Shown here one piece after another: positions 1-64,000 of a stretch of 64,000 bases of DNA. Every line of letters starts with the position of its first letter. Position 1 is the first letter of the stretch. A model generated the notes under the pieces. It was not told the DNA's origin. It made no database searches and was given only the letters and a program-made list of their open reading frames with translations. A program made the position numbers and the translations under genes. The stretch comes from Pseudoclavibacter sp. AY1F1 (GTDB lineage Bacteria > Actinomycetota > Actinomycetes > Actinomycetales > Microbacteriaceae). The stretch lies in the NCBI RefSeq assembly GCF_002931075.1, contig NZ_PSTQ01000007.1, positions 124,001 to 188,000 of the forward strand. Direction: 5' to 3'.

Positions 1-1422
<1,422 letters not shown>

Positions 1423-1470
1423 TGCTGTTGTCTCCTTGTGAAGAATGAGTCTTCGTCGTGTCGGGGAGGC

Positions 1471-4959
<3,489 letters not shown>

Positions 4960-5387
4960 GGAAGTTCCCTCCACGATCCCGCGGATTCCGCGAGATGCCA
5001 GTAGTGTCGTCGGTGAGGTTCCGCCACGTTTCACGATGTACAAGGCGTGCCCATCGCCAACGGCCGCGGTCGAAGAAGACCCGCGAAGATGTTGGTGAGA
5101 GAAGCACTGCCAGGCCGACCGCAATATGAAGGCATGGTGAGACGAAGCGCAAACATCGAGTGTATGCGCCGTTTGGTGGTATGTCTACCCCGACCTTGCC
5201 TCAATCTCGATTCTCAGGTATAACGCGGCTCGATCGCCCGTCGAAGATCAGTGCCCGAGACAGGCAAGGCTCGGCTCAGCAAGGGGAACCTGGCCTTATC
5301 AGAAAGCGACGACCAAGTCCAGTGTCGGCTTGAATACCGGGCAACCAGGCTCCTACCGTTGAGGCAACCCAACAACGGAGGCACACC
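4960..5387. promoter_or_regulatory. Divergent upstream region of rpoB and the DUF1540 gene
   Basis: This 428-nt stretch has no convincing gene. On the minus strand it is the leader and promoter region of rpoB; a CATATT hexamer lies near 5123-5130 on that strand, but I cannot assign a clear -35, and the leader would be over 150 nt. On the plus strand a promoter for the DUF1540 gene is visible as TTGAAT (5330-5335), an 18-nt spacer and TACCGT (5354-5359). The short open frames here lack conserved features. Confidence 0.45.
5330..5359 (+). promoter_or_regulatory. Sigma-70-type promoter of the DUF1540 gene
   Basis: TTGAAT at 5330-5335 and TACCGT at 5354-5359 are separated by 18 nt. Initiation near 5366 would give a short leader carrying the ACGGAGG ribosome site at 5374-5380. 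Confidence 0.5.
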
Positions 5388-5675
5388 ATGACACTGCTCG
5401 ATCTCCCCAACGTCAGCACCTGTTCTGTGGCCGGATGCTCGTTCAACCACGACGGCTGCCATGCCCCCGCCGTGACGATCGACGGCGACGAGGGCTGCGC
5501 CACGTTCATCCCTCTCGACCGCAAGGGCGGCCTCGACAAGGTCATCGCGGGTGTCGGTGCCTGCCAGGCCGCTGACTGCCGCTTCAACAAGGACCTCACG
5601 TGCAGCGCCCCCGCCATCCGTGTCGGCGCGCAGGGCAACGACGCCGCCGACTGCCTCACCTACGAGGCGGCCTGA
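5388..5675 (+). CDS. DUF1540 domain protein, duplicated cysteine motif
   Basis: This small cytoplasmic protein has 95 residues and consists of two copies of a cysteine-rich motif, at about residues 12-48 and 59-92. Each has the pattern C-x3-C-x-FN followed by C-x-AP-x-[IV] and a later cysteine. This is the DUF1540 pattern, a probable metal-binding knuckle of unknown function. The start is ATG 5388 with an excellent ribosome site, a promoter is visible upstream, and a perfect 42-bp palindrome follows as terminator, so the gene stands alone. A role in metal binding is inference from the cysteine pattern only. Confidence 0.88.
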   Translation: MTLLDLPNVSTCSVAGCSFNHDGCHAPAVTIDGDEGCATFIPLDRKGGLDKVIAGVGACQAADCRFNKDLTCSAPAIRVGAQGNDAADCLTYEAA

Positions 5676-5693
5676 CCGCCACCACAGTCCCGT

Positions 5694-5735
5694 CGACGAA
5701 GCGCCGACCTCCTGCAGGAGGTCGGCGCTTCGTCG
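5694..5735 (+). terminator. Perfect 42-bp palindromic hairpin after the DUF1540 gene
   Basis: Bases 5694-5735 form a perfect inverted repeat, 21 bp per arm with no fixed loop, centred on CCTGCAGG. It lies 18 nt after the DUF1540 stop. There is no T-run, as is common for high-GC actinobacterial terminators. Confidence 0.8.
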
Positions 5736-5895
5736 TTCGCATCCCGTTCAGCCCCCAGCTCCATCCGTTCAGCTTCTGACTCCTCGCGTTCAGCTCCCCG
5801 CTACCACAGGGGCACCCGCTCCGGCTTCGATGCTCATGGTGCATGTGCCCTCGAGCGCACATCGCTTCATCCCCCGAGCGCAGAGGAGCGCGTGC

Positions 5896-8454
5896 GTGCA
5901 AGCACAACGAACCCCACTGGCGGCAGCCGTCGCCTTGATCATCGGCGGAGGTGCGGCCCTGGCAGTTCCCATGTCGGCGAACGCGGCTCCCTCCCCCGCG
6001 GTGCACACGAGCGGCATCGTCATCAACGAGGTCGAGTCCAACGGCGACGCGACCGACTGGATCGAGCTCAAGAACACCGGTGGCGAGCCCGTCGACGTCT
6101 CAGGATGGGCGGTCAAGGACAACGACGACGCCCGCGACTTCCGTTTCCCGAGCGGTACGAGCATCCAGCCTGGCACCTACCTGGTTGTCGATGACTCGGA
6201 GTTCGGCTTCGGTCTCGGCAAGGAAGACGAGGCACGGGTCTTCGATGCAGCGGGCACGCTTGTCGATGCGTACTCGTGGGCGCAGCACGCCGAGGTCAGC
6301 TATGCGCGACTCCCAGACGGCATCGGCGAGTTCACCCAGACGACCGCGAGCAGCAGGGGCGCGGCTAACGAAGTCGAGGCGGCCACCGGTTCTGTGGTCA
6401 TCAACGAGATCGAGTCCTCCGGTGGCGAGCCTGGCGACTGGGTCGAGCTCTTCAACCCAGGTGTGGGCGCGATTGACCTGGGCGGCTACGTCTTCACCGA
6501 CAACTCGCCGGAGGACGAGACGCACCGCTACGCGCTGCCAGCAGGCACGACGCTGCAGCCGGGCGCCTACCTCGTCATCGAGGAGGCGGCCTTCAACTTC
6601 GGCCTCGGCGGAGGCGACAGCGCCCTGCTCTTCGCTCCGGACGGGACGACGCTCGTCGACGAGCATTCGTGGACCCAGCACGCGGCGACAAGCTACGGCC
6701 GGTCGCCAAACGGTTCCGGCGCGTTCACCGAGACGTCCGAGCCGACCAAGGGCGCAGAGAACCGCTTCGCAGGCACAGCTCCCACCTCCCCCGTGGTCAT
6801 CAACGAAGTCGAGTCGAACGGCGGAACGCCAGGCGACTGGGTTGAGGTGTACAACCGCAGCGCGGTGACCGTCGACATCACCGGCTGGACCATTGTCGAC
6901 AACAACGCGGGCCACACCCCAGCTCCGGCCCCCGAGGCGACCGTGCTGGCCCCCGGCGAATTCTTCGTCTACGAGGAGAGCAGCCTCGGCTTCGGACTCG
7001 GCAGCGGCGACAGCGCAACGCTCGCGGATGCCTCAGGCACGATCGTCGACACGACCACGTGGGTCGACCACGTGGACGTGAGCTGGGCCAGGTGCGCCGA
7101 CGGCGACGGCGACTTCCGAGCGACCAGTGCATCGACCAAGGGCGCGCTCAACGCGTGCTCTGATGTCCCCGTCGAGACGCCGGGCCCGACCACCCCTGAG
7201 GCCTCCCCCTGGACGGGCTCACCGGATGTTGTCCCCGTCGCGGGTGGCATCACGCTCGGAGAGGACATGTCAGGGCTCGAGTTCCAGTACTCGGCGGAGG
7301 GCAGCACGCTCTGGGCCGTCGACAACGGCACCGGCAGCCTGTACCGCTTCGACGTCGCCGCCGACGGAAGCGTCTCCGCCGCTGCCGGCTGGGAGGACCC
7401 CAAGCGGGTTCGCTTCCAGGCGGACGCGGACAACCCAGCAGCGGCGGGCCCCGACGCAGAGGGCGTCACGGTCTCGGCAGACCAGCCCGAGTCCGTCTAC
7501 ATCGGCTCGGAGCGCGACAACTCGGACAAGGGCACCAACAAGAACACGATCCTCAAGGTCAACCTCCGCGATGCGACGGGCACGGATGTCGTCGCGACCG
7601 CCGAGTGGGACCTCACCGCGAGCCTGCCGCAGGTCGGTGCCAACACTGGCATCGAGGCCATCGAGTGGGTTGCGGACAGTGAGCTCGAGGGTCGACTGCT
7701 CGACGAGAACACGGGCGCGCCCTACGACTCTGCGAACTACCCGGGCGCGAACGGCTTGTTCTTCGTCGCCGTCGAGGAGACCGCGGGCGTCTACGCGTAT
7801 GCGCTCTTCGACGACGGGAGCGCTGGTCGCGTCGCCACGCTCGAGTCCGGCCTCGGTGGCGTCATGGCACTCGATTACGACGAGTCCACGCGGACCCTCT
7901 GGGGCATGTGCGACAACGGATGCGGTGGCACCAGCGCGCTGTTCCAGTTCGGGATGGCCGACGGATCAGCCGGCTACTCGGTGACGCACGTCGCCCGGCC
8001 GGCAGGGCTCCCCGACACCAACAACGAGGGGTTCGCCATCGCGGCGAACGAGACCTGCGCGAACGGGACACGGGCCGCTTACTGGCTCGAGGACGGCGTG
8101 AAGGCCGATGCCCTCAAGCAGGGCTCGATCGCGTGCGCACCCGTCGAGACGCCTGCGCCCACGGAGACCCCAGGCGCAACGGAGACCCCAGGCGCCACGG
8201 AGACCCCAAGCGCGACGGAGACCCCAGGCGCGACGGAGACTCCCGCGACAACGGAGACACCAGCAGCAACGCAGACGCCGGGCGCGACCGCCGGCACTGG
8301 AACCGGAACCGGAACTGGAACCGGAACGGGCGCTGGTGCTGGCGGTGAAGCGCTCGCAACGACCGGCGCCGAGCAGTTCGTCGCCGTCACGCTCGCGGCC
8401 CTCGCCGCGCTCGCGCTCGGCGGCTTCGCGCTTCTGCGACGCCGCGACGCGTAG
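5896..8454 (+). CDS. Secreted, sortase-anchored protein: three lamin-tail domains plus phytase-like domain
   Basis: This protein has 852 residues. GTG 5896 is chosen because it follows a GAGGAG ribosome site and opens a signal peptide (hydrophobic run [17 protein letters not shown], Ala-rich cleavage region). Three lamin-tail (LTD) domains begin at about residues 40, 166 and 299, each opening with a [IV]VINE[VI]ES motif. A phytase-like/esterase-like beta-propeller region spans about 452-750 ([25 protein letters not shown]). A TETPGA repeat stalk (about 756-797) and a Gly-Thr linker lead to LATTG (820-824), a hydrophobic helix and RRRDA. LATTG fits the LAXTG signal of class E sortases, so wall anchoring is expected. 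LTD domains are known in secreted nucleases and adhesins; the substrate here is unknown. Confidence 0.88.
8161..8286 (+). repeat. Seven 18-bp tandem repeats encoding TETPGA-type units
   Basis: Seven copies of an 18-bp unit (ACGGAGACCCCAGGCGCA and variants) encode the Thr/Pro stalk of the wall-anchored protein. The last three copies have diverged. Such stalks usually span the peptidoglycan, and their copy number can vary between strains. Confidence 0.9.
8296..8331 (+). repeat. GGAACC-type hexanucleotide repeat encoding Gly-Thr
   Basis: About six units of a GGAACC/GGAACT hexamer encode alternating Gly and Thr between the TETPGA stalk and the LATTG sorting signal. Confidence 0.85.
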
Positions 8455-8469
8455 CGAACAGCAGGTCAA

Positions 8470-8503
8470 CTGAGGGCAGGGGCGTTCGCGCCCCTGCCCT
8501 CAG
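8470..8503 (+). terminator. 15-bp stem with TTCG tetraloop after the wall-anchored protein gene
   Basis: A perfect 15-bp inverted repeat closes on a TTCG tetraloop (8485-8488), 16 nt after the stop codon. UUCG-type loops are unusually stable, which supports a rho-independent terminator although no T-run follows. Confidence 0.85.
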
Positions 8504-8690
8504 TCGTCCGTTCCTGCAGCAGTGCGTGCGCCTTCGGGTGCGCGTCAACACGACCGGGGAGTCCTCCCCCGCATCCGTTCTGGGCCGACCCGGTCGGTTA
8601 GCGTGGCTTGCAGCACGGTCGGCTTCTTCGGATCGCGAGGAAGCATGCCCCAGCTTCGGCCGTGTCACGCCTCGCCTTGAAGGAGTCAAC

Positions 8691-9512
8691 GTGAAAAACC
8701 TCGTGCGAACGTCAGCGGTCGCGCTCACCGCCCTTTTCCTGCTCTCAGGATGCGCCCTCGTCGACCAGGTGACCGGCGGTCAGTCTCCAGAGGTCGAGAC
8801 GACTTCCACCGCCACGCCGGAGACCGCCCCGTCCGGGACCGGCGAGGCGAACCCGTCTGCGTCGTCCGACTCAGGAGCCTTCGCCGTCAGCTTCTCGTGC
8901 AGGATGGCTGACTCGCGCAGCTTCACGGAGGCCCCCTCGGAGCTTGACGAGATCTGGGCGCTCGGCGACGATGTGACGCGCTGCACCGGCAAGTCGAACG
9001 GCGGGACCACCTTCACGGAGACCGAGCAGAAAGCGCTCGACGCGCTCGGTCAGGCCGCCACCGACGATGCTAAGGACGAGGCGGCCGCCGACGATGTCCG
9101 CCTCGCGGACATCTACGCGCTGTGCGCCACGCCCGGCTTCTACTTCGGCGTCTCGCCTGGCATCTCCAATGACGAGCAGGCCTCGCAGATCGCGGCCGCG
9201 CTCATCCTGTGCCCCGAGCACCCTGACGCAGACCAGACCAGGGGCTCGCTCAGCACCTACGAGGCGAACGTGAAGGCAGGCAACGACGGCACCCGATTCA
9301 ACGACGGCGTCTGGAAGGTCGGCGAGGAGATCAAGCCTGGCACCTACAAGCCCGAGTCGCCCAGCGACAACTGCCGTTGGTTCCGCTACGACGCAGAGGG
9401 CGACTGGATCGAGTCGTCGTACGACAAGGCTCAGGCCGAGATCGTCGTGACGATCGACGCGACGGACAGCACCTTCGAGTCCAGGAACTGCGGCTATTGG
9501 CGAGCATCCTGA
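8691..9512 (+). CDS. Lipoprotein of unknown function
   Basis: This lipoprotein has 273 residues. GTG 8691 follows an AGGAG ribosome site and begins MKNLVRTS, a hydrophobic run and the lipobox LLSGC, so the protein should be lipidated at Cys19 and face outward. A Thr/Ser/Pro-rich linker (about residues 30-62) precedes the body. The last 60 residues (GVWKVGEEIKPGTYKPES, then CRWFRYD) resemble the short repeat found at the end of many actinobacterial secreted proteins. I do not recognise a family with a known function. A TAGCGT hexamer at 8599-8604 may be its -10. A strong hairpin follows. Confidence 0.85.
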   Translation: MKNLVRTSAVALTALFLLSGCALVDQVTGGQSPEVETTSTATPETAPSGTGEANPSASSDSGAFAVSFSCRMADSRSFTEAPSELDEIWALGDDVTRCTGKSNGGTTFTETEQKALDALGQAATDDAKDEAAADDVRLADIYALCATPGFYFGVSPGISNDEQASQIAAALILCPEHPDADQTRGSLSTYEANVKAGNDGTRFNDGVWKVGEEIKPGTYKPESPSDNCRWFRYDAEGDWIESSYDKAQAEIVVTIDATDSTFESRNCGYWRAS

Positions 9513-9541
9513 CCCCAACGGCTTTCAGCCAGCGGAGACGG

Positions 9542-9588
9542 CAGACGAGCGTGCCCCCTCGAAGAACTCGAGGGGGCACGCTCGTCTG
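9542..9588. terminator. Bidirectional 21-bp hairpin between the lipoprotein gene and katA
   Basis: Perfect 21-bp arms (9542-9562 and 9568-9588) enclose a 5-nt AGAAC loop. It lies between two converging genes and can end both transcripts. Confidence 0.88.
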
Positions 9589-9621
9589 TGCAGGTTGCTT
9601 GCCCGCCGGGGCAGCTCTCGG

Positions 9622-11118
9622 CTAGTGGCCGACGCCCACGGGCGCTGGGTCGGTGTCGACGGCGTTCGCCTCGACGGCGGCGCGGATGCGGGCACCTGTC
9701 TCGGGGTCGATGCTCGCCCAGTACTGGAACGCGTTCGAGCGGACCGGCTCGATGACAGTCTCGAGCGCGCCGGCGACAGTCTCCACGAGGCGGTCGCGCT
9801 GCTCCTGCGTGTAGACCTCGCGGATCAGCGTGCCAGGCTGCGAGAAGTCGTCGTCGTCCGCACGCAGCGTGTAGGCGCTGCGGACGAGGTCCCCGTCGGT
9901 CTCCCACGAGTTCTCGACGGGGCCGGTCTGGTCGGCGTACGGGCGCCCGAACGAGTTCGGCGCGTAAACAGGAGCGGCACCGGAGTGCGACACCGTCATG
10001 TTGCCGTCGAACGTGTACGAGTTCGTCGGGTTCTTGGGGCGGTTGACGTCAAGCTGCTGGTAGTTCGTGCCGATGCGCGCGCGCTGCGCGTCCGGGTACG
10101 CGAAGACGCGGCCGAGGAGCATCTTGTCCGGCGAGATGCCGGTGCCAGGCACCTGGTTCGACGGCGAGAAGGCTGCCTGCTCGATCTGCGCGAAGAAGTT
10201 CTCCGGGTTGCGGTTGAGCTCGAGCGTGCCAACCGGGATGAGCGGGTAGTCGGCGTGCGGCCAGACCTTGGTGAGGTCGAACGGGTTGATGCGGTAGGTC
10301 TTCGCCTCCTCGAATGGCATGACCTGCACATTCAGCTTCCAGCGCGGGAAGTCCTGGCGGTCGATCGCGTCGAACAGGTCGCGGCGGTGGTACTCGGCGT
10401 CGGAGCCGGCGAGCTTCTCGGCCTCGTCGTTCGACAGCACCTCGACGCCCTGCTCGGAGATGAAGTGGTACTTCACCCAGAAGCGCTCACCAGCCGCGTT
10501 GATCCACGCGTAGGTGTGCGAACCGTAGCCGTTCATCTCACGCCACGAGCGCGGGAGGCCACGGTCGCCCATCAGGTAGGTGACCTGGTGCGCGGTCTCC
10601 GGGTTGAGAGTCCAGAAGTCCCACTGCATCGTATTGTCGCGCAGTCCCGAGTTCGGGAGACGCTTCTGCGAGCGGATGAAGTGGGGGAACTTCATGGGGT
10701 CGCGCAGGAAGAAGACAGGCGTGTTGTTGCCCACGATGTCGAGGTTGCCCTCGCTCGTGTAGAAGCGCAGCGAGAAGCCGCGCACGTCGCGCCACGTGTC
10801 CGGCGAGCCCTGCTCGCCCGCGACGGTCGAGAAGCGCAGGAGCGTCTCACTCTCGGCACCCTGCTGGAAGACGGCGGCGCGTGTGTACTGGGAGACGTCG
10901 TGCGTCGTCGTGAAGGTGCCGAATGCGCCGGCGCCCTTTGCGTGCGGGTTGCGCTCCGGCACACGCTCGCGGTTGAAGCTCGCGAGCGTCTCGACGAGGC
11001 GCACGTCGTGCAGCATGAGCGGGCCGTCAGCGCCCGCGCTCAGGGAGTTCCGGTCGCTCTCGGTCGGCGAGCCGTTGGTTTCGGTCGATGGGACTGTCGG
11101 GTCGATGTAGTCAGTCAT
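9622..11118 (-). CDS. katA: Monofunctional haem catalase
   Basis: This catalase has 498 residues and converts hydrogen peroxide to water and oxygen in the cytoplasm. The active-site signature [18 protein letters not shown] with the catalytic His is near residue 60, the distal [15 protein letters not shown] motif follows, and the proximal haem-ligand segment RVFAYPDAQ carries the Tyr. Length fits the small-subunit clade. I chose ATG 11118 (MTDYIDP) rather than the upstream ATG 11139, because a GAGGAG ribosome site sits just before it. It lies 55 nt after a Fur-family regulator gene on the same strand and is presumably controlled by it. Confidence 0.97.
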
Positions 11119-11173
11119 GGCGCTCCTCTTCGGATTCATTGGGCTGTGAACTGGGGGATGAGACTTGGGTGGA

Positions 11174-11638
11174 TCAGTGCGACGAGCAGTCGGCGCAGAT
11201 ACCGCGGTAGACGACTTCGGCCGTATGCACGGCGAAGCCTCGCGGCGCCTCGGGGATGAGGCAGGGCGCCTCGCCGACGGCGCAGTCGACGTCCTCGATG
11301 CGGCCGCACTCGTCGCAGACTGCGTGGTGGTGGTTGTCGCCGATGCGGGTCTCGAAGCGGGCTGCGGTGCGGGGTGCGTCGAAGCGGCGAACGAGGCCGG
11401 CGCGCCCGAGGTCGTCGAGGATCCCGTACACGGCCTGCAGCGTGAGCGAGCCGAGCTCGGCCCGGCTCGGCGTCGCGGCGGCGAAGATGCGCTCGGCGGA
11501 CGAGTGCGGGTTCGTGTCGAGTAGGTCGAGCACGGTGACGCGCTGGCGCGTCACGCGAAGGCCGGCCCGACGCAGCGCCGACTGCCAGAAGGCGGCGTCA
11601 CGGCGCTCCCCTGCTGCGTGCTCGGTTGCGGTTGCCAT
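11174..11638 (-). CDS. furA: Fur-family regulator of catalase (FurA/CatR type)
   Basis: This Fur-family repressor has 154 residues: an N-terminal winged helix ([16 protein letters not shown] at about 31-46) and a C-terminal metal-binding domain with [10 protein letters not shown] and a final CADC. Two CxxC pairs indicate a structural zinc. Directly upstream of katA it is the classic actinobacterial peroxide or iron sensor that represses its own operon. ATG 11638 is preferred; a CAGCAT hexamer ends 6 nt before it, suggesting a leaderless start, and a palindromic operator lies just upstream. An alternative in-frame ATG at 11677 would place the operator inside the gene. Confidence 0.9.
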
Positions 11639-11657
11639 GCATCCATGCTGGCCCTTC

Positions 11658-11674
11658 TTTTGAATGATTCCAAA
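11658..11674 (-). promoter_or_regulatory. Probable Fur/PerR-like operator of furA-katA
   Basis: On the minus strand this 17-bp sequence reads TTTGGAATCATTCAAAA, an imperfect palindrome around a GAAT-C-ATTC core. It sits 8 nt upstream of the proposed -10 of furA and also upstream of the divergent methyltransferase gene. Position and symmetry fit autoregulation by the Fur-family protein encoded next to it. Confidence 0.65.
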
Positions 11675-11722
11675 CAAGGCGACCCTTGCTCGAAAGCCGC
11701 GTGTCTCTGCTTGACTTGCCAG

Positions 11723-12619
11723 GTGCCGTCAGCCAGCGAGAAGACCCCAAACAGCTCCAGCCCGCAGACCAGCGTCAAGCTCGACTCCGGAGCCCAGGCC
11801 CGGTTCTCTCGCGACGGCGAGGAGTGGACGCTCATCGTCGACGGCACGCCGCAGTCGGCCGTCAACCCGCTCGATCCCCGCGAGCTCTCCTTCGGGTACA
11901 TCCGCCACATGGGCTACGTCCTCGACCTCGCCTTCCCTGAAGCGGCAGCCATCACGGCCCTCCACCTCGGCGCTGGGGCACTCACGATCCCCCGCTACGT
12001 CGACGCCACGCGGCCACGATCGCGCCAGCAGGTCGTCGAACTCGAGCGCTCCCTGGTCGACTTCGTGCGCGAGGTCGTTCCGCTGCCAGCAGGGGCGAGC
12101 ATCCGCATCCGCTACGGGGACGCACGCGAGCAGCTCGGCAGGCTCCCGCGCGGCCTGCTCGGCTCGGTCGACGCCATCGTCGTCGACATCTTCTCCGGCG
12201 CGCAGACGCCAGCCCACGTCACGAGCGTGGAGTTCTTCTCCGAGCTGGAGCCGTTCCTGCGGCCGGACGGCGTGGTGCTCGTCAACATCGCGGACGGTCA
12301 CGACCTCTCGTTCGCGCGAGCCGAGGTTGCGACGTTGCTCGAGGTGTTCGGCGAGGTCACCCTCGTCGGCGACCCGGCGATGCTCAAAGGCCGCAGGTTC
12401 GGCAACATCGCCGCCGTCGCCTCACGCTCCGCAGAGGCGCTGGCGCTTCCCGGACTGGAGCGACGAGTCGCGTCAGGGTTCCCGCCGGCCGTCGTCGTGC
12501 GAGGGCAGGCAGTGCGCGAGTTCATCCGGGGCGCCGACCCGGCACGCGACGCCTCGGCGACGGCGTCGCCACTCCCAGGCAAGAGCCTGTTCCGCGAGCG
12601 CCGGCAGGGCGGCTGGTAG
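11723..12619 (+). CDS. Spermidine-synthase-like fused methyltransferase domain protein
   Basis: This protein has about 298 residues with a Rossmann-type class I methyltransferase/spermidine synthase fold: ALHLGAGALTIPRY is the glycine-rich nucleotide-binding loop, RIRYGDAREQL gives the acidic motif II, and AIVVDIFSGAQTPAH replaces the polyamine synthase active-site region. The family is common in actinobacteria and annotated as spermidine synthase or fused-MFS domain; true polyamine synthesis is unproven. The start is uncertain: GTG 11723 follows TTGACT by 6 nt and has no clear ribosome site, while earlier ATGs overlap the furA operator. Confidence 0.8.
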   Translation: MPSASEKTPNSSSPQTSVKLDSGAQARFSRDGEEWTLIVDGTPQSAVNPLDPRELSFGYIRHMGYVLDLAFPEAAAITALHLGAGALTIPRYVDATRPRSRQQVVELERSLVDFVREVVPLPAGASIRIRYGDAREQLGRLPRGLLGSVDAIVVDIFSGAQTPAHVTSVEFFSELEPFLRPDGVVLVNIADGHDLSFARAEVATLLEVFGEVTLVGDPAMLKGRRFGNIAAVASRSAEALALPGLERRVASGFPPAVVVRGQAVREFIRGADPARDASATASPLPGKSLFRERRQGGW

Positions 12620-12625
12620 CGCCTC

Positions 12626-13549
12626 TCAGCCGCGGCGCGCGACGGGAAGCGTGAGGCGCACGCGCGTGCCGTGACCCTCCCGGGAGGTGAGCGTCACAGT
12701 GCCCCCGTGTCGGCGCACGATGACGCTGACCAACGCCAGGCCAAGACCGGAGCCCTGCACATCGCGAGCATTCGCCCCGCGCGCCAGCTCCTCCCACACG
12801 CTCGCCTGGTCGGCTAGCGGGATACCTCTGCCTGTGTCTGCGATGTCGAGATGCACCACCGCACCCGGCTGGCCCGCGAACTCCTCGCTGGCGCGCACCT
12901 CGATGCGCGCATCCCGCGCCGAGTACTTGGCGGCGTTTGCAGCGACGTTGTAGATCGCGATGTAGAGCAGGTCTGGGTCACCCGGAATCACCGGCAACGG
13001 CCACGGTGCCGCCGGGAAATCGATGAACATCGATCTCCCGAGCTGCTCGCGGACGGCCTCTGCGACGTCGCGCGTCACCGCCTCGAGCGAGACGGGCTCG
13101 ACGTCGAGAGCGGCCGACTCCAGTTCAGACAGCTTTCGCAGCTCGGCCACCAGCGCACCGAGTCTCCGCGACTGCGCATCAATGACCCCGAGCTGCGGGG
13201 TGACCGGGACACTCGCCGCGACCGCGGATCGCATCGCCATGAGCGGGTTCTTCAGCTCGTGGTCGAGCCGGTCGAGGAACCGCCGGCGGGCGAGGCTCGC
13301 CCTCTCGACAGCCGACGCACGCGCGTCCGACGCAGCCCGCTCTCGGCTGCGGACGGCCACTCGCGACCCGAGCAGCAGAGCCGCGGCGACCGAAGCGAGC
13401 AGCAGGGCGGCGAGAGCCGGGATGGCAGGGAAGCGGATGCCGATCTCCAGCGTGCGATTGTCACCTGACACGAGCATCCATGCCGCGGCCAGCGCCATCA
13501 GGGCGGCCGGCGCGAACGCGCCCCATACCCGCGCCCTGCTCGGCTTCAC
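12626..13549 (-). CDS. Two-component sensor histidine kinase
   Basis: This kinase has 307 residues, with two N-terminal membrane helices (about 10-28 and 40-63) and almost no extracellular loop, so the stimulus is probably sensed in the membrane or through a partner. The catalytic core has the H box LDHELKNPLMAM, the N box NVAANAAKYS, G1 DTGRGIP and G2 GSGLGLALV. GTG 13549 overlaps the stop of the response regulator gene (sequence CAGTGAAG), so the two are translationally coupled and form a cognate pair. It is last in a four-gene unit that starts at 15235. Confidence 0.93.
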   Translation of the reverse strand: MKPSRARVWGAFAPAALMALAAAWMLVSGDNRTLEIGIRFPAIPALAALLLASVAAALLLGSRVAVRSRERAASDARASAVERASLARRRFLDRLDHELKNPLMAMRSAVAASVPVTPQLGVIDAQSRRLGALVAELRKLSELESAALDVEPVSLEAVTRDVAEAVREQLGRSMFIDFPAAPWPLPVIPGDPDLLYIAIYNVAANAAKYSARDARIEVRASEEFAGQPGAVVHLDIADTGRGIPLADQASVWEELARGANARDVQGSGLGLALVSVIVRRHGGTVTLTSREGHGTRVRLTLPVARRG

Positions 13550-14292
13550 TGCGTCACCGTGTGGGCGAAGCGATACCCGAACCCCGGGACGGTGTGGATG
13601 AAGCGCGGCGACTGCGGGTCGTCGCCGATGACCTTGCGCAGTTCGGCGATCCGATGATCGATGGCCCTCGTGTTGGCGGCGAACGTGTACCCCCAAAGTG
13701 CCTGCAGGAGCCGCTCCCGCGAGTGCGCCTCGCCAGGCCTCGCCATCAGGTACTCCAAGACGTGCATGGCCTTGGGCGTGAGGATGAGCTCCCGCTCTCC
13801 GAGCCACACACGCCGCGCCGTGCGGTCGAGCCGCAACTCGCCGGCACACAACTGCTGGGCCGTCACGAGCTGCGCCTGGCCACCCGCGACACGGCGCAAC
13901 ACGGCCCGCACGCGGGACACCAGCTCCTGCGGATCAAAGGGCTTGTTGAGGTAATCGTCTGCGCCCTCCTCAAGCGCCGCGGACCGCTCGAACGACTCCC
14001 CGACCTTCGTCAAGAGGATGATCGGCGTCCAGTCGTCGCCGCCCCGCAACCGGCGGACCAGCTCCCGGCCGTCGAGGCGCGGCATCATGACGTCGCTGAT
14101 CACCACGTCGGGGCGGCGAACCGCGAACTGCTGCAGCGCATCCTGGCCGTCAACCGCCACGGCCACGTCGAAGCCAGAGCGACTGAGGAACGGCGCGAGC
14201 GAGTCGGTGATGGACGGTTCGTCATCCACGAGCAGCAGCCGCGGCAGGGCCTTCAGGGCCGCTCCCTCCGCACCGCCCACGCCAGCTCGCAC
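13546..14292 (-). CDS. OmpR/PhoB-family response regulator
   Basis: This regulator has about 248 residues. The receiver domain carries the acidic pair DDE near residue 23, the phospho-acceptor in VVISDVMMPRLDG, and the switch residues LLTK and NKPF. The C-terminal winged helix (LTPKAMHVLEYLMARPG to HTVPGFGYRFA) is of the OmpR/PhoB type. The start is uncertain: GTG 14292 is given, but the conserved protein begins about 12 residues later, and a GGAGGG site precedes a CTG at 14253. It starts 8 nt after the DUF4190 gene and overlaps the kinase gene. Confidence 0.92.
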   Translation of the reverse strand: MRAGVGGAEGAALKALPRLLLVDDEPSITDSLAPFLSRSGFDVAVAVDGQDALQQFAVRRPDVVISDVMMPRLDGRELVRRLRGGDDWTPIILLTKVGESFERSAALEEGADDYLNKPFDPQELVSRVRAVLRRVAGGQAQLVTAQQLCAGELRLDRTARRVWLGERELILTPKAMHVLEYLMARPGEAHSRERLLQALWGYTFAANTRAIDHRIAELRKVIGDDPQSPRFIHTVPGFGYRFAHTVTQ

Positions 14293-14300
14293 CGCCGACC

Positions 14301-14660
14301 TCAGCTTTGCCCGTAGATGATGCCAGCCGTGCCGCCGACGACGGCAAGCAGCACGAAGAACACCAGCGCGAGGAGCGCCAAGTAGCCGAGGATCGTGCCG
14401 ATGATCGCGAGCGCCATGCCCCGCTCGCCTGTGCGACGGATCTGCCTCATCGCGACATGCCCGCAGATGACGGCGATCACGTTGAAGCCGATGATGCCGC
14501 CGACGAGGCTCACGACGGCGAGGACGTTCATGCCTGGCTGCGGAGCGTAGGCCCGGGGCTGTTGAATGTGGCCATAGCTCACTTGGCCGTTGAACTGCTG
14601 CGACGGCTGCGACGGCTGCGGCTGCGGCTGCTGCTGCGGCTGCTGCTGCTGGAAGCTCAT
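14301..14660 (-). CDS. DUF4190-type small membrane protein
   Basis: This protein has 119 residues. A Gln/Pro-rich N-terminal tail (residues 3-45) precedes two hydrophobic helices (about 52-73 and 90-113) separated by the conserved GHVAMRQIRRTGERG loop, typical of DUF4190 proteins, whose function is unknown. ATG 14660 overlaps the stop of the upstream lipoprotein gene as TGATG, so the two are coupled. The low-complexity Gln tract comes from a CTG/GCTGCGG repeat on the plus strand. Confidence 0.85.
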   Translation of the reverse strand: MSFQQQQPQQQPQPQPSQPSQQFNGQVSYGHIQQPRAYAPQPGMNVLAVVSLVGGIIGFNVIAVICGHVAMRQIRRTGERGMALAIIGTILGYLALLALVFFVLLAVVGGTAGIIYGQS

Positions 14661-15235
14661 CAGCTGGCCTTGTACGCAGAGTTGCTCGTGCCGCTGTTGG
14701 CGACCGTCGGGGATCCCGTCTCCCACATCACCGAGTTGGTGCTGCCATCCAACGTGATCGTCTCCGCCGAAGCGACGAGCACGGCGTTCGAGACGCCGTC
14801 AACCGAAAGCGTGCCAACGTTCTGCGCGACTACCACGGCAGTGGCCGTCGTGATCGACAGTGTTTCGCAGTCGTCGGTGACCTCAACAACTTGAGCGATG
14901 TACGTGTCGTCGATGTCGAGCGTTCCCCCACCGCACGTGAGCATCACCGTTGCTCCGGCGGTGAGCTCCGCCCTCTCTTCGGAGGCACCGGCCTGAGCAC
15001 CGTCGGCCCCCTGGGTGGACTGCGGCGCCGTCTGCTGCGCCGTGGCCACGGGGGCGCTTGTCTCCGTGGTGACCCGTGCGGTCGAGGCAGGAGGGACCGA
15101 CTCGGAGGGCGCGGCAGGCGCGGTGGCCGTTGGCTCCTCGACAACCCGCGCTGTGCATCCGGCGAGGCCGAATGCACCTGATACGGCGATGCCGGCAAGC
15201 GCGATGGCGGTCAGTGATCGTGTCTGAATGTTCAT
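14660..15235 (-). CDS. DUF3060-type lipoprotein
   Basis: This lipoprotein has 191 residues. The signal peptide ends in the lipobox LAGC (Cys27), followed by a long Thr/Ser/Ala linker to about residue 90. The C-terminal domain (CGGGTLDIDD, VTDDC, VVVAQNVGTLSVDG, GSTNSVMWETGSP) matches the short beta-helical DUF3060 pattern of actinobacterial surface lipoproteins; function is unknown. It is the first gene of the unit with the DUF4190 protein and the two-component system, so it may be a sensor accessory. ATG 15235 follows TAGCTT by exactly 6 nt and has no ribosome site, fitting a leaderless start. Confidence 0.87.
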   Translation of the reverse strand: MNIQTRSLTAIALAGIAVSGAFGLAGCTARVVEEPTATAPAAPSESVPPASTARVTTETSAPVATAQQTAPQSTQGADGAQAGASEERAELTAGATVMLTCGGGTLDIDDTYIAQVVEVTDDCETLSITTATAVVVAQNVGTLSVDGVSNAVLVASAETITLDGSTNSVMWETGSPTVANSGTSNSAYKAS

Positions 15236-15241
15236 GTTTCC

Positions 15242-15247
15242 AAGCTA
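15242..15247 (-). promoter_or_regulatory. -10 hexamer TAGCTT, leaderless start of DUF3060 operon
   Basis: TAGCTT on the minus strand ends 6 nt before ATG 15235. Confidence 0.6.
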
Positions 15248-15274
15248 GGAAAGAGTCATCGTCAGCTTGTCGTC

Positions 15275-15300
15275 GCGCTGTCGCAGTATGGCGACAGCGC
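15275..15300. repeat. 10-bp inverted repeat between divergent genes
   Basis: GCGCTGTCGC and GCGACAGCGC are separated by 6 nt. The repeat lies about 28-53 nt upstream of the DUF3060 operon -10. It could be an operator for that operon's own response regulator; no direct evidence shows this. Confidence 0.45.
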
Positions 15301-15441
15301 GGTTCTCCCCCGCACGCCATGATGTCGAGCGGCCGGGCTTCCGGCAATGGGGACAACTGCCCCCGCACCCCACTGGCCGAGCTCCTCGACAAGCTCTCCA
15401 CAACCCGGCGAGGGATGCACCCATTCCGGCGCCGCTGCGGC

Positions 15442-15447
15442 TAACCT
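15442..15447 (+). promoter_or_regulatory. -10 hexamer TAACCT, leaderless start
   Basis: TAACCT ends 6 nt before GTG 15454 of the TPR-like protein gene. Confidence 0.6.
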
Positions 15448-15453
15448 GCTGGG

Positions 15454-16026
15454 GTGTCAGACGCTCCCATCATCCTCGGCTACGACCCGGAGACCCTCCG
15501 CGAGCGCATCGACGTCGACGCTGCGGAGGCTCGCCTCGCGGAGATAGCCGTCCTGCGGTCGCTCTCCGCTCTCAACGAGAAGGTCGCGCTGCTTCGCATG
15601 CTCGGCCGCCTCGACGAGGCGTTCGATACCGCGCAGACCGCGTACCGCCAGTCTCGCTTCACCGGTGCCCGAGAGGACGCGCTCGCCGCGCGAGTCCGCA
15701 AGGCACAGGTTCAGCAGTTCCAGGGGAAGCACGACGTCGCGCTGCAGGACCTGACGGGCTGCGTCGACGAAGCGCTCACCCATGAGTGGGACGAGCTTGC
15801 CGCGTTCGCGCTGCAGCACCGAGGCAAGGTGCGCTTCGAACAGCGCGAGTACACGGACGCGCTTGTGGACTTCGAGCGCGCGCACGAGCTGCGCCTTGCA
15901 CGCGGGGTCGCGGCCGACCAGCTGCAGTCGTCGAAGTTCGCGATCCGCGTCACCCGCGCGATCCTCGAGGGCGACGAGGAGCCCTCCTCGGAGCTGAGCG
16001 AGCCGATCACCTCGATCGACTCCTAA
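15454..16026 (+). CDS. TPR-like helical protein of unknown function
   Basis: This protein has 190 residues, predicted all-helical, with two or three degenerate tetratricopeptide-like helix pairs (about 28-60, 72-105 and 110-145; for example LLRMLGRLDEAFDTAQTAYR). The tail is acidic. It looks like a cytoplasmic scaffold or adaptor, but no specific partner can be named. GTG 15454 has a TAACCT -10 exactly 6 nt upstream. The gene is followed 8 nt later by the SprT-like protease gene and is probably co-transcribed with it. Confidence 0.78.
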   Translation: MSDAPIILGYDPETLRERIDVDAAEARLAEIAVLRSLSALNEKVALLRMLGRLDEAFDTAQTAYRQSRFTGAREDALAARVRKAQVQQFQGKHDVALQDLTGCVDEALTHEWDELAAFALQHRGKVRFEQREYTDALVDFERAHELRLARGVAADQLQSSKFAIRVTRAILEGDEEPSSELSEPITSIDS

Positions 16027-16034
16027 GCGGCACG

Positions 16035-16508
16035 GTGGCCGACCTGGCCAAGGTGCAGGTCTGGGCTGAGGCCCTCATCCGCATGCACCTCGACGACAGC
16101 TGGAGCTTCGGCTTCGACCACGCCAAGAAGCGCGCTGGCGCCTGCAACTTCCGGGACAAGCGCATCACGGTCTCGCGCTACCTTTCCGCGCGCTACGACG
16201 ACGACACCGTGCACCAGACGCTGCTGCACGAGGTCGCCCACGCGGTCGCCGGCCACAAGGCAGGGCACGGACCCGTGTGGAAGCGCGTTGCCGACGACCT
16301 CGGCTACGTCGGCGGGCGAACACACGACGGCGAGGTGGCAGCCGAGTTCGCGAAGTGGGTCGGGGTCTGCCCCAACGGGCACGAGGTGCTCAGGTTCCGC
16401 CGGCCGCAGCGCGCCCGGCTCGTCTCCTGCCTTCGCTGCGCGCCGGCCTTCGATCGCAGGTTCCTCATCCAGTGGCGAGAGCGTTCGGACGCGGAGCGCC
16501 ACGGCTGA
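16035..16508 (+). CDS. SprT-like zinc metallopeptidase domain protein
   Basis: This protein has about 157 residues. The zinc motif HEVAH (His65, Glu66, His69) lies in LLHEVAHAVAGH, with the SprT-like context upstream (FRDKRITVSRYLS). A C-terminal pair of cysteines in VCPNGHE and SCLRCAPAF suggests a zinc ribbon. SprT-like proteins are related to the eukaryotic Spartan DNA-protein crosslink protease; the bacterial role is mostly untested. GTG 16035 is the best start but lacks a clear ribosome site; the gene begins 8 nt after the TPR-like gene. Confidence 0.88.
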   Translation: MADLAKVQVWAEALIRMHLDDSWSFGFDHAKKRAGACNFRDKRITVSRYLSARYDDDTVHQTLLHEVAHAVAGHKAGHGPVWKRVADDLGYVGGRTHDGEVAAEFAKWVGVCPNGHEVLRFRRPQRARLVSCLRCAPAFDRRFLIQWRERSDAERHG

Positions 16509-16539
16509 CGCGAGCCAGGGACTACGGAGACTTGCTCAC

Positions 16540-16545
16540 TAGCGT
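16540..16545 (+). promoter_or_regulatory. Possible -10 (TAGCGT) of the mscS-type gene
   Basis: TAGCGT here would start transcription near 16552, giving a leader of about 50 nt before the ribosome site and GTG 16602. Confidence 0.35.
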
Positions 16546-16601
16546 GGCTTCTCCAGCCCTCCGCTCTCGAGAGGTGGGGCCTCCACTCCCCGAGGAGGAA
16601 C

Positions 16602-17801
16602 GTGCTCGACCCCTGGCTCAACTTTGTCATCTCGCTTGCCGTTGCCGTCGTCGCAGCGATCACCCTGACGGCCCTCGTCGCCCTCATCATCCGACTCGTC
16701 GCGAAGCGCCTGCGGTGGCCTGAACCGCTTGTGCGGCACACGCGGCGCCCCTTCCGTGTCGTCGTCCTGATCATCGCCCTGTGGGCGGCAGTCGCAGTGG
16801 CGTTCCCTGCTGCTGGCACCGAATCCTGGCGAGCCATCATCTACCACGCGCTCACGATCGCCGTGATCGCGGCGGGCGCCTGGCTCATGGCAGGTCTCGT
16901 CGCCTTCTCGACCGACATCACGCTCGGCCGGAACCGCATCGACGTCGCGAACAACCGGGTGGCTCGGCGCATCCGCACCCAGACCCTCATCTTGCGGCGG
17001 CTGGCCGTCGCCGTGATCGTGATCATCGCGCTCGGCGCGATCCTGCTGACGTTCCCGGCGGTTCTCGGCGCGAGCCTCCTCGCCTCAGCCGGCATCGCCT
17101 CGGTCGTGGCGGGGCTTGCGGCCCAGTCGGTCCTCGCGAACATCTTCGCCGGCCTCCAGCTCGTCTTCAGCGAAGCGCTGCGCGTCGACGACGTCGTGGT
17201 GGTCGAGGACGAGTGGGGGCGCATCGGCGAGATAACGCTGAGCTACGTCGTCGTCGACCTCTGGGACGACCGGCGACTTGTGCTCCCCTGCACCTACTTC
17301 ACGACGCAGCCGTTCCAGAACTGGACTCGACAGGGCAGCGAGCTGCTCGGTTCGGTCGAGCTCGATGTCGACTGGCGCGTCTCCCCCTCGCTCATGCGGG
17401 AGCGCCTGGCGGAGGTGCTCACGCAGACCGACCTCTGGGATGGGCGTGCGCAGGTGCTGCAGGTGACCGAGGCGACGGGCGGCCTGGTGCGCATCCGAAT
17501 CCTCGTGACGGCGGTGGATGCTCCCACGCTGTTTGACCTGCGATGCTTCGTGCGCGAGGCGATGGTCACCTGGCTGCAGCGAACCATGCCGTCGGCGCTG
17601 CCTGTGCAGCGGGTGCTCATCACGGAACCGACACCCCCTGATGCGGCTGCGACTCGAGAAACCCAGGACGAGGACACGAGAAGCGACGACACGAGCGCGA
17701 GCGGGTCGGGCTTGTTCACCGGGAGCGTCCAGGCTCAGGAGCGTGCTGCGGTGTTCACGAACGCAATCCCCATCGTCGAGCACGAGGAGCGCGAACGCTA
17801 G
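16602..17801 (+). CDS. MscS-family mechanosensitive ion channel
   Basis: This membrane protein has 399 residues and four hydrophobic helices (about 8-30, 49-68, 76-98, 130-150) before the pore-lining helix (SLLASAGIASVVAGLAAQSVLANIFAG, about 163-190). The MscS beta domain follows (VDDVVVVEDEWGRIGEI, RRLVLPCTYF). It should open under membrane tension to release solutes. A charged, low-complexity C-terminal tail (about 345-399) is longer than in E. coli MscS. GTG 16602 has a strong GAGGA ribosome site. It converges on the pirin gene 18 nt away. Confidence 0.93.
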   Translation: MLDPWLNFVISLAVAVVAAITLTALVALIIRLVAKRLRWPEPLVRHTRRPFRVVVLIIALWAAVAVAFPAAGTESWRAIIYHALTIAVIAAGAWLMAGLVAFSTDITLGRNRIDVANNRVARRIRTQTLILRRLAVAVIVIIALGAILLTFPAVLGASLLASAGIASVVAGLAAQSVLANIFAGLQLVFSEALRVDDVVVVEDEWGRIGEITLSYVVVDLWDDRRLVLPCTYFTTQPFQNWTRQGSELLGSVELDVDWRVSPSLMRERLAEVLTQTDLWDGRAQVLQVTEATGGLVRIRILVTAVDAPTLFDLRCFVREAMVTWLQRTMPSALPVQRVLITEPTPPDAAATRETQDEDTRSDDTSASGSGLFTGSVQAQERAAVFTNAIPIVEHEERER

Positions 17802-17819
17802 TGTCCTCCTCCGCTCACC

Positions 17820-18848
17820 TCAGTCCTCGCGCGTACGCCCTCGAGGTGTGAGGCGCACGGTCGGGAGGGCGGGAGCCGGCAGGGTCTTGCCACCGTGGCT
17901 GTCAACGCTCCCGAAGCGTGCTTCCGCCGCCGGGCCCGACCTGGTCTGCTCCCACTCTTCACGGGCGGCGGCGACGTCGTCGTGCGAGGAGCCGACGAAG
18001 TTCCAGAACATGACGATCTTCTCGTCGAAGGGCGCACCGCCGAGGAGTAGCGCGCGCCCGCCGTCCGCCGCGCCGACGACTGCCCGGTTCGTGCCGACGG
18101 GCAGGTAGCCGACGGCGCCAACCGGGAGCTCGACGTCGTCGATCGAAATGCCCGGCGAGCACGCGAGGATGCCGTGCTCGAACCCCGGCTCCAGGTCGAG
18201 CTGCGCCTCCGAGCAGCCCTGGAACGCGAGTTCGACACCGAGAAGCGGGGAGAAGCTCGGCGCGTCCGAACGGAGCCCGGCGAACTCCCCCACGAAAACG
18301 GTCGCCTCGACGGGCCCATCTGCGCCCGCCGATGCCGCCAACCGCATCGACGGACACCGATCCAGGCCAGCGAAGGCCGGGGGCATGCCTCGCACCTCGG
18401 CGGGCAGCGCCACCCAGAGCTGCACCCCGTGGAGCACGGGAGCGGGAGTCGGGCGCTCGGACGAGACCTCGGAGTGGGCGATGCCTCGGCCCGCCGTCAT
18501 GACGTTGACACCGCCTGGCGCGACCTCGTGGCGGCTGCCGATGGAGTCGCGGTGCACCACCTCGCCAGAGAACAGCCAGCTGACCGTCTGCAGGCCCGTG
18601 TGTGGATGCGGAGCAACATCCATCCCTGTCCCCGACGGCAGGTCGACGGGCCCGTAGTGGTCGATGAAGCACCACGCGCCGATGAAGTGGCGAAACTTGT
18701 TCGGGATCGACCGCAGCACCGGCAGCGAACGTGGGCCGCCGAGCGGCACCTCCCGAGGCAGCAGCAGTTCGATGCCCGCGACCACCTGCCCGGTCTCGTA
18801 CGCGGCCTGCAGCTGCGCCTCGATGGGGTTCGCTTCGGCGTTGCTCAT
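17820..18848 (-). CDS. Pirin-family cupin protein
   Basis: This protein has 342 residues. The N-terminal cupin holds the pirin metal-site pattern (PHPHTGLQTVSWLFSGEVVHRD and GRGIAHSE), and a pirin C-terminal domain follows (LLLGGAPFDEKIVMFWNFV). Bacterial pirins are non-haem metal proteins, some with quercetinase activity; the substrate cannot be read from sequence. ATG 18848 follows TACGCT by exactly 6 nt, so a leaderless start is likely. The open frame extends 5' but only as antisense of the neighbouring gene. It is divergent from the aldolase gene. Confidence 0.93.
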   Translation of the reverse strand: MSNAEANPIEAQLQAAYETGQVVAGIELLLPREVPLGGPRSLPVLRSIPNKFRHFIGAWCFIDHYGPVDLPSGTGMDVAPHPHTGLQTVSWLFSGEVVHRDSIGSRHEVAPGGVNVMTAGRGIAHSEVSSERPTPAPVLHGVQLWVALPAEVRGMPPAFAGLDRCPSMRLAASAGADGPVEATVFVGEFAGLRSDAPSFSPLLGVELAFQGCSEAQLDLEPGFEHGILACSPGISIDDVELPVGAVGYLPVGTNRAVVGAADGGRALLLGGAPFDEKIVMFWNFVGSSHDDVAAAREEWEQTRSGPAAEARFGSVDSHGGKTLPAPALPTVRLTPRGRTRED

Positions 18849-18854
18849 GTTCCG

Positions 18855-18860
18855 AGCGTA
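18855..18860 (-). promoter_or_regulatory. -10 hexamer TACGCT, leaderless start of pirin gene
   Basis: TACGCT on the minus strand ends 6 nt before ATG 18848. Confidence 0.6.
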
Positions 18861-18912
18861 GGCGCGTTCGCATGAGTTTTCATCGATGCGCGAGGTACGG
18901 AAGAATGGGTCG

Positions 18913-19956
18913 GTGATTACGCAGCTGCACGACCACAGCATCCGCACGTTTACGAGCGACAACGCCGCGGGTGCCCACCCGCAAGTGCTGGAGGCGCTTG
19001 TCACCGCCAACGGCGGGCACGTCGGAGCGTACGGGGCCGACCCGTACTCGGCGGCATTCCAGACGCTGTGCCGCGAGCTGTTCGGCGCAGAAGCGATCGG
19101 CCTGCCCGTGTTCAACGGCTCCGGTGCCAACGTCGTCGCGCTGCAGTCGATGGTTCCCCGCTGGGGCGGGGTGGTCTGCCCCGCGTCAGCGCACATCAAC
19201 ACCGACGAGAACGCCGCGCCCGAGCGCGTCGGCGGCGTCAAGCTCCTCACGGTCGAGACGCCGGATGGAAAGCTCGCGCCCGCCGACATCGAGCGCGCGG
19301 CGGCAGTGCGGCGCGACGTGCACCGCGCGACGCCCCTCGCCGTGAGCATCAGCCAGGCGACCGAGGTCGGCACTGCCTACTCGCCAGTCGAGGTGCGGGC
19401 GCTCGCCGACGCCGCCCACGCGAACGGCATGTGGCTGCACGTCGACGGGGCACGACTCTCGAACGCCGCCGCCCACTTCGGCTGCAGTCTCGCCGAGGTC
19501 TCGAGCGCAGCGGGAGCCGATGTCATCAGCCTGGGCGGGACCAAGAACGGCGCGCTCGCAGCGGAGGCGGTTGTTGTTGTCAACCCGGAGGCCGTCTACG
19601 GTGCCGAGGAGGCGAGGAAGATCGATCTGCAGCTGTCATCGAAGATGCGCTTCGTCTCGGCGCAGCTGCTTGCCCTGTTCGGCGGTGACCTGTGGCGGGA
19701 GAACGCAGAACACGCCAACGCCATGGCCGCCAGGCTCGCAGCCGGTATCGAGGCCGTCGCTGGCTGCTCCGTGCCGCTCCCCCGCCAGGCGAATGGCGTC
19801 TTCGCCGTCCTGCCAGGGGAGATCGCGGAACGCGTCAGCGAGAGCTACGCGTTCCACACCTGGGATGCATCCACGGGACTCGTCCGCTTCCTCTGCTCGT
19901 GGGACACGACCGAGGGCGACGTCGATGGCCTCATCGCGGCCGTCGCGGGCGCGTAG
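18913..19956 (+). CDS. Low-specificity threonine aldolase-type PLP enzyme
   Basis: This protein has 347 residues and the beta-eliminating lyase/threonine aldolase fold: TFTSDNAAGAHPQVLEAL at the N-terminus, the substrate loop GAYGADPYS, LHVDGARLSNAA and the PLP-lysine in SLGGTKNG (Lys211). It likely splits threonine or allo-threonine to glycine and acetaldehyde. Two starts are possible: ATG 18886 adds nine residues, while GTG 18913 has AAGAAT ending exactly 6 nt upstream and leaves more room for the divergent pirin promoter; I prefer GTG. Confidence 0.9.
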   Translation: MITQLHDHSIRTFTSDNAAGAHPQVLEALVTANGGHVGAYGADPYSAAFQTLCRELFGAEAIGLPVFNGSGANVVALQSMVPRWGGVVCPASAHINTDENAAPERVGGVKLLTVETPDGKLAPADIERAAAVRRDVHRATPLAVSISQATEVGTAYSPVEVRALADAAHANGMWLHVDGARLSNAAAHFGCSLAEVSSAAGADVISLGGTKNGALAAEAVVVVNPEAVYGAEEARKIDLQLSSKMRFVSAQLLALFGGDLWRENAEHANAMAARLAAGIEAVAGCSVPLPRQANGVFAVLPGEIAERVSESYAFHTWDASTGLVRFLCSWDTTEGDVDGLIAAVAGA

Positions 19957-19970
19957 GCGAGAGGGACGGG

Positions 19971-19976
19971 TACCCT
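19971..19976 (+). promoter_or_regulatory. -10 hexamer TACCCT, leaderless start
   Basis: TACCCT ends 7 nt before GTG 19984. Confidence 0.55.
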
Positions 19977-19983
19977 CGGGGCC

Positions 19984-20496
19984 GTGACTGACTACACCGC
20001 CTGGGAACGCCTCTGCACGCTCATCGACGACGACCCGGAGATCTGGCCGAGCGTTCAGCAAGCACTCCAGGGTGAGACCGACGGCGAGAGCGATGACGAA
20101 GACGGCGGCGACCAGGAGGACACCGACGAGAGTGGTGTCGATGAGGACGACGGCGCAGACGAGGCCTGGGGTGCGCTCATCGACGCGCTCGATGACTGCG
20201 GCGCCCTCGCCTACCTCCACGCCGACGACACGGCCATGGAACTCGCGGATGCCCTGGCTGGCGTGCCGAGAGTCGTGCGGCTCGGGCTCGACACCGATGA
20301 AGTCGGCGACATCGACGGCGACGTACCAACCGCGTCGGCTGCGGCGGACGCGCTCCTGGCGCCGTCCGGCCTCGCGCTCGTGTTCCTCGAGGAGGACAGC
20401 GACGCGTATCCGCTTGTTGTCGTGCCGCGCGAGTCCGTCACCGAGATCGTTGACACGGCCGGCGCGCTCGGATTCGTCGCACGACAACTGCCGTAG
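19984..20496 (+). CDS. Acidic protein of unknown function (possibly DUF6630-like)
   Basis: This protein has 170 residues and is very acidic, with an Asp/Glu-rich tract at about residues 34-58. The remainder (AWGALIDALDDCGALAYLH, MELADALAGV, ALVFLEEDSDAYPLVVV) has a compact alpha/beta pattern that reminds me of DUF6630 proteins; this match is from memory and tentative. GTG 19984 has TACCCT 7 nt upstream. Its 3' end overlaps the convergent HNH gene by 59 nt. Confidence 0.68.
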   Translation: MTDYTAWERLCTLIDDDPEIWPSVQQALQGETDGESDDEDGGDQEDTDESGVDEDDGADEAWGALIDALDDCGALAYLHADDTAMELADALAGVPRVVRLGLDTDEVGDIDGDVPTASAAADALLAPSGLALVFLEEDSDAYPLVVVPRESVTEIVDTAGALGFVARQLP

Positions 20497-22303
20497 CGAG
20501 CACTCTCCGCGCCTGGGCGAGGGGGCAGGCACCTCTCGCGATCAAGCGCCGCCCGAACGCACCTGGCACGCCGCCACGCAGGTTCGCCCTGAACGCGCAG
20601 TAGACCGGCTGCGGTTCCGGGATTGCTCCCCTGCGAGCGGTACCAGGCGGTCTGAACGGCGGGCGACCGGAAGGATCGAGTCCTGAGTTGGACTCTGGCT
20701 CTGTCTCTAACTCGGGCTCTGTCTCTAACTCGGGCTCTTCCTCGGGCTTGGGCTCGGGCTCGGGGCCCGAACGCTGCGGCCCGTCGACTGACGTCGTGCC
20801 GGGCGCGGCCGAGCCACATTGGAACAGTTCTTCGGTGGGTCTGAAAATCACCCCGTGGGGTTCTGGTCTGCTGATGTAGACCTTCCCGCTTGGTGTGGTC
20901 CACTCGAGGACCCCGCCGCCGAGTTGTCTGACTTTCCAGGCGGTGTGGTGTTTCACGATGTGGTGGTTTTTGCAGAAGTCGCTGAGGTTCCAGATCGCAG
21001 TTTTGCCGCCGTATTGGTAGTCCTCGGTGTGGTCGAGTTCGCAGGCCACTGCGGGTTGTCGGCAGCCGATGAAGCGGCAGTGCACGTCGCGGGCGTGCAG
21101 GAACGCGCGCATCGCCGCGGTGGGTTTGTAGGAGTCGACGGCTTGCACGGCGCCCGTGATGGGGTGCGTGAGGACTCGGATGAACGCGGGCGCGGTCGCG
21201 GCGAGACGTTTGGCGTCTTCGATGGGCATGGGGGTCATGCCGTCGAGCAGTGCTGGTGCTTGTCCGGCCTTGGGTGTCTTGGTGAGTGCGGTTGTGATGG
21301 GGATGGAGAGTTGCACGTTGGCTTGGATGCCGGCGGCGGCGGAGTTGCCCATGGGGTCGCTGGTGAGGAGCATGTCGGCGACGACGTCGGACATGACCTC
21401 GTTCAGGCTCCGCTCGTCCAGTTCTTCGACAGCTTCGGCAGCTTCGGCAGCCTGGCCGGTCGCGCGTCCGTCGTCAGCTTCGTTGGTCGCGCGAGTGTCG
21501 TCGACCGCAGCGTCGACCGCGGCCCCGAACGCGCTTCGGGCTCCTGCGGATGCTCCTTCTGCAGCTTCGGCGCTGGCGTGGGGCGCAGTTCCGGGCTTCG
21601 GGCGCGCTTTGATGATCGCGCGTGCTTGTTTCCGGACTCGGTCGTGGATGGCGTGCGCGACGAACGAGTCGGTGGTGACGCGGAGGATGCTCATGCCGTC
21701 GCCGAGGTCTTCGACGCTCGTGCGGCGCTGCCGGCGGGCGCCTGCGTGTCGTTGGTCGATGGATTCCCCGGTGAGCTCTTCCGCGACCCGCTCCGCCGCT
21801 TTCTGCAACGCCCGGGGCGGCAGGGGTTCTTGCCGGATGCGTTCGAGCATCACGTCCACGAACAGGGCTCGCCGTTCGGCTTGCTCGGCGGGGTCGTCGT
21901 GGTTGACTTTGAAGCCCACCTCGACGAGTTTGTGGACTTGGGCGGGGGTCGCGACGTTCTCGTCGAGCGCGACGGTCAGCGCGGGGAAGTCGTCGTGCGT
22001 CTTCGACGCGAGCGCCAGCTGCCCCTGCGCGACGCCGGAGGTCACCTTCACGACCAGCGCGACCTCGTCCGCGATGGAGCGGACGTGCATCGCGGACTCC
22101 GCGCATCCGTCAACGATATCGAGCGCGTGGGCGAAGTCGTAGGCCGCCGCGTGCGCGCGCAACTGCAGCGCGGTACCGCCCGCGATGATCGCGGCCGCGT
22201 GCTCCTCCATGGCGAGGATCTCCGCGCGCCGGGCCGCAACCGACGCCGGGTCCGAGGGGTCAAACCCAAGGGCCCGGAGAGCGGCGTCGGAGTGCTGTTG
22301 CAT
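20438..22303 (-). CDS. DUF222 / HNH endonuclease domain protein (13E12 family)
   Basis: This protein has 621 residues. An N-terminal DUF222 helical region (about 1-390) contains an Ala/Glu-rich insert (about 235-285). The C-terminal HNH motif follows: CRFIGCRQPAVACELDH, then TAIWNLSDFCKNHHIVKHH. These 13E12-type proteins are multicopy in actinobacteria and often read as HNH nucleases of unknown biology. After the HNH domain a Glu/Pro repeat tail and an Arg/Ala-rich segment run into the antisense of the downstream gene, so the natural 3' end may be longer than in relatives. ATG 22303 follows TAGTGT by 7 nt. Confidence 0.9.
   Translation of the reverse strand: MQQHSDAALRALGFDPSDPASVAARRAEILAMEEHAAAIIAGGTALQLRAHAAAYDFAHALDIVDGCAESAMHVRSIADEVALVVKVTSGVAQGQLALASKTHDDFPALTVALDENVATPAQVHKLVEVGFKVNHDDPAEQAERRALFVDVMLERIRQEPLPPRALQKAAERVAEELTGESIDQRHAGARRQRRTSVEDLGDGMSILRVTTDSFVAHAIHDRVRKQARAIIKARPKPGTAPHASAEAAEGASAGARSAFGAAVDAAVDDTRATNEADDGRATGQAAEAAEAVEELDERSLNEVMSDVVADMLLTSDPMGNSAAAGIQANVQLSIPITTALTKTPKAGQAPALLDGMTPMPIEDAKRLAATAPAFIRVLTHPITGAVQAVDSYKPTAAMRAFLHARDVHCRFIGCRQPAVACELDHTEDYQYGGKTAIWNLSDFCKNHHIVKHHTAWKVRQLGGGVLEWTTPSGKVYISRPEPHGVIFRPTEELFQCGSAAPGTTSVDGPQRSGPEPEPKPEEEPELETEPELETEPESNSGLDPSGRPPFRPPGTARRGAIPEPQPVYCAFRANLRGGVPGAFGRRLIARGACPLAQARRVLATAVVVRRIRARRPCQRSR
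20697..20732 (-). repeat. Two exact 18-bp repeats in the HNH protein tail
   Basis: An 18-bp unit is repeated exactly at 20697-20714 and 20715-20732 and encodes the Glu/Leu/Thr/Pro tract; degenerate units continue to about 20770. Confidence 0.85.
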
Positions 22304-22310
22304 GCCCCCA

Positions 22311-22316
22311 ACACTA
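22311..22316 (-). promoter_or_regulatory. -10 hexamer TAGTGT, leaderless start of HNH gene
   Basis: TAGTGT on the minus strand ends 7 nt before ATG 22303. Confidence 0.55.
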
Positions 22317-22344
22317 CGAACCACCACCGACATTTTGGAGGGTC

Positions 22345-22400
22345 GTGGATAACTTCCCACCCTGAAACTCTCTGCCGACTGGCCGGTTCGAGAGTTATCC
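22345..22400. repeat. Nested inverted repeats with TTATCC-type ends
   Basis: GGATAACT (22347-22354) pairs with AGTTATCC (22393-22400), and inside it AACTCTC (22366-22372) pairs with GAGAGTT (22390-22396). The ends resemble DnaA boxes (TTATCCNCA), but there are only two, so an origin is not supported. This part of the 500-nt gap between the HNH and GNAT genes may form a hairpin or bind a regulator. Confidence 0.35.
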
Positions 22401-22492
22401 CCAGAATCTACAGGAACCTAGTTCCCACAAATTCGCACCTATATACGATGAGATGGGGCTAGCACGCGTGAAATGGCCCTAACTAACGCATC

Positions 22493-22669
22493 TCACACCT
22501 CTTCGATACCGACGCCGCGGAGGAGGAGCCGCTGCTCACCGACCCCCGCGCGCTCGGAAACGAAGAACTGCGCGAGGAACCGCTGCACGTGCATGGCAAC
22601 CGTCGCCCCGCCGGTCGTGCGGAGTGAAATGCTCATGATCTGCCCCTCGTTCATCGCCACCTGACTCAT
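22493..22669 (-). CDS. Small hypothetical protein, 58 residues
   Basis: The open frame runs from ATG 22669 to the stop at 22493 in an otherwise empty 500-nt gap. The product (MSQVAMNEGQIMSISLRTTG at the N-terminus, then AMHVQRFLAQFFVSERAG) has a balanced composition, and its codons are mostly G/C at the third position. TACGCT lies 7 nt before the ATG, the same geometry as the leaderless genes nearby. I recognise no family; it may also be a remnant of a larger gene. Confidence 0.5.
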   Translation of the reverse strand: MSQVAMNEGQIMSISLRTTGGATVAMHVQRFLAQFFVSERAGVGEQRLLLRGVGIEEV

Positions 22670-22676
22670 TTCCGTC

Positions 22677-22682
22677 AGCGTA
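22677..22682 (-). promoter_or_regulatory. -10 hexamer TACGCT of the small 58-residue gene
   Basis: TACGCT on the minus strand ends 7 nt before ATG 22669. Confidence 0.45.
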
Positions 22683-22821
22683 CGAACCAAAGGGGCCCGA
22701 CAAGAAGCGGTGCCCGCAAGACGAGTACGCGAGGCGACACCGGACTTCTCGGGGCGAAACACAACGTCACCCACAAGCCGCGCACGAAGCGCAGACCCGG
22801 GATGCGGAGCACGATATGCGC

Positions 22822-23310
22822 ATGACATCCACCCTCACCGTCCGCCGCCTCGACATCGCATCAGTCGAAGTCACCGAGGTACTCGAAGCCCTCGACGGGG
22901 AGTACCGCAACCGGTACCGGGAGTTCTACAAAGACGACATCGGCGCCTACCCGCTGACCGACTTCATCGCACCAGACGGAGCGTTCGTCGGAATCCTCGA
23001 CGGGGAACTGCTCGTCGCGGCCGGCGCCATCCGCCGCTACGACGAGACCACCGCCGAAGTGAAGCGCATGTGGACACGGGACTCACACCGCCGCCGAGGC
23101 CTCGCCCAGCGGGTTCTCCGCGAACTCGACACCGCGGCAGGTGAGCTCGACTACACGCGCATCTTCCTCACCACCGGCTCTCGCCAGCCCGAGGCGGTTG
23201 CCCTCTACCGTGCCTCCGGCTTCGAAGGCGGCGAGCGGCGCATCCCAGAATTTGACCTCCCCGTCTTCGCGTTCGAGAAGCCCGTCAACCCAGCCCCGGT
23301 CGGACGCTGA
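22822..23310 (+). CDS. GNAT-family N-acetyltransferase
   Basis: This protein has 162 residues with the GNAT fold. AEVKRMWTRDSHRRRGLAQRVLREL holds the acetyl-CoA pyrophosphate loop (R-R-x-G-x-A type), and LTTGSRQPEAVALYRASGFE is the usual C-terminal motif. The acceptor substrate is unknown. Two nearby ATGs are possible (22816, 22822); the second has CACGAT exactly 6 nt upstream. It is followed by the hydrolase gene, which has its own -10. Confidence 0.9.
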   Translation: MTSTLTVRRLDIASVEVTEVLEALDGEYRNRYREFYKDDIGAYPLTDFIAPDGAFVGILDGELLVAAGAIRRYDETTAEVKRMWTRDSHRRRGLAQRVLRELDTAAGELDYTRIFLTTGSRQPEAVALYRASGFEGGERRIPEFDLPVFAFEKPVNPAPVGR

Positions 23311-23314
23311 GGGG

Positions 23315-23320
23315 TACCCT
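23315..23320 (+). promoter_or_regulatory. -10 hexamer TACCCT, leaderless start of hydrolase gene
   Basis: TACCCT ends 6 nt before GTG 23327. Confidence 0.6.
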
Positions 23321-23326
23321 CGGGAG

Positions 23327-24127
23327 GTGCCAGCAACTCCCCGAAACCAGCAGCCACGGCGACCCAAACGCAGCCGACTGCGGCGCACCCTCATCTGGAC
23401 CTTCTCCGTCATCGCGGGCGTCTTCGTCGCCGCGATCGCCGCGTTCCTGATCTGGGCGAACGTGGGCGTCATGGCCGCCGAAGCGGGCCCCCTCGAGGCC
23501 GTCACCACCGACCGCGCCATCACGGTGAGCGAAGTCGACGGCTCGCTGGTGCTCAGCCCGGCGGACGCGCCGAGCGACACTGGGCTCATCTTCATACCCG
23601 GCGCCAAGGTCGAGCCATCGGCCTACGCGGCGAAGCTCTCGAGCCTCGTCACGGACAGCAACATGACCGTTGTCATCCCGCAGCCCCTCCTGAACTTGGC
23701 GTTCTTCGACACCCGCACGATGGACGACTTCGCGGCAGCCGCCCCCGATGTCACGACCTGGGCCGTCGGCGGGCACTCTCTCGGCGGAGTCCGCGCCTGC
23801 CAGCTCGCCGACTCCCCCGATGTCGCCGGCCTCTTGCTGCTCGGCAGCTACTGCGCCAACGACCTCGCGGCCGACACGTCTCTCGACGTCCTCACCATCA
23901 CGGGAAGCGCCGACGGACTCACGACCCCACAGAAGGCGGCGGATGCGCGCGGCTTGCTGCCGGCGGACGCCGAGACCCTCGAGGTCGAAGGCGCGAACCA
24001 CGCCATGTTCGGCAACTACGGCCCACAGTCCGGCGACGGAACCGCGACCATCTCAGACGTGGAAGGGCGCGAGCAGATTGCCGCCGCGACCGCCACGTGG
24101 GCCGCGGAGCTGCAGCCCGCCGGTTGA
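23327..24127 (+). CDS. Membrane-anchored alpha/beta hydrolase
   Basis: This protein has 266 residues. An N-terminal basic stretch (RRPKRSRLRRTL) and one helix (about 20-42) anchor it with the enzyme outside. The fold matches the alpha/beta hydrolase family found in actinobacteria: GLIFIPGAKVEPSAYA, the nucleophile elbow GGHSLGGVRA, the acid in TITGSADGLT and the His in VEGANHAMFGNYG. The substrate is unknown. GTG 23327 has TACCCT exactly 6 nt upstream, and the longer upstream frame overlaps the GNAT gene. Confidence 0.9.
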   Translation: MPATPRNQQPRRPKRSRLRRTLIWTFSVIAGVFVAAIAAFLIWANVGVMAAEAGPLEAVTTDRAITVSEVDGSLVLSPADAPSDTGLIFIPGAKVEPSAYAAKLSSLVTDSNMTVVIPQPLLNLAFFDTRTMDDFAAAAPDVTTWAVGGHSLGGVRACQLADSPDVAGLLLLGSYCANDLAADTSLDVLTITGSADGLTTPQKAADARGLLPADAETLEVEGANHAMFGNYGPQSGDGTATISDVEGREQIAAATATWAAELQPAG

Positions 24128-24150
24128 CGCCGCCCCGATCCAGGGCGCAT

Positions 24151-24711
24151 CTACCCCTCAGCGAGCATCCGTCGCACCGTGCGCTGCACGTCGATGGACT
24201 CGTCGGGTGGGCTCGCGGCTGGCAGCGAGACGCGGTGCAGCACCACCCCGTCGATGAACGCGAAGAGAGCCGCAGCCCGAGCCGCCGGTTCGCTGACACC
24301 GAGACCGGCGACGGCGCCGACCGCCCAGCCGCGCAGCTGGTCGCGACCTATCTGGATCGCCTCCGCGACGGACTGGTTGTGGGTTCCTTCGAGGAACAGC
24401 GCGTAGCGGGCGAGCGTCTGCACGTGCCCGGCCCCGGTCATCGAATCGACTGCAGCTTCGATGGCCGCGCAGAAACGTTCGACGCTCGGCTCTCCCCACT
24501 CATACGTCAGGAGCCACTCCGCGTAGTCGCTCCGCTCCAGACGCTCGATGACACCCTCGATGAGCGCCTGGCGCGTCCGGAAGTGGTTCGACGTCGAGCC
24601 TCGCGGCAGGCCGGCCTCCGCGTCGACTCTGGCGTGCGTGAGGGCGCGCATGCCTCCGGACGCGAGCAGCTGGAGGGCGGCAGAAAGCGAACGATCACGC
24701 GTGGAGGACAC
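24151..24711 (-). CDS. TetR-family transcriptional regulator
   Basis: This repressor has 186 residues. The N-terminal helix-turn-helix reads MRALTHARVDAEAGLPRGST followed by the SNHFRTRQALIEGV recognition region; the C-terminal domain is a ligand pocket with little sequence conservation. GTG 24711 has TATAGT exactly 6 nt upstream, and a palindrome lies just beyond it. The divergent FAD-monooxygenase gene is the expected target, but it is decayed here, so the regulator may have lost its main job. Confidence 0.9.
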   Translation of the reverse strand: MSSTRDRSLSAALQLLASGGMRALTHARVDAEAGLPRGSTSNHFRTRQALIEGVIERLERSDYAEWLLTYEWGEPSVERFCAAIEAAVDSMTGAGHVQTLARYALFLEGTHNQSVAEAIQIGRDQLRGWAVGAVAGLGVSEPAARAAALFAFIDGVVLHRVSLPAASPPDESIDVQRTVRRMLAEG

Positions 24712-24717
24712 ACACGA

Positions 24718-24723
24718 ACTATA
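24718..24723 (-). promoter_or_regulatory. -10 hexamer TATAGT, leaderless start of tetR
   Basis: TATAGT on the minus strand ends 6 nt before GTG 24711. Confidence 0.6.
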
Positions 24724-24725
24724 GA

Positions 24726-24743
24726 CGTAGTGCATTCACTACG
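24726..24743. promoter_or_regulatory. Probable TetR operator
   Basis: CGTAGTG and CACTACG form a perfect 7-bp inverted repeat with a 4-bp spacer. It abuts the tetR -10 and lies 20 nt upstream of the divergent FAD-monooxygenase pseudogene, the typical site for a TetR autoregulator. Confidence 0.65.
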
Positions 24744-24762
24744 CCTGTAGTTTCCTGCGGAA

Positions 24763-25625
24763 ATGGACAGACGCGCGGTGATCATCGGCTGCGGCATCGC
24801 CGGGCTCGCGTCAGCGCTTGCTCTGCACAACGCAGGCTTCGAGGTGACGATCCGCGAGCGCGCCACCGGCCTCCCGAGAAGCGGGACGAGCCTCGGGATG
24901 TGGCCGGACGCCATGGCGGCACTCGACGCGATCGGAGTCGGTGCCCGGGTACGAGACGAGACCGAAGCACACACGGGTGGGAGCATCCGTCGCGCAGACG
25001 GGCGCGTCATCGCGAAGCTCGGCACCAGACGCGAAGCGCGCATCGTCCAGAGGCCGACCCTGCTGCGGGCGCTCTCGGACGAGGTTGAGACACGCCTCGG
25101 CTCAGGAGCGTTCGTGTGGGGTGACGACGCGCAAGCATCCGAGAACGCCTACCCCGGAACGGTGTCACCCCGCACTCTCCCGGCTACACGAACTGGTTCG
25201 CCTGCGCCCGATCGGCCCAGTTGCCGCCGAACTCGGAGCCAGACCGCCACGTCGAGAATCTGCATCACCTCTCTGGAGACTGGCACCCAGCTGTCAAGGA
25301 GGTTCTCGCTCAGGTCGCGGCGCAGTCGATCGACGCCAGGCCCCTGTACGACGTGCCTCGACTCAGTAGCTTCGTTCGCCCGGGTGTGGCGCTCGTCGGT
25401 GATGCGGCCCACGCGATGGCGCCGAACCTGGGGCGCGGAGCCTGTGAGTCACTCATCGACGCCGCGACTCTCGGTGCCGAGCTCACGCTTGTCCGCGACC
25501 TCGAAGCCGGTCTCGCCGCCTACAACCGCAGGCGTCGAGGGCCGAGCCAGCGCACCAGGCTGGGCTCGCGGTTCCTGAATCGACTGACCACGGGGCCGCT
25601 GACAGTGCTCGTCAACGCACGCTAG
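24763..25625 (+). pseudogene. FAD-dependent monooxygenase, frameshifted and internally deleted
   Basis: The first frame opens with the FAD-binding motif GCGIAGLASALALHNAGF and runs intact to about residue 128. After about 25150 the homology moves to another frame (HSPGYTNW near 25173-25196, then the C-terminal motif VALVGDAAHAMAPNLGRG near 25385) and ends at 25625. Both halves belong to a PheA/TfdB-type flavin monooxygenase of about 380-400 residues. The two parts total only about 280 codons, so roughly 100 central residues, including the DG(A/I)HS region, are missing besides the frame change. I read this as a decayed gene; a sequencing error alone would not explain the missing core. Confidence 0.8.
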
Positions 25626-25638
25626 GGCGATGACTCCC

Positions 25639-26016
25639 CTACTGGTGGATGTGCTGACGCCAGTCAGACGGGAGGCGGTCGGCGGGTCCTGGTGTTGCCA
25701 CGTCGTCGGGCTTGGAGGTCGGGGCGGCGAGCTCTGGCCCGTCGAGCGACACCTCGCCGGTGAAGTCCCAGTACCAGCTCTCCCCTGGCTCGAAGGATTG
25801 CATGTAGCGGTGGCCCGTCTCGCGGTAGTGCGCCGTCGCGTGCTGCGCGGGTGACGAGTCGCAGCATCCGATGTGCCCGCACGCCGCGCATCGCCTGAGG
25901 TGCACCCACCACCCCTGGGCGGCATCGCACTCGACGCAGCCCCCGGTTCCGATCGGCGTTGCGGAGACGTCCACGCCTGCGGAGTCAGCGGACAGGACTG
26001 TAGCTTCGTTGCTCAT
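25639..26016 (-). CDS. UBP-type zinc finger protein
   Basis: This protein has 125 residues. The zinc-finger region (about 25-95) reads GGCVECDAAQGWWVHLRRC, then CGHIGCCDSS and HATAHYRETGH, with all the Cys and His ligands of the UBP zinc finger. In eukaryotes this finger binds the free ubiquitin C-terminus; in bacteria, which lack ubiquitin, the target is unknown. ATG 26016 overlaps the stop of the upstream membrane-protein gene (ATGA), implying coupling; TACGCT also lies 6 nt upstream. Confidence 0.9.
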   Translation of the reverse strand: MSNEATVLSADSAGVDVSATPIGTGGCVECDAAQGWWVHLRRCAACGHIGCCDSSPAQHATAHYRETGHRYMQSFEPGESWYWDFTGEVSLDGPELAAPTSKPDDVATPGPADRLPSDWRQHIHQ

Positions 26017-26306
26017 GAGCGAAGCGTACGCTCGTGCCGCGTGTGCGCGATGAGACCGGGCACAAACAGCACGAGGGCGACTGGCAGCAGCGCGAACAGC
26101 CCGATGACGTGCCAGAGCTGCCCCGCGGCGACGACCGCCAGGAGCGCCCCGCCCATCCGCAGCCAGCTCGCGAGTTTCGGGGTGCCAGGCGGGTCCTTGA
26201 AGATCGGGAGCCGTCGTCCGGCGCCCGCCCTGCCGACAAGGAAGTGCGCCCAGGTCGTGAGCCCGAGGCTGAGCCCGAGCAGCACGGCACCCACGATGAA
26301 CATCAC
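26013..26306 (-). CDS. Small membrane protein of unknown function
   Basis: This protein has 97 residues with two or three hydrophobic helices (about 2-24, 50-68 and 70-88) around a basic loop (RAGAGRRLPIFKDPPGTPKL). No family recognised. GTG 26306 has TACAGT exactly 6 nt upstream; the open frame extends further 5' without support. It precedes and overlaps the UBP zinc-finger gene by 4 nt. Confidence 0.75.
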   Translation of the reverse strand: MMFIVGAVLLGLSLGLTTWAHFLVGRAGAGRRLPIFKDPPGTPKLASWLRMGGALLAVVAAGQLWHVIGLFALLPVALVLFVPGLIAHTRHERTLRS

Positions 26307-26312
26307 GCTGCC

Positions 26313-26318
26313 ACTGTA
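26313..26318 (-). promoter_or_regulatory. -10 hexamer TACAGT, leaderless start
   Basis: TACAGT on the minus strand ends 6 nt before GTG 26306. Confidence 0.6.
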
Positions 26319-26441
26319 ATGGAGCTTCACGTTACGGCCCACGACGGCAACCCCGACACGCCCCCGCACGCTCCCCGAGATTCAAGGCACGATGGATGCA
26401 GACGGCCCGCCCGGGGCCGCCGGCGGCAAGGAGCACACCAC

Positions 26442-27845
26442 GTGAGCGAAGCAGCAGACCCGACCAGCGCACCCCGAGAGTCCAGGGCAACCCGCGGGAT
26501 CAGGGTGGGCGCATCCCCCACGACCCCGAGCAGCACCTACCTGGACCTCGTCGCTGCCGAGACTGCCATCGCAGCCGCTGCCGCGCCACGGATCACCTCA
26601 GCTCATGACGGGGCATCCGGCGATGACGCCGCCGCGATCCGTGCGGCCTCCGATTCCCTGCAGCCTGAACTCGTCGAGCTGTCGCACCGCATCTTCGAGT
26701 ACGCCGAGGAGGGTTTCGAGGAGACGCAGAGCGTCGCCGACATCGCCGAGCTCCTCGCCGAGCACGGCATCACGGCCCAGGTGGGCGCCTTTGGGCTCGA
26801 CACCGCCCTGGTCGCCGAGCTTGTCGTCGGAGAGGCAGCACCGGATGCGCCGACCGTCGCGATCCTCGCCGAGTACGACGCCCTGCCCGGTGTCGGGCAC
26901 GGCTGCGGGCACAACATCATCGCCGCCTCGGCAGTGGGCGCCTTCCTCTCGCTTGTCGAGGCGAACCGCACGCGGCAGCTTCCAGCAGGTCGCGTCCTCC
27001 TCTACGGCACCCCCGCAGAGGAAGGCGGGAACGGCAAGGAAATCATGGCAAGGGCCGGCGCCTTCGAGGGCGTCGATGCCGCCGTCATGATCCACCCGTT
27101 CGGCTACGACGTGACCGACCAGCCCTTCATCGGGCGGCGCATCCTGCGCGTGCGCTACTACGGGGTGCCCGCGCACGCCTCGGCGTCACCGTTCCAGGGC
27201 CGCAACGCGCTCGACGCGGCGAACCTGAACTATCAGGCCACGGGCCTGCTGCGGCAGCACCTCTACCCGGGCGACCGCATCCACGGCGTCATCGTCAACG
27301 GCGGTCAACGCCCCAACGTCGTACCGGAGTTCGCGGAACTGGAATACTACGTGCGCTCGAACGCGGCGGAGACCCTCAAAGAGCTGAGCCTCCGCCTCGA
27401 GGACATCGCCAACGGCATCGCCCTCGCCACCGGCACGGGAGTCGAGGTCGAGTGGGACCCGCTTCCGTTCACGATGCCGCTGCGCTACAACACACCGCTC
27501 TCCGAACGATGGGCCGTGCACCAGGAGTCCAGGGGCCGTCGTGTGCTGACGAAGGCGTCCGTGCCGGCGCACCTCGCCGCATCCACCGACTTCGGCAACG
27601 TCAGCGTGCGCGTGCCCGGCATCCACCCGGTCATCGCGATCAGCCCGCCTGACGTGAGCTTGCACACGCGCGAGTTCGCCGAGTACGCGACAAGCGACGC
27701 GGCGAGCACCGCCATCGCCGACGCGAGCTCTGGCCTCGCACTCGTGGCCGCCGACTTCCTTGCTGACTCCAACCTCCGAGCTGCCGCCCGCGCCGACTTC
27801 GACGCGGCCGGCGGCGCACTCGACGTCGAAGGGTTCTTCTCTTGA
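26442..27845 (+). CDS. M20-family amidohydrolase (AbgB-like)
   Basis: This enzyme has 467 residues. Metal ligands appear in the M20 order: GVGHGCGHN near residue 152, TPAEEGGNG with the Glu pair near 190, and MIHPFGYD near 217; a dimerisation domain (PAHASASPFQGRNALDA) follows. This arrangement fits the aminobenzoyl-glutamate hydrolase B/amidohydrolase branch, which splits N-acyl amino acids or small peptides. GTG 26442 follows an AAGGAG ribosome site. Its stop overlaps the start of an ATP-grasp ligase, so a bond-breaking and a bond-forming enzyme are translated together. Confidence 0.92.
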   Translation: MSEAADPTSAPRESRATRGIRVGASPTTPSSTYLDLVAAETAIAAAAAPRITSAHDGASGDDAAAIRAASDSLQPELVELSHRIFEYAEEGFEETQSVADIAELLAEHGITAQVGAFGLDTALVAELVVGEAAPDAPTVAILAEYDALPGVGHGCGHNIIAASAVGAFLSLVEANRTRQLPAGRVLLYGTPAEEGGNGKEIMARAGAFEGVDAAVMIHPFGYDVTDQPFIGRRILRVRYYGVPAHASASPFQGRNALDAANLNYQATGLLRQHLYPGDRIHGVIVNGGQRPNVVPEFAELEYYVRSNAAETLKELSLRLEDIANGIALATGTGVEVEWDPLPFTMPLRYNTPLSERWAVHQESRGRRVLTKASVPAHLAASTDFGNVSVRVPGIHPVIAISPPDVSLHTREFAEYATSDAASTAIADASSGLALVAADFLADSNLRAAARADFDAAGGALDVEGFFS

Positions 27846-28891
27846 GCACACCCATCCCCTCGCAGCCCAGCTCCTCGCAGCCCCAGGCATCCACCCCCGT
27901 CGTGTACGCCCTGCACGAGAACCCGGAGTGGTGGCCGCCCTTCCAGGCAGCGTTCGAAGCCGCAGGCGTTCCAGTCGTCGAGTGGCGACTCATCGAGGGT
28001 GTGCTCGACATCGACGCGCTCCCGCCTGAGGGCATCTTCTGGTCGCGCATCAGCGCCTCGTCGCACACCCGCGACCACGCGCTCTCCAAGGACTACGCGC
28101 GCTCTGTACTGAACTGGGTGGAGGCCGCAGGGCGCCGTACCGTCAACGGCCGCCGCGCCATCGAGCTCGAGGTCAGCAAGGTCGATCAGCTGACGCTGCT
28201 CCGCCGGGCAGGCATCGACACCCCGCGCACGCTTGCCGTCATCGGCAAGCAGGGGCTGCGGGATGCGGCGCGCGAGTTCCCTACGCCGTTCATCACGAAG
28301 CACAACCAGGGCGGCAAGGGCCTCGGCGTGCGCCGCTTCGACGACTTCGCAGACTTCGAGGCCTACCTCGACTCCCCCGAGTTCGAGGAGCCGCTCGACG
28401 GCATCACGCTCCTGCAGGAGTACCTGCGGCCAGCTGGCGGGTTCATCACGCGCGTCGAGATCGTCGGCGGCGAGCACATCTACTCGATCGCGGCTGACAC
28501 CATCCACGGCGGCTTCCAGCTCTGCCCCGCGGATGCGTGCGCGATCGACCCCGACACAGGCCGCCCCGTCGTCCCCCCAGGCGCGGAGCTCGCGCCGGAA
28601 CCCGGCACCTCGATCTTCTCGCTCCGACAGGGCGGCCACGACGACCTCGTCGAACGCCTCGTCGCCTTCACGAAGGACATCGGGCTGGAGATCGCGGGCA
28701 TCGAGTTCATCGAGACCGAGGAAGGTCGCCAGGTGGTCTACGACATCAACACGAACACGAACTACAACGCCGACGTGGAGCGCGCCGCCGAAGGCTCTGG
28801 CCCTGGCGCGATCGCGGCGTACCTTGGCCGGATCCTGCGCGAGACCTACCCGGAGAATCGAGCACGGCCCGAGACCAGCGCGACGATGTGA
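27842..28891 (+). CDS. ATP-grasp ligase (RimK-like)
   Basis: This enzyme has 349 residues with an ATP-grasp core: KVDQLTLLRRAGIDTPRTL, the nucleotide-binding TPFITKHNQGGKGLGVRRF, ITLLQEYL with the hinge region, and the metal-binding GIEFIETEEGRQVVYDINTNTNY. ATP-grasp enzymes join a carboxylate to an amine through an acyl-phosphate; RimK relatives add glutamate. TTG 27842 overlaps the amidohydrolase stop (TTGA). The N-terminal Ser/Pro/Gln stretch is not conserved. The substrate is unknown; the coupling suggests both enzymes act on related amides. Confidence 0.88.
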   Translation: MSTPIPSQPSSSQPQASTPVVYALHENPEWWPPFQAAFEAAGVPVVEWRLIEGVLDIDALPPEGIFWSRISASSHTRDHALSKDYARSVLNWVEAAGRRTVNGRRAIELEVSKVDQLTLLRRAGIDTPRTLAVIGKQGLRDAAREFPTPFITKHNQGGKGLGVRRFDDFADFEAYLDSPEFEEPLDGITLLQEYLRPAGGFITRVEIVGGEHIYSIAADTIHGGFQLCPADACAIDPDTGRPVVPPGAELAPEPGTSIFSLRQGGHDDLVERLVAFTKDIGLEIAGIEFIETEEGRQVVYDINTNTNYNADVERAAEGSGPGAIAAYLGRILRETYPENRARPETSATM

Positions 28892-28921
28892 ATCGTGGTT
28901 GGCTAGGCTCGTGATGCGCCG

Positions 28922-30739
28922 ATGACCTCAAAGCCCCGCCAGATCCAGGAACTGCGTCGGATGCTCTTCGAGGTCTTCTCGGTCTCGACGAGGCGCAAGC
29001 TGATCCTGCTGGTGCTCGGCACCACGTTCGCCTCGGTGCTGGACCTGGTCGGGGTGCTCGCCATGGTGCCGCTCATGTCTGCGCTCAGCGGCGACATGTC
29101 CGCGACGATCGCTGGGGCCAAGCTCCTCGACCCGCTGCTTCCCCCCACCTCGAGCCCGAACTACATGCTCGCGGCCGCGGGGCTGCTCGCCGGCGCGTTC
29201 ATCCTCAAGGCCGTCTTCGGTCTCGTATTTCGCTGGTGGGCGTCAGGAGTCCTCGCGCACGAGCACGTCCGGGTCGCCTCAAACCTCATGCGCCGACACT
29301 TGCTCGCGCCCTACTCGATGCACCGCCGCCGCGGCTACGCGGAGCTGTCGAATGTCCTCGGCACGGTCGTCGGGATGGCGTTCAGAGCCATCTCGACGGT
29401 GCTCGGGATCATCGCCGAAGTGCTGTCGCTGCTCATGCTCGCTGTCGCCGTCATGATCATCCAGCCGGTCCTGGCGATCGCCTCATTTGCTCTCATCGCG
29501 ATCCTCGGCTTCGTCTTCCAACGGGTCGTGCGAGCACGCCAGGAGCGTCTCGGGCGCCTGAGCATCCAACTGTCACAGGCCTCTGGGGCCGCGACGCTGC
29601 AAGCCTACGGAGGCGCCCAGGAAGTCAAGCTCCGAGACAACGCGGGCCCGTTCGTCGACGAGTTCGAGCGTGCCAACAGTCGATCAGTGGATGCGCAGCG
29701 TCAGCTGGGCTTCCTCGCCGAGCTGCCGAAGCACGTCTTCGAGATCGTGTTCGTGTTTGTGCTCGCGGGGGCAGCGGTCGTGCTGTTCTTGACGACGGGC
29801 GGCAGTGGCGCCTCCCTGGTCGCGCTCGCGACGTTCGGCGTCGCTGGCGTGCGGATGCTGCCGAGCGCCGTCCGCCTGCTCGGCTCGGCCGGGGCGCTCA
29901 AGGCCTCCTGGCCCGGCGTCGAGGCGCTCCTCGAGGAATACGACGAGCTCGATGAGCTGGACGAGCACGTGCCCCCGCTCGGGGAGGTGAGCTTCGCGGG
30001 CGACCTGAACATCGACGGGGTGAGCTTCGCGTACGCGGATGCGCCGGACATCCAGGTGCTGAAGGGTGTTGCGCTGAGGGTGCCGCGCGGTTCGAGTGTC
30101 GCTCTGGTCGGACCATCTGGCTCTGGGAAGAGCACGCTCGTCGACCTCGTCCTGGGACTCCAGCGGGCGGGCGCTGGACTGCTCACCTCGGGAGGGCTCG
30201 ACATCTGGACGTCGATCGGTGACTGGCGGGCCGACGTTGCCGTCGTGCCGCAGGAGGTGTTCCTCCTGAACGACACGCTCCGGAAGAACATCGTCTTCGA
30301 TGTCCCAGACGAGGCCATCGACGAGGACCTCCTCGCCGACGTCGTCCGCCGAGCCCAGCTCGACGACCTCGTGTCAGCCAGCGCTGACGGTCTGGATCTG
30401 GTGGTGGGCGACCGCGGTGCGAGGATCTCCGGCGGGCAACGACAGCGCGTGGGGATCGCGCGCGCCCTGTACCGACGCCCGCGGCTGCTGGTGCTCGACG
30501 AGGCGACAAGCGCCCTCGACAACATCACCGAGCAGCGCATCACAGAGACCATCACCGCGCTGCACGGCGACATCACGGTGGTTGTTGTCGCGCACCGGCT
30601 GTCGACCATCCGCGACGTGGATCAGTTTGTGGTCCTCGATGGGGGCCGCGTCGTCGCAACAGGATCGTTCGACGACGTCGAGGCGCAGAGCCCACTCTTC
30701 GCGGAGCTCGTGCGCCTCGCGTCGCTTCGACGCAGCTAG
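28922..30739 (+). CDS. ABC exporter, fused permease-ATPase (PglK-like)
   Basis: This half-transporter has 605 residues. Six membrane helices occupy about 25-310, and the opening FASVLDLVGVLAMVPLMSALSG is like PglK and related lipid-linked-oligosaccharide flippases. The ATPase has Walker A GPSGSGKST (near 397), signature ISGGQRQRVG (near 503), Walker B LLVLDEATSALD and the H-loop VAHRLST. It works as a homodimer. A role in flipping surface glycans fits the sugar cluster 3-8 kb downstream, but this is inference. Its stop shares CTAG with the convergent monooxygenase stop. Confidence 0.92.
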   Translation: MTSKPRQIQELRRMLFEVFSVSTRRKLILLVLGTTFASVLDLVGVLAMVPLMSALSGDMSATIAGAKLLDPLLPPTSSPNYMLAAAGLLAGAFILKAVFGLVFRWWASGVLAHEHVRVASNLMRRHLLAPYSMHRRRGYAELSNVLGTVVGMAFRAISTVLGIIAEVLSLLMLAVAVMIIQPVLAIASFALIAILGFVFQRVVRARQERLGRLSIQLSQASGAATLQAYGGAQEVKLRDNAGPFVDEFERANSRSVDAQRQLGFLAELPKHVFEIVFVFVLAGAAVVLFLTTGGSGASLVALATFGVAGVRMLPSAVRLLGSAGALKASWPGVEALLEEYDELDELDEHVPPLGEVSFAGDLNIDGVSFAYADAPDIQVLKGVALRVPRGSSVALVGPSGSGKSTLVDLVLGLQRAGAGLLTSGGLDIWTSIGDWRADVAVVPQEVFLLNDTLRKNIVFDVPDEAIDEDLLADVVRRAQLDDLVSASADGLDLVVGDRGARISGGQRQRVGIARALYRRPRLLVLDEATSALDNITEQRITETITALHGDITVVVVAHRLSTIRDVDQFVVLDGGRVVATGSFDDVEAQSPLFAELVRLASLRRS

Positions 30740-32103
30740 ACCGCGAACGCGCTCGGCGCCCGCGTTCCTCGCCCCGGCACCGGGATGCCGAGGTTGTCGC
30801 GCAGAGTCGTTCCCGTGTACTCCTCGCGAAGCGAGCCGCGCTCCTGGAGAATCGGGACCACATGGTCGACGAACTCGTCGATGCCGCCTGGCGTGAGGTG
30901 CGAGCCGATGACCAGCCCATCGGAGCCGTCGTTCTGCACGAACTCGTCGATCTCCTCGGCGACCTGGGCGGCCGTGCCGACGTAGCGCACGCCGGCGAGC
31001 TCCTTGCGCGCGAACTCGCGGATGCTCCACCCGTTCTCGTTCGCCTTCTCGCGCCACCTGCGGACGGTCGCCAACCGGTCGCCGTAGGTGAACGCGCGGC
31101 CCTCGATGATCGGCGCGCTCTCGCCGTCCGGGTCGAAGTCGGGGAGCGGGCCGTCGAAGTCGATCTCCGAGAAGTCGCGATTCCACACCTGCTCGAGCCG
31201 AACCTGGATGGTGCGAGCGCTGAGCTGCTGCTCGGTCACCCAGCGGGCCTTCTCCTGCGCCTCATCGCGGGTGTCGCCCAACACGAAGCTCGACTGCGGC
31301 AAGATCTTCAGGTCGTCGCGATTGCGGCCGAAACCTTCGACTCGACGCTTGACGTCTGCGTAGAAGTCGCGGGCCTCCTCGAGGCGCGAGTACGGCGAGA
31401 AGATGACGTCCGCGTTGGCGGCCGCGAAATCCCGCCCCTGCGGTGAGATGCCAGCCTGCACGATGATGGGCCGCCCCTGTGGGCTCCGCGGTACGGTGAA
31501 TCGGCCGCTGATGTCGAACTGGCTCGTCTCGACGTCGAAGCGTCCTTCGTCAGCCGAGTCGAGGAACTGACCGGTCTCCTTGTTCGCGACGATCGCATCC
31601 GCCGACCAGGAGTCCCAGAGCTCGCGAACCGTGTCGACCGTCTGCTCGGCACGCTCGTAGCGCTCGGCGTGCGGCAGGAATCCGCCGCGGCGGAAGTTCG
31701 CGCCCGTGAACGCGTCGAACGACGTCACCACGTTCCAGCCGGCGCGGCCGCCGGACAGGTGGTCGAGGCTCGCGAACTGACGCGCGAGCTCGTACGGTTC
31801 GTTGAAGGTGGCGTTGATGGTGCCGACAAGCCCGATGTGCTCCGTGACGGCTGCGATCGCGGCGAGCACGGGGATCGTGTCGGGACGCCCCGAGATGTCA
31901 TGGTCGAAGATCTCGCCTCGCCGCGAGCGCAGCGCGAGACCTTCTGCAAGGAAGAAGTAGTCGAACTTCCCGGCCTCCGCCTTCTGCGCCACGTGCTTGA
32001 ACGTCGAGAACTCGATCTGGCTGCCCGCATCCGGGTGCTCCCAGAGGGTGTGCTCGTTGACGCCGCCGACATAGGCGGCGAGGATAATCTGCTTCTTGGT
32101 CAC
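30736..32103 (-). CDS. NtaA/SnaA/DszA-type FMN-dependent monooxygenase
   Basis: This luciferase-like TIM-barrel protein has 455 residues. Family segments include IILAAYVGG, FDYFFLAEGLALR, HLSGGRAGWNVVTS and GRPIIVQAGISPQGRDFAA. Members use reduced FMN from a partner reductase to oxidise aminopolycarboxylates, sulfur compounds or pristinamycin; the substrate cannot be told here. GTG 32103 has an AGGAG ribosome site. The gene follows a second luciferase-like gene by 26 nt. Confidence 0.93.
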   Translation of the reverse strand: MTKKQIILAAYVGGVNEHTLWEHPDAGSQIEFSTFKHVAQKAEAGKFDYFFLAEGLALRSRRGEIFDHDISGRPDTIPVLAAIAAVTEHIGLVGTINATFNEPYELARQFASLDHLSGGRAGWNVVTSFDAFTGANFRRGGFLPHAERYERAEQTVDTVRELWDSWSADAIVANKETGQFLDSADEGRFDVETSQFDISGRFTVPRSPQGRPIIVQAGISPQGRDFAAANADVIFSPYSRLEEARDFYADVKRRVEGFGRNRDDLKILPQSSFVLGDTRDEAQEKARWVTEQQLSARTIQVRLEQVWNRDFSEIDFDGPLPDFDPDGESAPIIEGRAFTYGDRLATVRRWREKANENGWSIREFARKELAGVRYVGTAAQVAEEIDEFVQNDGSDGLVIGSHLTPGGIDEFVDHVVPILQERGSLREEYTGTTLRDNLGIPVPGRGTRAPSAFAV

Positions 32104-32129
32104 TGTGCTCTCCTGATCGACGCTGGCGC

Positions 32130-33284
32130 TCAGACGGCGGCGTAGCGGTTGGGGACGGTTGTCGGCAGCCCGAGGAGGCCGCGCAGGGAGCGCTCTCCGT
32201 AGCTCTCGCGGAACAGCCCCTTCTGCTGGAGGAGCGGCACCACGTCAGCGACGATGCGCGGCAGGTCATCCGTCACGACCCCGGGGTACAGGCGGAAGCC
32301 GTCGTAGCCGAGGGCCGAGAGCGTCTCGAAGTGCTCCACGAGCTCAGCGGCGGAACCCGCGAAGACGGCAGGCGGCTGACCCAGAGCCCGACCCTTCGCG
32401 TTGAGGCGGGCAAGACGAGCCACGCCGGTCTCCTCCGGCCCGTCGAGGAACACGGCGAGGTCGACGTAGACCGAGAGCTCGCCCGCGCGTTCGACCCTCT
32501 TCTCGGCGGCGCGGACCTCGCTCAGGATGCTCACTGCCGAGGCGACGTCGGTGGGGGTCACGAACAGCAGGTCCGCGCTTGCCGCCGCGAACTCGTATGG
32601 CACCTCGGCGTGGCCGAGGGCCGCGACGACGGGCTGTCCCTGCGGGGGACGTGGCGTGATCGATGGGCCACGAACGCTGAACCACCTGCCCTCGAACTCG
32701 ACTCGGTGCACCTTGGCGGCATCGAGGTACCTATCGGTGGACGCATCGCGGATCTCCGCGTCGTCCTCCCAGCTGTCCCAGAGCCTGCGCACCACCTCGA
32801 CGAAGTCGTTGGCCTCGGCGAACAGCTCACCGATGAGGGGCGCGTCCCTGCGCCCGAAGTGCGAATACTCGGCACCCGGCGAGACCCTGGCCTGCCAGCC
32901 CGCACGCCCCAAGCTCGTGTAATCGAGCGTCGCGACGGCTTTCGAGACGTGGAAGGGCTCCGTGTGCGTCGTCGTGACCGTCGGGATGAGGCCGATGTGC
33001 TCCGTGACGGGTGCGACCCTGGATGCGATGAGGAGCGCATCCAGGCGACCCCTGACCTCGTCGGTCCGCTCGTCGCCGCGGAGCAACTCGCTGCTCTGCA
33101 GCGCAAGCGAGTCCTCGATCGTCGCGAAGTCGAGAAGACCCTGCTCTGCGAGCTGCACGAGCCCCACCCAGTATTCGGGCGTGAAGAGCTCAGCGGGGCG
33201 AGCGCTCGGCTCCCGCCAGGCCGCCGGGTGGATACCGGCGCCGTCGAGCGCAACGCCGAGATGAATGCGGGTGGGGTTTGTCAT
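32130..33284 (-). CDS. Luciferase-like monooxygenase (LLM class)
   Basis: This protein has 384 residues. The TIM-barrel flavin fold shows in IHLGVALDGAG, RVAPVTEHIGLIPTV, SKAVATLDYTSLGRAGW and PVVAALGHAEVPYEFAA. It is more distant from the NtaA branch than its neighbour and could be a second monooxygenase or a paired component. ATG 33284 follows TAGCGT by exactly 6 nt with no ribosome site, so the transcript probably begins at the start codon and continues into the next gene. Confidence 0.92.
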   Translation of the reverse strand: MTNPTRIHLGVALDGAGIHPAAWREPSARPAELFTPEYWVGLVQLAEQGLLDFATIEDSLALQSSELLRGDERTDEVRGRLDALLIASRVAPVTEHIGLIPTVTTTHTEPFHVSKAVATLDYTSLGRAGWQARVSPGAEYSHFGRRDAPLIGELFAEANDFVEVVRRLWDSWEDDAEIRDASTDRYLDAAKVHRVEFEGRWFSVRGPSITPRPPQGQPVVAALGHAEVPYEFAAASADLLFVTPTDVASAVSILSEVRAAEKRVERAGELSVYVDLAVFLDGPEETGVARLARLNAKGRALGQPPAVFAGSAAELVEHFETLSALGYDGFRLYPGVVTDDLPRIVADVVPLLQQKGLFRESYGERSLRGLLGLPTTVPNRYAAV

Positions 33285-33290
33285 GGGGCG

Positions 33291-33296
33291 ACGCTA
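33291..33296 (-). promoter_or_regulatory. -10 hexamer TAGCGT, leaderless start of LLM operon
   Basis: TAGCGT on the minus strand ends 6 nt before ATG 33284; TGGACC lies about 17 nt further upstream as a possible -35. Confidence 0.6.
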
Positions 33297-33370
33297 GGCC
33301 GCGCCCAGTGCCAGGTCCACGGCACGTGACGCGCCCCGTTACGCGTCGAAACGCGGGGACATGTTCGGGC

Positions 33371-36067
33371 TCAGCCCCGGAACGCTCGCTGCCTTCTCAG
33401 GTCTTCGAGACGGATCACGCCGCTGCCTTCGGACCGGCCGACGACAAGCTGTTGGAGCCCGGCTGCTTCACACGACACCCCGAGCAGGCGCTCCACGGCA
33501 TGCGCGACGGTGCCGTCCGGCCTGTAGACGTCGTCGAACGCGGCCAGGGGGATCTCGAGACGCTGCAGAGGCTCGAGCGCGTTCGAGCGCGCCCAGAACA
33601 TCGACCCGGCTGGAAAGATGAGACGACCGTTCTCTGGCAGGTTCGGCCACCCGCGGCCCCAGGTGAGGACCTCCGCGATCGCGCGGTTCGGGCCCCAGTT
33701 CGTCGCAGCCCCGAGCGAGGGGAAATGCGAGGGGCTCACCATGCCGAGACTCGGCGTCGAGGCGAAGGCTCCGAGGATCGCGTTCACGCCGCCGACGGAG
33801 GGCAGGAGGCAGTCGAGCAGGAACGGGAGCCAGTTGGCCAGATGGCTGCTGTGCGCGGATCGCTTCGTGTGGAGGTGCAGCACAACGTCATGGTCAGCGT
33901 GCTCGGCCGCGAACCCGTAGATCTTGGGATACACGTCGGTCCCACGGTTCGCGAAGACTCGCACGATCGCCTCGGGGAAGATCTCTCGAAGCTGTGCGGC
34001 CTTCTCGTCGGTGTCGGTCGAGACGTAGACGCTCATGGGATGCTCGAGCATCGCCAACCGCTGCGCGAGCACCACTGCGATATCGAGATAGTAGGCGTGC
34101 ACGAATACACCGACGGGGCGGGCCAATTTCACGGGCTCCGCTGGAGCGAACCAGACGGCGTCACGGGGCGGAAGACCGGTGGTGACTGCTCTCCTGGGCC
34201 GCGGAGGCCGCGAGCGCTCGCGCACCCAACGGGGAGGTCTGGTCGCGTCGTACTGCGTCATCCGCTGGATGCGAGCACCCGCATCCTCCACGTCTCGAAC
34301 CAGTGGCCACGGCGACAGGCCCGCTTGGCGCACGATGCGCAGGTCGAGGTCGCTTCCGGCGTGACTGAGCAGCGAGGTCCCCGCGAACCAGCCACGGTCG
34401 CCGGGTCGGATCAGCCGCGCACTGTCACGATCCGACCCCGTCGCCTCGGATCCTCCCGCAGCTTCACCCTGCACGACGGCGACGGATGCGAGCCGCTGCC
34501 GCCGAGGCGCCGGCGTCGGCGCCGGCGCCGAGCGAAGCACTCGCCTCGCACGCCGCCGGACGAGTCCAGGCAGCGCGAATCCGCGCAGCAGCAGTCCACG
34601 AAGCCTGGGATTGTGCAAGGCCCCCACCGTCGCGAGCTGCGCACGAGCAAGCACCTTCTGCGCAGGGCTCAGTCTCATCGTCTCGCCGCGGACCTCGCCG
34701 AGGACCTCGATGACGTCGTCGACGTACGCCTCGAACGATCGATAGCCGCGCCCGAAGGCCCCTCTGGCCCTGCGTGACTGCGCGGTCTCGCGTCCCGCGA
34801 CCTCGAGGGCCCGACGAGCGAGGGCCGCCTCGTTCGGCACGAACTCCCCTGTGCGCTCGACGACCTCATGGATATCGCGGAGACCGATATCGGCCTCCAG
34901 CCCGACGAACGGCACCCCGACACACGCGGCGTCCATGACGGTCGTCGGCCCGGGATCCTGTCGTGAGGCCAGCAGGTAGACATCCGCCGCTGCGTACCAG
35001 TCCGCGGGCGACACCTGGAAACCCGGCAGGCACAGTCGCAGCCCGGTTTTCTGGGCGGCTACGGCGAGGGCGCTCGCCCACGCGCTCATCTCCCCGAGCC
35101 AGACGAACACGGCGCTCGGCTCGCGCTGCGCGATCAGCTCCGCCGCATTAAGGAACAGGTCGAAGCCCTTGCGGTGATCGGCGTAGCCGGCGGAGAGGAA
35201 GACGAAGCTGGACTCGCCGAACTCTTTACGGAGCTTGGCTCGCACCATGCGGTCCCCAGCGCGTGTTCCCTGAGGCGGATGCAGGCCCGGGACGATCGTC
35301 CGCAGGTGCGTCCCGTTCGCGAGCGCTGGCGCGAGCCCCGCTTGCATCGACGGCATCGAGGCCACGACCGTGTGGGCGGACTCGAGCGCATCGATCAGGT
35401 TGTGCTCGATGAGGTATGCGGGCATCTCATGGATGAGGAGGAGCGCCCGCGACGAGACGCCGAGCTCGGCGACGAGCTGAGCACCCCACCCGGTGTTGCC
35501 CAGGACCGGCGTCCACCTGGGTAATTCGCTCCCCATCGAGGCGAGGTTCCAGCCCTCATCGGCGATAAGCGTGGGCCCGGTCGACGTGAAGCGTTTCAGC
35601 AGAGGCCCCGCCCGCTGCAAGAGGAAGATCGGCGACCACCCCTGCAGGCGAAGCCTCGAGGCTACGCCAAGCAGAAGGAGCGGCGCCCCGGCGCGCTGCG
35701 CGTCGTTCCCGACCAGGAGGACCGGGTTGCGCACCGAGCCCAGCACCTCGCGCATCTTCGCGGCGCTCTCGGCAGCACTCAGGTCGCGGCGTCTCGGAGC
35801 GTGCCCCTCGTCGCGCCCGTGGATCGAGTAGTACGCGAGGGGATTCTCTCCTTCAAGCGGCATGTAGGTGCGGCGATAGAAGCTCGGATCGAAGCCGGGG
35901 CCAGGTGCCCGCCCCTCGGCATCACCATGGACTGCGAAGTGAAGCCACCCTTGCATCGTGGATGCTGCGACATCCGGGTACGAGGCCCCATACCACTCCG
36001 CGTCGAAGAGGGGGTCCACTCGGCTCGCATCGAGTCGGGCGGGCTGCTCGCGTCGCACTACGGCCAT
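33371..36067 (-). CDS. Large glycosyltransferase: GT4 domain fused to RgpF-like domain
   Basis: This protein has 898 residues. The N-terminus carries two copies of a short DP-F-x-x-x-[WF]Y type segment (about 18-90) known from surface-glycan enzymes. A GT4-type transferase follows (FVFLSAGYADHRKGFDLFLNA, then WYAAADVYLLASRQDPGPTTVMDAA, about 270-400). The last third (about 665-890) has the rhamnan-synthesis RgpF pattern (VFVHAYYLDIA, VYVSTDTDEK, NRGTDVYPKIYGF, LHLHTKRSAHSS). This composition suggests assembly of a cell-wall or capsular polysaccharide. ATG 36067 has a GAGGAG ribosome site. It is divergent from the NeuD-like gene. Confidence 0.9.
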   Translation of the reverse strand: MAVVRREQPARLDASRVDPLFDAEWYGASYPDVAASTMQGWLHFAVHGDAEGRAPGPGFDPSFYRRTYMPLEGENPLAYYSIHGRDEGHAPRRRDLSAAESAAKMREVLGSVRNPVLLVGNDAQRAGAPLLLLGVASRLRLQGWSPIFLLQRAGPLLKRFTSTGPTLIADEGWNLASMGSELPRWTPVLGNTGWGAQLVAELGVSSRALLLIHEMPAYLIEHNLIDALESAHTVVASMPSMQAGLAPALANGTHLRTIVPGLHPPQGTRAGDRMVRAKLRKEFGESSFVFLSAGYADHRKGFDLFLNAAELIAQREPSAVFVWLGEMSAWASALAVAAQKTGLRLCLPGFQVSPADWYAAADVYLLASRQDPGPTTVMDAACVGVPFVGLEADIGLRDIHEVVERTGEFVPNEAALARRALEVAGRETAQSRRARGAFGRGYRSFEAYVDDVIEVLGEVRGETMRLSPAQKVLARAQLATVGALHNPRLRGLLLRGFALPGLVRRRARRVLRSAPAPTPAPRRQRLASVAVVQGEAAGGSEATGSDRDSARLIRPGDRGWFAGTSLLSHAGSDLDLRIVRQAGLSPWPLVRDVEDAGARIQRMTQYDATRPPRWVRERSRPPRPRRAVTTGLPPRDAVWFAPAEPVKLARPVGVFVHAYYLDIAVVLAQRLAMLEHPMSVYVSTDTDEKAAQLREIFPEAIVRVFANRGTDVYPKIYGFAAEHADHDVVLHLHTKRSAHSSHLANWLPFLLDCLLPSVGGVNAILGAFASTPSLGMVSPSHFPSLGAATNWGPNRAIAEVLTWGRGWPNLPENGRLIFPAGSMFWARSNALEPLQRLEIPLAAFDDVYRPDGTVAHAVERLLGVSCEAAGLQQLVVGRSEGSGVIRLEDLRRQRAFRG

Positions 36068-36096
36068 GCTCCCGCGCTCCTCTGAAACATTGGACC

Positions 36097-36102
36097 TAGC
36101 AT
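36097..36102 (+). promoter_or_regulatory. -10 hexamer TAGCAT, leaderless start of NeuD-like gene
   Basis: TAGCAT ends 6 nt before GTG 36109. Confidence 0.6.
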
Positions 36103-36108
36103 GGTGCA

Positions 36109-36780
36109 GTGTATGTGATTTCCGACTCCCCCAACCCGTCCCGCATGGTGTGTTTCGGTGCGAGCGGAACCTGCGTCCAGGTCATGCTCGACCTCGTGCA
36201 TCAGTCCCAAGGAGCCCCGCGCTTCTCTGGGTACGTCGCCGACCGTTTCGGGAGCCGGGTCCACGCTGACGGCCATCCCGTCTCCTCGCTCGAGGAGGTC
36301 GCCGAGTGGGGCGATGTCGGCATCGTCGTCCCCATCCACGACCCGCGTGACCGCCGAAGCGTCTTCACGCGTATCCGGAAACTCGGAATCCCCATCCTCG
36401 GTTCACGCGGGCTCCCCCACCTCTCGCATCCCGCAGCCGCCCTGGGCGAGGGAGTGATCGTGAGCTCGACGACACGCGTGGGCTTCGCGACGACCATCGG
36501 CAACGCCAGCCTCGCGCTCGGCGACCTCATCGCGCACGACGTCACGGTGGGCGAATACTGCACGTTCGCCGCAGGCAGCATCGTGCTCGGGCACGTGAAC
36601 ATCGGCGATGATGTCTTCGTCGGAGCGGGGGCCATCATCAAGAACGGAACCTCGAGCCGCCCGCTGAACATCGGCACCGGCGCGGTCATCGGCGTCGGAG
36701 CCGTCGTCGACCGCGACGTGCCACCGGGAGCCGTCGTCATCAGCCCCCGCGCACGACCGTTGCGCGAGGCTCTCTCGTGA
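36109..36780 (+). CDS. NeuD/PglD-like sugar O/N-acyltransferase
   Basis: This protein has 223 residues. An N-terminal Rossmann-like half (MVCFGASGTCVQVMLDLV, then YVADRFG and SSLEEVAEWG) and a left-handed beta-helix with hexapeptide repeats (about 112-205; NASLALGDLIAHDVTVGEYC, GHVNIGDDVFVGAGAIIKNG) match PglD/NeuD acyltransferases, which acetylate amino sugars with acetyl-CoA. GTG 36109 has TAGCAT exactly 6 nt upstream. Its stop overlaps the start of the DegT aminotransferase, the enzyme that usually supplies its amino-sugar substrate. Confidence 0.9.
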   Translation: MYVISDSPNPSRMVCFGASGTCVQVMLDLVHQSQGAPRFSGYVADRFGSRVHADGHPVSSLEEVAEWGDVGIVVPIHDPRDRRSVFTRIRKLGIPILGSRGLPHLSHPAAALGEGVIVSSTTRVGFATTIGNASLALGDLIAHDVTVGEYCTFAAGSIVLGHVNIGDDVFVGAGAIIKNGTSSRPLNIGTGAVIGVGAVVDRDVPPGAVVISPRARPLREALS

Positions 36781-37838
36781 CGGTCACGCTCGGCCAGCCG
36801 CTCACCCCCGACTCGCAGCTGTTCGCCGAGCTTGCCGCAGGCATCTGGGATCGCCACCGATGGACCAACGATGGTCCGCTCGTGCGCGAGCTGGAACAGG
36901 GCCTGGGCAAGCAGTTGGGCTGGCGTCACGCTGTCGCGACGAGTTCCGGCACGACGGCACTGACGACGGCGCTGCTCGCCCTCGATCTGACTCCCGGCGG
37001 CGAAGTGATCACGACGCCCTTGACGTTCCGAGCCACGTCGCTGGCGATCGAAGCCGCCGGTCTGAAGCCCGTGTTCGCCGCAGTCGACGAGACGACCCTC
37101 TGCCTGCACCCGGACGCCGTCGAAGAGGCGATCGGCCCGCGCACGGTTGCGGTCCTCCCCGTTCACCTGTTCGGGCTGGCGGCCGACCCTGCACTCGACG
37201 CCCTCGGGGAATCGCGCGACCTGCCGATCGTGTACGACGCGGCCCACGCATTCGGCTTCGATGACATCACCCACCGCGGCTCACTGACCGCGTACTCGCT
37301 GCACGCCACGAAGATCCTGCACACGGGCGAGGGTGGGCTCGTCGCGAGTGAGTCGCCCGAGTTGGCGGAGAAGGTCAGGATTGCCCGCAACTTCGGACTC
37401 GGAGGTGCCGCCGAGTCCGGGGGCGGAGGGAACGCGAAGCTGCCGGAGCTCTCGGCCGCGGTTGGGCTGGCGCAGTTCACGAGACTCGGAAGCGAGCTGG
37501 ATGCACGACGTGCCCTGCGCGCGGCCTACGAGGCGCGGACAGACGCGAGCCAGCGCGTGCGACGCCATGCACCTGGCCGCCGTCGGGGGCTCGTCACCGA
37601 GGTGCTGAGGTGCGACCCGACCGAGCAGGCCGAGCTTCTGCAGCGCCTCGCCAGCGGGGGCATCATCGCGAGAGGGTTCCCAGCCCTCTGCGCGGACGGT
37701 CAGCGCTACTCGCAGACTCCGCTCTTCGGCGCCGGGCGGGCCGAGATGTCGGCACTGGCCGACTCCGTGATTGCCCTCCCCTTCCACAGTCGAGTACAAA
37801 CCGGCGATCTCGAGCGGTTCTCGGACGCGCTCGCCTAG
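36777..37838 (+). CDS. DegT/DnrJ/EryC1-family sugar aminotransferase
   Basis: This PLP enzyme has 353 residues. WTNDGPLVRELEQGLGKQLG and SGTTALTTALLALDL open the fold, YDAAHAFGFD provides the cofactor aspartate region, and SLHATKILHTGEGG holds the Schiff-base lysine (Lys179). The family puts an amino group on keto-sugar nucleotides. GTG 36777 overlaps the stop of the acyltransferase gene, so amination and acylation of the same sugar, as in Pgl or perosamine pathways, is likely. Together with the GT4-RgpF protein they form a compact surface-sugar cluster. Confidence 0.92.
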   Translation: MTVTLGQPLTPDSQLFAELAAGIWDRHRWTNDGPLVRELEQGLGKQLGWRHAVATSSGTTALTTALLALDLTPGGEVITTPLTFRATSLAIEAAGLKPVFAAVDETTLCLHPDAVEEAIGPRTVAVLPVHLFGLAADPALDALGESRDLPIVYDAAHAFGFDDITHRGSLTAYSLHATKILHTGEGGLVASESPELAEKVRIARNFGLGGAAESGGGGNAKLPELSAAVGLAQFTRLGSELDARRALRAAYEARTDASQRVRRHAPGRRRGLVTEVLRCDPTEQAELLQRLASGGIIARGFPALCADGQRYSQTPLFGAGRAEMSALADSVIALPFHSRVQTGDLERFSDALA

Positions 37839-37883
37839 CGAACGCTGAGGATCCTCGCACGCTCGTCACGCATGCTGGGCGAC

Positions 37884-38225
37884 ATGGCTATCAAGGGCGT
37901 ACTCGCGCAGATCACCGTGTCAGACCTGGCTCAGGCTACGGAATATTACGGCAGGCTCTTCGGGCGCGGACCCGACGAGAATCCGATGCCCGGTCTTCTG
38001 GAGTGGCACTTCACTCCGGAGGCCGGAGTGCAGCTGTGGGCGGACCCGGCGAGGTCCGGTAAATCCACGGTGGCGTTCAACGAGGACGACCTCCAGGGCG
38101 TCGCCAAGCGCCTGGACACCGCCAAGATCGAGCACGGCGGCATCGAAGACGCCACTCACTTCCAGATCCTTCAAGTGCTCGACCCCGAGGGCAACCACGT
38201 CGTCTTCACGAGCGCAGCGGGCTAG
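37884..38225 (+). CDS. VOC/glyoxalase-fold protein
   Basis: This protein has 113 residues forming a vicinal-oxygen-chelate fold: IKGVLAQITVSDLAQATEYYGRLF at the start and FQILQVLDPEGNHVVFTS at the end. The Asp-Pro-x-Gly-Asn end motif is typical, but the usual metal-binding His and Glu are only partly conserved, so it may be a binding protein rather than an enzyme. Two ATGs are possible (37872, 37884); the second gives the more typical N-terminus and has CATGCT 7 nt upstream. Confidence 0.85.
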   Translation: MAIKGVLAQITVSDLAQATEYYGRLFGRGPDENPMPGLLEWHFTPEAGVQLWADPARSGKSTVAFNEDDLQGVAKRLDTAKIEHGGIEDATHFQILQVLDPEGNHVVFTSAAG

Positions 38226-38244
38226 TCGCGCGCACCTTCGGGGC

Positions 38245-38250
38245 TACAGT
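38245..38250 (+). promoter_or_regulatory. -10 hexamer TACAGT of the TPP riboswitch operon
   Basis: TACAGT lies just upstream of the riboswitch; with the 6-nt spacing seen elsewhere, transcription would start near 38257, at the 5' end of the aptamer. Confidence 0.55.
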
Positions 38251-38256
38251 GTGGCC

Positions 38257-38349
38257 GTGCACGGGAGCCCGATGAGTCGGGCTGAGAGGGAGTACTCGAA
38301 CTCCGACCGTTGAACCTGATCTGGGTAATGCCAGCGAAGGGAGTCAACT
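38257..38349 (+). ncRNA. TPP riboswitch (THI element)
   Basis: The aptamer shows the conserved parts of the THI box: GGGCTGAGAGGG on the 5' side, CTCCGACCGTTGAACCTGAT in the middle and CTGGGTAATGCCAGCGAAGG on the 3' side. It binds thiamine pyrophosphate and should switch off the genes that follow when thiamine is plentiful. Only 36 nt separate its end from the ykoF start, so control is probably by hiding the GGAAGG ribosome site. Confidence 0.97.
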
Positions 38350-38385
38350 CACCCGTGCCGTCACGCTCCGACGGAAGGCACGCAC

Positions 38386-39027
38386 ATGGAATCCATCACT
38401 CAAGACCCACTCGCATTCGGGGTGGGGGCGCGAGTCACCCTCTCGGTCATGTCCGACCGCTACGTCAAGGTGATCCTCGCGGCGGTCGACGCCGCCGATT
38501 CCTCTGGCCTGGTGCTCGAGACGGGTGACGTGAGCACGTACGCAGGGGGCGACGAGCAGGCGCTGCTTCGCTGGCTCACCGACCTCACGGCGCACGTCGC
38601 CGAGACGGGGCTGCACGCCTCCGTCTCGGTGCTGCTCTCGCGCGGCTGCCCCGGCGAGGCGGTGTGCGACCTGCCAGGCGGCGCAGGGCCTCGGCGAGTG
38701 GACGCTCCACGCGGTCGGCACACCGGGAGCTTCGCGAGCGCCGAGTGGGCGCTCTACCCGCTTGAGGATTCTGGCGTGGGTGAGCGGACGCCCGACCACA
38801 TGCGCGAGATCTACGCCGCCATCGAGACGGCGAAGGTAAGTGGAACGTTCGTGGCGTCAGAGCACTTCGTCACGAAGCTCAGCGGAGATCTCGGACGCAT
38901 CCTCGAGACCGTTTCGGTCGCGTGGGCTGGAGTGGGAGCTCACGTGCAGCACGTCACGAGCCACCTCACGATCTCGCTCAACAGCCCGAGCCACGCACCC
39001 GCGGCCACGGCAGGGGTGCACGCATGA
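38386..39027 (+). CDS. ykoF: YkoF-type thiamine/HMP-binding protein
   Basis: This protein has 213 residues with two related ferredoxin-like halves (ARVTLSVMSDRYVKVILAAVDA and the later SGTFVASEHFVTKLSGDLGRIL), as in B. subtilis YkoF, which binds thiamine and hydroxymethylpyrimidine. It is the first gene under the TPP riboswitch and has a GGAAGG ribosome site. Its stop overlaps the ykoE start. In this system it probably carries the pyrimidine substrate in the cytoplasm. Confidence 0.92.
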   Translation: MESITQDPLAFGVGARVTLSVMSDRYVKVILAAVDAADSSGLVLETGDVSTYAGGDEQALLRWLTDLTAHVAETGLHASVSVLLSRGCPGEAVCDLPGGAGPRRVDAPRGRHTGSFASAEWALYPLEDSGVGERTPDHMREIYAAIETAKVSGTFVASEHFVTKLSGDLGRILETVSVAWAGVGAHVQHVTSHLTISLNSPSHAPAATAGVHA

Positions 39028-39614
39028 GCCTCAAGCTGCGTGACATCGTCCTCATGGTTGTGCTCGGCACGGTCTTCGGCTTCCTGTACTGGGCGCTCGT
39101 CCAGGCCTGGACGGCGCTCTCCATCGCGATGGGGCCCGCAGGCGATCTCGCCCAGCATTTCCTGTTCGGGGGCTGGCTCCTCGTCGCCCCGATCGCGATC
39201 GCCATTATCCGCAGACCATTCGTCGGCGTGATCGCCGAGGTGCTGGCCTCCGTCATCGAGGTCGTCTTCCTCGGGTCGGCCGTCGGCCCTCTGTTGTTCG
39301 TCGCGGCCGCGATTCAGGGAATCGGCAGCGAACTGCCGTTCGCGCTCGGCAGGTACAAGAAGTACGGGTGGCTGCGGTACGCGATCTCGGGCGCCCTAGG
39401 CGCGGGGCTCGTGTTCTTCTACTCCGCGTTCCGCTCCGGCTGGTACGGGCAGGAGATCCTCTTCCTGCGCTTCGGAATCCAGTTGGCTTCCGGCATCATC
39501 CTCGGCGGGCTCCTCGCGAAACTCATCGTCGACTCGCTGGTGCGCACCGGCGTGCTCGACAACTTCGCGATCGTGCAGGACACCAAGCCCTTGGCCGTGC
39601 GCCGTGTGGTCTGA
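39024..39614 (+). CDS. ykoE: YkoE-type substrate-specific component of HMP/thiamine ECF transporter
   Basis: This membrane protein has 196 residues and five or six helices (about 7-28, 45-62, 66-87, 90-105, 117-138, 150-172), matching the YkoE S-component that recognises thiamine precursor. ATG 39024 overlaps the ykoF stop (ATGA), and the following ATPase gene overlaps its end by 11 nt. Co-transcription under the TPP riboswitch supports the substrate call. Confidence 0.93.
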   Translation: MSLKLRDIVLMVVLGTVFGFLYWALVQAWTALSIAMGPAGDLAQHFLFGGWLLVAPIAIAIIRRPFVGVIAEVLASVIEVVFLGSAVGPLLFVAAAIQGIGSELPFALGRYKKYGWLRYAISGALGAGLVFFYSAFRSGWYGQEILFLRFGIQLASGIILGGLLAKLIVDSLVRTGVLDNFAIVQDTKPLAVRRVV

Positions 39615-41340
39615 CTTCACACCCCTCGACATCGAGGCCGTGCGTTTCGAGGCCATCCACTCCTCTGGTGATGGGCTCGGCCCCGTGGACCTGCGCGTCG
39701 AGCCGGGCGAGCATGTGCTGGTCATCGGGCCGTCCGGGTCGGGGAAGTCGACGCTGCTGCAGGCGCTCAGCGGGATCATCCCCCACGCGGTACCCGCACA
39801 GGTCAGCGGCAGCATCCGAATCTGCGGCACGGACACGCAGGAATCCGACGTGCCGTCCATCTCGCGCATGCTGTCCGTCGTGGCACAGAACCCGAGTTCG
39901 TCGGTGTGCCTGCCAGATGTCGCCGACGAGGTCGCCTTCCCGCTCGAGAACCACGCCTGGCCGCCCTCCACCATCGGGACGGCCGTGGAAGCCACGCTTG
40001 AGTTGGTCGGTGCCGCCTCGCTGGTCGGGCGGCGGTCGGCGACGCTGTCCGGCGGCGAGACGCAGCGGGTCGCCCTCGCGGCGGCGCTCGTGTCCGAGCC
40101 GCGGGTCGTTATCCTCGACGAGCCGACCTCGATGCTCGACCCGGAGGGCATCGCATCCGTCCGCCTGGCCGTCGACACCGCTGCCGCCCGCGCCTCCACG
40201 ATCGTGCTCGTCGAGCACCGACTCGACGAGTATGCGGGAGCCCGCGGCATCGGCGGCCTGCCCGCTCGAACGGTGGTAATCGGGCGGGGCGGCGTCATCG
40301 CCCACGATGGACCGACCGCGAGCGTGCTGCTCGAGAACGCCGCAGCGCTGCAGGAGGCCGGCTGCTGGCTGCCGCTGGAGGCAGAGCTCGCCGCGCTCAC
40401 TGGATCTGCGGGCGGCGTCGAGAACGCGGCCGTCGCGCAGGCCGTGGCTGCACTCGGGCGGGGTGCCGTCCGCTTGGCGGGCGGCCGCACCGCGGGCTGC
40501 CAACCCGGTGACCATGACCCCCAGGACCATGGCGCCGATGCCCGCGAGCCCGGAGGCCCCAGCCTCTTCGCCCGCGATCTCGACATCGTCGCCGGAGGTG
40601 CGCCGAGACGACGGCGTTCTGCCGCAGATCCGGCGCCGGTGCTGCGCGACGTGAGCTTCGGGCTCCGAGGGGGCGAGCTGGTTGCGCTCCTCGGCCGCAA
40701 CGGATGCGGGAAGTCGAGCCTGCTGCGCACACTCGCGGGACTCGCGAGGCCGGGAAGCGGACGCGTCGAGGGCCCGCGCCCCGGTCTCGTCTTCCAGAAC
40801 CCGGAGCACCAGTTCGCGCAGACAACCGTTCGGCGAGAGATCGGGCACGGGCTCGGGGCAGGCGCCGCAGCCCGAGTCGACGACCTCGCCACCCGTTTCG
40901 ACCTGGTGGACCACCTCGAGCACAGCCCGTTCCGGCTCTCGGGCGGGCAGCAGCGGCGACTCAGCCTCGCCGCCATGCTGGCGCACGAGCGGCCCTTCCT
41001 GCTCGCCGACGAGCCGGCCTTCGGCCTTGATCGGCGCTCGAGCATCGCCGCCATGCGGGAGCTCGAGCGCACGGCGGCCTCGGGCTGCGGCGTGCTGTTC
41101 TCGAGCCACGAGCTGCGTGCCGTGTGGGCGTACGCCAACCGCGTGCTGGTCCTCGGCGACGGCTATCTCCTCGCCGACACGACGCCCTTCGAGCTGCTCC
41201 GCGACGACGCCCTGCTCGAATCAGCGGGACTCGAGCGAACTGGCCTGCTCGACTGGCTGGTCGAGCGCCGCCTCCCTGCCGGGCACGCACGGCGCATCCT
41301 GCGCGAGCTCGACGACGTCGCGACCCGGGTGCCCGCATGA
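39604..41340 (+). CDS. ykoD: YkoD-type duplicated ABC ATPase of the HMP/thiamine ECF transporter
   Basis: This ATPase has 578 residues and two nucleotide-binding domains in one chain. The first has Walker A GPSGSGKST (near 43), signature LSGGETQR (near 145) and VVILDEPTSMLD; the second has LGRNGCGKSS (near 364), LSGGQQRR and LLADEPAFGLD. Fused tandem ATPases of this kind energise ECF transporters. The linker around residues 275-330 is long and low in complexity. GTG 39604 overlaps the end of ykoE. Confidence 0.95.
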   Translation: MWSDFTPLDIEAVRFEAIHSSGDGLGPVDLRVEPGEHVLVIGPSGSGKSTLLQALSGIIPHAVPAQVSGSIRICGTDTQESDVPSISRMLSVVAQNPSSSVCLPDVADEVAFPLENHAWPPSTIGTAVEATLELVGAASLVGRRSATLSGGETQRVALAAALVSEPRVVILDEPTSMLDPEGIASVRLAVDTAAARASTIVLVEHRLDEYAGARGIGGLPARTVVIGRGGVIAHDGPTASVLLENAAALQEAGCWLPLEAELAALTGSAGGVENAAVAQAVAALGRGAVRLAGGRTAGCQPGDHDPQDHGADAREPGGPSLFARDLDIVAGGAPRRRRSAADPAPVLRDVSFGLRGGELVALLGRNGCGKSSLLRTLAGLARPGSGRVEGPRPGLVFQNPEHQFAQTTVRREIGHGLGAGAAARVDDLATRFDLVDHLEHSPFRLSGGQQRRLSLAAMLAHERPFLLADEPAFGLDRRSSIAAMRELERTAASGCGVLFSSHELRAVWAYANRVLVLGDGYLLADTTPFELLRDDALLESAGLERTGLLDWLVERRLPAGHARRILRELDDVATRVPA

Positions 41341-42107
41341 GCGCGCGCCCCTACCTTGAGCGCCGCAACCCGACGGTGAAGCTCACCGTGCTCTTCGTCT
41401 GCTCACTCGCGACCCTCGCCGTGCTCAACCCGTTGACCCTCGGGGTGCTCACGCTCCTCGCGGTGGTCGCGGTGCTGTCGACGACGAGGATGTCGCCCGT
41501 GCAACTGCTGGCCGCATCCGTTCCCTTCGTCGCCTTCGGGGTCGGCCTGCTCACCGTCAACGCGCTCAGCAGGCCAGGCACCGAGCTCTTCCCGGAGTTC
41601 CCGGTGCGGGTGACCTCGGAAGGCGTCGCCATCGGCGTCGCGCTCGCGCTCCGCACGACCGTCATCGGCATGCTGTCGATCGCGTTCATGGCGAGCACCC
41701 CGCCCCGCGACCTCATGACGAGCCTCACGCAGCATGCCAGGCTCAGCCCGCGCTTCGCCTATGCCCTGCTTGCCGGCTTCCGGCTCCTGCAGCTGCTGCC
41801 GAGCGAGTGGCAGAGCATTCGCGCCGCGCAGGCTGTTCGCGCACCCCTGGCTAGGGACGGCATGCCTCGGACGGGGATCGCGTCGTTCGGCTCGGCCGCG
41901 TTCTCGCTGCTGGTCGTCTCGATCCGTTCGGGCGAGCGGATCGCGCAGGCGCTCGAATCGAGGGGGCTCGGGGCCGGCCCGCGCACGGTCTGGCGACCGG
42001 TCGCGCTCGACGCACGAGACTGGGCGCTTGCGGGCGTCGTGCTCGCGGCCTTCGCGCTCACCGCCGCGCTCGGCGTCGCCGCGGGAACGGGGCTCTCCCT
42101 TGTCTGA
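41337..42107 (+). CDS. ykoC: YkoC-type energy-coupling transmembrane (T) component
   Basis: This membrane protein has 256 residues with the EcfT pattern: helices about 20-55, 62-85 and 100-125, a cytoplasmic coupling segment (SEWQSIRAAQAVRA and IAQALESRGLGAG, the A-R-G type motifs that touch the ATPase) and a last helix near the C-terminus. ATG 41337 overlaps the ykoD stop, and the next gene, a monooxygenase, overlaps its own 3' end. Confidence 0.93.
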   Translation: MSARPYLERRNPTVKLTVLFVCSLATLAVLNPLTLGVLTLLAVVAVLSTTRMSPVQLLAASVPFVAFGVGLLTVNALSRPGTELFPEFPVRVTSEGVAIGVALALRTTVIGMLSIAFMASTPPRDLMTSLTQHARLSPRFAYALLAGFRLLQLLPSEWQSIRAAQAVRAPLARDGMPRTGIASFGSAAFSLLVVSIRSGERIAQALESRGLGAGPRTVWRPVALDARDWALAGVVLAAFALTAALGVAAGTGLSLV

Positions 42108-43494
42108 GACCGCGCGCCGCCCCCTCACCCTCATCGGGATGGTGAACCCACCCACGCAGCGGTTCGCCGCGGCCTGGCGGCACCCCGACTCGGATCGTGA
42201 CTGGCTTCGTGCCGGTTTCTACGTCGACATCGCCCGACTGCTGGAGCGCGGTGGCTTCGACGTGATGTTCATGCCGGACGCACTCGCCGTGCCGGAGGAT
42301 GCGCTCGGCGACGTCACGACGACGCTCGCGAGTGGGGGCAAGGGGGCGGTGACCCTCGACCCGATCACGGTGCTGAGCGCCGTCGCCGGCGCGACAACGC
42401 GGATCGGCCTCGGCGCCACGGTCTCGACGTCCTTCCTGCCGCCGTACGCCATCGCCCGCACGCTCGCGAGCCTCGATCACCTCTCCGGCGGGCGCGTGGC
42501 GTGGAACATCGTGACCTCGACGACGGACGCGGAGGCGCGCAACATGGGCGTCGAGCGCATCGCGCCCAAGTCGCAGCGCTACGCCCGTGCAGACCGGGTC
42601 GTCACGCAGGTGCTCCAGCTCATGGAGAGCTGGGCGCCGACGGCGCTGGTCCAGGATGCGCGCGAGGGCGTGTTCGCAGACCAGCTGCGGGTTGCACGAA
42701 CGCCGGGGCCGCGCGAGCAGGGCGCCGCGCCTGGTCCACTGAGCCTGCCGAGGAGTCCACAGGGGCACCCGGTGCTCATGCAGGCCGGCGCTTCACCCCG
42801 CGGGATGGAGTTTGCTGCCAAGTGGGCGGAGCTCGTCTTCGTCTCAGCGGACGGCCTGGAGGGCAACCGCGCCGTGCGCAGCGAGCTGCGCGAGCGCGCA
42901 CGCCTGGCCGGGCGAGACCCGGACGAGCTCAGGGTGTGCGCAGCGATTCAGCCAATCGCTGGATCGACGAAGATCGATGCAACGTCTCGGCGTGCCTCGC
43001 TCCTCGCGCACATCGACGAGGCCTCCGCCGTACGCTCTCTCGTGCGACTCATGCACGCGGACCCTGCCGCTGTCCGACTTCAAGACCCGGCCGTCGACTT
43101 CCTCGCCGAGCACCGGGGTGCAACGGGCAGCGACGGATTCGAGGACATGCTGGCCGCGGTGTGTCGACGCGAGGCGTTCACTGTCCGCGACCTGGCGCTC
43201 CGACAGTCGTTCGATCAGCTCACCCCCTCGCCAACCGGGAGCGGGGCCAGCATCGCCGAGGAACTGTGCGAATGGCAGGACGCCGGGGCCGCCGACGGTT
43301 TCGTCGTGACCCCGGCGATCCTGCCGGGCTCGCTCGAGGACTTCGTCGAGCACGTCGTTCCGGAGCTGCGCCTCCGCGGCCGACTCCCCGCTGAGGGAGC
43401 CCCGCCGTCCGCCTCCACACTCCGTGAGCGACTCGCGGCGAAGATCAGTCCTCGCGGCGAAGATCAGCCCTTCGAGCCCCAGGTGATGGACTGA
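42100..43494 (+). CDS. NtaA-type FMN monooxygenase in the TPP-riboswitch operon
   Basis: This luciferase-like protein has 464 residues (IGMVNPPTQRFAAAW, GGFDVMFMPDALA, HLSGGRVAWNIVTS, PVLMQAGASPRGMEFAA). TTG 42100 overlaps the ykoC stop, so it is the last coupled gene under TPP control. Relatives open or oxidise rings and side chains of nitrogen heterocycles, RutA acting on pyrimidine being the best-known case. Oxidation or salvage of a thiamine-derived pyrimidine or thiazole is therefore a reasonable guess, not a demonstrated role. Its end overlaps the convergent dehydrogenase gene by 31 nt. Confidence 0.9.
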   Translation: MSETARRPLTLIGMVNPPTQRFAAAWRHPDSDRDWLRAGFYVDIARLLERGGFDVMFMPDALAVPEDALGDVTTTLASGGKGAVTLDPITVLSAVAGATTRIGLGATVSTSFLPPYAIARTLASLDHLSGGRVAWNIVTSTTDAEARNMGVERIAPKSQRYARADRVVTQVLQLMESWAPTALVQDAREGVFADQLRVARTPGPREQGAAPGPLSLPRSPQGHPVLMQAGASPRGMEFAAKWAELVFVSADGLEGNRAVRSELRERARLAGRDPDELRVCAAIQPIAGSTKIDATSRRASLLAHIDEASAVRSLVRLMHADPAAVRLQDPAVDFLAEHRGATGSDGFEDMLAAVCRREAFTVRDLALRQSFDQLTPSPTGSGASIAEELCEWQDAGAADGFVVTPAILPGSLEDFVEHVVPELRLRGRLPAEGAPPSASTLRERLAAKISPRGEDQPFEPQVMD

Positions 43495-44981
43495 CCGGCG
43501 GCGGCGCGCTGCTGCGGCACGCCCCAGGGGTTGGCGTCCCGCAGCGGCTCGGGCAGCGCTTCCTGCGGCGCGCCCTGGTAGGCGACGCCGCGCAGGAAGC
43601 GGGAGATGGAGGCGGTGCCGACCGACGTGGAGGTGTCGTTTGACGTCGCCGGGTACGGGCCACCGTGCTGCATGGCGGGCGTGACGGCGACGCCCGTGGG
43701 CCAGCCGCCGAAGAGCACGCGGCCCGTCTTCCTGGCAAGCCCTGTCACGAGCGCGGAGAGCGCAGACGACTGCTCGCCAGTGGCGGCGTGCACCGTGCCG
43801 GTCAGGTTGCCGACATACAGCTCGTCGAGGCTCGGGGCGAGCGTCGCCTCGTCGTCGTACTCGACGATGACGGAGAAGGGTCCGAAGACCTCCTCGAGCA
43901 GTGTCTCGTCACCGGCCTGGAGCTTGCTCGCCGACACGGCGACGATCGTGGGCGTCGCCCACACGTTGCCGTCATCGTCGCTGCGCACCGAGCCCTCGGC
44001 GACGACGCGCACGCCGTCGGTGCGGAGCACCGAGGAGCGTCGTTCGAGGTAAGCGCGGCCGATGCTCGGGTTGAGGAGACGATGCTCGGCCGCCTGCTCT
44101 GCGGCCCGTGAGACGCGCCGCTCGAGCTCGGCGGCCGCATCAGTTGTGGGCACCCAGAGGAAGCCTGGCTTCGTGCAGAGCTGTCCTGCGGAGCCGGCCA
44201 CCGACGCGGCGTAGCCGCTGGCGATCTCCTCGCCGCGCTCCGCGAGCGCCGCCTCTGTCACGAAGACGGGATTGACGCTTCCGAGCTCGCCGTAGAACTG
44301 AATGGGACGCGGGCGGGCTGCCGCCTTATCGGCGAGCAGGCGCCCCACGCGGATCGACCCGGTGAACGTGCCGACGTCGACGCGGTTGTCCTCGAGCACG
44401 GTGACGCCGGCCTGCTGGCCGAGCACAAGCGCGAAGACTCCGTCAGGAGCTCCCGAAGCGTGCAGCGCCCCCTCGACGACCCGCGCCGTCGCGACTGAGA
44501 GTTCCGGGTGCCCCGAGTGGCCTTTGACGATGAGCGCGCAGCCAGCCGCGAGCGCCGCGGCAGAGTCCCCGCCCGCCACCGAGAAGGCGAAGGGGAAGTT
44601 GGAAGCGGAGAAGTTGACGGCCACGCCGACGGGCACAAGCATCCGGCGCACGTCGGGCCGAGGGCCGAGCACGAACTCGGGGTCGGCCTCGTCGAGGCGC
44701 ACGTCGAGGTAGGCACCGTCGCGGATGACGTCGGCGAAGAGGCGGATCTGCACCGTCGTGCGCTTCAGCTCGCCCGTGAGGCGAGCCTGCGCGAGCCCCG
44801 TCTCCCGCATGCCGATCGGGATGAGCTCACCGCCCGCCTCGTCGAGCGCGTTCGCGACCGAGATGAGCGCCGAGGCGCGTTCGGTCGGGGGCGTCGCCGC
44901 CCAGATCGGGGCAGCGAGTGCGGCCGCCGCGAGGATCTGCTCGAGCTCTGCGTCACTGGGGTGCGAGGTGGGTGTGCTCAT
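43464..44981 (-). CDS. Aldehyde dehydrogenase, alpha-ketoglutarate-semialdehyde type
   Basis: This enzyme has 505 residues. It shows the branch pattern of ketoglutaric-semialdehyde dehydrogenases: VNFSASNFPFAFSVAGGD, the base in FYGELGSVNPVFV, the nucleophile in SAGQLCTKPG, and near the C-terminus GWPTGVAVTPAMQHGGPYPATS followed by STSVGTASISRFLRG. These enzymes oxidise 2,5-dioxopentanoate with NAD(P) at the end of non-phosphorylating pentose, uronate or hydroxyproline breakdown. ATG 44981 is the best start. A GntR regulator lies upstream on the same strand. Confidence 0.93.
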   Translation of the reverse strand: MSTPTSHPSDAELEQILAAAALAAPIWAATPPTERASALISVANALDEAGGELIPIGMRETGLAQARLTGELKRTTVQIRLFADVIRDGAYLDVRLDEADPEFVLGPRPDVRRMLVPVGVAVNFSASNFPFAFSVAGGDSAAALAAGCALIVKGHSGHPELSVATARVVEGALHASGAPDGVFALVLGQQAGVTVLEDNRVDVGTFTGSIRVGRLLADKAAARPRPIQFYGELGSVNPVFVTEAALAERGEEIASGYAASVAGSAGQLCTKPGFLWVPTTDAAAELERRVSRAAEQAAEHRLLNPSIGRAYLERRSSVLRTDGVRVVAEGSVRSDDDGNVWATPTIVAVSASKLQAGDETLLEEVFGPFSVIVEYDDEATLAPSLDELYVGNLTGTVHAATGEQSSALSALVTGLARKTGRVLFGGWPTGVAVTPAMQHGGPYPATSNDTSTSVGTASISRFLRGVAYQGAPQEALPEPLRDANPWGVPQQRAAAGQSITWGSKG

Positions 44982-45173
44982 CGTTGAGTCCAATCTAGGA
45001 TTCGAATTCTGCTGGGAAGGGTCCGTCTGGTCGAGCAGAGAAGCTGGGCATGATCTCGATGGTAACGCTAACACTGCCGGAACGTCGAACCAGATGACGG
45101 CCTGGACTCCCGGACTGAGCGCCGCTTCTCTTTCATGGTCACGCCGGGCATGACCTCGTGATGCGAAGGAGAG

Positions 45174-45206
45174 GGCTGCCCGGAGTGGGGGGCACCCCGG
45201 GCAGCC
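45174..45206. terminator. 10-bp hairpin, possible terminator
   Basis: GGCTGCCCGG and CCGGGCAGCC are separated by 13 nt. It could end transcription from gntR, or shape a small RNA. Confidence 0.5.
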
Positions 45207-45242
45207 GGCCCAGCGGGAAGAGGGGGATCACCCCGCGGGCCA

Positions 45243-45273
45243 GACGCAACCGGCGCTATTGCCGGATTGCGTC
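45243..45273. terminator. 12-bp hairpin with one bulge, possible gntR terminator
   Basis: GACGCAACCGGC pairs with GCCGGATTGCGTC (one bulged A) across a 6-nt loop. On the minus strand it is the second hairpin reached from gntR's distant 3' end. Confidence 0.5.
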
Positions 45274-45475
45274 GCATGGTGCGGGAAGAGGCCCGCAAGC
45301 AGACGACAGAGGGCCCCAACATCGACCCCCGTGTCTGCTGCGACCCTACTTGAGGGTGGCCGAGCGCGTCGAGGGCGCACTGCGTGTCGACGCGCACCTG
45401 CGCATCAAAGGACCCCCGAACGCCCTACAACGTGAAGGCAGCTGCTCCAGAGCGACCTGCAACGTGCAGGGCCTG

Positions 45476-46165
45476 TCAGGCTTCTTCGGGGAAGCCTGCC
45501 CACCAGCCGACGACGTGCCCGATGTGGCGGTGCATGAGCTCGGCGGCTTCATCCGCCCTGCCGGCCTCAAGGAGCGCAAGCAGATCGGCGTGCTCACGCG
45601 ACGACGCGGTGAGCTCCTCGGAGCCCAGCATCTCCGTGAGACCCGTAAGCCTGGTCTGACGCCTGAGCGCCGTCACGATGGACACGAGTCGGTCATTGCC
45701 GGAGAGACTCAGCAACCGTTTGTGGAACTCGATGTCGACGGCGAGATACAGCGGCAGGTCTCCGGCGGCGGATGCGGCGTCGATCCGAGTCGCGAGGTCA
45801 CGCAGCTGCGCCCGGGGCTCCTCTGGGAAATCGGAGGCAAGCTCGCGCACGACGGGCACCTCGAGCATCTGCCTGACCTCGACGATCTGCCGAAGCTCCT
45901 CAACCGAGACGTGCGTGACCCGGAAGCCCTTATTGCGCACGGGCTCCACGAACCCCAGCTTCTCGAGGTTCAGCATCGCCTCCCGAACGGGCGTCGCCGA
46001 CACCTCGAACCGCGCCGCGAGCGCAGGCACGGAGACCAGCTCGCCCGCCGCCAGGCCTCCGGAGACAATCGCGGCGGCGACCGAGTCCTCGATCGTGGCG
46101 CGGAGGTTCGACTGCTGCACCGCTGGCTTGAAGTCCAACGCGTCGATCATGGACACCCCGTTCAT
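45476..46165 (-). CDS. GntR-family regulator, FadR/FCD type
   Basis: This regulator has 229 residues. The winged helix (LVSVPALAARFEVSATPVREAMLNLEKLGF) is followed by an FCD ligand domain with metal-binding positions (VDIEFHKRLLSLSGN and LMHRHIGHVVGW). FCD-GntR proteins often answer to organic acids or sugar acids, which would suit the neighbouring semialdehyde dehydrogenase, 494 nt downstream. ATG 46165 is chosen; ATG 46150 is also possible. A 9-bp inverted repeat (46148-46156 and 46205-46213) flanks the start region. Confidence 0.9.
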   Translation of the reverse strand: MNGVSMIDALDFKPAVQQSNLRATIEDSVAAAIVSGGLAAGELVSVPALAARFEVSATPVREAMLNLEKLGFVEPVRNKGFRVTHVSVEELRQIVEVRQMLEVPVVRELASDFPEEPRAQLRDLATRIDAASAAGDLPLYLAVDIEFHKRLLSLSGNDRLVSIVTALRRQTRLTGLTEMLGSEELTASSREHADLLALLEAGRADEAAELMHRHIGHVVGWWAGFPEEA

Positions 46166-46213
46166 TGAACCCACTCTGGTCGGAAGGCGTGAACACACCT
46201 CAGCGGTGTCCAT
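46148..46213. repeat. Spaced 9-bp inverted repeat around the gntR start
   Basis: ATGGACACC (46148-46156) and GGTGTCCAT (46205-46213) are exact inverted copies separated by 48 nt. Two half-sites at this distance could support looping by a regulator, but one half lies in the coding start. Confidence 0.35.
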
Positions 46214-46286
46214 CAAGCACGCTCAATAATGTGTCACATGCGTCCCAAACGCGCGGGTGCACGCCGAACGGCCAGACACGGGATGC

Positions 46287-46829
46287 TCAGAAACGAATCG
46301 AGTACGGGTCCTCGCCCGACTCAGCGTCGCGGTACCCGGACGACTGCTCGGGCTGCGCGAGACCCGTCTCCCTGATGAGCCCCATCCCGAGGATGCTCGG
46401 CTCGGGCGACGGCCGCCTGACCGCGTCCTCGAAAATCTCGAAGTCCCGACGAGACAGCTCCAGCCACCCGGCGCGCAACCGCTCCCCCCAGTACTTGTCG
46501 TTACGGGTCAGATCCAGCAGATCACGCAACGGACGAATGGGAGCCGGGCGCGACTCACGCATCCACTGCACCTCACGGCGCCACGGCGAGGACCCCCGCC
46601 CGCCCGCCCGATACGGCTCATCGTCGAGCACGTAGCCAGCCTGCACAACGCTTCGCAGTGGCTCGCCGTCAGGGTTCACCTCGCGCGGACAGTAGAGAGC
46701 GACGCCATCGGAGACCCGCATCTGCTCCACTCCCTCAAACGCGCCCCACGGCGCCTGCACGAAGCCACCCTCGACCATCGCGAGGGCGCGATCGAAGGGC
46801 TGCACGACGAGCCAGTAGCGGATGGCCAT
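46287..46829 (-). CDS. EVE-domain protein (UPF0310 type)
   Basis: This protein has 180 residues. The core reads YWLVVQPFDRALAMVEGGFVQAPWG, then DGVALYCPREVNPDGEPL and PWRREVQWM, with SRPAPIRPLRDLLDLTRNDKYWG, matching UPF0310/EVE proteins. EVE is a PUA-like fold thought to read modified bases, and it often occurs in restriction systems; here it stands in a housekeeping setting. ATG 46829 is the best start, 28 nt after the NUDIX gene. A C-terminal extension of about 40 residues is not recognised. Confidence 0.88.
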   Translation of the reverse strand: MAIRYWLVVQPFDRALAMVEGGFVQAPWGAFEGVEQMRVSDGVALYCPREVNPDGEPLRSVVQAGYVLDDEPYRAGGRGSSPWRREVQWMRESRPAPIRPLRDLLDLTRNDKYWGERLRAGWLELSRRDFEIFEDAVRRPSPEPSILGMGLIRETGLAQPEQSSGYRDAESGEDPYSIRF

Positions 46830-46857
46830 GGGAGCGAGGCCGAGGTGGAGGCCGCGG

Positions 46858-47394
46858 CTAGGGCCAGAGGCCGAGGTGGCCGATCGCCGTGCGCAGCACC
46901 TGGCCGCGGCCGCCTTCGAGCTCCTCGAGGAGATCCGGGTCGAGTGCCTGCTGAGGAGTGAGCCAGGTGATCTCGAGTGCGTCCTGACGCGGGTTGCATT
47001 CCCCCGCGACCGGCACGATGAACTCAAGTGCGACCGCGTGCTGACGAGCATCGAAGAGGCCCGTTCCCGGCATCGGAGAGAACTCCGCGACCGTGAACGG
47101 GGCGAGCGCCTGGGGCAGAGCAGGGAACGCCATCGTGCCGAGATCCTTCTCGAGGTGCCGCAGCAGCGCGTCCCGGATCGACTCCCCGTACTGCACACGC
47201 CCAGACACGAAGGAGCGCGTCATGACCCCCTGACTGTCAGCACGCAGCAGCACGCCGAGGTGCTCGACCGCCCCTGAGGCGTCGACACGGACCGGGATGG
47301 CCTCGACATACAGCATCGGCACGCGACGCCGCACGAGCGCGAGCTCGTCGTCGTTCATCCAGCCGGACTCGGGATCAGGAGTGCGCACCGTCAT
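46858..47394 (-). CDS. NUDIX-like protein of the DUF4916 type
   Basis: This protein has 178 residues. GWMNDDELALVRRRVPMLYVEAIPVR is the conserved opening of actinobacterial DUF4916 NUDIX proteins, followed by a Nudix-like region (GRVQYGESIRDALLRHLEKDLG) in which the standard Nudix box is degenerate (no REUXEE series), so hydrolase activity is doubtful. ATG 47394 is preferred over upstream starts; CACAAT lies exactly 6 nt before it. It is divergent from the esterase gene with only 31 nt between the starts. Confidence 0.87.
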   Translation of the reverse strand: MTVRTPDPESGWMNDDELALVRRRVPMLYVEAIPVRVDASGAVEHLGVLLRADSQGVMTRSFVSGRVQYGESIRDALLRHLEKDLGTMAFPALPQALAPFTVAEFSPMPGTGLFDARQHAVALEFIVPVAGECNPRQDALEITWLTPQQALDPDLLEELEGGRGQVLRTAIGHLGLWP

Positions 47395-47413
47395 GACCCC
47401 ATTGTGGACCATG

Positions 47414-47419
47414 TATGTT
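47414..47419 (+). promoter_or_regulatory. -10 hexamer TATGTT, leaderless start of esterase gene
   Basis: TATGTT ends 6 nt before GTG 47426. Confidence 0.6.
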
Positions 47420-47425
47420 TCCCGG

Positions 47426-48124
47426 GTGAGCACAGCATCCACAGGTATCGATCCCACGACACTTCTCTGGCGGGGCGGCGACGCCGAAACTGCCGCAACA
47501 AGCGAGGTTCCGCTTGTGGTCGGCCTGCACGGCTACGGCGCGGACGGCACCGACATTTTCAGCCTCACGGGAAATCTGCCGCAGGCCTTCCGGTACGTCT
47601 CGGTGCCTGCACCGCATGGGCAGGCGGAGGGCGGCAGGGAATGGTTCCCCCTCCGCTTCTCGGACCCCGCAACCGGCGAGGTCGCGATCGACGCGGACGC
47701 GCAACAGGGGCTCGAGCATGGCGCCAACGAGGCGGCCTCCGCCGTGCTCGAGCTGCTCGACGGACTCGGCGTCTTCACCTCAGGCGCACCCGTTGTCCTG
47801 CTCGGCTACTCGCAGGGCGGCATCGTCGCGATGCAGGCCCTGCGCCAGCGCCCAGGCGCATTCACCGGCGCACTCTTGCTCTCCGGACTCGTCGCGGTCG
47901 GCACCGTACCGGGCGACGCCGAACTCGCACTGACGCGCCCACCGGTCTTCTGGGGTCGAGGCGACGCCGACACGGTCATCCCGTCGCTCGCCGTCGAGCA
48001 CACGGCAGCATGGCTCGAGGCCCACGTCGACGCAGAGATCTACGTCGAGGCGGGCCTCGGGCATGCGGTCTCCGAGCAGGAGCTCCCGCGTCTGGTGACG
48101 TACCTCGAGCGGGTACTCGGGTAG
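47426..48124 (+). CDS. Phospholipase/carboxylesterase-family alpha/beta hydrolase
   Basis: This cytoplasmic esterase has 232 residues: VVGLHGYGADGTD, the nucleophile elbow LLGYSQGGIVAM, the acid in WGRGDADTVIP and the His in GLGHAVSEQE. This is the phospholipase/carboxylesterase (YpfH/EstB-like) family acting on small acyl esters. GTG 47426 with TATGTT 6 nt upstream is preferred to the ATG 47411, since the shorter form fits the leaderless pattern. A CTCGAGC-type repeat follows the stop. Confidence 0.9.
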   Translation: MSTASTGIDPTTLLWRGGDAETAATSEVPLVVGLHGYGADGTDIFSLTGNLPQAFRYVSVPAPHGQAEGGREWFPLRFSDPATGEVAIDADAQQGLEHGANEAASAVLELLDGLGVFTSGAPVVLLGYSQGGIVAMQALRQRPGAFTGALLLSGLVAVGTVPGDAELALTRPPVFWGRGDADTVIPSLAVEHTAAWLEAHVDAEIYVEAGLGHAVSEQELPRLVTYLERVLG

Positions 48125-48160
48125 CTCGAGCTTGGGCTCGAGCTCGGGCTCGAGCTGAGC
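48123..48160. terminator. AGCTCGAG repeat hairpin between converging genes
   Basis: AGCTCGAG (48123-48130) pairs with CTCGAGCT (48137-48144) over a 6-nt loop, and a third copy of the element continues to 48160. It lies between the esterase and PspC stops and can end both transcripts. Confidence 0.6.
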
Positions 48161-48172
48161 TCTCGGTGAGTT

Positions 48173-48352
48173 CTAGTCGTTCGGGATGAGCAGCCAGAGC
48201 GCCAGGTAGATGATGACCTGGGGACCGGGGATGAGCACCGAGAGGACGGTCAGCAGGCGGACGACAAACGGTGACCAGCCGAATCGCTGCGCGATACCCG
48301 CGCAGACACCAGCGATGACGCGGCCACTGCGTGGGCGAACAAGACGCTTCAT
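48173..48352 (-). CDS. Small PspC-domain membrane protein
   Basis: This 59-residue protein begins MKRLVRPRSGRVIAGVCAGI and ends IIYLALWLLIPND. The opening matches the PspC domain: a cationic start, the GVCAGIAQRFGW turn and one membrane helix (about 30-57). PspC proteins sense membrane stress; in actinobacteria such minimal versions are often regulatory. ATG 48352 has an AAGGAG ribosome site. Upstream on the same strand is a doubtful 37-codon frame. Confidence 0.9.
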   Translation of the reverse strand: MKRLVRPRSGRVIAGVCAGIAQRFGWSPFVVRLLTVLSVLIPGPQVIIYLALWLLIPND

Positions 48353-48366
48353 GTGAAATCACTCCT

Positions 48367-48480
48367 TCAGAACGTGGTGCATCCAGCTTCGCGCATAGCG
48401 GCTGAATGCTCGTCCGCCGGCAGGTTGATCCCGTCCTCCTGAAGGCTGATGTCGGTGGTGTGTGGTTCTGTTGTCGTCAT
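48367..48480 (-). CDS. Possible 37-residue peptide upstream of the PspC gene
   Basis: An open frame from ATG 48480 to the stop at 48367 encodes MTTTEPHTTDISLQEDGINL and a tail ending AGCTTF. Its start codon overlaps the start of the divergent lhr gene (CATG). It lies 14 nt before the PspC gene and may be a leader peptide. There is no ribosome site and no TAnnnT in position, so it may not be translated. Confidence 0.3.
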   Translation of the reverse strand: MTTTEPHTTDISLQEDGINLPADEHSAAMREAGCTTF

Positions 48481-51400
48481 GCCTGATTCGACCGCGCTGG
48501 ACGCGTTCTCCCCCGCCACCCGGGAGTGGTTCCGCGGCGCTTTCGTCGGCCCAACGGCGGTGCAGGAGGCGTCCTGGCGCGAGATCGCCGACGGGCACCA
48601 CACCCTTGTCGTCGCACCGACGGGTTCCGGCAAGACCCTCAGCGCCTTTCTCTGGGCGATCGACCAGCTGGCGGCCGAGCGCGGTGCGCAGAGCAAGGAG
48701 GCGAGCGCCGAGCGCCGTACACGGGTGGTGTACCTGTCGCCGCTCAAGGCCCTTGGCGTCGACGTCGAGCGCAACCTGCACTCCCCCCTTGTCGGCATCA
48801 CGCAGACGGCGAGGCGGCTCGGAGCCGTCGCCCCGGACATCCGCGTGGGGGTGCGCTCGGGCGACACGAGCCCCGCAGAGCGCAGGCAGCAGCTGCGGAA
48901 CCCGCCAGACATCCTCATCACAACACCTGAGTCGCTCTACCTCATGCTCACCTCGCAGGCCAGGAAAACGCTGACGGGCGTGACGACCGTCATCATCGAC
49001 GAGGTGCACGCAGTCGCATCGAGCAAGCGCGGCGCGCACATGGCGCTCACGCTGGAGCGACTCGACGCGCTCCTCGACAAGCCCGCGCAGCGCATCGGGC
49101 TCTCCGCGACCGTTCGGCCCCTCGACGAGATGTCCAGGTTCCTCGCCGGAAACGCACCCGTCAAGGTCGTGGCTCCCCCGAGCACGAAGACCTTCAAGCT
49201 CGAAGTTCGCGTGCCGGTCGAAGACCTGAGCGACATCGGCATGACGAGGGCGGGGGCCGCAACCCCGACGTCGGCAAACGCATCCGGTGCCACGGCAGAC
49301 GCCGATCCATTCGCCGACTTCGAGGCGGGCGCTGCCGCAGGCTCATTGCGCGACCCCGCAGCCGACGCCGAGGCATCGGGCTCAGTGTGGCCCCACATCG
49401 AGGAGGCGATCGCCGACCTCGTGGAGTCGCACCGCTCCACGATCGTGTTCGTCAACTCGCGGCGCCTCGCCGAGCGCCTCACGGCGAGGCTCAACGAGAT
49501 CGCCGAGGAACGAGCGGCGGCGGACGCCCCGTCCCTCGAGGGCGCATCCGATCCAGACCCCTACAGCGCCGCAACGCCCGGAGTGCGCTGGTCGTCCGGC
49601 GACCACAGCGTTCGGCCGAGCGCCGACCCGAAGCGCCCCCCGGCGGTCTCGATGGGGCAGGCGGGCCAATCCGCTGGAGCTCCACTGTCCTTCGCGCGCG
49701 CCCACCACGGCTCGGTCTCGAAGGAGTCACGCGCCGAGGTCGAGAACGCCCTCAAGAGCGGCACGCTCCGCTGCGTGGTCGCGACTTCCAGCCTTGAGCT
49801 CGGCATTGACATGGGCGACGTCGACCTCGTCGTGCAGGTCGAGTCGCCGCCGTCCGTGGCCAGCGGACTCCAACGCGTGGGACGCGCCGGCCACCAGGTC
49901 GGCGAAACCTCTGAGGGAACGATCTTCCCCAAGCACCGGGCCGATGTGCTGCATTCCTCCGTCCTCGCCTCGCGCATGGTGACCGGTCAGATCGAGCGGA
50001 TGCGCGTGCTTGCCAACCCGCTCGATGTGCTCGCCCAGCAGACCATCGCGGCCGCGGCCATCGAGGACCTCGACGTCGAGGAGTGGTTCGACCTCGTCCG
50101 CCGGTCAGCCCCGTTCGCCTCGCTCTCTCGTCCGCTGTTCGACGCGACCCTCGACCTCCTCTCCGGCAAGTACCCGTCAGACCAGTTCTCCGAGCTTCGA
50201 CCACGCCTCGTCTGGGACCGCGACCTCGGCACGCTGACCGGCAGGCCAGGCGCCGCCAGACTCGCGGTCACCTCCGGCGGCACCATCCCGGACCGTGGGC
50301 TCTTCGGCGTCTTCCTCGCCGGTTCAGAAGACGCGGACGCGCAGCGTGGGCCGAGACGCGTCGGCGAGCTCGACGAGGAGATGGTCTACGAATCTCGCGT
50401 CGGCGACATCTTCGCGCTGGGCGCGACGAGCTGGCGCATCGCCGAGATCACCTTCGACCGCGTGCTCGTGACGCCCGCCTACGGGCAGCCAGGCCGCCTG
50501 CCGTTCTGGACGGGTGACGCGCTCGGGCGCCCCTCCGAGCTGGGCCAGGCCATCGGCGCCATCACGCGGGAGATCGCTGCGGCCGGGAAGATGCCGGAGG
50601 CGCTCTCGGCGCTCATGGACGGTAATGCCGTGCAGAATGCGATCGCGTACGTGCGCGAGCAGCAGGACGCCACTGGCCAGGTGCCAAGCGACCACACCCT
50701 CATCGTCGAACGAACGCGAGACGAGCTCGGCGACTGGCGGATCATCCTGCACTCGCCGTACGGCTCCCCAGTGCACTCACCGTGGGGACTCATCATCGCG
50801 GCGCGCATCCGTGACCGCTACGGGATCGACGGCGGAGTCGTCGCCAGCGACGATGGCATCATCGTGCGCATCCCGGAAGGCGACGCCGAACCCCCCGGCG
50901 CTGAGCTGTTTGTGCTCGAGGCCGACGAGATCGAGCAGATCGTGGCGCGCGAGGTGGGCGGCTCCGCGCTCTTCGCGTCACGCTTCCGGGAGGCCGCGGC
51001 TCGCGCGCTGCTGCTCCCGCGCCTCAACCCCGGCAAACGCTCACCCCTGTGGCAGCAGCGGCAGAAGGCGGCGCAGCTGCTCGACGTCGCGAAACAGTAC
51101 CCGACCTTCCCGATTATCCTCGAGGCCGTGCGCGAAGTGCTGCACGACGTCTACGACCTCGACGCGCTTGTCGACCTCACGAAGCGCATCGCCGGGCGCG
51201 AGGTTCGTCTTGTGGACGTCACGACCGAGCAGGCCTCACCGTTCGCGCGAACCCTGCTGTTCGGCTACGTCGGCGCCTTCATGTACGAGGGCGACAGTCC
51301 GCTCGCGGAACGCCGCGCCGCCGCGCTGGCGCTCGACACGAGCCTCCTCGCCGATCTGCTCGGCCGAGTCGAGCTGCGCGAACTCCTCGACGCGAAGGTC

Positions 51401-53353
51401 ATCGCCCAGCTGGAAGCCGAGCTGCAGCGCACGGCTCCGGACCGGCAGGCGCGCGACGCGGAGGGCGTTGCCGACCTGCTGCGAGTGCTCGGCCCGGTCA
51501 GCGTGGAGGAAATCGCAGCGCGCCTGCGCGGTGACGAGGTCGAGGGCTCCGGAGAGACGACCCCCGGCGCGAGAGTCGAAGTCGCCGAACGCTACGCCGC
51601 GGAGCTCGTCGGCGCGAAGCGGGCCCTGCGTGTCCGCATCGCTGGCGTCGAGCGCATCGCCGCTATCGAGGACGCGAGCCGACTCCGCGACGCGCTCGGG
51701 GTGGCTCTGCCGATCGGCGTGCCCGTCGCCTTCATCGACCCCGTCGACGATCCGGTCGGCGACCTCGTCTCGCGCTACGCGCGTTCGCACGGCCCGTTCT
51801 CGGTCAGCGAGGTGGCGGAGCGCTACGGCACGGGGCAGGCCGTCGTCCGAGAGGCGCTGACGCGTCTCGAGCTGGCCCGCCGCGTCGTGGAAGGCGAGTT
51901 CCGCCCCGACCGCGAGGGCTCCGAGTGGGTCGACGAGACTGTGCTGAAACGGCTCCGGGCACGTTCCCTCGCGGCGCTGCGCAGCGAGATCGAGCCGGTC
52001 GATCATGCTGCCTTCGCACGGTTCCTGCCGGCCTGGCAGCACGTGGGCGGCGACCTGCGCGGCATCGACGGACTCATCACCGTGATCGACCAGCTCGCCG
52101 GGGTGCCAGTGCCAGCATCAGCCCTCGAGAGCCTTGTCCTCCCCGCCAGAGTGCGCGACTACCACCCGAGCATGCTCGACGAGCTCACGACCGCCGGCGA
52201 GGTCCTGTGGCGCGGGCACGGCGCGATCGGTTCGAGCGACGGCTGGGTCAGCCTGCACCTCGCCGACACGGCGCACCTCACGCTGCCAGACCAGCCGGAG
52301 GGCGAACCGGATGCACGCGGCCGACACATCCTCGACGCGCTGGCAGGGTCGGGACCTGGCTTCTTCCCCCAGCTCTCTCGGCACGTGCGGCTCATGCTCG
52401 AACCCGAATCTGTTAGCGACCGCGACCTCTCCGACGCGCTGTGGGCACTCGTGTGGCAGGGGCGTGTGACCAACGACACGCTCGCGCCCCTGCGGGCGCT
52501 GCTCTCCGGCGGGCCGGGCGCTGCGAGCACCTCGGCTCACCGGGCGCCGAGCCGAGCTGCGCGCGGCAGGCTGTACCGCGGCCGAGTCGCCATGGCGCCA
52601 AGCGAGACAGTCGGCAGCCCAACAGCATCCGCGTTCGCAGCCCAGCGCCCGGCACCATCGCAACCCCACACGAGCGGACGCTGGACCCTCGGACTGAACG
52701 GCGTGAGCGACCCTACCGAGCGCGGCCTCGCCATCGGGGATCTCCTCCTCGACCGATACGGCATAGTGACGCGCGGCAGCGTCATGGCAGAGGAGATCCT
52801 TGGCGGCTTCGCCCTCGTTTACCGCGTGCTGGCTCGCTTCGAGGAGTCAGGCAAAGCGCGGCGCGGTTACTTCATCGAGAAGCTGGGCGCGGCCCAGTTC
52901 TCGACCGTCGGCGCCGTCGACCGCCTGCGCGGCTTCACGAACGAGCTCGACGCGGAGAAGCGGTTCGAGACACTCACGCTCGCCGCCACCGATCCGGCGA
53001 ATCCCTACGGCGCTGCCCTGGCGTGGCCTGAAGCCGAGGAATCGCGGACCAAGCACCGCCCGGGCCGAAAGGCCGGTGGCCTCGTCACGATGGTCGACGG
53101 CGAGCTCGCGCTCTACGTTGAACGCGGCGGCAAGACCCTGCTCACCTTCACCGACTCCGACGAAATGCTGCGCACCGCGGCACGTTCGCTCGCCGAGACG
53201 GTGCGGCGAGCCCGCATCCCGAATCTCGTGATCGAACGCGTCGACGGCACGTTCGTGCTCGAGACACCGCTCGCGAGCATGCTGCAAGAGGGCGGGTTCT
53301 CGCTCACCACCCGCGGCCTTCGGATGCGCGGGAGCTCAACACACCAACGATGA
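48479..53353 (+). CDS. lhr: Lhr-type superfamily 2 DNA/RNA helicase
   Basis: This protein has 1624 residues, the length of long Lhr. Walker A APTGSGKT is near residue 46, the DEVH box near 173 (IIDEVHAVAS), motif VI as VGRAGHQVGE near 467, then the DEAD-associated winged-helix region and the long Lhr C-terminal domain (about 880-1624). A low-complexity insert (about 262-300) and another (about 345-400) interrupt the helicase domains. Lhr unwinds DNA:RNA and DNA duplexes and belongs to a mitomycin-C-inducible repair operon in mycobacteria. It is followed by overlapping pentapeptide-repeat and nei genes. The start is uncertain; ATG 48479 is used. Confidence 0.95.
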   Translation: MPDSTALDAFSPATREWFRGAFVGPTAVQEASWREIADGHHTLVVAPTGSGKTLSAFLWAIDQLAAERGAQSKEASAERRTRVVYLSPLKALGVDVERNLHSPLVGITQTARRLGAVAPDIRVGVRSGDTSPAERRQQLRNPPDILITTPESLYLMLTSQARKTLTGVTTVIIDEVHAVASSKRGAHMALTLERLDALLDKPAQRIGLSATVRPLDEMSRFLAGNAPVKVVAPPSTKTFKLEVRVPVEDLSDIGMTRAGAATPTSANASGATADADPFADFEAGAAAGSLRDPAADAEASGSVWPHIEEAIADLVESHRSTIVFVNSRRLAERLTARLNEIAEERAAADAPSLEGASDPDPYSAATPGVRWSSGDHSVRPSADPKRPPAVSMGQAGQSAGAPLSFARAHHGSVSKESRAEVENALKSGTLRCVVATSSLELGIDMGDVDLVVQVESPPSVASGLQRVGRAGHQVGETSEGTIFPKHRADVLHSSVLASRMVTGQIERMRVLANPLDVLAQQTIAAAAIEDLDVEEWFDLVRRSAPFASLSRPLFDATLDLLSGKYPSDQFSELRPRLVWDRDLGTLTGRPGAARLAVTSGGTIPDRGLFGVFLAGSEDADAQRGPRRVGELDEEMVYESRVGDIFALGATSWRIAEITFDRVLVTPAYGQPGRLPFWTGDALGRPSELGQAIGAITREIAAAGKMPEALSALMDGNAVQNAIAYVREQQDATGQVPSDHTLIVERTRDELGDWRIILHSPYGSPVHSPWGLIIAARIRDRYGIDGGVVASDDGIIVRIPEGDAEPPGAELFVLEADEIEQIVAREVGGSALFASRFREAAARALLLPRLNPGKRSPLWQQRQKAAQLLDVAKQYPTFPIILEAVREVLHDVYDLDALVDLTKRIAGREVRLVDVTTEQASPFARTLLFGYVGAFMYEGDSPLAERRAAALALDTSLLADLLGRVELRELLDAKVIAQLEAELQRTAPDRQARDAEGVADLLRVLGPVSVEEIAARLRGDEVEGSGETTPGARVEVAERYAAELVGAKRALRVRIAGVERIAAIEDASRLRDALGVALPIGVPVAFIDPVDDPVGDLVSRYARSHGPFSVSEVAERYGTGQAVVREALTRLELARRVVEGEFRPDREGSEWVDETVLKRLRARSLAALRSEIEPVDHAAFARFLPAWQHVGGDLRGIDGLITVIDQLAGVPVPASALESLVLPARVRDYHPSMLDELTTAGEVLWRGHGAIGSSDGWVSLHLADTAHLTLPDQPEGEPDARGRHILDALAGSGPGFFPQLSRHVRLMLEPESVSDRDLSDALWALVWQGRVTNDTLAPLRALLSGGPGAASTSAHRAPSRAARGRLYRGRVAMAPSETVGSPTASAFAAQRPAPSQPHTSGRWTLGLNGVSDPTERGLAIGDLLLDRYGIVTRGSVMAEEILGGFALVYRVLARFEESGKARRGYFIEKLGAAQFSTVGAVDRLRGFTNELDAEKRFETLTLAATDPANPYGAALAWPEAEESRTKHRPGRKAGGLVTMVDGELALYVERGGKTLLTFTDSDEMLRTAARSLAETVRRARIPNLVIERVDGTFVLETPLASMLQEGGFSLTTRGLRMRGSSTHQR

Positions 53354-54057
53354 GAGGCAACACTTTGACAGCAGCACGGGGACGAAGAGGGAACAGGGCC
53401 GGCGGCACCGAGGCGAGAATCGAGGCGCCGTTCCTGCCCGAGCTGGACGAGGCTCGGGCGGCGGAGTTCGCGACGGCGCGCGTGCACGAGCTTCAGCATT
53501 TCGTCGATGTGCAGGGCGAGGAGATCGACGCCGCAGGTGTCACTTTCTCCGAGTGCCGCATCGAGGGCCTCACCGCCCGCAGGCTCCTCCTCCATTCGGG
53601 GCGGGTGAGCGAGTGCGTGCTGGAGCGCGTCGAGGTGCCAGTTGTTGAGGGGCAGCGGCAGTCGTTCAGGTCAGTCAGCTGGACGGAGTCTCGGCTCGGC
53701 TCCGCAGACCTGCACGAGTCCGACTTCCAGAACGTCGAGTTCCGCGACAACCGCCTCGGCTACGTCAACCTGCGCGGGGCGACGCTCACCGACGTTCGGT
53801 TCGCGGACTGCGCCTTCGACGAGATCGACCTCGGCGGTGCAACCGCAAAGCGAGTGGCGTTCACGCAGAGCCGCGCAGGCGTTCTCGACGTCACGGGCGC
53901 ACGCCTCGAGCACGTCGACCTGCGCGGCCTCGAGTTCTCGACCATCACGGGCCTCGAAGGGCTCCGCGGCGTCACGGTCTCGCCCGCCCAACTCGAGGCC
54001 CTTGCTCCCCACCTCGCGGCGCACCTGGGCATCGAGGTGCGTGATGCCGGAAGGTGA
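53350..54057 (+). CDS. Pentapeptide-repeat protein
   Basis: This protein has 235 residues. Pentapeptide-type repeats fill about residues 60-195 (for example RRLLLHSGRVSECVL, SADLHESDFQNVEFRDN, YVNLRGATLTDVRFADC, IDLGGATAKRV), predicting a right-handed quadrilateral beta-helix. Members such as MfpA mimic DNA and protect gyrase; a DNA-mimic role for this copy is only a guess, made more interesting by its place between a helicase and a glycosylase. ATG 53350 overlaps the lhr stop (ATGA); TTG 53362 is an alternative. Confidence 0.85.
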   Translation: MRGNTLTAARGRRGNRAGGTEARIEAPFLPELDEARAAEFATARVHELQHFVDVQGEEIDAAGVTFSECRIEGLTARRLLLHSGRVSECVLERVEVPVVEGQRQSFRSVSWTESRLGSADLHESDFQNVEFRDNRLGYVNLRGATLTDVRFADCAFDEIDLGGATAKRVAFTQSRAGVLDVTGARLEHVDLRGLEFSTITGLEGLRGVTVSPAQLEALAPHLAAHLGIEVRDAGR

Positions 54058-54823
54058 CACCGTCTACCGTGCGGCAACACGCCTGAACCGGGCCCTCGCG
54101 GGCCGGGAGCTGACTCGCTTCGAGTTGCGCGTTCCCAAGTACGCGGCGCTCGACTTCACCGGACTCACCGTCGACGAGGTCGTGCCGCGCGGCAAGCACA
54201 TCCTCACGCGCATCGGCGAGCACACCCTGCACACTCACCTCGGGATGGACGGAAGCTGGCAGCTTGTGTCGCTCGGCGGCAAGTGGCCGCGACCCGACTA
54301 CCTGGCGAGGGCTGTGCTTGGCACCGCTGCTGGCACTGCCGTCGGGTTCGAGCTGCCGGTTGTCGAGATGCTCACGCGAGACGATGAGGCGGAGGCCGTC
54401 GGCCACCTTGGCCCAGACCTCCTCGGCGATGACTGGGATGCTGACCGCGCGGTCGCGAACCTCCTCCGCGACCCGGATGCCGAACTCGCGGGGGCGCTCC
54501 TTGAGCAGCGCAACCTCGCGGGCCTCGGAAACGTGTACGTGACCGAGCTCCTGTTCCTGCGCGGCCTGCATCCGCACACCCCTGTCGCGGGAGCCGGAGA
54601 CATCGACCGCCTCGTTGAACTGGGCCACAAGCTGATCGTCGCGAACCGCGACCGCGTCGAGCGCACGACAACCGGCGACCTGCGCCCCGGGAAGCGCACG
54701 TACGTCTACGGCAGGTACGGGAAGCCGTGCCTGCGCTGCGGCACCCGCATCCAGCGTGGCCTGCAGGGTCGGGAGCGAGTCGCCGCCTGGTGCCCCAGCT
54801 GCCAGCCTGCCCCCGCCACCTGA
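54044..54823 (+). CDS. Fpg/Nei-family DNA glycosylase (Nei2 type)
   Basis: This enzyme has 259 residues. The N-terminus MPEGDTVYRAATRL is that of Nei-type enzymes, whose Pro2 acts as catalytic nucleophile with Glu3. THLGMDGSWQ, LEQRNLAGLGNVYVTELLFL and the zinc finger CLRCGTRIQRG to WCPSC follow. It removes oxidised pyrimidines and nicks the abasic site. The start ATG 54044 lies 14 nt inside the end of the pentapeptide gene, so the three genes form one tight unit. lhr next to nei2 is known in other actinobacteria. Confidence 0.94.
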   Translation: MPEGDTVYRAATRLNRALAGRELTRFELRVPKYAALDFTGLTVDEVVPRGKHILTRIGEHTLHTHLGMDGSWQLVSLGGKWPRPDYLARAVLGTAAGTAVGFELPVVEMLTRDDEAEAVGHLGPDLLGDDWDADRAVANLLRDPDAELAGALLEQRNLAGLGNVYVTELLFLRGLHPHTPVAGAGDIDRLVELGHKLIVANRDRVERTTTGDLRPGKRTYVYGRYGKPCLRCGTRIQRGLQGRERVAAWCPSCQPAPAT

Positions 54824-54829
54824 CTCCCC

Positions 54830-54960
54830 GCCCGCCCGGCGCGGCGCGGCGCGGCGCGGCGCGTCCCGGCGCGTCCCGGCGCGGCGCGGCGCGTCCCGGC
54901 CCGGCCCGGCGCGCACGCATCGCGCCCCGCGCCCGCGCGCATCCCGGCCCCGCGCATCCC
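54830..54960. repeat. Low-complexity GGCGC / GTCCCGGC repeat tract
   Basis: Almost pure G and C: runs of GGCGC and GTCCCGGC units fill this stretch after the nei gene, then degenerate GCGCATCCCGGC units. It can form strong structures and slippage is likely. Confidence 0.85.
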
Positions 54961-54966
54961 GGAGAG

Positions 54967-55015
54967 TTGTGGCTCGGTGCTGTCCAAGCGCACGCCAACC
55001 GCACAAGCCCACAAC
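54967..55015. repeat. 49-nt interspersed repeat, copy 1
   Basis: It begins TTGTGGC and ends CCACAAC, exactly 49 nt, with CCAACCGCA in the second half. The ends are inverted copies of TTGTGG. Two other 49-nt copies lie on the far side of the endonuclease gene. Confidence 0.75.
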
Positions 55016-55053
55016 GCTGTGGCCGAGCGCGCAGCGCAGCGCGTCCGGCGCTT

Positions 55054-56154
55054 TCAGCCCCGACCGAGACGTTCCGCCCGCAGCCGCTTCGCATAATCGG
55101 TGAACGTCCGCAAGCCTGCGGCAGGATCGAGGTCAGCGACGGTGAGACGCACATGTCGCACCCCGGAACCCTCAATCTCCCTGCTCCGCGTGATGTCCAG
55201 ACGCCACTGTCGCTGACTTGTGCGATGCCCGTCTCCCTCATAGTCGTACCCGATGCGAGCTTCCCTATCGACGAGATCAATTCGCGCCACCTGACGCCCT
55301 CCCGACACAAGGCAGTAGTTGATATCCGGCTCCGGATAGCCCGAATCCACGAGCGCGAGCCGCGTCGTCGACTCCCAAGGGGACTCGACGCACTCGCGAA
55401 CGCGCCGTGTAGCAGACCGCAGCACGCCCACGCCCGTGCACCCCGACCAGGCCTCGACTGCCGCCTCCAAACGCTCCCGCGTCGTGAGCGCACGAGGCCA
55501 AATGCGCCCTGGGTAGTTGTCCGCATCCGAGAGCAGGGCATCGCCGACTTGCACGAGCTCAAGCTCGTCCAGATCACGAGCCAGAAGGCAGTAGGTGAGT
55601 TCCGGTGAGGCCACCGAAAGTCCCCCAAGGCGGGCGATGCTCCAGAAGCGTGACGGAATCGATCTCGCCGCCACGCCCTTTGCGCGTGGCGGGTTTCGTC
55701 CCTTTGGCACGATGACATGGACCGCCGCGTCGCGAAGGAGCCTCAACGGAAGCGGAAGCCCGTAGAGCCGAGCGGCGGAGACACCGCCGAACGCCTGGTT
55801 TACGGACATGATCGGCCAGTAGCTGCGGTCGAGCTCTTGCATTCGGGCTGCGAGCGCAGCGAACTCGTCGCTGGCCCCGCGCACTCCGACGAGGGCATCG
55901 GCGAACTGCGGATCCGGCATCGGTTGCGGCACCCGCACTCCGCGGAAGGGCCGCGCCTCAGCGCTGTTACGAAGTCGGGCTTTGGAGATGCCCGCAGCAC
56001 GGGCCTCGCCCACGCTGAACGCCGCGAACCTGAGGTCGAAGGGCAACTGGATGCGCGGCTCCCGCCGACTCGTGCGGCCTGCACTCGTACTCATCCGCTC
56101 GTCCGCGCTGTCCGCACTGTCCGCGCTGTCCGCACTGCCGCCGTAACCTGCCAT
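55054..56154 (-). CDS. AbiEi-like / DUF559-like endonuclease-domain protein
   Basis: This protein has 366 residues. After a Ser/Ala/Asp tract, a winged-helix-like segment (FSVGEARAAGISKARLRN, about 48-66) recalls the AbiEi N-terminus. The C-terminal part (about 260-352) has a DUF559/Vsr-like PD-(D/E)XK pattern: SPWESTTRLALVDSG, VARIDLVDREARIGYDYEG and RLDITRSREIEGSGVRHVRL. It is probably a nuclease-fold protein of unknown biology. ATG 56154 has TAGCCT exactly 6 nt upstream. The gene is bracketed by 49-nt repeats (one after it, two before it), and its flanks are G/C-rich and repetitive. Confidence 0.82.
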   Translation of the reverse strand: MAGYGGSADSADSADSADERMSTSAGRTSRREPRIQLPFDLRFAAFSVGEARAAGISKARLRNSAEARPFRGVRVPQPMPDPQFADALVGVRGASDEFAALAARMQELDRSYWPIMSVNQAFGGVSAARLYGLPLPLRLLRDAAVHVIVPKGRNPPRAKGVAARSIPSRFWSIARLGGLSVASPELTYCLLARDLDELELVQVGDALLSDADNYPGRIWPRALTTRERLEAAVEAWSGCTGVGVLRSATRRVRECVESPWESTTRLALVDSGYPEPDINYCLVSGGRQVARIDLVDREARIGYDYEGDGHRTSQRQWRLDITRSREIEGSGVRHVRLTVADLDPAAGLRTFTDYAKRLRAERLGRG

Positions 56155-56160
56155 TGCCCG

Positions 56161-56166
56161 AGGCTA
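56161..56166 (-). promoter_or_regulatory. -10 hexamer TAGCCT, leaderless start of endonuclease-like gene
   Basis: TAGCCT on the minus strand ends 6 nt before ATG 56154. Confidence 0.6.
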
Positions 56167-56269
56167 GAACCGTCTCACCAGCTTCAACGATCGCGGCCTA
56201 AAGCTGTGGAAAACCGGGCCAGAGCAGCGTCGACCTCAGCTGCCTCGGTTGGCCCTTTCCCTCACAAAA

Positions 56270-56318
56270 TTGTGGCGCAACGCGCTTGGGGAGCGGACCA
56301 ACAGCATCCGTCCACAAC
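56270..56318. repeat. 49-nt interspersed repeat, copy 2
   Basis: TTGTGGC start, CCACAAC end, 49 nt, with CCAACAGCA in the same place as the other copies. Confidence 0.75.
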
Positions 56319-56341
56319 CCTGCAGATTGACAGCGCGATCT

Positions 56342-56416
56342 GCCCGAGGCTCACGCACGCCGCGCCGCCCGAGGCTCACGCACGCCGCGCCGCCCGAGGC
56401 TCACGCACGCCGGGCG
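56342..56416. repeat. 25-bp tandem repeat, three copies
   Basis: A unit beginning GCCCGAGGCTCACGCACGCC recurs at 56342, 56367 and 56392; the third copy diverges at its end. There are no spacers, so it is not a CRISPR array. Confidence 0.9.
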
Positions 56417-56420
56417 AGAG

Positions 56421-56469
56421 TTGTGGCGAAGTGCGGTTCGAGCGATCTCCAACCGCACTCACCCACAAC
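56421..56469. repeat. 49-nt interspersed repeat, copy 3
   Basis: TTGTGGC start, CCACAAC end, 49 nt, with CCAACCGCA in the second half. A GAG precedes it as in copy 1. Confidence 0.75.
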
Positions 56470-56634
56470 TTTGTGCGCCGCGAGGAGGGGTGGGCGGGCT
56501 CAGCGCGGGCACCAGGCGCGGGCACCGAGCGCCGGCACCGGGCGCGGCGCCTCCCGCACAGACGACGATCCCGTCGTCGGCGCGAGGCCGGCGACGGGAT
56601 CGGTGGATGCGCTTCGGCGCTGCTTGCGCGCTGT

Positions 56635-58104
56635 TTACGCGTACGGGTTCGGCGTGAGCGTGTACTTCGTGTACAGGTACTCCTCGATGCCTTCGAAGCC
56701 ACCCTCGCGGCCGATGCCGGACATCTTCACGCCACCGAATGGTGCTGCGGCGTTGGACAGCACGCCGATGTTGAGGCCCATCATGCCCGTCTCGATGCGG
56801 TCGATGAGGCGTTGGCCGCGCTTCAGGTCTTCCGTGAAGACGTAGGAGACGAGGCCGTACTCGGTGTCATTGGCGAGGCGGATGGCTTCTTCCTCGTCGG
56901 CGAACGTCGTGATGGAGAGCACTGGTCCGAAGATCTCCTCGCGGAAGATCTCGCTCGACGCTGGCGTGCGGTTGAGGACTGTGGGTTCGTAGAACGAGCC
57001 GTCGCCCTCGACGCGCTTGCCGCCGTGCAGGAGCTCAGCGCCCGCGGCAACCGCGGAGTCCACAAGCGACGCCACCTTGTCGACGGCCTTGTCTTCCACG
57101 AGCGGCCCGATGATGACACCCTCCTCGGTGCCGCGTCCGATCTTGAACGAGGCGACCTTCTCGGTGACGCGACGCGCGAACTCGTCGGCGACGTCCGTGT
57201 GGACGAGGATGCGGTTCGCGGCCGTGCACGCCTGGCCGATGTTGCGGAACTTCGCAGCGATGACACCCTCAACGGCCTTATCGAGGTCGGCGTCTTCGAA
57301 GACGACGAAGGGTGCGTTGCCGCCGAGCTCCATCGAGGTGCGCAGCACGTTCTTCGTGGCTTCCTTCATGAGGGCCTGGCCGACTCCCGTCGAACCCGTG
57401 AACGAGATCTTGCGGAGGCGCGGGTCGGCGATGATCGGCGACGAGACGGCGGCGGTGCTGCGCGTCGTGATGACGTTGACAACTCCCTTGGGCAGGCCGG
57501 CTTCTTCGAGGATCTTCACGAAGTAGAGGGTCGTGAGGGGCGTGAGGGATGCGGGCTTCACGACCGAGGTGCAGCCTGCGGCGATGGCCGGGGCGATCTT
57601 GCGCGTCGCCATGGCGAGCGGGAAGTTCCACGGGGTGATGAGGAACGCGGGGCCGACGGGGTGCTTCGAGACGATCATGCGCCCAGTACCCTCCGGCTGC
57701 GTGCCGTAGCGGCCGTGCACGCGCACGGCTTCCTCGCTGAACCAGCGGAGGAACTCGCCACCGTAGGTGACCTCTCCCTGCGCCTCGGCGAGGGGTTTGC
57801 CCATCTCGAGCGTCATGATGAGCGCCATCTCGTCGCGGCGCTCCTGGAGGATGTCGAACGCGCGACGGAGGATCTCCCCGCGCTCACGCGGGGCCATGCG
57901 TGCGAAGTCTTCCTGAGCGGCGACCGCAGCGTCGAGGGCCTGGATGCCCTGCTCGGGGTTCGCGTTCGCGATGTGCTTGAGCGCCTTGCCGGTCGATGGG
58001 TCGTTGACCGCGAATGGCTCGTCGACACCGTCGACCCACTCGCCGCCGATGAATAGCTGACCGGGGACCTTCGCAAGCAGTTCCGCTTCGTTGGGGTACG
58101 TCAT
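56635..58104 (-). CDS. gabD: NAD(P)-dependent succinate-semialdehyde dehydrogenase
   Basis: This aldehyde dehydrogenase has 489 residues. FLITPWNFPLAMATRKIAPA and KPASLTPLTT bind the cofactor, MELGGNAPFVVFEDAD holds the general base and NIGQACTAANRI the nucleophilic Cys; the C-terminus PFGGVKMSGIGREGG is that of GabD. It oxidises succinate semialdehyde to succinate in GABA and related breakdown. ATG 58104 has an AGGAG ribosome site. The neighbouring luciferase-like and IclR genes on the same strand suggest a small catabolic group. Confidence 0.93.
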   Translation of the reverse strand: MTYPNEAELLAKVPGQLFIGGEWVDGVDEPFAVNDPSTGKALKHIANANPEQGIQALDAAVAAQEDFARMAPRERGEILRRAFDILQERRDEMALIMTLEMGKPLAEAQGEVTYGGEFLRWFSEEAVRVHGRYGTQPEGTGRMIVSKHPVGPAFLITPWNFPLAMATRKIAPAIAAGCTSVVKPASLTPLTTLYFVKILEEAGLPKGVVNVITTRSTAAVSSPIIADPRLRKISFTGSTGVGQALMKEATKNVLRTSMELGGNAPFVVFEDADLDKAVEGVIAAKFRNIGQACTAANRILVHTDVADEFARRVTEKVASFKIGRGTEEGVIIGPLVEDKAVDKVASLVDSAVAAGAELLHGGKRVEGDGSFYEPTVLNRTPASSEIFREEIFGPVLSITTFADEEEAIRLANDTEYGLVSYVFTEDLKRGQRLIDRIETGMMGLNIGVLSNAAAPFGGVKMSGIGREGGFEGIEEYLYTKYTLTPNPYA

Positions 58105-58255
58105 TGTGCAAACTCCTCAGTGGTTGGCGGGCTCGAGTGTGGCGTGCTCAAGTGGTGATGAATGCTTCAACGCTACTCGTGCGGGCTGGGCGCTTCACGA
58201 ACACTTCGCCCAGCCCGGAGGTGCACAGTCGTGCATCCGCACAATCGAATCCTGG

Positions 58256-59290
58256 CTACGAAAGCAGGTCCCTCACCATCGGGATGACCTTCGTGCCGTA
58301 CAGCTCGATTGCCCTCATGCTGTGCTCGTGCGGGAGGGTGCCCGCACTGTACTTGAGGTCGAAGCGCTGGAGGCCCAGCACCTGCACGGTCGCCGCGATC
58401 TTGCGGGCGACGGTTTCCGGGGAGCCCACGTAGAGCGCCCCGCGCTCCCCCGTCTCCTGCACGTACTGCTCGTACTGCATGGGCGACCAGCCGCGCTCCT
58501 TGCCGATGCGCATCATCATGGTGCGGTAGTTGAGCCAGTGCTCCTCGCGCGCCTGCTCGTCGGTGTCGGCGATGTGGCCTGGCGAGTGTGCGCCGATGGG
58601 GCCGTTGGGGTGGCCGAACTGCTCGTTCGCCTGGCGGTAGAGGTTCGCGAAGGGCGCGAAGCGCGCCGATTCGCCGCCGATGATCGCGAGCATGAGGGGC
58701 ATCGAGTACTGCGCGGCTCGCACCACGGACTGTGGTGTGCCACCGACGGCGGCCCAGGTGCGCAGGCGTCCTTCTTCGAGCTGTGGATGCACGGTGACCT
58801 CGTTGAGAGCTCCCCGCACGGTTCCATTCCAGCTCACTGGTCCACCCGCGGCGATCTTCATGAAGAGGTCGAGCTTCTCCTCGAAGAGGACTTCGTAGTC
58901 CTGCAGGTTGAGCCCGAAGAGCGGGAAGGACTCGGTAAACGAGCCGCGGCCGAGCATGACCTCGGCGCGCCCGCTCGAGATGGCGTCGACTGTCGAGAAG
59001 CGCTGGAAGACGCGCACGGGGTCGTCCGAGCTGAGCACCGTGACGGCACTGCCGAGGCGGATGCGCTCGGTGCGGGCCGCGATGGCGGCGAGCACGGTCT
59101 CGGGAGTCGAGATCGCGAAATCGTCTCGGTGGTGCTCGCCGACGGCAAAAGCGTCGATGCCGACCTGCTCGGCGAGCACGCCTTCCTCAACGACGTCGCG
59201 GATGACCTGCGCGTGGGAGCGAGGCTGCCCGTCAAGGTCGTTGGTCGCGTCGCCGAAGGTGTTGAGGCCGAACTCGATCGTGCCGGTCAT
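58256..59290 (-). CDS. Luciferase-like flavin oxidoreductase
   Basis: This TIM-barrel protein has 344 residues (IEFGLNTFGD, GIDAFAVGEHHRDDFA, RVFQRFSTVDAISSGRAEVMLGRG split across beta-4 and beta-5, AAVGGTPQSVVRAA). It belongs to the Atu2307/SP_0267-like LLM branch, with no substrate assigned. ATG 59290 is preferred to the upstream ATG 59305, because a GGAG site stands just before it. It lies 152 nt upstream of gabD, with a hairpin between it and the IclR gene. Confidence 0.91.
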   Translation of the reverse strand: MTGTIEFGLNTFGDATNDLDGQPRSHAQVIRDVVEEGVLAEQVGIDAFAVGEHHRDDFAISTPETVLAAIAARTERIRLGSAVTVLSSDDPVRVFQRFSTVDAISSGRAEVMLGRGSFTESFPLFGLNLQDYEVLFEEKLDLFMKIAAGGPVSWNGTVRGALNEVTVHPQLEEGRLRTWAAVGGTPQSVVRAAQYSMPLMLAIIGGESARFAPFANLYRQANEQFGHPNGPIGAHSPGHIADTDEQAREEHWLNYRTMMMRIGKERGWSPMQYEQYVQETGERGALYVGSPETVARKIAATVQVLGLQRFDLKYSAGTLPHEHSMRAIELYGTKVIPMVRDLLS

Positions 59291-59372
59291 GGCAGCTCCA
59301 TCCATTTCAATGCAATTACATGCACCCTACCGCCGGGAAGGACGACGCGGTTCTGCCCTCGGCGCAAGAAAA

Positions 59373-59411
59373 GCGCCGCCCCGGGGGAACACGGCATCCC
59401 CGAGGCGGCGC
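59373..59411 (-). terminator. Hairpin between iclR-type gene and luciferase-like gene
   Basis: A stem of about 15 bp with one mismatch (GCGCCGCCCC... against ...GAGGCGGCGC) over an 8-nt loop, in the 227-nt gap after the IclR gene. It would end the IclR transcript. Confidence 0.6.
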
Positions 59412-59517
59412 GGCTTGTGATCGATGCGACGCAGTGCGAAGTCAGCGTCCGACACGGCGGTCCATGCAATCGAATGAAGTTCGATGATGATGCCAAGAAA
59501 TGCCCTGGCGAGTCAAC

Positions 59518-60387
59518 TCAGGTGGGCCTCGCCTGGCCGCCGATCTTGGCCGAGAGCTCGGCAGCCGCGCGCGCGACGTGCGCGCCGAGCGCATCCAACT
59601 GCCTTCCAACCCGGAGCGCCGGGCCCGACACGTTGATGGCTGCGATGACACGACCCGCGTAGTCAGTCACGGGCGCAGACGCACCGACGACGCCGGTCTC
59701 CATCTCCTCCTCGAGGAGCGCATACCCGCGCTCTTTGATGACCGAGATCTCGCGCAGGAGGCTGTCGAAGTCGGTGACGCGCGCCTTATCCCTGGGCGGC
59801 TCCTCGAGCAAGGAGAAGCCTGGCGCCTGCATCGCGGGGTTGAGCGGACCGAGGATGACTCGGTCGTGCCCGTGTTCCGAGTACCAGAGGCGCAGAGCCT
59901 GCTCGTCCCAGTCGCTCAGCAGAACTCGCCCGGACGGCGTTCGCCAGGCTGCAGTCGTCACTCCCTCCCACCCGGTGGAGCGGAACTCGTGCGGACTCAA
60001 TTCGCTGAGGATCGTCAGCACGTTGCCGCCGCGCAGAACGCAGAGGTGCGTCGTCTCCCTGGTCGCCTGCGCGATGCGCTTGACCGCCGTGCGACCTTCC
60101 CTGGCGAGCGTCGCCTCCGCCGTGATGGCGGCAAGGGAGTAGATGCGAGATCCGACTCGGTAGGCCATCGAGGAAGGGTCCCGTTCGACGAGACCCGCCT
60201 CGGCGAGCGTCGCGAGTGAGCGCGAGACGACGGCCTTGTCGCGTCCTGCGAGTTCCGCGACCCGAACCACCCCCAGCCCTCCTGCACGCGCCGCCTCTTC
60301 CGAGCTCAGCACTTCAAGAAGTTCAAGATCTCGCGTGAGCCCCGAGGAGTTCCGCCTACCGCTTGGTCGATCAGTTGGTGAGGACAT
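59518..60387 (-). CDS. IclR-family transcriptional regulator
   Basis: This regulator has 289 residues. The winged helix (VVRVAELAGRDKAVVSRSLATLAEAGLV) and the IclR ligand domain (THLCVLRGGNVLTI, AWRTPSGRVLL, ERGYALLEEEMETGVVGASAPV, AAINVSGPALR) are clear. ATG 60387 has TAGTCT exactly 6 nt upstream. It is divergent from the OpuC-type transporter operon, and both it and the luciferase-like and gabD genes could be its targets; the inducer is unknown. Confidence 0.92.
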   Translation of the reverse strand: MSSPTDRPSGRRNSSGLTRDLELLEVLSSEEAARAGGLGVVRVAELAGRDKAVVSRSLATLAEAGLVERDPSSMAYRVGSRIYSLAAITAEATLAREGRTAVKRIAQATRETTHLCVLRGGNVLTILSELSPHEFRSTGWEGVTTAAWRTPSGRVLLSDWDEQALRLWYSEHGHDRVILGPLNPAMQAPGFSLLEEPPRDKARVTDFDSLLREISVIKERGYALLEEEMETGVVGASAPVTDYAGRVIAAINVSGPALRVGRQLDALGAHVARAAAELSAKIGGQARPT

Positions 60388-60393
60388 GCATGG

Positions 60394-60399
60394 AGACTA
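60394..60399 (-). promoter_or_regulatory. -10 hexamer TAGTCT, leaderless start of iclR-type gene
   Basis: TAGTCT on the minus strand ends 6 nt before ATG 60387. Confidence 0.6.
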
Positions 60400-60516
60400 C
60401 GCCGAGTTGCCATTTCGTCAACACCCGTTGTGCATTTGGTAACGGCAGGCCTATCTTGATGACATCGCCACGGCGACCGAAAAAGCCCACTCAATGAAGA
60501 GAAACGGCGATGTTCA

Positions 60517-61182
60517 ATGGATGACTTCGATTTCGATGGCCTCATCACCTTCCTCGGCAGACGCTCGGACGAGATCCTCACGCTGACCCTCGAGCACCTT
60601 GCAGTCGTCCTGACATCAGTGGTGATCGCGGCCGTCATCGGCATCGGCCTCGGCCTGCTCGTCTGGGACCGCCCGGCAGCCAGGACCTCGGTCATCACGA
60701 CGGCAGCCGTCGCCATCACGATCCCGTCACTCGCGCTACTGGCTCTCCTAAGCCCGGTCCTCGGTCTCGGCTGGGCACCGACCCTCGTGGCGCTCGTCTT
60801 CTACGCGCTGCTTCCGATCATCCGCAACACCGCGGTCGGACTCGGGGAGGTGCCGAAACCCATCCTGGAAGCCGCGAGTGGCGTGGGCATGAGCCGGAAC
60901 CGCGTCCTCATCTCCACACAGCTGCCGCTTGCCTGGCCCGTCATCATCACGGGCCTGCGCGTTGCAACACAGATGTCAGTCGGGGTTGCCGCGATCGCCG
61001 CCTACGTCGCTGGTCCCGGACTCGGCCAGTACATCTTCAAGGGGCTCTCATCGCTGGGCTCCAAAAACGCCCTCAACTACGCCCTCACCGGCACCGTCGC
61101 GATCATCATCCTCGCGCTCCTTCTCGACGGGCTGTTTGTGCTCGTCGCCCGCCACACGACTTCAAGGGGTCTCCGTGCCTGA
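60517..61182 (+). CDS. OpuC-type ABC permease 1 (quaternary amine uptake)
   Basis: This permease has 221 residues and six helices. The coupling loop EAASGVGMSRNRVLISTQLPLAWPVI is the EAA motif that contacts the ATPase, and the IPSLALLALLSPVLGLG and GLGQYIFKGLSSL segments match OpuCB/ProW-type permeases for glycine betaine, choline or carnitine. ATG 60517 is used; GAAGAG lies 15-20 nt upstream, rather far. The ATPase gene overlaps its end by 8 nt. Confidence 0.9.
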   Translation: MDDFDFDGLITFLGRRSDEILTLTLEHLAVVLTSVVIAAVIGIGLGLLVWDRPAARTSVITTAAVAITIPSLALLALLSPVLGLGWAPTLVALVFYALLPIIRNTAVGLGEVPKPILEAASGVGMSRNRVLISTQLPLAWPVIITGLRVATQMSVGVAAIAAYVAGPGLGQYIFKGLSSLGSKNALNYALTGTVAIIILALLLDGLFVLVARHTTSRGLRA

Positions 61183-62239
61183 TACCACCACCTCCGGACT
61201 CACCAACACCGGCGTCATCCGCGCTCTCGGCGAAGCAGACGGCGGCGTGAGCATCGAGCTCACCGACGTCACGAAGCACTATCCGGGCCAGGACCGTCCG
61301 GCGGTCGAGGGGTTCTCCATGTCGATCGACCCTGGCGAGCTCATCATGTTCGTCGGGCCGAGTGGATGCGGCAAGACGACCACCATGAAGATGGTCAACC
61401 GCATTATCGAGCCGACCAGCGGGTCGATCAAGATCGACGGCAAGGATGTTCTCTCGCTGGAGCCGAACGAGCTCCGCAGGCACATCGGCTACGTCATCCA
61501 GCAGATCGGCCTCTTCCCGCACCTCACGATCGCCGAGAACATCGCGACCGTGCCCAAGCTGCTCGGCTGGAGCAAGAGCCGCATCGCAGAGCGCGTCGAC
61601 GAGCTGCTGCAAACCGTCGAGCTCGACCCCGGCGTGTTCGCCAAGCGCTACCCTCGTCAGCTCTCTGGTGGCCAGCAGCAGCGCGTGGGCGTAGCGCGGG
61701 CGCTTGCCGCCGACCCACCCGTCATGCTCATGGACGAGCCGTTCGGAGCCACCGACCCGATCACCCGCGAGCGCCTCCAGGGCGAGTTCCTCCGGTTGCA
61801 GGCGGAGATCGGGAAGACGATCATCTTCGTCACGCACGACTTCGACGAGGCGATCAGGCTCGGCGACCGGATCGCGGTGTTGAGTGAGCGCAGCAAGATC
61901 GAGCAGTTCGATACTCCCGCGAACATTCTCGCGAAGCCGGCGAACGAGTACGTGTCGTCGTTCATCGGCAAGGGTGCCGCATTGAAGCGGCTGGCGTTGA
62001 TCCCGGTGACGGATGCGCGTATCGGCGCGGTCGCGTCAGACTCAGCTTCCCTCTCGGTGGATTCGGGCGACTCGCTGCGCGACGCCCTCGACGCGCTCGT
62101 CCTGTCCGGAGCGCCGAGCGTCACGGTGTCGCGCGGCGGCAGGGCGATCGGCAGCATCAGCCTCGAGGACGTCTCTGGCGCTCTTGGCGCTGACGCGGCG
62201 ACACTCCTCGCGAACCAAGAGCGGGAGGCACGCTCATGA
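61175..62239 (+). CDS. OpuC-type ABC ATPase with CBS-like tail
   Basis: This ATPase has 354 residues. VGPSGCGKTTTMKMVN (Walker A), YVIQQIGLFPHLTI (Q loop), LSGGQQQRVG and VMLMDEPFGATDP identify an ABC protein of the quaternary-amine (OpuCA/ProV) type. The tail after residue 280 (SGDSLRDALDALVLSGAPSV) is CBS-like but has only one partial CBS motif. GTG 61175 overlaps the permease stop; its end overlaps the second permease start. Confidence 0.93.
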   Translation: MPDTTTSGLTNTGVIRALGEADGGVSIELTDVTKHYPGQDRPAVEGFSMSIDPGELIMFVGPSGCGKTTTMKMVNRIIEPTSGSIKIDGKDVLSLEPNELRRHIGYVIQQIGLFPHLTIAENIATVPKLLGWSKSRIAERVDELLQTVELDPGVFAKRYPRQLSGGQQQRVGVARALAADPPVMLMDEPFGATDPITRERLQGEFLRLQAEIGKTIIFVTHDFDEAIRLGDRIAVLSERSKIEQFDTPANILAKPANEYVSSFIGKGAALKRLALIPVTDARIGAVASDSASLSVDSGDSLRDALDALVLSGAPSVTVSRGGRAIGSISLEDVSGALGADAATLLANQEREARS

Positions 62240-63033
62240 CGACTGCTCACGTCGTCGAGCCCGTCACTACGGCGACGACGATCCCCGAGATCGCCCCGGT
62301 GACCGGTGGCCGATTCAAGTGGCTCCGCCGTTTGCTGCCGCTCATCGTCGTTGGGCTTGTGCTCGTCGCACTCTTCGTGTGGCTGTCTCAGCTGCAGCTC
62401 GACTCCATTGAGGAGCGCACGCTGAATCCCGACTACATCATCGCGCGAGTCCGCGAGCACCTTGTCCTGACGATCACGGCGTCGGCTCTCGTCGCTGTGC
62501 TCGCCATTCCCGCTGGCATCGCCGTTGCTAAGTCGCGCTCGCGAATCTTCCGCGGCGTCATCATCGGGCTCGCGAACATCGGCCAGGCCACTCCCGCCGT
62601 CGGCGTCGTGATCCTGCTCGCCATCGTGTGGCAGACGGGCTTCGCGACGGCACTCATCGCCCTCGTCGCCTACTCGTTCCTGCCTGTCCTGCGCAACACG
62701 ATGGCCGGCCTCGAATCCGTGGAACCCAGCGTGCGTGAGTCGGCGAAGGGCATGGGCATGACGGGGGCTCAGTCGTTGTGGCGCATTGAACTGCCACTCG
62801 CCTCGCCCGTCATCATCGCCGGGCTCAGGACTGCCCTCGTGTTCTGCGTCGGCGTCGCGACGATCGCCACGTTCATCAACGCGGGCGGCCTCGGCGACAT
62901 GATCGTGAACGGCCTCAAGTTGCAGCGCTACCCGGTGCTCTTCACGGGTGCGGTGCTCGTCGCATCCATCGCGGTCCTCATCGACTGGTTCGCGGGACTC
63001 ATCGAAGACTTCGTCAAGCCGAAGGGGCTCTGA
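62236..63033 (+). CDS. OpuC-type ABC permease 2
   Basis: This permease has 265 residues. It has an extra N-terminal helix (about 32-56) before the six-helix core, and the EAA loop reads SVRESAKGMGMTGAQSLWRIELPLASPVI. It pairs with the first permease, as OpuCB and OpuCD do. ATG 62236 overlaps the ATPase stop (ATGA). The lipoprotein gene follows after 47 nt. Confidence 0.92.
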   Translation: MTTAHVVEPVTTATTIPEIAPVTGGRFKWLRRLLPLIVVGLVLVALFVWLSQLQLDSIEERTLNPDYIIARVREHLVLTITASALVAVLAIPAGIAVAKSRSRIFRGVIIGLANIGQATPAVGVVILLAIVWQTGFATALIALVAYSFLPVLRNTMAGLESVEPSVRESAKGMGMTGAQSLWRIELPLASPVIIAGLRTALVFCVGVATIATFINAGGLGDMIVNGLKLQRYPVLFTGAVLVASIAVLIDWFAGLIEDFVKPKGL

Positions 63034-63080
63034 CCGGCATCGTCGCCGGCAGCGCACTACAGAAAAGGAACACCAGGATC

Positions 63081-64000
63081 ATGAAGAAACGAATCTCCAC
63101 CATCGCGACGCTGGCCGCGGCCGCTCTGCTCCTCACCGGATGCTCCGGCGGGGGTGGCGGGGGCGGCTCGGTGAGCACAGAGCTCGAGGGGCTCACCGGC
63201 GAGATCGGGGCGAAGGATTTCGCCGAGCAGTACGTCCTCGCCCACATCACGACGGAGCTCCTCAACGCCAACGGGGCCGACCTGACGGCGAACACGAAGC
63301 TCGTCGGATCGAGCAACGTCCGCCAGGCGCTCGAGAACGACCAGTTCGTGGGCTATTGGGAGTACACGGGCACCTCGTGGATCACCTACAACGGCAACAC
63401 CGCCCCCGTGAAGGGCGCCGAAGAGCAGTTCGCGGCGGTCAAGGAGGCAGACGCGGCGAAGGACATCGCCTGGCTGGAGCCCGCACCGCTCAACAACACG
63501 TACGCGTTCGCGATTCGCGCAGACAAGGCCGAGGAGCTCGGAGTCAAGACGCTGAGCGACATTGCCAAGCTCCCGAGCGAGGAGCAGACGTTCTGCATCG
63601 AGAGCGAGTTCTCGACGCGCGACGACGGATGGCCAGGGCTCAAGGCCGCTTATGGCTTCGACGCGCCGGACAGCAACGTCACGATGCTCGACACCGGGGT
63701 CATCTACACCGCCACTCAGGAAGGCACGGACTGCAACTTCGGCGAGGTCTTCCAGACGGACGGTCGCATCCCGGCGCTCGATCTTGTTGTTATGGAGGAC
63801 GACCTCGAGTTCTTCCCGAACTACCAGGGTGCCTTCACGGTCAAGCAGTCGACGCTCGACGAGTACCCCACGATCACCGACATCATCGCGCAGATCTCGC
63901 CCCTGCTCACGACCGAGGTCATGCAGCAGCTGAACAGCCGCGTGGATGTGGACGGCGAGGACCCGCAGGACGTCGCCATCGAGTGGCTCGAAGAACAGGA
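63081..64000 (+). CDS. OpuC-type substrate-binding lipoprotein (cut by window edge)
   Basis: The first 306 codons are present and the gene continues past base 64000. A signal peptide with lipobox LLTGC (Cys20) is followed by a Gly-rich linker and the glycine-betaine-binding fold (GEIGAKDFAEQYVLAHIT, VGYWEYTGTSWITYNG, ALDLVVMEDDLEFFPNYQ, LLTTEVMQQLNSRV). Aromatic positions (YWEYTGTSW, FFPNYQ) could form the cage that holds a quaternary ammonium group. ATG 63081 has an AGGA ribosome site. It completes the ABC importer started at 60517. Confidence 0.93.
   Translation, partial: MKKRISTIATLAAAALLLTGCSGGGGGGGSVSTELEGLTGEIGAKDFAEQYVLAHITTELLNANGADLTANTKLVGSSNVRQALENDQFVGYWEYTGTSWITYNGNTAPVKGAEEQFAAVKEADAAKDIAWLEPAPLNNTYAFAIRADKAEELGVKTLSDIAKLPSEEQTFCIESEFSTRDDGWPGLKAAYGFDAPDSNVTMLDTGVIYTATQEGTDCNFGEVFQTDGRIPALDLVVMEDDLEFFPNYQGAFTVKQSTLDEYPTITDIIAQISPLLTTEVMQQLNSRVDVDGEDPQDVAIEWLEEQ

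Follow-up and report, generated by a model that had tools for sequence, protein, structure and literature searches.

Fixed-length palindromes bracket genes for predicted Vsr/EDxHD-fold nucleases in Pseudoclavibacter and other Actinobacteria: a candidate repeat-plus-enzyme system

Three short repeats with inverted ends surround a gene for a nuclease-like protein in Pseudoclavibacter sp. AY1F1, which raises the question of whether repeat and gene belong together. An earlier note, made from the sequence alone, had compared the arrangement with REP sequences and their RAYT transposases, or with MITEs, and had suggested that the protein might act on or mobilise the repeat. The window, i.e., the whole stretch of DNA that was analysed, comprises 64,000 nt (GCF_002931075.1, NZ_PSTQ01000007.1, positions 124,001–188,000) and contains the following features:

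54960–55021 (core 54967–55014), no strand: palindromic repeat copy 1, 62 bp, flanked by the nei2-like gene (+) and the nuclease-like gene (-; 3' end)
55054–56154, minus strand: nuclease-like gene, 366 aa, MTES_1575/DUF559 type
55057–55392, minus strand: C-terminal nuclease domain (residues ~255–366), predicted Vsr/EDxHD fold
55927–56046, minus strand: N-terminal helix-helix-hairpin region (residues ~37–76), a probable winged-helix DNA-binding part from its secondary structure
56263–56324 (core 56270–56317), no strand: palindromic repeat copy 2, flanked by the nuclease-like gene (5' end) and the aldehyde dehydrogenase gene (-)
56414–56475 (core 56421–56468), no strand: palindromic repeat copy 3

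All three repeats are present at the positions first described, where none is expected by chance according to dinucleotide shuffles of the window. The length of exactly 49 nt given in the earlier note had to be corrected, since the strict core TTGTGG...CCACAA measures 48 nt and the 49th base opens a conserved flank; the fixed length itself stands. Column statistics over 92 distinct copies define a full element of ~62 bp, nCACAGAG-TTGTGGC-nnRR-TGCkGTT-centre-AACmGCA-YYnn-GCCACAA-CTCTGTG, in which each arm carries the conserved block CACAGAG-TTGTGGC, four free positions and the block TGC(T/G)GTT, mirrored in the opposite arm. The ends of the 62-bp dyad are CACAGAGTTGTGGC. A search for TTGTGG-N20..50-CCACAA returned 48 matches genome-wide, 44 of them exactly 48 nt long, against 3 for the reversed control, and a covariance model recovered the pattern matches together with several more diverged copies. 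The family numbers about 50 DNA palindromes of fixed length in this genome, in line with the many copies that the earlier note had named as support, and the conservation of ends and length extends far beyond the three copies of the window. Searches of the repeat against Rfam RNA families gave chance-level matches only. A DNA-uptake-sequence model was rejected because solitary half-sites are not enriched outside the dyads (24 free TTGTGGC versus 42 for the reversed word). In the gaps around the three copies, three tandem units of ~25 bp (GCCCGAGGCTCACGCACGCCGCGCC; 56338–56413) separate copies 2 and 3, and low-complexity CGCGGCGCGGC / CGTCCCGG units (54838–54930) lie between nei2 and copy 1.

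Named records with the strict pattern come almost entirely from Pseudoclavibacter. A lone strict-pattern hairpin in Actinomadura montaniterrae (L061, 6898–6945) falls outside the family and was treated as a chance or isolated hairpin. Among ten genomes of the genus, five contain the repeat (44, 18, 37, 13 and 23 exact copies, the 44 being those of this genome and the other counts those of four further species) and five lack it; the reversed control had no match in the relatives. The copies are old and occupy orthologous intergenic sites: of the 27 flanking-gene sets with copies between them, 23 are shared by two or more species. They carry no target-site duplication, since the direct identity of the flanks does not exceed the highest value of the baseline. 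Each site holds one to six copies as loose tandem arrays, and array copy numbers are probably underestimated, since assembly contigs stop at or near repeat loci (L289, at the end of contig C12 of genome G005; L026, at the end of C11). The neighbouring genes at 68 Pseudoclavibacter loci are convergent in 47 cases, co-directional in 20 and divergent in one. Two copies (L037, 5852 and 5969; C28:151851 and 151968) lie within a well-scoring predicted gene and have counterparts at the same place in three other species. Genome G006 retains 13 repeat copies although its nuclease-like gene is broken, and in G005, which has 37 copies, a close orthologue of the gene was not found, although its nei2 contig stops 52 bp downstream.

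The description of the gene as AbiEi/DUF559-like proved right, because 51 of 58 aligned homologues match the Pfam family MTES_1575 and 36 match DUF559 (AbiEi_1, two); the match of the window protein itself is sub-threshold (MTES_1575, E 0.37). Among viral models, the protein matches DUF559, Vsr-like and PvuRts1I-like proteins. The AlphaFold2 model is confident (pLDDT 89, pTM 0.85), and the sole good match to a solved domain found with Foldseek is the catalytic domain of I-Bth0305I (3r3p; probability 1.00, TM-score 0.71 on target, but E 0.12). A sequence-profile search gave the endonuclease-like protein 3hrl at E 0.0025, with the I-Bth0305I domain as a weak match. The nuclease site is invariant: D205, S258, E261, R265, D293, G307 and D320 do not vary among the 58 homologues, and H310 (99%) and R323 are near-invariant. 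The protein is predicted to be a Vsr/EDxHD-fold nuclease with conserved nuclease residues (E261, D293, H310 and D320), with residues ~37–76 as its probable winged-helix DNA-binding part. The codon usage of the gene is atypical, and a gene caller based on a codon model did not predict the gene. It differs from AbiE toxin-antitoxin systems in that an AbiEii-type nucleotidyltransferase partner is absent beside it, the neighbours being nei2, a pentapeptide protein and the aldehyde dehydrogenase.

The order nei2/nuclease-like gene/aldehyde dehydrogenase is kept in three other species, together with the flanking repeats. The nuclease-like protein evolves fast, as it is only ~66% identical at this locus compared with ~92% for nei2 and 98–99% for the dehydrogenase. 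Repeat-free Pseudoclavibacter species have no copy of the nuclease-like gene next to nei2, and in more distant species the aldehyde dehydrogenase, the nuclease-like gene and the repeat are all missing beside nei2.

From this genome alone the association of gene and repeat is weak. The gene adjoins only one of ~22 repeat loci, as most REP loci likewise do not lie at an enzyme gene; tblastn detected no further nuclease-like gene at the other repeat loci of the genome, and a protein-based scan of named genomes gave no match. The association becomes strong only once searched from the protein side. When 20 loci from other genera, fetched for their palindromes, were searched with the window protein, strong matches were obtained at L202 and L212, where the homologous gene sits between two palindromes of a local family, along with one chance-level match at L203. 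A protein search of 400 Microbacteriaceae genomes located homologues in 266 of them, which represent 61 of 85 genera. We selected 74 homologue loci by protein similarity alone and scored a gene as bracketed if each of its two flanks has, within 600 bp, a palindrome of one and the same family. Such pairs flank 21 of the 74 homologues, from 13 genera. Among 337 control genes the number is 4 (odds ratio 33, p = 1.2e-13), and all four of these lie in loci that had been fetched for their repeats (L204, L208 and L209). If palindromy is not required, homologous repeats occur on both flanks at 41 of the 74 loci, versus 1.5% for flanks paired across loci. The two-sided pair is missing in 45–70% of homologues at the thresholds used. 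Bracketed homologues were also found on an Arthrobacter plasmid (Micrococcaceae) and on a Tsukamurella plasmid (Mycobacteriales; gene annotated as DUF559); two further Tsukamurella homologues and a Nonomuraea homologue have no two-sided palindrome. These data confirm the enrichment beside the gene family that the earlier note had named as support, and strengthen its REP/RAYT-like link, in that same-family palindromes lie specifically on both sides of homologues. The unit is compact: the median distance from gene to palindrome edge is 36 bp on the 5' side and 7 bp on the 3' side, and the palindrome centres lie ~1.1 kb apart.

Each paralogue or lineage has its own palindrome. This genome encodes five paralogues, four of which are bracketed, each by its own family (beginning GTTGTGGC.., GAGTGAGCGAGAAGCATGC.., CTCGGGATGGGTTGCTCAT.. 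and GCTGCCCGGCGTTTCGCC..), and the fifth has two palindrome copies on one side only. The palindrome of the L019 paralogue is GGGATGGGTTGCTCAT, and a second batch of loci adds the bracketed cases L308, L309, L316 and L317. Protein and palindrome co-diverge: protein identity correlates with palindrome similarity beyond all 2000 permutations (Mantel rho 0.21, null sd 0.055), and orthologues at least ~60% identical retain recognisably related palindromes (e.g., L019 and L308). This co-divergence could reflect shared descent instead of recognition. Two paralogue groups of Pseudoclavibacter (L298, L299, L300 and L311), ~45% identical to the window protein, have different palindromes (GAGTGAGCCAGATGC.. 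and CAGACCTGGGGCTTGCGCATCC..), and one paralogue copy in genome G008 contains stop codons.

With the covariance model and a general pattern, at least two more Microbacteriaceae genera were seen to have palindromes that share this layout and differ in their outer letters. The half-motif occurs ~100 times in genome G360, and perfect 68-bp palindromes are found in all gene orientations in G261; both genomes also hold copies in gaps between divergent genes. In G261, the palindrome that flanks the nuclease-like gene recurs elsewhere; one copy beside that gene shares 66 identical bp with a copy at a different locus whose flanks are unrelated, and this is evidence that the palindrome alone has been copied. 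The L020 family likewise has additional copies on contig C28.

These sequence comparisons probably reflect a REP/RAYT-like repeat-plus-enzyme system, in which a Vsr/EDxHD-type nuclease would be the cognate enzyme and would act on, and spread, its own palindrome. The sequence data show the association of gene and palindrome; binding, cleavage and mobilisation of the palindrome by the protein are what we infer from the arrangement. Weighing against this reading are the age and orthologous siting of the Pseudoclavibacter copies, which lack target-site duplications, the homologues that have no two-sided pair, and the copies in G006 and G005. More tentatively, and with rather less confidence, the system may represent a widespread, undescribed selfish element of actinobacteria, whose nuclease would recognise its own ~60-bp palindrome as a hairpin and copy it genome-wide.

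The structure of the repeat bears on the form in which it might be recognised. At single-copy sites, 63% of cells at sequence-free positions are complementary between the two arms, compared with 40.5% (sd 2.4) when arms are exchanged between copies. Across 76 diverse copies the percentage paired and the covariation both exceed all shuffles, and at the same site in different species the arms differ between species yet match internally. Single copies form strong hairpins, with a mean MFE of -38.7 kcal/mol. The combination of specific blocks with free but paired spacers suggests recognition or maintenance via a folded single strand. In array copies arm complementarity is slight (42%, versus 37%, sd 1.8, with arms exchanged), so that a hairpin may not be required everywhere.

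Hairpins between convergent genes are also what would be expected if the palindromes were transcription or RNA-end elements, such as bidirectional terminators or mRNA 3'-end hairpins, which bracket the nuclease-like gene as an isolated transcription unit that needs insulation. The siting in Pseudoclavibacter, the hairpin strength and the co-variation of arms at orthologous sites all fit this explanation, but the repeat lacks a U-tract, and terminators would need neither fixed length nor conserved blocks nor one sequence family per enzyme. Moreover, matching palindromes do not bracket other genes, and the copies in G261 and G360 extend to divergent gaps. The excess of G-U over A-C mismatches at co-directional loci (107 versus 32), looked for as a sign of selection on the RNA, is accounted for by strand composition, according to arm-shuffling. 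We consider this explanation unlikely as a replacement for the repeat-plus-enzyme reading; an RNA-end role is compatible with it, and the two are not exclusive.

Alternatively, the palindromes could be operator-like sites bound by the winged-helix part, which would thereby control its own gene and, from the dispersed sites, work as a regulator or nucleoid protein; the nuclease domain would then have another purpose, for example defence. AbiEi-type proteins are autoregulators that bind inverted repeats, and dyad symmetry with paralogue-specific sites would suit a dimeric DNA-binding protein. Against this, palindromes lie downstream of the gene as frequently as upstream, divergent promoter regions are avoided in Pseudoclavibacter, duplex binding needs no complementarity of sequence-free spacers, and the most conserved residues are those of the nuclease. 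An operator role is, on balance, rather improbable. A classical REP or MITE family moved by a RAYT or other transposase, with the nuclease gene as a passenger, is very improbable, for while copy number, arrays and intergenic 3' location are REP-like (PMC3733652), the family has neither target-site duplication nor GTAG/CGTC tag, no Y1 transposase domain is detected in the genome at E <= 1, and the gene bracketed in 13 genera is nuclease-like and not a transposase.

In the favoured repeat-plus-enzyme system, of which the window would contain one instance, the single-copy gene would encode a site-specific DNA enzyme with three parts, namely a probable winged-helix at the N terminus, a middle domain and, at the C terminus, a Vsr/EDxHD-type nuclease. 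The gene is bracketed by its own 62-bp palindrome, of which non-autonomous copies are scattered through the genome. A protein dimer that reads two fixed blocks per arm would explain the fixed repeat length. The protein may act on the palindrome as a single strand folded into a hairpin or cruciform; action restricted to this form would leave the dozens of ordinary duplex copies intact and would account for arms that remain complementary at positions with no fixed sequence. Spread of the palindrome, and occasionally of gene and palindromes together, would result from a nick or cut that is then repaired or copied. Old copies would remain between convergent genes, where they may be harmless or serve as transcript-end hairpins.

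The candidate system resembles REP/RAYT in its dispersed intergenic palindromes, its arrays and its preference for 3' ends and convergent genes (PMC2817692, PMC3733652), as REPs also prefer convergent-gene gaps (PMC3733652), and in its lineage-specific repeat families and the position of the enzyme gene between two cognate palindromes. RAYT genes are "always flanked by two REPs" (PMC2817692), and it was through such flanking that RAYTs were linked to REPs, just as the nuclease-like gene is linked to its palindromes here. The enzyme differs, being an HUH Y1 transposase there and a protein of predicted Vsr/EDxHD fold here, as do the repeats, which are 20–40 bp with GTAG/CGTC tags there and 60–70 bp dyads, in Actinobacteria, here. 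Because the Y1 enzyme and the GTAG/CGTC tag are missing, the family is not a member of REP/RAYT. A search with PF01797 (IS200/IS605-type and RAYT-type Y1 transposases) that was positive in 10 of 14 control genomes found no match at E <= 1 in this genome, and a RAYT or IS200 transposase was accordingly discarded as the enzyme. The comparison with MITEs and palindromic IS remnants, also drawn in the earlier note, extends to short, non-autonomous sequences with symmetric ends, and fails in that target-site duplications are absent and no parent IS was found. The closest structural relative, the EDxHD homing endonuclease I-Bth0305I, dimerises on a target of nearly 60 bp according to a review (PMC3943268). 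It shares with the protein the fold of the catalytic domain and the E/D/H/D residue set, and its target matches the palindromes in size. I-Bth0305I is, however, an intron-encoded phage enzyme with a non-repeated target, while the gene here is free-standing and bracketed by dispersed palindromes.

To our knowledge, DUF559/AbiEi-like genes are abundant in actinobacteria and have no known role. Actinobacterial DUF559, MTES_1575 and 'AbiEi-domain' proteins belong to the Pfam families of the homologues, and in the openly licensed literature on DUF559, MTES_1575, Pseudoclavibacter and palindromes we found no description of their function and nothing on a nuclease-palindrome link; an earlier description is possible. 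Some REP-like palindromes, the CGTC REPs, have been described without a dedicated enzyme (PMC3733652). The present finding joins REP-like palindromes with the role-less DUF559/AbiEi-like genes. If correct, REP/RAYT would have a convergent counterpart that is built on a different enzyme, and a large protein family would gain a function, and if the protein acts on the palindrome, bacterial palindromic repeats would have a second, chemically unrelated route of spread. The predicted substrate adjoins each nuclease gene, and the function is therefore directly testable; the numerous pairs of a nuclease and its paralogue-specific target would lend themselves to studies of long-site DNA recognition.

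At L208 (G360 C15:40400–48500), eight palindromes of the form GAGTGGTCsGAAGATGCTC.. lie within 8 kb and occupy most intergenic gaps, including divergent ones. At L219 (G338 C15), a second family (GAACGTCGCTCATTC..GAATGCGCGACATTTCGC) is interleaved with the GAGTTGCGGC family within one gap.
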